In this document: positions 1 to 24,773 of the stretch, piece by piece
Layout: each line of letters begins with the position of its first letter
Position numbering within the stretch: position 1 is the first letter of the stretch
Virus record (IMG/VR): IMGVR_UViG_3300020411_003532
Coordinates: 1 to 24,773 of that record
DNA from: a virus
Reading direction: 5' to 3' (one strand)
DNA length: 24,773 nucleotides
The notes under the pieces: generated by a model
What the model was told of the DNA's origin: nothing
The model's input: only the letters and a program-made list of their open reading frames with translations
Database searches by the model: none
Position numbers and translations under genes: made by a program

Positions 1-755
1 CCGCCGGTGCGCTTGCCGGTAATAGCAGCCAAGTTCGCTCCGTCAAGATTTGGGAAGGCAGTAGCTGTTCGCGCTTTTGTCATTGTAATAACCTGAATCT
101 TGTACGTTGGGTTGTCAGACAAGTATTGCAAAAGGTCTGGGTCAAATCGTATGAGCTTCTTGTTGGCTTCTGACAGAGTCGCGGACGTGTCGCCGGCATC
201 TGTGGTCAAATTTGTAAATCCGTCGCCCTCGGCAACGCAAGATCCGGTTGGAGATGCATGGCCATGTCCCATGTTGTAGTGTCCGCCGGCACCGCGGTCG
301 TCGCTAGTGCCACCAGGATTAAATCCTGCATCACTCAAATCAACACCGCCGGTGATGGCCGAACCGACCTTGTTACCACCATATACAGAATCACCTGCAA
401 CGGCTCCGAGACGGGAGTCAGAGTGTGTAAAGTCCAAGAAGAAGATAAGTCCACTTGGCAAGCTCATTGGCTGAACGCTAACGAGATCGTTTGCAATCAA
501 TCCGCCGAATACACGACGAACGATTGGGAAAGCAACTGCTGCGAAGCCTTCGACGTCGCCAGCAGCCATAGATGAAGCCTCACGAAGAAGCTCCTTGGCC
601 TGGTTTTCAAGCAAGACGGCCATGCCTTGCTTCTGTTGTCCTTCGTTAAGTCCTTCGAGAAGACCTGTCTGCTCCCACTTGTTAAGTAGAGCTTCACCTT
701 CCTTACGAACGTTACGAGTGACAACACCTTCAGTTAGTTTTTGTAATACAGACAT
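1..755 (-). CDS. 23: Major capsid protein, gp23-like (3' end beyond the window)
   Basis: This is the N-terminal 251 residues of a T4 gp23-type major capsid protein, the subunit of the head shell. I read the frame directly; it runs open to the left edge. The start is ATG at 755, preceded by a strong GGAGG site 12 bases upstream. Residues 46-56 (AVLLENQAKEL) and 71-105 (FAAVAFPIVRRVFGGLIAND, then VSVQPMSLPSG) correspond to conserved gp23 segments around the prohead cleavage region and the start of the mature shell domain. LRE|A at residues 57-60 fits the (L/I)-x-E rule of the T4 prohead protease, so the mature chain may begin at A60. A Gly/His-rich stretch near residues 140-172 may be a surface insertion. 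It follows the scaffold gene directly, as in T4. Confidence 0.93.
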   Translation of the reverse strand, partial: MSVLQKLTEGVVTRNVRKEGEALLNKWEQTGLLEGLNEGQQKQGMAVLLENQAKELLREASSMAAGDVEGFAAVAFPIVRRVFGGLIANDLVSVQPMSLPSGLIFFLDFTHSDSRLGAVAGDSVYGGNKVGSAITGGVDLSDAGFNPGGTSDDRGAGGHYNMGHGHASPTGSCVAEGDGFTNLTTDAGDTSATLSEANKKLIRFDPDLLQYLSDNPTYKIQVITMTKARTATAFPNLDGANLAAITGKRTG

Positions 756-777
756 TGTATTATACCTCCAAAAATGT

Positions 778-785
778 TATTTATT
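778..785 (-). promoter_or_regulatory. Possible late promoter for the major capsid gene
   Basis: On the coding strand this reads AATAAATA, seven of eight matches to the T4 late promoter core TATAAATA. It overlaps the stop codon of the scaffold gene and lies 22 bases upstream of the capsid start codon, leaving room for a short leader that carries the GGAGG ribosome site. T4 gene 23 also has its own late promoter, so the position makes sense. The motif is short and AT-rich, so a chance match is quite possible. Confidence 0.3.
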
Positions 786-1962
786 TCTTTATACCTGCTA
801 ATCTTTGCAATCTATCGAATGCTGGATTTGCAGCTTTTTGTTTTTGCTCTTCACGAGCGGCGACAAGTAGCGTTGATCGTCTTGAGACCGCTTCACTGAG
901 GCTTGTCATCTTCTTTTCTGCAGGTTGAGAAGTGATAGTCTCTTGAAGTGTGTCAAATACAATCTTTGCTTCTTGAACAGTTTCGGCTTTTGAAATGGCT
1001 TCAACAATTTTTTCTTTTTGTCGCTCATTCAGGGAGGCATTCTCTAAAGCCCGGTTAATATACAACAACTTCGCGTTAGAGACATTAGAGGTTTCCAACT
1101 TTTCTTGCAAAGTTCCAATTGTTGTATTAAATTTTTCATTCTGCGCCTGTAATTTTTGAGCCGCAGATGTTAAAGTCTTGTTTTCTTTTGTTAAAGTTGC
1201 TATTGTTTTGCGCAACTCTTCATTTTCTTCTTTCACTTTGCTGTCCTGCTCTCTAGCAAGCAGCATTGCTTCATATTCCCTCATAACAGACTCTGGTGTT
1301 CCTGCCCAACCACTCTTTTGTGGCTCGAAATCAACACGAACAGCTTCAAGGATTTCATCAATGTCAATATCTTCATCGATTTCCATATCTCCAAGTGCTT
1401 CTGCGACCATGTCTGGTGTTATATCTAGGCCTATATCTGATTCCATGCCCATATCCTGGTCCATGTCTAATTCTAGGTCTTCTTCTGAGTCAAAATCTAG
1501 TTCCTCTTCGTCAGAAATGTCAATACCTATTTCATTGTCGTCAAGTTTGTCGTCACCACCAAAAACACCATCGTCGTCTTCGTCCGGGAGTTCTGCACGG
1601 AGTGAATCAAGTTTTATGCTTATTATTTCGTCGTCTGGGTCTTCCAAGTCTGGATCAAATGCGTCTGGAATGTCTCCAACTGTACTATCAGCAAATTCTT
1701 TTGCTGCTTCGTCGGACTCTTCGTCCTCAAGAGCTGGGTCGTCCATGGCCATTGGATCTTCTAGTCCAACATCGCCCATCATAGCCATTGGATCTTCCTC
1801 TGCCGGGGGCGCGAGAGGATCAACTTCCTGCTCTAGAAGGTTGGCCATGGCAGACTTTACTTCTTCGGAATACTTTTCTATCACAAGATTCTCAGCATTT
1901 TTTAGTGCTGCTTCTTTAAGGGCAGTAGCATCGACGATTGCTCTTTCCAGTAGACTTGACAT
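781..1962 (-). CDS. 22: Prohead core scaffold protein, gp22-like
   Basis: This 393-residue protein most likely forms the internal scaffold (core) of the prohead, which is later degraded by the prohead protease. Support is positional and compositional: it lies immediately upstream of the gp23 gene, as gp22 does in T4. It has a helical N-terminus (residues 1-48), a very acidic Asp/Glu-rich middle (about 50-210), then a long predicted coiled coil (about 235-320) and a basic C-terminus ending in RLQRLAGIKK. It is longer than T4 gp22 (about 270 residues), mostly because of the acidic region. Several L-x-E sites (for example LLE near residues 4-6 and 42-44) could be cut by the gp21-type protease. 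The start is supported by AGGAG ten bases before ATG. Identity is by synteny and architecture, not a clear sequence motif. Confidence 0.75.
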   Translation of the reverse strand: MSSLLERAIVDATALKEAALKNAENLVIEKYSEEVKSAMANLLEQEVDPLAPPAEEDPMAMMGDVGLEDPMAMDDPALEDEESDEAAKEFADSTVGDIPDAFDPDLEDPDDEIISIKLDSLRAELPDEDDDGVFGGDDKLDDNEIGIDISDEEELDFDSEEDLELDMDQDMGMESDIGLDITPDMVAEALGDMEIDEDIDIDEILEAVRVDFEPQKSGWAGTPESVMREYEAMLLAREQDSKVKEENEELRKTIATLTKENKTLTSAAQKLQAQNEKFNTTIGTLQEKLETSNVSNAKLLYINRALENASLNERQKEKIVEAISKAETVQEAKIVFDTLQETITSQPAEKKMTSLSEAVSRRSTLLVAAREEQKQKAANPAFDRLQRLAGIKK

Positions 1963-2066
1963 ATTATAAAACTCCTAAATTATGTTATAAGCGTAAATAC
2001 ACGAATAGTTTCTCTAAATAATTAGTTGTGATAATATTCAAACGGAGGGAAAATTTTTTGAGGCTT
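1963..2066. promoter_or_regulatory. 104-base AT-rich gap upstream of the scaffold gene
   Basis: This is one of the few real gaps in the window. On the coding (minus) strand it contains two TATTTA elements 21 bases apart (TTATTTAGAG and GTATTTACGC), a TATAAC shortly before the AGGAG ribosome site of the scaffold gene, and no GC-rich hairpin followed by a T-run. It could hold a promoter for scaffold and capsid genes. No consensus sigma70 -35/-10 pair and no exact T4 late core (TATAAATA on the coding strand) is present. I see no gene in it. Confidence 0.35.
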
Positions 2067-2492
2067 TTAGAAGGTGGAACAGGCGGCGAATACGTCAGAC
2101 GCATTAGTAACTTTAAACGCAACCAGGTCGGCTCCGGAGATTTCTATAATTTTGGTCTTAGCAGCCGCGAGAGTTACACTACTGCCGCCTATCAACAACT
2201 CAGACCATTTTCCGGAGGCATAATGATAAACCCAAACATTCACAACTGTGCCATTAGTGCTAGAAATTAAATGCAAAAACCTTTGATTTTCTGTTGAATA
2301 TACGCCGAGTGATGGCTTGGCTTTAGATGCAGTGGTAATTGCATCCGTTATAACTTTAGCAGCTGCAAGAGTTGCTACATTAGTAACATAGCCTCCGTCT
2401 GAGCCCGTAACATTCTTTGGTCGGCGGGTTCTACCCCAGCTACTATTTCTACGAAACTCTGATCCCGGTGGTGTATTGTGAAAGCCTGCCAT
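2067..2492 (-). CDS. Uncharacterised 141-residue protein in the head operon
   Basis: I do not recognise this protein. The N-terminus is basic and probably disordered (residues 5-26, rich in Arg, Asn, Ser and Gly). The rest is an alanine/threonine/valine-rich, probably beta-strand domain in two similar halves: TLAAAK occurs near residue 42 and again near 108, each followed by an alternating hydrophobic stretch. No signal peptide or membrane segment is visible. A ribosome site (AGAGG) lies about 8 bases before ATG, and bS21 ends 5 bases upstream. A compact, repetitive Gly/Thr/Val-rich domain within the head module would suit a minor capsid, decoration or virion surface protein, but this is only inferred from context. 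Confidence 0.7.
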   Translation of the reverse strand: MAGFHNTPPGSEFRRNSSWGRTRRPKNVTGSDGGYVTNVATLAAAKVITDAITTASKAKPSLGVYSTENQRFLHLISSTNGTVVNVWVYHYASGKWSELLIGGSSVTLAAAKTKIIEISGADLVAFKVTNASDVFAACSTF

Positions 2493-2497
2493 TCTAA

Positions 2498-2743
2498 TTA
2501 CCTCTTTTTATATTCGTCAGCATACTTTGCTTTTTCTTTTTCTGCTGCTCTTTTAATTAGTCTCTTCTTTTCCAATTTCTTCATTCTTCTTTTGACTGAA
2601 GGTTTGGTGTAATATCTGCGTTCTCGTACTTCGTCGAGAATGCCGCTTTTCTTTACCTTTCTGGTAAACTTTTTGACCAGTCGCTCAAACTGCTGCTGGT
2701 CCTTAATATAAATCTCTGCATGTACTGGTGTTCTACGTCCCAT
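2498..2743 (-). CDS. rpsU: Phage-encoded ribosomal protein bS21
   Basis: This 81-residue basic protein matches the small ribosomal subunit protein bS21 along nearly its whole length. Visible hallmarks are the FERLVKKFTRKVKKSGIL segment (residues 19-36), equivalent to the FDVALRRFKR..EKAGVL segment of the bacterial protein, then DEVRERRYYTKPSVKRR (37-53), equivalent to the conserved EVRRREFYEKPT region, and a Lys/Arg-rich helical tail. Cellular bS21 sits by the 3' end of 16S rRNA, next to the anti-Shine-Dalgarno sequence, and helps initiation. Phage copies are known and are thought to enter host ribosomes. The start is supported by AAAGGAT upstream of ATG. It lies between two head-module genes on the same strand, so it is probably expressed late with virion proteins. 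Confidence 0.93.
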   Translation of the reverse strand: MGRRTPVHAEIYIKDQQQFERLVKKFTRKVKKSGILDEVRERRYYTKPSVKRRMKKLEKKRLIKRAAEKEKAKYADEYKKR

Positions 2744-2753
2744 TATAAATCCT

Positions 2754-3176
2754 TTACTTTAATTGATTCCACTTTTGACCTGCCAAACTAAACAAACCGC
2801 TGATATCTACGCCTGAATCGTTAGGGTCCCTACCAGCCATAGGACCATGAGGTGATGCAGGCTTACCAGGCTCACCCCCCGAGCGAAGAGGCTGTGTTCC
2901 TTCGAAAACATTTGCCATTCTTTCTCCACCAATAGCATCAAGCATCTTTCTTTTAGTTTCAAGAAGCTTCTTACGATGTTCTTCTTCTCTTTCTTCATTG
3001 AGTTTCTGCTGGATTTGAGGGGAGGGCTTCTGAGGTGCTTGTTGTTCAAGCATTACACTTTGCGCTTTGGTCAAACCGAACGCTACCTCTGCTATTATCT
3101 CCGAGAGAACACCCTCTTCGAAGAGTGCTTCTTTAACACACTCTTTAATCATTGCTTTTAATTCTGAACGTTTCAT
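2754..3176 (-). CDS. Uncharacterised 140-residue head-operon protein
   Basis: I do not recognise a family. Residues 1-35 form a likely helix starting MKRSELKAMIKECVKEAL, followed by a Gln/Pro linker (about 44-56), a charged helix (58-82) and a Gly/Pro-rich, probably disordered region up to residue 122. It ends in a short hydrophobic motif (DISGLFSLAGQKWNQLK). The architecture of helices joined by flexible linkers, and the position between protease and scaffold genes, would suit a minor prohead-core or assembly protein, comparable in place to T4 gp67/gp68. That is inference. The start codon overlaps the stop of the sulfotransferase gene (ATGA), implying coupled translation. The N-terminal R-x-L-K-x-x-I-K-E pattern recurs in the protein at 14951-15121. 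Confidence 0.72.
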   Translation of the reverse strand: MKRSELKAMIKECVKEALFEEGVLSEIIAEVAFGLTKAQSVMLEQQAPQKPSPQIQQKLNEEREEEHRKKLLETKRKMLDAIGGERMANVFEGTQPLRSGGEPGKPASPHGPMAGRDPNDSGVDISGLFSLAGQKWNQLK

Positions 3177-3826
3177 AACTCACTCTCGTAAAAATCAAAG
3201 TCTCTCTTATAAAAAGTATAAAATTTATTTTTTAGTCTCGAAGAAGTGCTTAAAATGTTAAATAATTCTTCTTTTGTCTGTTCTTTGGACCCATGTTGGT
3301 TGTTTATGTTGGCATGCTCGATATAGAGATTCTCTGTTTCTATATTGTATTTTTCGGCGAACCTAAACACTTCTTGCTTAAAATTTTCACACCTAAACAC
3401 ATCAGTTTGCTCATTGATCCAAAAAAACTGCGACCTAAACATCTTGTCTAGTTTACTGCTATCGCTCTCAAATCTAAGATGATCTACTTTACTTGTTCCC
3501 ATGATCTTATTATCTTCTAGATAATCAATAACTTCCTCCATTGAAAGTTGGTGTATAATATTTTCTGTGTCTTTGTGTGTTCTCTTTCGCCACCTATAAA
3601 CACTAACAAATCTATCTATCGGGTTTCGAAAAAAACAAAAATACTTTTGGTTCTCAAACCCAGGCAATTTAGAAGCTTGGGTAGCTGTTAGATGACTGTT
3701 TGCAGCACTGAGTCCAAAAAATATTTTTAAGCATGAGCATCCATAATTTTTTGGTATGTGTATAAACGTTAAGTTTTCGTTTAGTGTTTGTTTCTGTAAT
3801 TTTTCTACAAGTCTATTTTCTAGCAC
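3173..3826 (-). CDS. Sulfotransferase (Sulfotransfer_2-like)
   Basis: This 217-residue protein looks like a PAPS-dependent sulfotransferase, which moves a sulfo group from 3'-phosphoadenylyl sulfate to an acceptor, usually a sugar hydroxyl in this family. The 5'-phosphosulfate-binding loop is FIHIPKNYGCSC (residues 21-32, compare HIPKTAGTS). The 3'-phosphate motif is FFRNPIDRFVSVYRW (65-79), with R67, N68, P69 and D71. FFWINEQTDVFRCENF (134-149) matches the later conserved Q...V.R.E region. No signal peptide or membrane anchor is seen, unlike Golgi enzymes, so it should act in the cytoplasm. The start is GTG at 3826 with AAAGGTG just upstream. The gene is visibly more AT-rich than the protease gene before it and is wedged into the head operon, suggesting acquisition. 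The acceptor is unknown. Confidence 0.85.
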   Translation of the reverse strand: MLENRLVEKLQKQTLNENLTFIHIPKNYGCSCLKIFFGLSAANSHLTATQASKLPGFENQKYFCFFRNPIDRFVSVYRWRKRTHKDTENIIHQLSMEEVIDYLEDNKIMGTSKVDHLRFESDSSKLDKMFRSQFFWINEQTDVFRCENFKQEVFRFAEKYNIETENLYIEHANINNQHGSKEQTKEELFNILSTSSRLKNKFYTFYKRDFDFYESEL

Positions 3827-3835
3827 ACTGCACCT

Positions 3836-4435
3836 TTAATCAAACTTATACAATATATCATTTAGCGCTCTGTTAATTTTGTAGCCTCTGGTATAAACAT
3901 TTGGACGCTCTCTTGCTTCAGTCATCATAAAGGCGCCAGGAGTAGAAGGATCTGAAACCATATCGAAACAGATTAACTGAAAGTCGTCTTCAACAAGAGT
4001 AATTCCGTTACTCTCCTTTACAGAGCCCATGCCTCTTGATGAAATACCAAGCTGAACACCTGATTCGACCAAGGAGCGAAGTATTTTTCCAGATGGGGTA
4101 TCAAGAACTTTGATTTTGCCCATGCACTTCTTTCCTTCCATCCAAATCTTTGTTACCATGTGTGAAGCATTGTTAAGGTTTATAACTGAACTGTCAGGGT
4201 GGTCGAGTTCTCCGAGTGCTCTACGCTCCTTTACAAGTTGTGCGTAGTTCTTTACTTCTCTTTCCAAGATAGCTTGAGGGTACATACGGCCGTTTCCATT
4301 CTTGGTCTCTGCCATTTGCATCAGCCCTGATAGTATCAGGCCGCCTTCGGCAACATATCTCTTTTCTTCCTCTGTAAGAAGGTCCTGGCAAACACCTCCT
4401 TCACACAATTGATAATATTCTCTTATTAGCTTCAT
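3836..4435 (-). CDS. 21: Prohead core protease, gp21-like
   Basis: This is a 199-residue serine protease of the T4 gp21 / herpesvirus-assemblin fold that matures proheads by cutting scaffold and capsid proteins after (L/I)-x-E. Conserved landmarks: NGNGRMYP (residues 46-53), GELDHP with the catalytic His79 (75-80), and GISSRGMG with the catalytic Ser, probably S132 or S133 (130-137). FDMVSDPSTPGA (157-168) is also typical of the family. The length is close to T4 gp21 (212 residues). ATG is preceded by AAGAGG at suitable spacing. In T4 the order is portal, core proteins, protease, scaffold, capsid; here the same order is kept with extra genes between. The protease is probably made inactive and activated inside the prohead, as in T4. 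Confidence 0.93.
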   Translation of the reverse strand: MKLIREYYQLCEGGVCQDLLTEEEKRYVAEGGLILSGLMQMAETKNGNGRMYPQAILEREVKNYAQLVKERRALGELDHPDSSVINLNNASHMVTKIWMEGKKCMGKIKVLDTPSGKILRSLVESGVQLGISSRGMGSVKESNGITLVEDDFQLICFDMVSDPSTPGAFMMTEARERPNVYTRGYKINRALNDILYKFD

Positions 4436-4447
4436 CTTTAACCTCTT

Positions 4448-4462
4448 GCGGGGGTCACCCGC
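4448..4462. other. Short GC hairpin just upstream of the protease ribosome site
   Basis: GCGGG and CCCGC form a perfect 5-base-pair stem with a 5-base loop, ending 13 bases before the protease start codon and just before its AAGAGG site. There is no T-run after it in the direction of transcription, so it is not a typical terminator. It could modulate translation or RNA stability of the protease message. In such an AT-rich gap the GC-only stem stands out. Confidence 0.45.
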
Positions 4463-4467
4463 GGCAT

Positions 4468-4533
4468 CTACGATCCCTTACAGCAGTTTGCAACTGGTCT
4501 TATCATCCATCTTATAGTAGCGAAAGGTTTCAT
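4468..4533 (-). CDS. Possible 21-residue peptide (MKPFATIRWMIRPVANCCKGS)
   Basis: A short open frame with an unusually good ribosome site: AAAAGGAG five bases before ATG, placed directly at the stop codon of the upstream membrane-protein gene, exactly as the other genes in this operon are spaced. The peptide has an amphipathic or hydrophobic core (FATIRWMIRPVA) and a CC pair near the end. I know no family. It could be a real small protein, a leader peptide governing the protease gene that follows after the GC hairpin, or the remnant of a longer gene. Only the ribosome site and position support it. Confidence 0.4.
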   Translation of the reverse strand: MKPFATIRWMIRPVANCCKGS

Positions 4534-4544
4534 AATTACTCCTT

Positions 4545-4841
4545 TTAGTTATTATCTATCTTTATTCCGTCATCGCAAATAGTCACAGCAAAAACATAAC
4601 TTACCAGAGAACCTAAACAACCCAAAGATAAACCTGTCACTAATGAATAGTCAAAAGTAAATAGTTCTGTATAATTGTTTGCTGCCCACAAAAATACCCC
4701 TGACCAAAAGCCGGTGCACATAGGACAGGACAGAAGCTCTCCCACCCAACCCTGAGTGGGTCTGATTTTATCAAAAATTTTGCCGTATACTAGGATTTGT
4801 GTCAGGCCGGCGCACACAAGAGAAAAATATAATAATTGCAT
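4545..4841 (-). CDS. Small membrane protein with CPMCTGFWSG motif (DUF1360-like)
   Basis: This 98-residue protein has about three hydrophobic membrane segments (roughly residues 3-20, 44-55 and 66-88). Between the first two lies SCPMCTGFWSGVF (38-50). A C-x-x-C followed by F-W-x-G next to a membrane span is the pattern I associate with DUF1360-type small membrane proteins of unknown function found in phages and bacteria. The start overlaps the upstream stop (TAATG), so it is translationally coupled to the 180-residue protein. A membrane protein in the head module might anchor prohead assembly, which starts on the inner membrane in T4, or alter the host envelope. Both are guesses. Confidence 0.7.
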   Translation of the reverse strand: MQLLYFSLVCAGLTQILVYGKIFDKIRPTQGWVGELLSCPMCTGFWSGVFLWAANNYTELFTFDYSLVTGLSLGCLGSLVSYVFAVTICDDGIKIDNN

Positions 4842-5383
4842 TAATCCTCTTTGTGGCTTTCCCTAATTAAAGAGTAGTTGTACATAAAGCCGTAAGGACC
4901 TCTAGTTGTGCCATGAGAACCCTTCTTGTCAGAGTGCGGCACATCGCCTAACTCTGTAGAGTCTTCTGGACTAGGCTCCAGAAGGCTGTCCAGACGATCG
5001 TCTTGGAAGTCGTTTGCCGACTTGAAGAAAGGCTTTTCTTTCTCTAGATATTCGCTGATTGTATATAGTGCTGCTTGCAAGTTATCAACACCTGGGATTT
5101 TTGATTCCAAAATGGAGGCCTCCAGGGATCCGTGGATGTTTCCGCCGCGGACAGATGAATGGTCGACTATACCTCTTTTAATTAAATGCTTAAACATTCG
5201 ATCTTGGGCATCATATACTTTGTCGCTCATTTGTTCCTTTGGGAAAACCACACATTTTTTACTCTCCACTGATAAAACTATATCAATGTCTTCATGATCA
5301 AAAATCATAATATTGCCATTGAGGGTTCTTCTGACTTTTAGAGATATCTCCGGGTTTTGTTTTATGTCAACTGATATTGTCAT
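4841..5383 (-). CDS. Uncharacterised 180-residue head-module protein
   Basis: I do not recognise this protein. The N-terminal half (residues 1-60) alternates polar and hydrophobic residues like a small beta domain (MTISVDIKQNPEISLKVRRT, then IMIFDHEDIDIVLSV). The middle (65-120) looks helical, with KVYDAQDRMFKHLIKRGIVD and DNLQAALYTISEYLEKEK. The last 60 residues are acidic, then basic and glycine-rich, probably flexible. There is no signal peptide, zinc motif or nucleotide-binding motif. It overlaps the gene before it by 17 bases and the membrane-protein gene after it by one base, so it sits in a coupled run from portal to protease. A prohead assembly role is inferred from position only. Confidence 0.72.
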   Translation of the reverse strand: MTISVDIKQNPEISLKVRRTLNGNIMIFDHEDIDIVLSVESKKCVVFPKEQMSDKVYDAQDRMFKHLIKRGIVDHSSVRGGNIHGSLEASILESKIPGVDNLQAALYTISEYLEKEKPFFKSANDFQDDRLDSLLEPSPEDSTELGDVPHSDKKGSHGTTRGPYGFMYNYSLIRESHKED

Positions 5384-6203
5384 TGCTCTGTATCTCTTCT
5401 ACTAAATCTTGTGTCTTTAGAACTAACTCAATCAAACTAGTGTCAATATCCTTTTCTTTGTATGACTCAAGTATAGAGTATACCTGATCTATCTTGTTCT
5501 TTAAAGATATATCTTCTCTAATATCTGGGTCTGTCTTGCACTGTTCCAGTCTTTGTTTCAAGGAACCTATCTCTTCGTTTAAGTAATACTTCATCTCAAC
5601 CCCGTTGTCAGAAAACGAAGAAATATATTTTGTTAATAATTGCTTTTGGTTTTCGCTAAGCTTGTTCGAGTACTCTTCGTTAAACTTGTTAACAAAAGTC
5701 CCATAAACAATGTTGTCCATTGGCTGTTGGGCTTCTTGCTTTATCTCTACAGATGAAGACATTTGCTCTAGAATGTTCTCCTCAAGTAATACCCGGTCTT
5801 TTATTGGTAAAGTGTCTTGAAAAATAGAATACACCGTTGCTATATTTTTATAATTTGGGACAAAATTATTGAAAATGTTTTTTGAAAGAGTCTTGTTTAT
5901 TTTATTGATTAAGGCTGATTGTTCCCTGAAGATAACCCCTTTATTTAAAGATGAATATCTGCTTTTTGCTTCCACTATGACCTTTTCTGCTACGTTCTTT
6001 TCCAAGTCTGTCGTTTCATAAATGCTCTTATAAACATCCAATTCTTTACTAAGCTCTGTCCCTTGTGCAAAATGCTCTTTCATAATGGAGACTATTTTAT
6101 TTTGCTTATTTTTATTGTTTTTAACAACTGACTTGGTAAGTTCTCTGATGAGGGCCTCATAAACAAAGGCTGTATTTCGCTTCTTATTGTGCTTCAGTCT
6201 CAT
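5367..6203 (-). CDS. Uncharacterised helical protein downstream of portal
   Basis: This 278-residue protein is almost entirely predicted alpha-helix, with little Gly or Pro. The basic N-terminus MRLKHNKKRNTAFVYEALIRELTKSVVKN is its most distinctive segment. The C-terminal part (about 205-270) is a likely coiled coil, and an L-L-E-E-N motif occurs near residue 140. It occupies the place of the T4 prohead-core genes 67/68, between portal and protease, so a core or prohead-initiation role is plausible but unproven. It overlaps the end of the portal gene by 20 bases. L-x-E sites that a gp21-type protease could cut are present. The gene is AT-rich and Lys/Asn-rich compared with the portal gene. 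Confidence 0.75.
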   Translation of the reverse strand: MRLKHNKKRNTAFVYEALIRELTKSVVKNNKNKQNKIVSIMKEHFAQGTELSKELDVYKSIYETTDLEKNVAEKVIVEAKSRYSSLNKGVIFREQSALINKINKTLSKNIFNNFVPNYKNIATVYSIFQDTLPIKDRVLLEENILEQMSSSVEIKQEAQQPMDNIVYGTFVNKFNEEYSNKLSENQKQLLTKYISSFSDNGVEMKYYLNEEIGSLKQRLEQCKTDPDIREDISLKNKIDQVYSILESYKEKDIDTSLIELVLKTQDLVEEIQSNDNIS

Positions 6204-8232
6204 TCTTTTCTTTCCTCTTTTCTATATCAATGTTCTCAAACAAAATCTTTAACTCTTCTTGGCTCTTTAGAAGTTTTTCTTCTTCCTCCCTAGAGTAAGT
6301 AGTTAGCCTACTTTCGTAAACGCCGGTGCCTTTTACCAGTTGTGAAAGCTCTGATGCCCCGGGGAGGGTTTTTCTCATAGTTCCCGTCTCTGGTGTCACT
6401 GCCCTATTCATATTTTTCTTTCTTGGTCCGGAAGATTTTCTCCTATCTCCACCAGGTTTATTTAATCTTGGCTCGTACCATCCATGGGATTTTGCAGTTG
6501 TGGTTTTGGTTTTACCACCCTCCCTCTTCATGCGCTTTCCTATACCATCATCTCTCTTTGCTGGTGGGGCTGCTAGAAGATCTCCTTCTTCAGGGCCGGC
6601 GGGGGCCTCACCACCTGGGGCTTCGCCTCCTGGAGCTTCGCCTCCTAGAGCATCTTCAGGGCCCGCAGGTGCTCCAAGTTCTGGCTCCATACCTGCGATG
6701 CCCTCACCGCCGGCCTCGCCCGTATCACCCCCAAGCTCCCCACCAGGGGCCGTGGCGGCTGCCTGCTCTGCTTCAGCGGCCGTCTCAAGTGCCGCTTCAA
6801 AACGGCGATCGTAGAACATCTCTCTTCGACATCTTACAAACTCTTCATCAGACATACCAAAAAGCTTTTTTGCTAGCCATTGTTTGGAAAAGAAGCCCTC
6901 TGTTGCAGCAGAAGCAATATCAAACTTTGTCTTCCAATATTCAAGTTCTTGCATTTCTGCTATCTTAGAGGGGTTATTCAGTTCTAACTTAAAGCTTATC
7001 AGATCTTCATCCCTATACCCAAGGGTGTAAAGGTGTATAATACCCACTTTCTCCAATTCTGTTACAATGGAGCGCTGAAGCCTCTGGACAGTCCTGGCGA
7101 ATCTAATATCTTTCTGTGCAAGGGTACTTTTGTCTTCTTGGGCCTTCTCAGCATCAGATGAAAGATAACTAGCAGGAATCTTTAATGCCGAAAATAATTT
7201 ATCCCTCAAATATTTTACATCGTCAATATCCCCAGTATATTTACCACCTTGAATAGATTCTATTTTTGTTCCGCTTGTTCCACCCCGAACAGGAATAAAA
7301 TAATCTTCTTCAACAGAGAGCGGGTTATATCGAAGATCAACACGGCCTGTGTCCGGGTCTACAACTTGGTTACGCTTCATTTGGGTCATAGCTCTCTGCA
7401 TATATTGCTCTACATCTTGTGGCGGAATATTACCAACATCAATATAAAACGCTCTTCTTTCTGGTGAGCGGACGATCCGATACGCCATCATGGCATCCTC
7501 TAGAAGAGTCAGCTGGCGCCAGATGCGTCGAGCCGGCTCTAGGACAGACGTGCCATATGGAGTATACTTATCATTCCCAAGAACCCTAAAGTGTGCAACC
7601 TGCCAATTTTCAAAAGTTAGCCCGGCGGAATTCCATTGATACTGTATATAACTTGGATTCTTCTTGTCTTCTCCCTCCAGGCGTTCAACTTCTGCCGTTG
7701 GGAGACCTATAACACTTGTGATGCCCATTGCATCGTCTATGTCAAGATAGAGAAAGAAATCTCCATATTTACACATAGAGCGACACCATGAAAACAAATT
7801 ATATTCTATATTTAAAATATCATAATAAAGGGTCATTAACAAAAACTTAATCTCTTCATTATCACATTTAATGTTAAGAACTTTATTTAAAGCACTATGG
7901 GTCGTCATCTCATCTGCATATATATCAATCGCAGAAGCTATTTCTGGGGTATATTCCATCTGATCAAAATCTACATATCTCTCTGTCCTCTGTTGGCTCG
8001 CCATGGTTTGCGCTTGCAAATTATCATATGGGTTATATGCAGTTTTTTTAAAGTCGCGACCACTGGCTGAAGTGAACTTTGTAGCATACTGATCTAACTG
8101 TATCCTTCTTAATCTGTGGTTTGTTTGTGTTCTGTAGTTTGTAAGGGGACCTGATAGTAGCCTGGTCAACCTTCTGAACAATAAACTTTGTGGGTTTCTT
8201 GGGTTGTTTTTATTTGTTTTGTTCTTAGACAT
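6184..8232 (-). CDS. 20: Portal vertex protein, gp20-like
   Basis: This is the dodecameric head portal through which DNA is packaged and to which the neck attaches. The conserved gp20 core spans about residues 25-480: YVDFDQMEYTPEIASAIDIY (86-105), a segment with WCRSMCKYGDFFLYLDID, the PYGTSVLEPARRIWRQLTLL stem-proximal helix, SPERRAFYIDVGNIPP, and the KIPASYLSSD loop followed by the DIRFARTVQRLQRSI helix. At 682 residues it is about 160 longer than T4 gp20. The extra C-terminal part has a Gly/Ala/Pro/Glu stretch with three GGEAP repeats (about 520-545), a basic section and a charged helix. It starts 3 bases after the terminase stop, with AAGGGA inside the terminase end as ribosome site. In T4, tail genes 18 and 19 lie between 17 and 20; here they do not. 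Confidence 0.95.
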   Translation of the reverse strand: MSKNKTNKNNPRNPQSLLFRRLTRLLSGPLTNYRTQTNHRLRRIQLDQYATKFTSASGRDFKKTAYNPYDNLQAQTMASQQRTERYVDFDQMEYTPEIASAIDIYADEMTTHSALNKVLNIKCDNEEIKFLLMTLYYDILNIEYNLFSWCRSMCKYGDFFLYLDIDDAMGITSVIGLPTAEVERLEGEDKKNPSYIQYQWNSAGLTFENWQVAHFRVLGNDKYTPYGTSVLEPARRIWRQLTLLEDAMMAYRIVRSPERRAFYIDVGNIPPQDVEQYMQRAMTQMKRNQVVDPDTGRVDLRYNPLSVEEDYFIPVRGGTSGTKIESIQGGKYTGDIDDVKYLRDKLFSALKIPASYLSSDAEKAQEDKSTLAQKDIRFARTVQRLQRSIVTELEKVGIIHLYTLGYRDEDLISFKLELNNPSKIAEMQELEYWKTKFDIASAATEGFFSKQWLAKKLFGMSDEEFVRCRREMFYDRRFEAALETAAEAEQAAATAPGGELGGDTGEAGGEGIAGMEPELGAPAGPEDALGGEAPGGEAPGGEAPAGPEEGDLLAAPPAKRDDGIGKRMKREGGKTKTTTAKSHGWYEPRLNKPGGDRRKSSGPRKKNMNRAVTPETGTMRKTLPGASELSQLVKGTGVYESRLTTYSREEEEKLLKSQEELKILFENIDIEKRKEKNETEAQ

Positions 8233-8235
8233 CTC

Positions 8236-9822
8236 TTATCCCTTAAAAAGCCAAGGAAACTCATCAAAAGTTTTTGAATGTTTTCTCGCTTCGTCGTGAA
8301 GTTTCATTTTTCTTACACCAACCATCCCCTTTATTCTGGTGTCAAGCTGGTTGCTGCTCTTTGTAATTGCTCCGACAAATGCCTTGCTATACTCTATATC
8401 CCTTTGGTTAGTAGCAAGTGCCGTATCTCTAACCCAGCAGGCAACCGCGGTGGCCATAATCAAATCGTCATTGTAGGACCTCATTGCTTCTGCTCTGCCG
8501 TTATTCCACACAAAAGTCTTCATTTCACTTAAAAGACGCGTAGAATATATCTTAATTAGGTCATTTCTTATGAATTCTTCCATCTTTGCTACTATTAGCG
8601 GCCTCGTTTTAGAAGTCATAGAAAAGCCTGCAACTGCATTGCTCATATTCTCTGCTATGTGCTCTTCTACGTATTCGTGCGTTGATTTAATAGAATAATA
8701 AAGATTTGGATACTGCATCTCTTTCAATTTGTCAAGGACTGCAAAGCCTACTGTGTTATTTTCTACGACCAATAAACACTTTCCATATTCTACACCAATA
8801 TCGTATAAAACTTTAGAAAAAAGATCAGGAGTTAATTTTCCTTTATATTCTGCCACCAATTCCATGGTGCCAATATCAAAGACAGTGGCTGTTGAGAAGT
8901 CTTTTCCGTCGCCCCTGGCCACGTCTGCAGATATAAAATAGCTTCTGCCCTCCTGGTAATTTTCCCATATCCACAAGTTTCTATCAAAACCGGTTCTATA
9001 TTTTGGTTCTCGCGACGAGTTTAAGTACTTTTCTAAATCTTCGGATGCAAACACTGTTTCCCCTGACATGTTGAAATTGCATTCAAGCTCTTGTGCAATC
9101 TCTCTACGTGACATGTTTTTGGTCTCTTTCTCAAACCAAGCCTGGTCTCTATCCGGATGAACTTGCCATGGAAGTATTGTTGGGTGGAAATCGTTTGTTG
9201 AGCTTTCTGCTTCTGTGTATATCTTGTGAAACCAGTTGCCCACACCATTTGGGGTCGAAAGAGCTATGCAGCGGCCACCAGTAGATAGCGTGGGGTAAAG
9301 ACCCATCCACAAGTCCTCTAGCCCCTCAACGTGGGCAGCCTCGTCAATCACCAACAGAGACAAGGCTTCGGAGCGGCCGGCATCGCCTGATGTTGAAGAT
9401 GCTTTTATTTGTGACCCGTTAGAAAGCACAAAACTTGTTCGATTGTCAATATCAACGTTTGATATTCTCAGCCATTCGGGCAGGTTTTTGATTATTGCTT
9501 TCACCTTCTTTACTAGGTTTGCTGCCGTATTAAACTTTGTTGCAATGACAAGGACGTTCTTTTCGCGATGGAACATCATCAACCATGCCACGTATGCTGC
9601 TGATATTGTTGATATACCAAGCTGCCTGGCTTTCAAAATTACGTTGAAACGGTAGTCTTGGAAATCATTCAACAAATCTTTTTGAAAGTTATAAAGGTGA
9701 AAAGGTATTAAGCCTTTCTGTGGGTGAGTGATCTTTGCGTAAGTATTAATAAAATAGTCCGGTGTCTTTCCACACTTGACTATCTCTTTCATTATTTCTT
9801 TTTTGGTTAAGCGAACTGTCAT
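8236..9822 (-). CDS. 17: Terminase large subunit, gp17-like
   Basis: This 528-residue motor-nuclease translocates DNA into the prohead using ATP and cuts concatemers. ATPase motifs: a Walker A-like KARQLGIST (residues 64-72), Walker B LLVIDEAA with D160 and catalytic E161, and coupling motif STPNG (189-193). The nuclease domain is RNase H-like, with acidic residues D300 (FISADVARGD), E354 (LLVVENN) and D452/D453 (YNDDLIMA). Length is shorter than T4 gp17 (610). ATG is preceded by AAGAGGG. It sits directly before the portal gene, and the 166-residue protein upstream might be its small partner. It acts in the cytoplasm on the portal of a full-length prohead. Confidence 0.95.
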   Translation of the reverse strand: MTVRLTKKEIMKEIVKCGKTPDYFINTYAKITHPQKGLIPFHLYNFQKDLLNDFQDYRFNVILKARQLGISTISAAYVAWLMMFHREKNVLVIATKFNTAANLVKKVKAIIKNLPEWLRISNVDIDNRTSFVLSNGSQIKASSTSGDAGRSEALSLLVIDEAAHVEGLEDLWMGLYPTLSTGGRCIALSTPNGVGNWFHKIYTEAESSTNDFHPTILPWQVHPDRDQAWFEKETKNMSRREIAQELECNFNMSGETVFASEDLEKYLNSSREPKYRTGFDRNLWIWENYQEGRSYFISADVARGDGKDFSTATVFDIGTMELVAEYKGKLTPDLFSKVLYDIGVEYGKCLLVVENNTVGFAVLDKLKEMQYPNLYYSIKSTHEYVEEHIAENMSNAVAGFSMTSKTRPLIVAKMEEFIRNDLIKIYSTRLLSEMKTFVWNNGRAEAMRSYNDDLIMATAVACWVRDTALATNQRDIEYSKAFVGAITKSSNQLDTRIKGMVGVRKMKLHDEARKHSKTFDEFPWLFKG

Positions 9823-9831
9823 TTAGCCCTC

Positions 9832-10332
9832 TTATTTGAGGCCACCTAATTTCATCATCTTCTCGAATGCTGGGTCTGTTGGGCGGTCATCGCTATTTCC
9901 ATCATTGGTTTCTGCATCGGTGCCACCAATCTTATAGCACTTGTGCACCTTCACGCTGCAGCGTATTCTAGATATATATTCAACCAAAACGTCGACCTCT
10001 GAAGGTTCTGATAGCGTCAATGCCGCTTTCTTGATTTTCTTGTACTCTTTTTGAAGGAATGACTTTACTTTTTCGACCATGGACTCCATCTCACCTTCAA
10101 AGTCGTTTGCATGGACTTCTTTCAGTGGGATCTCAGCGTGATACTTAATATGGAGTCGGTCGCCGGCGACATGGGCGCCGAAGCCGTCAATCACCCGATG
10201 GTCGACCAATGGATTCCCTTCCTCTCTTCGAAGACCAATCTTGACTGGTTCTCCGCTTTCGTCAAGGGCGCCATCGTAAGTGTTGGCCAAAACTTGCGAG
10301 ATGCAGTTAACAATTTCTAAAGTAGTAGACAT
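9832..10332 (-). CDS. Uncharacterised protein upstream of terminase (gp16 position)
   Basis: I do not recognise a domain. The 166 residues comprise an N-terminal helix (MSTTLEIVNCISQVLANTY), a beta-rich region (28-75, including VKIGLRREEGNPLVDHRVIDGF and DRLHIKYHAEI), a helix rich in Glu/Lys (80-112), a further strand-helix unit with IRCSVKVHKCYKIGG (about 122-136), and an acidic tail ending DPAFEKMMKLGGLK. It takes the place that small terminase gp16 holds in T4, and the size is similar (166 versus 164). However, no helix-turn-helix or gp16-like central coiled coil is obvious, so small terminase is only a hypothesis. AGAGGA lies nine bases before ATG. Its leader carries two copies of a 9-base AT motif. 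Confidence 0.75.
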   Translation of the reverse strand: MSTTLEIVNCISQVLANTYDGALDESGEPVKIGLRREEGNPLVDHRVIDGFGAHVAGDRLHIKYHAEIPLKEVHANDFEGEMESMVEKVKSFLQKEYKKIKKAALTLSEPSEVDVLVEYISRIRCSVKVHKCYKIGGTDAETNDGNSDDRPTDPAFEKMMKLGGLK

Positions 10333-10347
10333 GTAATAATTCCTCTA

Positions 10348-10372
10348 TATAAATAGTCTGTAATATAAATAG
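10348..10372. promoter_or_regulatory. Tandem 9-base AT motif in the leader of the packaging genes
   Basis: Two identical copies of TATAAATAG (plus strand; CTATTTATA on the coding strand) start 16 bases apart and nearly fill the 40-base gap before the 166-residue gene. On the plus strand each contains the exact T4 late promoter core TATAAATA, but that orientation points away from the genes. On the coding strand they could be a phage-specific promoter element or a binding site for a translational regulator. A similar pair occurs at 20546-20570. Confidence 0.45.
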
Positions 10373-10735
10373 TTACTTGTTGGGTCTCCATCCCGTTTTC
10401 CATCTTTCTTCTCTTCCTTCGACATATTCGATGTAACAGTTAAAACAACATTCAAACTTATTCATGTATAAATCGTCTTGGCTCTTCATCGAATAAGCGG
10501 TGCATACTGGGCAGATGCGGTCGATATCTTTTTCTACTTTTTTATGTACTACCTCGAAGCCGTCTGCTTTCTCTCTTTTCTTTTTTCGAAAAGACCCTTT
10601 GTAAAAAGCTTTGAGTTCTTCCAAATATTTATTTTCTTTTTCTTCGTCCCAGTTTTTCTTAGGGTTTTGAATTGCCTCATTTCCGTATTTTTCCTTTATT
10701 GCTTTTTCATATTTTGCTATTTCGTTATAATCCAT
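10373..10735 (-). CDS. Small zinc-finger-like protein
   Basis: This 120-residue, highly charged protein has a probable zinc site made of C75-x-x-C78 (ICPVC) and C97-x-x-C100 (CCFNC), with an extra cysteine at 96. The C-terminal motif YIEYVEGREERWKTGWRPNK is rich in aromatic and basic residues. The N-terminal 65 residues are helical and Lys/Glu-rich. Such single-zinc-ribbon proteins may bind nucleic acid or protein; I cannot say which. It begins one base after the stop of the secreted coiled-coil protein, so it belongs to the same transcript as the lysis-like cassette, and it ends directly at the AT-motif gap before the packaging genes. Confidence 0.72.
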   Translation of the reverse strand: MDYNEIAKYEKAIKEKYGNEAIQNPKKNWDEEKENKYLEELKAFYKGSFRKKKREKADGFEVVHKKVEKDIDRICPVCTAYSMKSQDDLYMNKFECCFNCYIEYVEGREERWKTGWRPNK

Positions 10736-10736
10736 C

Positions 10737-11189
10737 TTACTTCACCGCAAACACAATTGCCAATGTTGATAACACCCCAACAGCAATTCCACCAGTTGCC
10801 CACCAAATTGAATAATTCCCGGGTCTTTTTAGTGCAGCTGTTTCCAGCTTCTTAATTTCTTCATTCTTAATCGAAAGGATGTTGTCGGTCTCTTTCTTGA
10901 GTGTGACCAATCTTAACTCTAGGTTCTTAACTTTCAAAGAATACTTTGCTCGCTCTTGCTCTACTGCTTTCTGTATTGCTAAGTTGCGAGCCTCTTCCAT
11001 TGTATCAATCCTTGCTTTAATCATAGCAAAAGCAGGATCATCAAAACACCAAGCGTCAAACGGCGAAGGGTTCCCCTCTAACAGTCTAGTATACCTGCCC
11101 CTTTGTTCTTGTGCATACAGTGAAAGGGGTATAAAACTAATCAATAAAAACAAAGCCAAAGCTTTTTTCAATCTCAGCCTTGATAACAT
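10737..11189 (-). CDS. Secreted coiled-coil protein with C-terminal membrane segment (spanin-like partner?)
   Basis: I chose ATG at 11189, giving 150 residues, because GGAGAA sits six bases upstream; an upstream in-frame start would add nine residues without a good ribosome site. Residues 1-27 look like a signal peptide: basic RLRLKK, hydrophobic ALALFLLISFIPL, then SLYA|QEQ. No lipobox cysteine is present. The segment TRLLEGNPSPFDAWCFDDPAFA follows, then a coiled coil (about 60-118) and a final hydrophobic span IWWATGGIAVGVLSTLAIVFAV before a terminal Lys. The protein should be periplasmic and held by its C-terminus in the inner membrane. Its start lies inside the preceding coiled-coil gene (53-base overlap), reminiscent of nested spanin genes, but without the lipoprotein feature of a normal o-spanin. 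Confidence 0.78.
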   Translation of the reverse strand: MLSRLRLKKALALFLLISFIPLSLYAQEQRGRYTRLLEGNPSPFDAWCFDDPAFAMIKARIDTMEEARNLAIQKAVEQERAKYSLKVKNLELRLVTLKKETDNILSIKNEEIKKLETAALKRPGNYSIWWATGGIAVGVLSTLAIVFAVK

Positions 11190-11541
11190 CCGGTTCTCCT
11201 TTAGACTTTCTAACAATCTCTTTAATTTTTCTCTTTTCTTTTGCTTTCAGTTTCTTTTTCTGTTCTTCATATTTCTTTTCAATGGCAGAAACTGTTTCAT
11301 GGTATTGTCTTATAAGTCGATCTCTCTCCATAATCTCATTATTGTGACGAGTTTTTAACTCATTTATTTGTTTTTCATAAGATTCCTTTTTTGCGTTCAT
11401 GACTTCCACCAAAGCATCAGTGTTTCTCTTTGAAAGGATGTATACTATAATACTCCAAATTATAAGAACTGGTACCTGCCAATATGTCTTAAGCCAAAGC
11501 CAACAGGATGTAAGAGATCTTTTAATAACTATCCAACTCAT
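11137..11541 (-). CDS. Inner-membrane coiled-coil protein (i-spanin-like)
   Basis: I take ATG at 11541 as the start (134 residues), since it overlaps the stop of the holin-like gene as ATGA; a GTG 24 bases upstream is possible but would extend into that gene. Residues about 21-37 (VPVLIIWSIIVYILSKR) form one membrane span preceded by basic and aromatic residues. From about 40 to 118 the chain is a highly charged coiled coil, ending in a short conserved-looking FGFVFID. A single N-terminal span followed by a coiled coil is the layout of i-spanins (Rz type), which link inner to outer membrane at lysis. No endolysin is visible in the window, so the lysis role rests on topology and neighbours. 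Confidence 0.75.
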   Translation of the reverse strand: MSWIVIKRSLTSCWLWLKTYWQVPVLIIWSIIVYILSKRNTDALVEVMNAKKESYEKQINELKTRHNNEIMERDRLIRQYHETVSAIEKKYEEQKKKLKAKEKRKIKEIVRKSKGEPDVIKAEIEKSFGFVFID

Positions 11542-11744
11542 TTGTCTGATGGTCCGTGTTTCCACTTAACTGCTAAATCAACCAGCGCCTGGGAACCAAT
11601 GTAAGCTAGAGTAACTGCAACCCAGTCGCTGCTTGTTACTGTCCCATATACGCACAAGCCGGTTGCTGTAATCCATGCGAGAAACTTTCTTGATATAAAC
11701 CTTTCTGTATATTTGTCTGCAAATGCTTTTATTGCTGTCACCAT
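11538..11744 (-). CDS. Small holin-like membrane protein
   Basis: This 68-residue protein has a charged N-terminus (residues 1-20), two hydrophobic stretches (about 22-38, FLAWITATGLCVYGTV, and 42-58, WVAVTLAYIGSQALVDL) and a basic tail HGPSDK. Size and two-span topology resemble class II holins and small phage membrane proteins often annotated as holins, which open the inner membrane at lysis time. The start is supported by AGGAGG eight bases before ATG, and the gene begins 9 bases after the Mre11-Rad50 fusion. The stop overlaps the start of the inner-membrane coiled-coil gene, so the two are coupled. The holin assignment is by topology only. Confidence 0.68.
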   Translation of the reverse strand: MVTAIKAFADKYTERFISRKFLAWITATGLCVYGTVTSSDWVAVTLAYIGSQALVDLAVKWKHGPSDK

Positions 11745-11753
11745 AAAACCCTC

Positions 11754-14700
11754 CTAAATATTTACGTATGCAAATCCATCTTTTCTTTCGATGTTAATTT
11801 GCATATCAACACAGTCCTTTAAACTATCTAGATGCGAGATAAGAATAACTGTTTTAAAGTAACCCTTTATCATATCTAATATTCTGACAAAGCCTTCCAT
11901 ATTTTCTTCATCTAAGGCTGTGCCAGGCTCATCTAATATAAATAGGTCCGACTTTGGCAAACTTGAAACCGTAAGAAAAGCTAGGCGTATTGCCATGGCG
12001 GCAATAGTCTTTTCTGCTCCCGAGCCCATCTCTAATGGCCTTGCATCGTGCTTTGGGTGCTTAATAAGAATATCAAGCTTGTCATCTGCATTCGTAATGA
12101 ACACCTCGAAGTCAACAATGTTTGTAAGTATCTTGGCGATCTCTTGATTGATAAACGGTAATCTCTCTTTAATAATCTCATAAGATACACCGTTTGGATG
12201 ACAGCAAGTCATAAGTAGATGATATGCAGCAAAGTCATCCTTGAGTGTTTCGTATTCTTCAAAGCCCTCTTCCAAGTGCCTGAGCTTTTGTTCTAGTGAG
12301 CCATGCCTCTTGTGTAGGGCCATAATCTTGTTTTCACAATCTTGAAGCTTTGATTCGCACTTTCTAATAAAAACTTTCTTTTCATCTCGCAATGCGATTA
12401 AATCTTTAAGATTCTCAATTGCATCTTTGTTTTGTTCATATTCAAAGCTCTTGCTCTTAAGTTCTTGAAGCTCAACCTGCTCTTTAAACAATGAGCTTTC
12501 TGCCTTTTCAATAAACAATTTATTGTTAGCAATGCTTGTAGCTAAAACGTTTCGCTTCTCAAGGAGAAGATTATATTTGTCTATATGGCTTTCAATGGTA
12601 TCTGGATCCTCTTTTCTTAGGTCTTCTCCCGCTTTATTTACATCTCTTGAAAAAGTAGATATCTTGGACTCACAAATTTGAATAAGCTCACCTGCTTGAT
12701 GTGCATCTTTAATAAATTTACAAGATGGAAATTGAGAACCGCACGGCACTTCTCGTAATAGATCTTGCTTCTTTAAATTTCTATCTCTTTCTTCGCTTTG
12801 TAGCTTAATGCTGTGGATGAGTTCATCTATCTTTTTCTTATTCTGGGTGATAAGTTCTTTCTTTTGCATATATGATGCGATATCAAACTTCTCTACAAAG
12901 CTTGCAATCTTTTCGTACTTGTCCTCACTCAGCCTAAGTTCTTCTATGGATTTTGTTTTTTTAGAAGTAATATCAAGAATTGTCTTTTCTTTTATTCTGA
13001 TAGCTCGCGAAGTCATCACAGGGTCAATAATCTCAGCTGGTACTGATTCAATTTTTGCTTCTACTGCTAGCAGTTCTTTGTTGGTATCAGATATAGTGCC
13101 CCTGATATCAGAACATGATGCTTTGTTTGATTCTATACCCAGTTCGCTTTTTGTAATATCTCTTTTGACTTCAGCTATTTGCGTCTCAAAATCGATACCC
13201 TCTAACCTCTTCAATGCCGCTTTAGTCATAGCAGAATCTTCTTTTGCCATCTTAAACTTCTTATCAAAGATTTGTAGGTCAAGAAACTTGGCCAAGAACT
13301 CTTTACGCTTAGTCGAACCCTCGTTGATAAATGATAGTGAATCAAGCTGACTGGCCATAGAGGTCATAAGAAAATCATTTAGTGTTCCAAAATACTTTCT
13401 TACATTCTTGTCGGTATCCTGCCTAGATGTCCCGTTAAGCCCTTCTACGTTCCCTGTAAGGTCTTTTCTATAGAACTCAAGGTCAGTGCTAGCCTCTAGA
13501 GTTTCAACGCCCTTCAGGCGCTTTGTATATTTCTCAGAAACTCTCTCTATAACATATTCGTTGTCATCAATCTTTATGGTCGCAGCTGCCCTACAACCAT
13601 CTCGATTCTGATTAATGATGTTTAGATTCTTTCTAATAGATTTACTAGTGGAGTTGTAGAGAGAATATAGTAAAGTATCTACAATAGAGGACTTACCTGA
13701 ATAGTTCTTGCCGAAAATGCCTACAATGCCCTCTAACTTGGTGAAGTCAACGTTATTGCCATCGCCGTAGTTAAATAGGTTATCCCATTCTAAGCTCTGC
13801 AAGGACCAGTGTACATTCCTCAGCACGTCTTCATCTTCTTCGATTTGAACATTGTATTTTTTGTTTAGTTCATATACCTTAGTCATCACTTCATCAGTAA
13901 CATCATATTCCTTTAGGTATTCTTGCATAAGCGTTTCTTGTGTTTTAAGGTCGCGAAGGTCTTGTTTCTTCAGTCCTTTGGGTGCTTGGACTGTTATCTG
14001 CTTACCAGCTGCCCTATTAAGATAAGTCACAGACTCTGGCTTATATTTGTACTTTACAATATCTACCGCTTTTCTTACCTTATCGAGAGTTACATTTTCA
14101 TCAGAAACAATTCGAAGCCTTGCGCCCTCTGGTGGTTTCTTTCTTGGTAGGTTTCCTGCCTTTGTCAACTCTAATGTAACGAACGGCTTTGGATTGTTAA
14201 AAGTGATAAGCCTATTAGCAAACTCATCCTTGCTTTCAATGTCCCACAATAGATAGCCTTTATCCAAGGACTCGCCAAAGTTCTGCTGGACTGTGGAGCC
14301 AGCGTACCAAATGCGGCCTTCTTTATCTAGTTTTTGTGTTTTGTGAATATCACCAAGAAAAGCAAAATCAAAGTTATCGAAAATCCCAATGTCATGGTCA
14401 CCTCCTAATGTCCAGTTGCTATCTGTTTTTGACTTATTGATCGCGCCGTGATACAGGGCAATGTTAACTGCCTCTGTATCTGATGGGTCGGACCAGTTAT
14501 CCTCATCAAAGACTGACAGGACGTTTAGGCAGAATTGTTCATTTAATCTAACTTCGCCGGCTTCCTTAATAAGGATTAGTCTTGGAGAGTTTATTGCTCT
14601 GACAATAGGAGACAGTGCATCCTGCCTACTGCCGTTTCTTAGATTGCCATCGTGGTTCCCTAGGATAATATATGTTGGGGCAATCTCTGCCAAACTCTCA

Positions 14701-14891
14701 AAGAACTCGCGACACATATCCACAAACTCTGGTGATATTTGTGTTTTGGTGTGTGCGATATCTCCGCAGTGAATGATATAATCTACTTTTTCTTCTTTTA
14801 GTGATTTATATAATTGCTTGAATACTTCTCTATATTCAAAGTGATATTTTAAGTTACGGATGTGTGTATCCGCAATATGAGCAAATCTCAT
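11754..14891 (-). CDS. Mre11-Rad50 (SbcD-SbcC; T4 gp47-gp46) single-chain fusion
   Basis: The 1045-residue chain joins both subunits of the DNA end-processing complex used in phage recombination and recombination-dependent replication. The Mre11 nuclease part (about 1-345) has metal-binding motifs D8-x-H10 (IADTH), GD at 43-44, GNHD at 78-81, H149 and GDIH (180-183). The Rad50 ATPase part (about 360-1045) has Walker A GKNYSGKS (394-401), a long coiled coil broken by a hook-like CGSQFPSC (C717, C724; six residues between the cysteines rather than two), signature MGSGAEK (955-961), Walker B DLFILDEPGTALD (982-994) and an H-loop at H1020. In T4 these are separate genes 47 and 46. No stop or frameshift separates the halves. 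GGAGG precedes ATG, and a sigma70-type promoter lies just upstream. Confidence 0.95.
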   Translation of the reverse strand: MRFAHIADTHIRNLKYHFEYREVFKQLYKSLKEEKVDYIIHCGDIAHTKTQISPEFVDMCREFFESLAEIAPTYIILGNHDGNLRNGSRQDALSPIVRAINSPRLILIKEAGEVRLNEQFCLNVLSVFDEDNWSDPSDTEAVNIALYHGAINKSKTDSNWTLGGDHDIGIFDNFDFAFLGDIHKTQKLDKEGRIWYAGSTVQQNFGESLDKGYLLWDIESKDEFANRLITFNNPKPFVTLELTKAGNLPRKKPPEGARLRIVSDENVTLDKVRKAVDIVKYKYKPESVTYLNRAAGKQITVQAPKGLKKQDLRDLKTQETLMQEYLKEYDVTDEVMTKVYELNKKYNVQIEEDEDVLRNVHWSLQSLEWDNLFNYGDGNNVDFTKLEGIVGIFGKNYSGKSSIVDTLLYSLYNSTSKSIRKNLNIINQNRDGCRAAATIKIDDNEYVIERVSEKYTKRLKGVETLEASTDLEFYRKDLTGNVEGLNGTSRQDTDKNVRKYFGTLNDFLMTSMASQLDSLSFINEGSTKRKEFLAKFLDLQIFDKKFKMAKEDSAMTKAALKRLEGIDFETQIAEVKRDITKSELGIESNKASCSDIRGTISDTNKELLAVEAKIESVPAEIIDPVMTSRAIRIKEKTILDITSKKTKSIEELRLSEDKYEKIASFVEKFDIASYMQKKELITQNKKKIDELIHSIKLQSEERDRNLKKQDLLREVPCGSQFPSCKFIKDAHQAGELIQICESKISTFSRDVNKAGEDLRKEDPDTIESHIDKYNLLLEKRNVLATSIANNKLFIEKAESSLFKEQVELQELKSKSFEYEQNKDAIENLKDLIALRDEKKVFIRKCESKLQDCENKIMALHKRHGSLEQKLRHLEEGFEEYETLKDDFAAYHLLMTCCHPNGVSYEIIKERLPFINQEIAKILTNIVDFEVFITNADDKLDILIKHPKHDARPLEMGSGAEKTIAAMAIRLAFLTVSSLPKSDLFILDEPGTALDEENMEGFVRILDMIKGYFKTVILISHLDSLKDCVDMQINIERKDGFAYVNI

Positions 14892-14921
14892 TTATCCTCC
14901 GATAATCGTTATTGTAGGACT

Positions 14922-14950
14922 AGTATAGCAGGAGTTTCGGAGGGTGTCAA
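14922..14950 (-). promoter_or_regulatory. Sigma70-type promoter for the Mre11-Rad50 fusion
   Basis: On the coding strand the sequence is TTGACA (14945-14950), a 17-base spacer, and TATACT (14922-14927). The -35 box is a perfect consensus match, the spacer is ideal and the -10 differs at one position. It fills the 59-base gap between the 56-residue gene and the fusion gene, and starts immediately after the stop codon of the former. This is the best host-type promoter in the window and suggests early transcription of the recombination gene by unmodified host polymerase, separate from read-through out of the upstream genes. Confidence 0.88.
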
Positions 14951-15121
14951 CTAAATTCTTTTGAGGCCAAGCTCTTCTAGTTGCTTTGGGGAAAGCTTTT
15001 CTAGGATGATTTGGAATGCCATCTTTTCAGATTCAGTGATAGCATTGATATCGCCAGATTCGGCAAGGTGTTCCATCTCTTCTTTAATGATTTCTTTTAA
15101 TCTTCTTTTGGTGATTTGCAT
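14951..15121 (-). CDS. 56-residue helical protein
   Basis: I place the start at ATG 15121, with GAGGAG seven bases upstream and the primase stop just before it; an ATG 21 bases further upstream is in frame but would overlap the primase gene and lacks such a site. The chain begins MQITKRRLKEIIKEEMEHLA, continues with an acidic linker and ends in an amphipathic helix (FQIILEKLSPKQLEELGLKRI). I know no function. The N-terminal basic-helix pattern (R-x-L-K-x-I-I-K-E) resembles the start of the 140-residue head-operon protein and may be a recurring phage module. It is co-transcribed with primase and ends at the sigma70 promoter. Confidence 0.7.
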   Translation of the reverse strand: MQITKRRLKEIIKEEMEHLAESGDINAITESEKMAFQIILEKLSPKQLEELGLKRI

Positions 15122-15131
15122 TATTGGCTCC

Positions 15132-16049
15132 TCAAAAGTCAAGTTTATATTCTAAATAGTTTAAATCTGTTATAAAGTCAGCATTTTGTTTTCTGGTCAA
15201 AAACTCATCTCGTGGCATCTCTGCAAGGTCTGAATATGGATTTACTGGGATGCTCTTACAAGCAACTCCATATTCACGAAACTTCTTTGCTATGTAAAAC
15301 TCTTTGCTTTTCGCATCCTCGTCAAGAGCAAGGAATACCTCACGTTTGCTCCGACATATCTTTTGGAATAGTTTGTGATTCTCTCGCAAGCTAGACCCAA
15401 GAATGGGAATGCAGTTTTTGTGTCGTATTGCATCGAACGCTCCTTCTACAATTACTATATCATCATCCCAATCAATATTTAAATCGTTAAATACTAAGTC
15501 CTTACTTGCTCTAGGGTTTTTGTATTTCATCCAGTCATCAGTGTAAGAGCGAGCAACAAAATAGTTTAGCTGACCTTTTCTATTGAAAGACGGGATGATT
15601 ACCCTACCCTGATACTCGCCAAAGTCGCAAAAGCCTATCTTCCATCGAAGAATATCTAAGTCTGTGATATCTCTGGAGTACAAATACTCTAGTGCTTTTT
15701 TCTTATCGCCAGTCTTGGGGCCTGTAAGTGATTTAAATTCTTGTGGAAAATTGATTACCTGGTCTGGTAATTCCCCTGGTTCATCAAAAATGAACTCGTA
15801 CTTTGATAAATCAACCTCTTCTGCTATGTTGGACCATTCGGCGTAATACTCTGGGGCGTGCTTGCTAACAAGATAAGAAATTTTATTGCCTGAGTATCCA
15901 CAAATCCAACACTTAAAGGCGTTTTTGTCGATATTAACAGACATTTTCTTTTTATCGTGGTCACACTTAGGGCAATGAAAAAGCATCTCACCGCCGCTAA
16001 ACCATGGTTTTCCAAAGGCTTTTTTAAGTATTTCCCTCTTCTCGTGCAA
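15132..16049 (-). CDS. 61: DNA primase, DnaG/gp61-type
   Basis: This 305-residue primase synthesises RNA primers for lagging-strand replication. The N-terminal CHC2-type zinc-binding domain has C26-x-x-C29 (FHCPKC) and C47-x-x-C50 (FKCWICGYSG). A linker with LEYLYSRDITD and LRWKIGFCDF (typical of primase cores) leads to the TOPRIM domain with catalytic E202 (IVIVEGAFDAIRH) and the D-x-D at D243/D245 (FLALDEDA). It is close in length to T4 gp61 (342), and no helicase domain is attached. The start is TTG at 16049 with GGGGA five bases upstream, inside the end of the RuvC-like gene (26-base overlap). No ATG lies near enough to keep the zinc domain whole. Its partner helicase is not in the window. 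Confidence 0.93.
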   Translation of the reverse strand: MHEKREILKKAFGKPWFSGGEMLFHCPKCDHDKKKMSVNIDKNAFKCWICGYSGNKISYLVSKHAPEYYAEWSNIAEEVDLSKYEFIFDEPGELPDQVINFPQEFKSLTGPKTGDKKKALEYLYSRDITDLDILRWKIGFCDFGEYQGRVIIPSFNRKGQLNYFVARSYTDDWMKYKNPRASKDLVFNDLNIDWDDDIVIVEGAFDAIRHKNCIPILGSSLRENHKLFQKICRSKREVFLALDEDAKSKEFYIAKKFREYGVACKSIPVNPYSDLAEMPRDEFLTRKQNADFITDLNYLEYKLDF

Positions 16050-16575
16050 TTTTGTCCCCTGCCAAAGCTATAATAATACTATCGCACATATCCAACATTC
16101 CTGGTTTTGGATTTCCATGCTTCGTATATATTATCTCAATTTGGGGGTAGTTGTCAATAACAAACTGCAAAACTTTTTCCTTGGCGTTATCGCCTCGTTT
16201 GATGCCGACGCCCGCTTGTTTTCTGGCCGATGTGGCGGCAATCATTTTGGGCTGGAGGTCGAACATCTCATAACACAACCACGACACTATACCATTAAAT
16301 CGAGACAAAGTCGATAGTGTTTGTGCAGATGAGAAACCTGAGCGGAAAGAGTGGAGCGACTGCTCTATGTAGATATCTGATATATCATACCACTTTTTAA
16401 GTTTGTCCAAATTCTCACGAATTAAAGCTGCTTTATCGTATAGAGATGGAAATTTGTTTTTATTTCTAGTGTCCCAGAAGAAACTTTCTTTTATTTTACC
16501 ATCTTGGATTATTGTTGCACCAGTTATGGAAGTTGAAACATCAAGTCCCAGCGTGCATTTGTTGTAGTTTTTCAA
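16024..16575 (-). CDS. RuvC-like Holliday-junction resolvase / RNase H-fold nuclease
   Basis: This 183-residue protein has the RuvC-type RNase H fold: LGLDVSTSITGATII with catalytic D12 (residues 9-23), IYIEQSL with E71 (69-75), and the C-terminal LDMCDSIIIALA with D162 and D165 (161-172). AGVGIKRGDNAKEKVL (121-136) corresponds to the basic segment before the last acidic motif. Such enzymes cut four-way or branched DNA, needed before packaging. T4 instead uses endonuclease VII (gp49). The start is TTG at 16575; an in-frame stop three codons upstream (TGA GTA AAT ATA TTG) leaves little alternative, though the ribosome site is weak. It overlaps the J-domain gene by 35 bases and primase by 26, implying coupled translation. 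Confidence 0.85.
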   Translation of the reverse strand: MKNYNKCTLGLDVSTSITGATIIQDGKIKESFFWDTRNKNKFPSLYDKAALIRENLDKLKKWYDISDIYIEQSLHSFRSGFSSAQTLSTLSRFNGIVSWLCYEMFDLQPKMIAATSARKQAGVGIKRGDNAKEKVLQFVIDNYPQIEIIYTKHGNPKPGMLDMCDSIIIALAGDKIAREEGNT

Positions 16576-17152
16576 TATATTTACTCATCAAGAACTCTCT
16601 GGCTTCTTCGTCAGCGTAATACCAGCTCCACAAAACAGAGTTCTGTGTTTCTTTTATTTTTTTCTCTAAGTCGCCATTGGTCTTTTTCATCATTTCGATC
16701 TGCTTCTCGTTAGGCGGAGGCGGCTTGATTCCAAGCTCTTCCGCCACTTCAACTATACCATAATAATCGTTTACCTCTAAAGACATTCTTGCTTTTTCAA
16801 ACAAACTCTTTTTGTATTCTTTTTCAAATTGAGGCAACTTTTCAAGCTTATCCGGGTGTATTTTTAGTGCTATTTTTCTAAAGACTGTTTTTAGGTTTTC
16901 GTCTTTTTGTTCTTTTTTTGCTTCTACTATTTCACCACCTGTTTCAAACTTGACTTTTGAATTTTTATCTACTTTTTCAACTTCTTGTTTTTTTGTTATT
17001 TCTTCTTGTTTTTCGGGATACCCTAATTTATTTGATAAACTTTTAGAAAATAATGGCTGAGCTTTTGCCATTAGTTTTTCGGTCATCTCAAGGGTGTTTT
17101 TAAGGTATTTATTTCTTATTATTAAGAGTTCATATTTTCCATCAAGATGCAC
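16541..17152 (-). CDS. J-domain (DnaJ-like) protein
   Basis: The 203-residue protein carries a J-domain-like helix-HPD-helix unit at about residues 86-140: LKTVFRKIALKIHPDKLEKL, with HPD at 99-101, followed by FEKEYKKSLFEKARMSLEVND. In J-proteins the HPD loop stimulates the ATPase of an Hsp70 such as DnaK. The N-terminal 80 residues are charged and helical. The C-terminus has a tryptophan/aromatic segment SVLWSWYYADEEAREFLM (172-189). There are no G/F-rich or zinc domains of full DnaJ. The start is GTG at 17152, one base after the stop of the 400-residue structural gene. It may recruit host DnaK for virion assembly or for remodelling replication complexes; the neighbours allow either. Confidence 0.82.
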   Translation of the reverse strand: MHLDGKYELLIIRNKYLKNTLEMTEKLMAKAQPLFSKSLSNKLGYPEKQEEITKKQEVEKVDKNSKVKFETGGEIVEAKKEQKDENLKTVFRKIALKIHPDKLEKLPQFEKEYKKSLFEKARMSLEVNDYYGIVEVAEELGIKPPPPNEKQIEMMKKTNGDLEKKIKETQNSVLWSWYYADEEAREFLMSKYIEKLQQMHAGT

Positions 17153-17153
17153 T

Positions 17154-18356
17154 TTAAAAATCCATGCGCATCTTGAACATATAATCTCGGCTTGGAGTTT
17201 TCTTTGCGGGATTTGCTAAAGTCGCTATAGCGATAAGGTTTTTATCTTCATCGTAAATCCCAACTTTAGATATAAAGGTCGTACTTACAAATGATGCACT
17301 GTGGTTTGCATAATCAGACTTGGTTATGTTCTTTATTTTTCTCTCTGGTTCAACATATGATCCTGATGCGCGGGCTTTCGTATTAACAGTTCTTGTCAAG
17401 AATGATGGATTGTTAGAAAAATTGCACTCTCCTTTTGCAGCATACGCCATCATTGTTAAAGTTGGTATTTTATTTATGCCTTTAAAGTTAATTTCATATG
17501 AGGAATCAAGCACCATGGTTGGATTGGCCGGCAAGGCATCGCCAACTATAGGCAATCCTGTTCCAAAGTTTAACCATGTAGGTGATGTTCCTACTCCAAA
17601 AGTATCAGTGTGAGTACCGTTAGATAAATCCCAAGACCCCGTCAGCAACATTAAACCTCTTTCGTACAAAACAATACCTGCAGTAGAGCCAGAATTCTGC
17701 CCATAGGTCTGATAAAGAATGCCGTCTTTGTTTTCGTCTTGCAACGTAGCTGTTAAACTTCCGGAGATATAGTAGTTTAATTCTACGCTTCCTTTGTCTA
17801 TAGAAGATCCATAAAATATTCCTGGTACGCAAACCATATTAACTTTTGAAGTTCCCAGGGTGCCATAATCAAACTGTTCTCCTAATTGTTCTCTACTGTT
17901 GATTACGTTCTTCAAAGCGCGAATATATTTTTTATTACCAGCAGCAGTAGTAGGGGAAGATATGTTTGCAAAATTTCTGCTGTCAAACTCGGCGCCTGAG
18001 TTGACAAAGATTCTTGTGATTCCCGCTTTTAGTGGGTATTCTTTTTTTAGAATATCCCCGAACTTAAACTGCCCTGCATTGTTGAATGCGGATGTTGATA
18101 TTGTACTAAAAGCATATCTACTAGTATCCTTGCTTATGAATCCATATGCTAGTGATCCGGATGGTCTGTTAACATTTAATTCATGAAAACTTATTTCTCC
18201 ATCTGTTATATGTTTTATTTTGTTAGAAAAGTTTCCGGCTGGGAGAATTTCACTGTTACGAAACACCGAACCACTATGTATTATAAAGTTATACTCTGGC
18301 TTGGCGACCAAGGTGCTGTAAACCAGATCTTCAGGGCCAAACCGCTTGTAACTCAT
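17154..18356 (-). CDS. Virion structural protein, paralogue A (400 residues)
   Basis: This protein is rich in Ser, Thr, Gly and Asn and predicted mostly beta, typical of tail, baseplate or fibre components. It shares two regions with the next gene upstream: a central GIVLYERGLMLLTGSW (about 221-236; compare GLLYYQAGIAVLTSS), and the C-terminal 90 residues, with FSNNPSFLT (compare YSSNPTYLT), KVGIYDEDKNLIAIATLANP (compare TVGLYSADNELLAVAKLSEP) and the ending RMDF (compare RLDY). The pair therefore arose by duplication. No signal peptide or membrane span. Only two bases separate it from its paralogue, whose end must contain the ribosome site. I know this C-terminal pattern from structural proteins of T4-like phages but cannot assign the exact baseplate position. 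Confidence 0.8.
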   Translation of the reverse strand: MSYKRFGPEDLVYSTLVAKPEYNFIIHSGSVFRNSEILPAGNFSNKIKHITDGEISFHELNVNRPSGSLAYGFISKDTSRYAFSTISTSAFNNAGQFKFGDILKKEYPLKAGITRIFVNSGAEFDSRNFANISSPTTAAGNKKYIRALKNVINSREQLGEQFDYGTLGTSKVNMVCVPGIFYGSSIDKGSVELNYYISGSLTATLQDENKDGILYQTYGQNSGSTAGIVLYERGLMLLTGSWDLSNGTHTDTFGVGTSPTWLNFGTGLPIVGDALPANPTMVLDSSYEINFKGINKIPTLTMMAYAAKGECNFSNNPSFLTRTVNTKARASGSYVEPERKIKNITKSDYANHSASFVSTTFISKVGIYDEDKNLIAIATLANPAKKTPSRDYMFKMRMDF

Positions 18357-18358
18357 TT

Positions 18359-19384
18359 TTAATAATCCAGTCTAACCCTCAAAGTTATTTCGCTTGAAGG
18401 GTCTTTTCTTAATGGCTCTGACAGCTTCGCAACTGCCAATAACTCATTATCGGCAGAATATAGACCAACAGTTGTTACATAAGACCTAGGTGGCATCATT
18501 ATGTCATCTGCCTTAACCACCACCTTGCTCTCAGTCAAATAAGTGGGATTTGAACTATAATTAAACTCATTATGATTTGCACGGCAAAAATAAATTGTGG
18601 AGTTTAACTCAGTCGTATTATTAAAGGAAACGTTAAGAATCCTATGAATAAAAGCATCGGACATCTTATCCATATTCGACCCAGTCAATACTGCTTGTCT
18701 CTTTTCCGTTGCTACATTAAGTTGAGTTGCTGTGTAAGCACCAAGGACACTACTTGTCAACACGGCGATGCCTGCCTGGTAATACAACAATCCCACCTTT
18801 TCGCCATCGTGGCGCTGCAATATTCCAAACTCGCCGGCTGGGGAGTTAATGTTGTAACTGCTAGTTGCTGTGCTGTCTGTTATAACGTGAGTTTGGGCAA
18901 ACGGAGAAGTATATACGGATCCTGTTCCCAATGTCAAAGAAAAGCTTCCTTTCTTTATCTCATCCTTCACTAAGAGTCTTGAGAAATTCATGAAAAAACA
19001 CTCATTAAGTTTGTCACCCGCAGTACTTGAGTTTCCGTCTGCATCAAAATTTTTGACTGCAGCGTCGACATCGAAACCCATCAACACTTGTGCCATCTGA
19101 GTATACATGTTTATCTTTTTAGTGTCTTGTATATTTGCTGTATTTCTAAATGAAGAAGAAACATTGTATCCAAAACTAACATCAAATATGTGATTTGCTG
19201 AAGAGCTAAGGTACGGGTAGTCGTAAACTGACTTGTACATTGCGTGAGAAAATGATTTTATGTTACTATTTGCATTATAGGTTCCGGAAACAATAGAACC
19301 CGTAATCGGAATAGCCTCATGAAGAAGTGTTCTTGATGTTGTCCTATCCGCTTCTGAAAAACTCTTAAAAAATGTGTTAGCCAT
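18359..19384 (-). CDS. Virion structural protein, paralogue B (341 residues)
   Basis: This is the shorter member of a duplicated pair with the 400-residue protein. Residues 271-341 (HNEFNYSSNPTYLT, SYVTTVGLYSADNELLAVAK, ending LRVRLDY) align with the C-terminus of the paralogue, and the YYQAGIAVLTSS segment aligns with its central motif. The N-terminal third has an extended helical part (SEADRTTSRTLLHEAIPI). Composition is Ser/Thr/Asn-rich and beta-like, in keeping with a tail or baseplate protein. AGGAG lies eight bases before ATG. It follows the 367-residue protein by 15 bases. Duplication followed by divergence suggests the two may alternate or form a hetero-assembly in the baseplate, which is inference. 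Confidence 0.8.
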   Translation of the reverse strand: MANTFFKSFSEADRTTSRTLLHEAIPITGSIVSGTYNANSNIKSFSHAMYKSVYDYPYLSSSANHIFDVSFGYNVSSSFRNTANIQDTKKINMYTQMAQVLMGFDVDAAVKNFDADGNSSTAGDKLNECFFMNFSRLLVKDEIKKGSFSLTLGTGSVYTSPFAQTHVITDSTATSSYNINSPAGEFGILQRHDGEKVGLLYYQAGIAVLTSSVLGAYTATQLNVATEKRQAVLTGSNMDKMSDAFIHRILNVSFNNTTELNSTIYFCRANHNEFNYSSNPTYLTESKVVVKADDIMMPPRSYVTTVGLYSADNELLAVAKLSEPLRKDPSSEITLRVRLDY

Positions 19385-19399
19385 TACTATCTCCTAAAC

Positions 19400-20503
19400 T
19401 TATGATTTCTTTACAATTCTTATTGGTACATCTATACTATACCCAGTTGTGACGCCAACGACGTTTATCAGCGTATCAATATACTTATAAGCAGTGATTT
19501 CCTGATCGCCAGCTACTGCTGAGGCGGTGCCTTCAATTCTCAATTTCTTCGAAGACTCCGCGGCGGTGACTGTTGTTCCCAGCTCATCAAAAAGAGCATC
19601 TGAATTGCGTACATGCATTGAGGTTCTCGGATAAAACCTCAATATGCTACCTAATGGGCCGGGGAACATCTCTCCCGCCTTGTCATAAGTCTTCGCGGTG
19701 GCTTTCTCGTCGGGGTTTTCATTGAGTACCGTTGCCCTATCCCTTGCTGTTTCTTCGTAAAAAGATGCAACATTATTTGGGGCGCCCTCGACACAATTCG
19801 TTCCGTCACCCTGAACAACATAGTATGTTGCGATTCCATCGTCATCGACGAATTGATTGGGCAATTTTGCATACTGCCTTCGATTCGCGGTCGTTAAGCG
19901 ATGCATCTCTAAAAGTCGGTGATCCATTTTTACTAAAAACGCAGTCTCCACTAAGTCACCGGGCATTCGCTGCCTAAAGGAGAGGCCACCTTCTGTGGTT
20001 TCTATTCCTTGGTCAATTGTGACCGCTCGAAATAGGTCTCCTGACCTTAAGCTGTCTCCGGCACCGCGGATGAGGCCATCTCTTAAGTTGAAGTCCTCTC
20101 CAGTACCATTTTGCTCTGTGCGCTTATCAGCCAAAACAATATACCCATTAAAATTCAAGTCTGTTGTACTTCCGAAAGAAGCCATGCGGGTGGAGTTGCC
20201 ACCCCTGTTGTTTATCCTTAAAGTGGGCATATACAAGATATTGTTTCTTGTCATCGTTACAAGTTTGCTCTTCATCAGAGAAGTGTTATTTGTAAACGCC
20301 TCCAACAAAGGTGTCTGCATAAGTTCTAAATCATAGAATGCTGATCCGCTTGGGTGAGATCCATTAAAAGCCCTATAGTTTATTTCCTCATCACCAAGAG
20401 CAAATTTTGTAATCTTAAAATTGCCCCTTGCTAACCTTTGGCGGCCAGCGTCAGTGAGAACGGCATCTAATATAATATCTCCAGAGTTATCTAAAAAAGC
20501 CAT
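19400..20503 (-). CDS. Tail/baseplate-type structural protein (367 residues)
   Basis: The N-terminus is distinctive: LDNSGDIILDAVLTDAGRQRLARG followed by FKITKFALGDEEINY (residues 4-43). The pattern LT-x-x-G-x-x-x-(I/L)-A-x-G...ITKFALGD resembles the N-termini of tail-fibre or collar attachment proteins and is common in structural proteins of T4-like phages. The rest is beta-rich, with Asn/Gly/Thr-rich loops; the last 70 residues contain repeated strand-like segments ending VPIRIVKKS. There is no signal or membrane segment. AGGAG lies ten bases upstream of ATG, in an 83-base AT-rich leader with a pair of AT motifs. The exact position in the virion cannot be told from the sequence. Confidence 0.75.
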   Translation of the reverse strand: MAFLDNSGDIILDAVLTDAGRQRLARGNFKITKFALGDEEINYRAFNGSHPSGSAFYDLELMQTPLLEAFTNNTSLMKSKLVTMTRNNILYMPTLRINNRGGNSTRMASFGSTTDLNFNGYIVLADKRTEQNGTGEDFNLRDGLIRGAGDSLRSGDLFRAVTIDQGIETTEGGLSFRQRMPGDLVETAFLVKMDHRLLEMHRLTTANRRQYAKLPNQFVDDDGIATYYVVQGDGTNCVEGAPNNVASFYEETARDRATVLNENPDEKATAKTYDKAGEMFPGPLGSILRFYPRTSMHVRNSDALFDELGTTVTAAESSKKLRIEGTASAVAGDQEITAYKYIDTLINVVGVTTGYSIDVPIRIVKKS

Positions 20504-20545
20504 TAATGTACTCCTATCGTAAAAATTTAATACTGAAAATCAATA

Positions 20546-20570
20546 ATAAATAGTATTTTTTATATAAATA
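20546..20570. promoter_or_regulatory. AT-motif pair in the 83-base gap upstream of the 367-residue gene
   Basis: The gap 20504-20586 holds ATAAATAG at 20546-20553 and TATAAATA at 20563-20570 (plus-strand reading), about 18 bases apart. On the coding strand they read CTATTTAT and TATTTATA. The arrangement mirrors the tandem motif at 10348-10372. It is upstream of a good AGGAG site and may be the promoter of this structural sub-operon. The plus-strand orientation would match the T4 late core but points the wrong way. I see no gene or terminator hairpin in the gap. Confidence 0.4.
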
Positions 20571-20586
20571 ATCCCTTTTTATGTTT

Positions 20587-23500
20587 TCATTCTTCTTTGG
20601 TTAGGGTATTATTAGATTGAACGAACTTAACATTTAGATCTACGGCCTTACCGGTGCTTTTAGACCTAATTCTTATTTTAAATTTTTTATTCCATATAAT
20701 TTCTTTTTCTTCTGTGTGTGTCCCAAGTTTCATGTGTTTTGCTGGTGGTGCGTTTTTTTGGAATAAAAAGGAATCTGCCGCGTTCTTATCGCCTTTAAAA
20801 AGGCCCAGATCTCTACGCACAGAGTTTAAAGAGTTTTCTACTATTTTTAAGTTTTTGCCTATCTTTTTAAATTCCTGTGAAAAATTAATCAATTTTTGAT
20901 CAAAAGATGGTGAAATTTTCAATAATCTTTCCACATTAAGAATTTCGTCTTCTTCTTTTTTGAACATTTCATATGGTTCCATTTCTAAGAAAATACCATT
21001 CTCATAACTGACCATCCTAACCCTGAATACTTCTGTTGGGTTGGAATACATGTATTTATTTTTATCTGGTTTTTCAAAATCATAATTATCAATTGCTCTA
21101 AACATATAATAATAATACTTATTAGGCTCAATCGTGTCCAGGAAAAATCCAACTTTTCCATAAGACGGAATTCTCGTGTGCATGCGCGGGCCTCGTTTTG
21201 GACCAACATATCTGCTACCGGTTTTGGGGTGGAACCACTCATAGCTTTCCGGAGGATTTTCTAAACGAAATATTTGAAAGGCATCTGGCATAGAATCAGT
21301 TTTCCACTTTATTAGTCCTTTTTTGTTCATGCCATATTTTCCTTCCAAGGTGTCTTCTTTGAAATTTTTGGAAAAAGGAGCTTTGTGCATAAGCCATGGT
21401 TCTTCAATTTCGCCATAATTTGTTGTTAAAAGAATGCCGATTTTGTCATCAATTCCCTGATATGGTAACCAACTCACTTGAGGCGCCAAAGGTGGCGCAT
21501 CTCGAGTTTCAATAATCTTCTCAAAAAATGGCGCCTCGATGATATACATTCCTGGTTTGGAAATTGTCTCTATCGATTGTTTAGCGCCTTCGGTTGGTGC
21601 AGCAAAACCGTAAGAGTACTCAGTAGCTAATACAAAATTTATTGTATTTATTGAGTATCTATACTTTTTGAAAGGAAGAACTTGAGAATCTATGAAATTA
21701 ATTTCTTTTATGTCGTTACTGTCCATTAGTACAAATGTTTGAATTAATTTTTCTTTTTCGTCTTCGTCTATTTCGAATTTCTTAATACAATATCCCAAAA
21801 CTTCAGAGTATGCTTTTTTGCCTGTGAAAACGTCTGCCACCGGGCGGAAAATACCGCCGAATGGACTATCTTCTTTATCATCCTTGGCCACAATCTTGGT
21901 TGGCACGGCGCCGCGAGCTATAAATTCATCTATTTTTGTACGAGTAATTTGACTTCTGATTGTTTCCTCAAACCTTAAAAGCTGGGCGTTGTCCCAACCC
22001 CAATATAACAATGGCCACTCCATTGGGTCTGTTGCCTGGTAAACCCCGCCGGCCCCATCGCCTCGGCCGACTCTTTTTAATATGTCAGTAAAAAACCACT
22101 CTATTATCCTAATAGGCACCCCGTGCGAAACCTTATCATTTAGGGTTACATTTACATCAGAGCCACCTGGCCTGTCGGGGTCAGAATATTTTATTCCTTG
22201 AAAATAATCATCTAAAACCATCGATGAATTCTCATATATTTCATGAGCCTGCTTGGGTACCGATAGTTTCGTTCCCGGGTGGATGCGGTGCGTAAACGCT
22301 CTTTCGAAAACTGTGGTACTGTTGGCTGGCCGGTGAGGATAGATTGTCTCCAATAAAAGCCGGTCCATATTATTTTGATTTATTATTGCTTGCACTGGTC
22401 CGCCTTGAACAGTTCCTATGTTTATTTCCACGTAATTTTCAGCGTAGGCTTTCATAAAGTCATTAATCTTTTCTAGTTTTTCTACCCTATCTGATGTGAA
22501 TTTGAGCACTTTGCCTGTCTTAACAAAACCGTCCTCTTCTGCTTCGTTGGTCTCTTGGGGTGTCATCTTGTATCTTTTTAATATGTAGTCACTAGCCAAG
22601 TTCGCAGGACTTTTGTCATCCTCCGGCTTTGTTTTGTTTTTAAAATCTTTTTCTAACTCAAGGGCATTGTAATAGAAATAAATGTTTGGAACTTGCAACT
22701 CACTTGTATAACCTTTCTGGTTAACAGTGTCTACATTACCAATTTTTTTAGTAATTTCTGCGCTATGTAGTGGTGCCATGATCATGCCATCTAGCTCTTC
22801 TCTTGTAAAGGCACCAGGGGCATCAAAAGTGTAATCTCGATATTGCATACGACCCCAATCCGGATGCTTTCTTTCGGCCGGTTGGCGGGATTTAGGAGGT
22901 AGAATCCCTTCTTCATAAAATTCCTTTGTCACATCTGGGGCTCCGCCCTCGACCATCCAGTTCCACCAATTACCAGAATCTTTGCCGTAAAATAAAATAT
23001 TTTTAAAAAACTTCAGTTTTCGACGCGTTGTATTAACTCGCGAGTTCTTTATTGCGTCAGGAACATACAAATTTAAAAAGTCTCTCATTGATTTTTCGTC
23101 ATTGGAAACATAGCGATCCTCTGCCGCGTTATACAGACAAAACCCGAATCTTTCTCGAACTAGTGGGCAGCCATATTTAGTAACTGTAGTTGGATCAGCG
23201 TCGATCATCAAGGAGTAACCACTCTCGTTGGGGAGAAACCTAAAAATATCACCATACTTAAAAATCGGGGCATTTGCATTGTCCCAAGACTCCAAGATTG
23301 TTCTAGCATCATCAGAGTTTCCTTGGATCCCCATATCTTGATCTGGGGGCGAGATGGCCGTCAGGGATCCACCGGTGACCCTATTAACAAACCCCTCTCT
23401 ACCCACAGCGGGAACAAAAGTCCAAAAATTGAAAGTTGTCCATCTAAATGGGTCTGCAAGCTTCCGGTCTTGTTCTTTTCTCATCTGACGAATCCAGAGA

Positions 23501-24006
23501 TTACCATGGTTTGGAGGCCTCTTTTTGGTCGCGCTTATACCAGACACTGCATCGTCTTTAGTGTTGAATCTGATTAATCCCGGTTTTTGATATAGAATTT
23601 CCCTCCAATTAATTTCACTAGATAAAAAGGACCCTGCGGATACAACCGTAACCTGTCTTGAGCCTCTTAAAAATTTTAGCGGAGGTGGAGAAGAGGCCGG
23701 CTGTTCCTCATCAGTTAAATTTCTGGCGCCGCCCGGGCCTGCAGAATTAATCGGTATAAATGGAGCAGGATATGGTGGAGGCTGTCGAACTGGTTCTGGG
23801 TCGACTTCATCTGGTTCGCCGGGGCCGGGACCAATTGGCTCACATTTTCCAGTATCATCATTCCATTTCTGGCCATTGGGGCAGTTTTTACGGCGGGCGT
23901 CACCGCCGGGGTCTGCGGGAACACAATCTCCAGTATCAGGGTCACGGATTTTGCCTTCTCCGCAGTCCTCTTCAAGGTCTCTGCATGGGTTTCTTTCTTC
24001 CGCCAT
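20587..24006 (-). CDS. Very large virion structural protein (1139 residues)
   Basis: I do not recognise a named T4 homologue. The N-terminus has two copies of a C-x-x-G-x(6)-T-G-x-C unit (C15-C28, CGEGKIRDPDTGDC; and C42-C55, CPNGQKWNDDTGKC), then a Pro-rich linker (57-85). The long middle (about 100-880) is a mix of helical and beta segments rich in Trp, Tyr and Phe, such as PFRWTTFNFWTFVPAVG. A probable FN3-like beta region near 930-1030 contains FQIFRLENPPESYEWF and TIEPNKYYYYMFRAIDNYDF. The C-terminus is helical, then beta. There is no signal peptide or membrane span. Its start overlaps the upstream stop (TAATG). Size, aromatic-rich composition and neighbours suggest a tail or baseplate component, perhaps host-binding or baseplate-spanning. 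Confidence 0.78.
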   Translation of the reverse strand: MAEERNPCRDLEEDCGEGKIRDPDTGDCVPADPGGDARRKNCPNGQKWNDDTGKCEPIGPGPGEPDEVDPEPVRQPPPYPAPFIPINSAGPGGARNLTDEEQPASSPPPLKFLRGSRQVTVVSAGSFLSSEINWREILYQKPGLIRFNTKDDAVSGISATKKRPPNHGNLWIRQMRKEQDRKLADPFRWTTFNFWTFVPAVGREGFVNRVTGGSLTAISPPDQDMGIQGNSDDARTILESWDNANAPIFKYGDIFRFLPNESGYSLMIDADPTTVTKYGCPLVRERFGFCLYNAAEDRYVSNDEKSMRDFLNLYVPDAIKNSRVNTTRRKLKFFKNILFYGKDSGNWWNWMVEGGAPDVTKEFYEEGILPPKSRQPAERKHPDWGRMQYRDYTFDAPGAFTREELDGMIMAPLHSAEITKKIGNVDTVNQKGYTSELQVPNIYFYYNALELEKDFKNKTKPEDDKSPANLASDYILKRYKMTPQETNEAEEDGFVKTGKVLKFTSDRVEKLEKINDFMKAYAENYVEINIGTVQGGPVQAIINQNNMDRLLLETIYPHRPANSTTVFERAFTHRIHPGTKLSVPKQAHEIYENSSMVLDDYFQGIKYSDPDRPGGSDVNVTLNDKVSHGVPIRIIEWFFTDILKRVGRGDGAGGVYQATDPMEWPLLYWGWDNAQLLRFEETIRSQITRTKIDEFIARGAVPTKIVAKDDKEDSPFGGIFRPVADVFTGKKAYSEVLGYCIKKFEIDEDEKEKLIQTFVLMDSNDIKEINFIDSQVLPFKKYRYSINTINFVLATEYSYGFAAPTEGAKQSIETISKPGMYIIEAPFFEKIIETRDAPPLAPQVSWLPYQGIDDKIGILLTTNYGEIEEPWLMHKAPFSKNFKEDTLEGKYGMNKKGLIKWKTDSMPDAFQIFRLENPPESYEWFHPKTGSRYVGPKRGPRMHTRIPSYGKVGFFLDTIEPNKYYYYMFRAIDNYDFEKPDKNKYMYSNPTEVFRVRMVSYENGIFLEMEPYEMFKKEEDEILNVERLLKISPSFDQKLINFSQEFKKIGKNLKIVENSLNSVRRDLGLFKGDKNAADSFLFQKNAPPAKHMKLGTHTEEKEIIWNKKFKIRIRSKSTGKAVDLNVKFVQSNNTLTKEE

Positions 24007-24773
24007 TAATAGCTACCTCCGCTAGATGTTGTCCCGGTGCCTGATGTTCCGGAATGGGATATTCCACCAGATGACGTAGTACTTTGACTCTCTGAATCTG
24101 ACGATGAGCTATCTGATTCTGTTTCAGATTGACTCTGCTTTGCGGGGTCACCGTTGGGGTCCAGTGGCGTGATCCCTTGTGAGTTAGTTGGCACCTTAAG
24201 ATTATTGACAAGATAAATGTTTTCTGAATTTGAAATACTGCTTGCCACAACATGTCTGTATATTTTTAGAGAGTTATTTGGCTCAAGCGCAATATCAACC
24301 CACTCTCCCTTTGTTGTCATAACCTCTGTTGAGATTGATACCATTTTTTGAGGATCTGTTTCTGAGTTTCTATTTTTTCTTGACTCTGCTTTTTGTTCTG
24401 ATCTGGATTTTCCTTTTTTTACTAATTTTTCGTAATCTGCTCCTTTCTTTTTCTTTTTTGCTCTTTGTAAGTTTTCATCGGCCTTCTTAAGATTTTTCTT
24501 TGATGCCATCAATTGTATTACAAAGTCATACAGACCACCTAGGCCCTTTTTGGTAAAATAGTGATCTTTGTAGATATCGTTAATCTCTTTAATGAAAGTC
24601 TCTTTATTTTCTGATGTAGTGATAGATTCAACAATTTTACCCTCTATGTCTGACGTTATCTCCCTTTCTGTTTCCAAGACCTCTCCACATTGATTAATTT
24701 CAGTATCCACGTTTCCAACAGTTTGTGACAAAAGATAATTGAGTGTTGTTCCGCCAAATTGAGACAATGCACC
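24006..24773 (-). CDS. Uncharacterised protein with Ser-rich tail (5' end beyond the window)
   Basis: The frame is open to the right edge. A TTG at 24767 could be read as a start, but Ala and Gly codons precede it without a stop and no ribosome site can be seen, so the gene probably begins outside the window. The visible part has an N-terminal helical region (INQCGEVLETEREITSDIEG), a very basic coiled-coil segment (about 90-140, KKLKKAD-type repeats of Lys, Arg, Glu and Ser), a beta segment (MVSISTEVMTTKGEWVDIAL) and a C-terminal tail of about 40 residues made mostly of Ser, Thr and Gly. It is coupled to the 1139-residue structural gene by a one-base overlap. A virion role is likely from context; I cannot say more. 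Confidence 0.7.
   Translation of the reverse strand, partial: GALSQFGGTTLNYLLSQTVGNVDTEINQCGEVLETEREITSDIEGKIVESITTSENKETFIKEINDIYKDHYFTKKGLGGLYDFVIQLMASKKNLKKADENLQRAKKKKKGADYEKLVKKGKSRSEQKAESRKNRNSETDPQKMVSISTEVMTTKGEWVDIALEPNNSLKIYRHVVASSISNSENIYLVNNLKVPTNSQGITPLDPNGDPAKQSQSETESDSSSSDSESQSTTSSGGISHSGTSGTGTTSSGGSY

Follow-up and report, generated by a model that had tools for sequence, protein, structure and literature searches.

Does the marine phage locus studied here encode the Mre11 nuclease and the Rad50 ATPase as one genuine chain and, if so, what would that chain do and what is to be made of its unusual hook? The window, by which we mean the whole stretch of viral DNA analyzed (24,773 nucleotides, IMG/VR record IMGVR_UViG_3300020411_003532), is T4-like, with a terminase, a gp20 portal and a gp21 protease recognized by Pfam and PHROGs. 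On its minus strand a frame running from 14891 to 11754 stays open for 1045 codons plus a stop, and its ATG start, as read from the sequence, is preceded by GGAGG. The initial annotation had described Mre11 and Rad50 in one uninterrupted frame of 1045 residues, leaving the strand unstated, and this description stands. The gene is laid out as follows.

11754..14891, minus strand: fused Mre11-Rad50 gene, 1045 amino acids plus stop (open frame; Pfam and PHROG domains; 156 single-frame relatives)
14896..14900, minus strand: GGAGG ribosome-binding site of the fusion gene (sequence upstream of the ATG)
14016..14891, minus strand: residues 1-292, Mre11/SbcD nuclease core and capping region (Pfam Metallophos, phrog_100; Foldseek 3thn, 7dog_B)
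13833..13949, minus strand: residues 315-353, helix-loop-helix, putative Rad50-binding element of Mre11 (AlphaFold2 secondary structure; analogy to T. maritima, PMC3175470)
13809..13832, minus strand: residues 354-361, junction or linker, constant in length in nearly the whole family (junction alignment; model)
13275..13808, minus strand: residues 362-539, N-terminal half of the Rad50 ATPase, with Walker A at 394-402 and Q-loop Q515 (domains, motifs, model)
12750..13274, minus strand: residues 540-714, ascending coiled coil, with a break at 616-623 and invariant P618 (conservation; model)
12720..12743, minus strand: residues 717-724, hook CGSQFPSC, C-x6-C (sequence)
12201..12719, minus strand: residues 725-897, descending coiled coil, with a break at 819-827 (model)
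11757..12191, minus strand: residues 901-1045, C-terminal half of the Rad50 ATPase, with signature SGAE, Walker B and H-loop (conservation; model)

Both parts of the protein were recognized in domain searches. Pfam returned Metallophos at residues 1-183 (6.7e-14) together with AAA_23 at 367-605 and SMC_N, the last two of Rad50 type, and PHROGs placed the SbcD family (phrog_100) at 1-340 (2e-34) and the SbcC family at 301-1044 (9e-56). The Rad50, SbcC and SbcD models of NCBIfam were among the top matches, all far under their curated cut-offs, and the protein is thus a divergent member. Its closest solved chains by sequence were archaeal Rad50, with bacterial and archaeal Mre11/SbcD lower in the list. 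The nuclease part has the motifs and fold of a calcineurin-like phosphoesterase, as in Mre11/SbcD, and the remainder is a split ABC ATPase around a coiled coil with Walker A, Q-loop, signature, Walker B and H-loop, as in Rad50/SbcC.

An AlphaFold2 model built with 51 family members (mean pLDDT 80.2, pTM 0.45) arranges the parts as expected, from the Mre11 core and helix pair to the heads, coil and hook; the mutual placement of the domains is uncertain given the pTM. The two helices span 315-329 and 333-353 and the first strand of Rad50 begins at 362, which puts the linker at 354-361. This is close to the 345-365 proposed from the sequence by the initial annotation, whose placement of the linker near the base of the Rad50 coiled coil is likewise supported, and the geometry of the fusion is compatible with T. 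maritima Mre11/Rad50 (PMC3175470). The protein thus has Mre11 followed by Rad50 in one frame, with a capping and helix-loop-helix region and a short linker, as in R555-like fusions. In Foldseek, the model matched solved Rad50 chains (7zr1, 5dny, 3av0) and Mre11 chains (3thn, 7dog), the top structural match being a Mre11-Rad50 complex.

We then asked whether the fusion is genuine. A scan of IMG/VR gave at least 585 confirmed relatives, and among the best 80 that were kept, 77 were full-length in one frame and the other three were cut by contig ends. The homologue of Microcystis phage Mel-JY01 is also full-length in a single frame, and after three further scans the count stood at no fewer than 156 distinct full-length single-frame sequences besides the window protein, from many samples. 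That an assembly error or a missed stop or frameshift joined two genes, which are indeed separate in T4-like relatives such as T4, Syn1 and HTVC008M, is almost certainly wrong and can be considered refuted, since these 156 other sequences share a single frame and a conserved junction.

It is also very unlikely that, beside the fusion, a free Rad50 half arises by internal initiation or proteolysis. The Met at residue 336 is shared by 34 of 79 rows and a TTG at codon 364 has AGGA upstream, as such initiation might use, but none of the start codons at the junction is conserved or has a convincing ribosome-binding site, and there is no conserved Met. Residues 318-402 are free of indels in 64 of 65 dereplicated rows, and conservation averages ~77-82% over residues 351-400, on par with the heads, which argues against two separately made halves.

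The catalytic motifs were largely as anticipated. On the nuclease side, D8/H10, G43-D44, N79-H80-D81, H148 and H183 are present; on the ATPase side, Walker A GKNYSGKSS (394-402), Q515, SGAE (957-960), Walker B D987-E988 and H1020 were found, and in the alignment all of these are invariant or almost so across the family. The Walker A, hook cysteines, signature, Walker B and H-loop of Rad50 listed by the initial annotation were thus all located in the frame. Its further statement that all metal-binding motifs of Mre11 are present holds for most of them, but not for two positions: the GDxxD motif reads GDIAH, its last Asp being replaced by His, and the position of P. furiosus His206 is occupied by Asp (GDIH for GHxH). 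Both changes occur in 79 of 79 family rows, so that the canonical set of metal ligands including His206 (GHxH) is incomplete throughout, with GDIH in every row. An Asp at the His206 position could still bind metal, although metal binding and the mode of nuclease action may differ because of it.

The same two replacements are known from Mimivirus R555, where His takes the place of the third Asp in DXH..GDXXD..GNHD/E and Asp that of His206 (PMC3175470). Yoshida, Claverie and Ogata described Mre11/Rad50 fusions in 2011 in Mimivirus R555, eukaryotes, bacteria, plasmids and a Bacillus phage, as well as abundant marine (GOS) homologues of R555, many of which they argued to be of phage origin (PMC3175470). 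The fusion itself is therefore already published, contrary to the novelty implied by the initial annotation, which was right on the sequence and on the odd hook. Like the window protein, R555 and its GOS homologues have an N-terminal Mre11 and a C-terminal Rad50 in one chain; the GOS homologues are aquatic and phage-associated as well, and the GDxxH and Asp for His206 are shared with R555. The best viral Foldseek matches were full-length DNA repair proteins of Tupanvirus and klosneuvirus-type giant viruses, of the R555 kind and in a fusion-like size range. The separate SbcD homologues of HTVC008M and AG-345-L05 retain GHxH, whereas GDIH was found in all distant fused relatives tested and GDxxH in most of them, and on these motifs the window protein would belong with the R555-like kind. 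This assignment rests on motifs and on fold matches to giant-virus relatives. In contrast to R555, the window protein is shorter (1045 versus 1351 amino acids), with a shorter coil, and sits in a T4-like tailed phage whose relatives carry RecA/UvsX. The hook of the window protein is C-x6-C.

Other phages provide further points of reference. The Mel-JY01 protein (WWT39521.1, 'AAA domain containing protein') is a single fusion of 1066 amino acids, 29% identical over its full length and encoded near a primase gene, but it has an EYDPxCxxC-type hook and its gene does not adjoin the terminase. Listeria phage LMTA-57 (L089:2908-5937) has a fused recombination exonuclease of 1009 amino acids, also in Mre11-Rad50 order in one chain, yet with a GHYH motif and a CPTC hook; as it resembles the separate Herelleviridae genes of Bacillus phage Bobb, this fusion is probably independent. 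T4 shares with the window the nuclease-then-ATPase order, a likely role and the type of terminase, portal and prohead protease, whereas its gp47 and gp46 are two genes with 46.1 and 46.2 between them, and the hook is CPTC. Among annotated phages, the terminase matches that of Flavobacterium phage immuto best, and this phage gave neither an SbcC nor an SbcD match.

The surroundings of the gene bear on its role. A conserved order of RuvC-like gene, primase, fusion, small lysis-like genes, terminase and portal is kept, with few exceptions, across the 80 IMG/VR loci of the first scan as far as the contigs reach, and the primase adjoins the fusion gene in most loci, distant relatives included.

15132..16049, minus strand: DnaG-like primase, conserved upstream neighbor (Pfam, PHROGs, neighborhoods)
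16024..16575, minus strand: RuvC-like Holliday junction resolvase, conserved neighbor (weak family match; neighborhoods)

Several other genes of the window were noted in passing. Directly downstream of the fusion, between it and the terminase, two small genes (11137-11744, minus strand) resemble a lysis cassette, with a membrane-type protein of 68 amino acids (holin-like by eye) and one of 142 amino acids with weak Rz-like spanin and endolysin matches. A sulfotransferase-family protein of 217 amino acids (3173-3826, minus strand; Sulfotransfer_2 just over the cut-off) lies among the head genes and adjoins the gp21 protease, and a protein of 203 amino acids (16541-17152, minus strand) with a weak DnaJ-domain match, under the Pfam cut-off, is kept in many but not all relatives.

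Among 15 long related contigs (95-204 kb), each had one SbcC match, inside the fusion, and the nine of them searched for SbcD each had one match, again inside the fusion; no separate extra SbcC (15 contigs) or SbcD (nine contigs) was found. Of the 15, 13 carry RecA/UvsX, and a DnaB-type helicase was found in 8 of 9 contigs; neither UvsY nor a family-B polymerase turned up in the long related contigs, and the pathway is thus not a copy of that of T4. Among plasmids, no close relatives were found, the only matches being to the Rad50 half at 22-23%. A bacterial genome collection gave eight matches, all in MAGs, some sharing the phage neighborhood and others more distant or partial. In one of these, the 2.85-Mb WOR-3 MAG chromosome CP070664, a 56%-identical fusion (L099:3956-6049), whose similarity ends at residue 622, adjoins phage-type RuvC and primase genes, as in a prophage remnant or a chimeric assembly. 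In LR756508, a phage genome of 484 kb, a 305-amino-acid ORF matching a TnsA-like endonuclease (L084:3665-4582) splits the fused gene directly behind the GDIH active-site motif, a pattern as from a mobile intron or similar insertion.

Our combined findings make it highly probable that the gene product is an R555-like viral Mre11-Rad50 (SbcD-SbcC) in a single chain, which serves a T4-like marine tailed phage in end processing of the gp46/47 type. From the genomic association, the role is likely that of T4 gp46/47, whose part in end resection has been described (PMC3016280), that is, processing DNA ends for recombination-dependent replication. Starting from what is directly seen (the fusion, its motifs, conservation and neighbors, the co-occurrence with RecA/UvsX and helicase, and the hook diversity), we infer the biochemistry, oligomeric state and zinc binding as follows. 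Two fused chains would form an M2R2 particle, in which the helix-loop-helix of each nuclease half would anchor that half at the base of the Rad50 coil, and the fusion would couple nuclease and ATPase one to one. The two ATPase heads would close on ATP and DNA, and the coils would meet at their apex through one cysteine pair per chain, the four thiolates probably coordinating a single zinc. By closing on ATP, the heads would control when the nuclease can trim or open DNA ends, and the processed ends would be 3' single strands for the phage RecA/UvsX recombinase, allowing recombination-dependent replication and break repair as with T4 gp46/47. The coil-plus-hook segment may act as an exchangeable dimerization module.

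It is unlikely that the protein works in attack or counter-defense instead of replication, whether by breaking down the DNA of the host or of rivals or by sensing DNA in the manner of SMC proteins. T4 gp46/47 are annotated as also required in host DNA degradation, and Foldseek also matched JetABC and Lamassu SMC heads, but a Mre11-Rad50 complex ranked above these, the gene adjoins primase and RuvC-like genes in a neighborhood kept across the 80 loci, and it co-occurs with RecA/UvsX.

There remains the hook. Cellular Rad50/SbcC, like the window protein, has two cysteines per chain at the coil apex, in the CXXC form described as conserved across life (PMC9569753), as opposed to C-x6-C here. The cysteines are C717 and C724, with the six intervening residues that had been reported, and the hook was rightly singled out as unusual, since the family alternates among four cysteine-pair designs, of which C-x6-C is one. 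All 157 fused proteins have a cysteine pair at the apex; with types assigned by pattern, C-x6-C accounts for 109 (including the window protein), C-x7-C for 6, the EYDPxCxxC type for 30 and a short CxxC with a shorter loop for 12, so that CxxC is found in 42 of 157. The EYDPxCxxC type is perhaps ancestral, as it is also found in Mel-JY01 and other distant relatives. The separate Rad50s of T4, Syn1, HTVC008M, AG-345-L05, a T5-like Vibrio phage and Bacillus phage Bobb have CPxC hooks, and that of Moorella phage MTATph1 has a C-x7-C hook of different sequence. As a query, the C-x6-C hook segment, so short as to be a weak test, matched no Rad50-annotated phage protein and no plasmid.

In the model the coil runs up through 540-714 and down through 725-897, both arms being broken (616-623 and 819-827) near invariant P618, Y818 and N821. 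Two further cysteines stand out in this otherwise variable coil, ~125-135 residues from the hook on either side.

13113..13115, minus strand: C593, ascending coil, conserved in 62 of 65 dereplicated rows (alignment)
12336..12338, minus strand: C852, descending coil, invariant in 65 of 65 (alignment)

Their similar distance from the hook suggests that they face each other, possibly as a disulfide or metal staple.

How did the designs come to alternate? In heads-only trees, built quickly and without bootstrap from alignments lacking the coil, the hook type changes 8 times among 68 rows, 7 of them forced, and about 18 times among 121 rows, 16 of them forced by supported branches. The heads of L013 (C-x6-C) and L211 (short CxxC) are 96.5% identical, while their loop regions share 14%; L257 and L266 share 96.6% of head residues and have different hooks. 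At residues conserved between both proteins of a pair, the synonymous codon match of L013/L211 was 0.62 in the heads and 0.41 in the coil (p 3e-6, p-values here coming from pairs picked after inspection), and that of L257/L266 was 0.67 and 0.53. Three same-hook control pairs showed no difference between heads and coil (0.70/0.70, 0.62/0.64 and 0.83/0.79), although three other same-hook pairs did (L021/L026, L266/L271 and L064/L073). The lower match in the coil indicates that the coil-plus-hook often has an older history than its heads, as would follow from recombinational exchange, in some cases between segments with the same type of hook. Synonymous sites, as distinct from a formal breakpoint analysis, thus suggest such exchange.

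The hook differences may instead be a product of normal rapid drift in a coil under weak constraint, with no module exchange, a reading we consider possible but doubtful. The coil is the least conserved part in every pair, and same-hook pairs too can diverge strongly there. Nonetheless, drift sits poorly with four discrete designs that keep the cysteine pair in every member, with type changes forced by supported branches, and with a codon match that falls from heads to coil in L013/L211 and stays level in controls.

We put forward, tentatively, that the coil-plus-hook is a cassette swapped by recombination among four designs on nearly constant heads. The hook would decide which chains pair, switching could separate the complexes of co-infecting phages or evade a host factor that targets the hook, and C593/C852 may be a second staple. 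Engineered chimaeras show that Rad50 accepts an SMC hinge in place of its hook (PMC6969161), and such tolerance makes natural exchange plausible. Our literature search, largely outside subscription journals, found no paper on natural Rad50 hook switching; it seems new that the hook design has switched repeatedly while the heads stayed nearly constant.

As a one-gene Mre11-Rad50 of ~120 kDa with a short coil, the protein is convenient for work on structure and mechanism, since nuclease and ATPase come in a set ratio. Should the hook prove to be a module exchanged in nature, the family would supply many natural chimaeras, nearly the same in their heads but unlike in their hooks, and allow a direct test of the standing question whether the hook is only a dimerization module, as the SMC-hinge swap suggests (PMC6969161), or has specific roles or partner specificity. 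CXXC would then not be the sole cysteine-pair design at a Rad50 apex.
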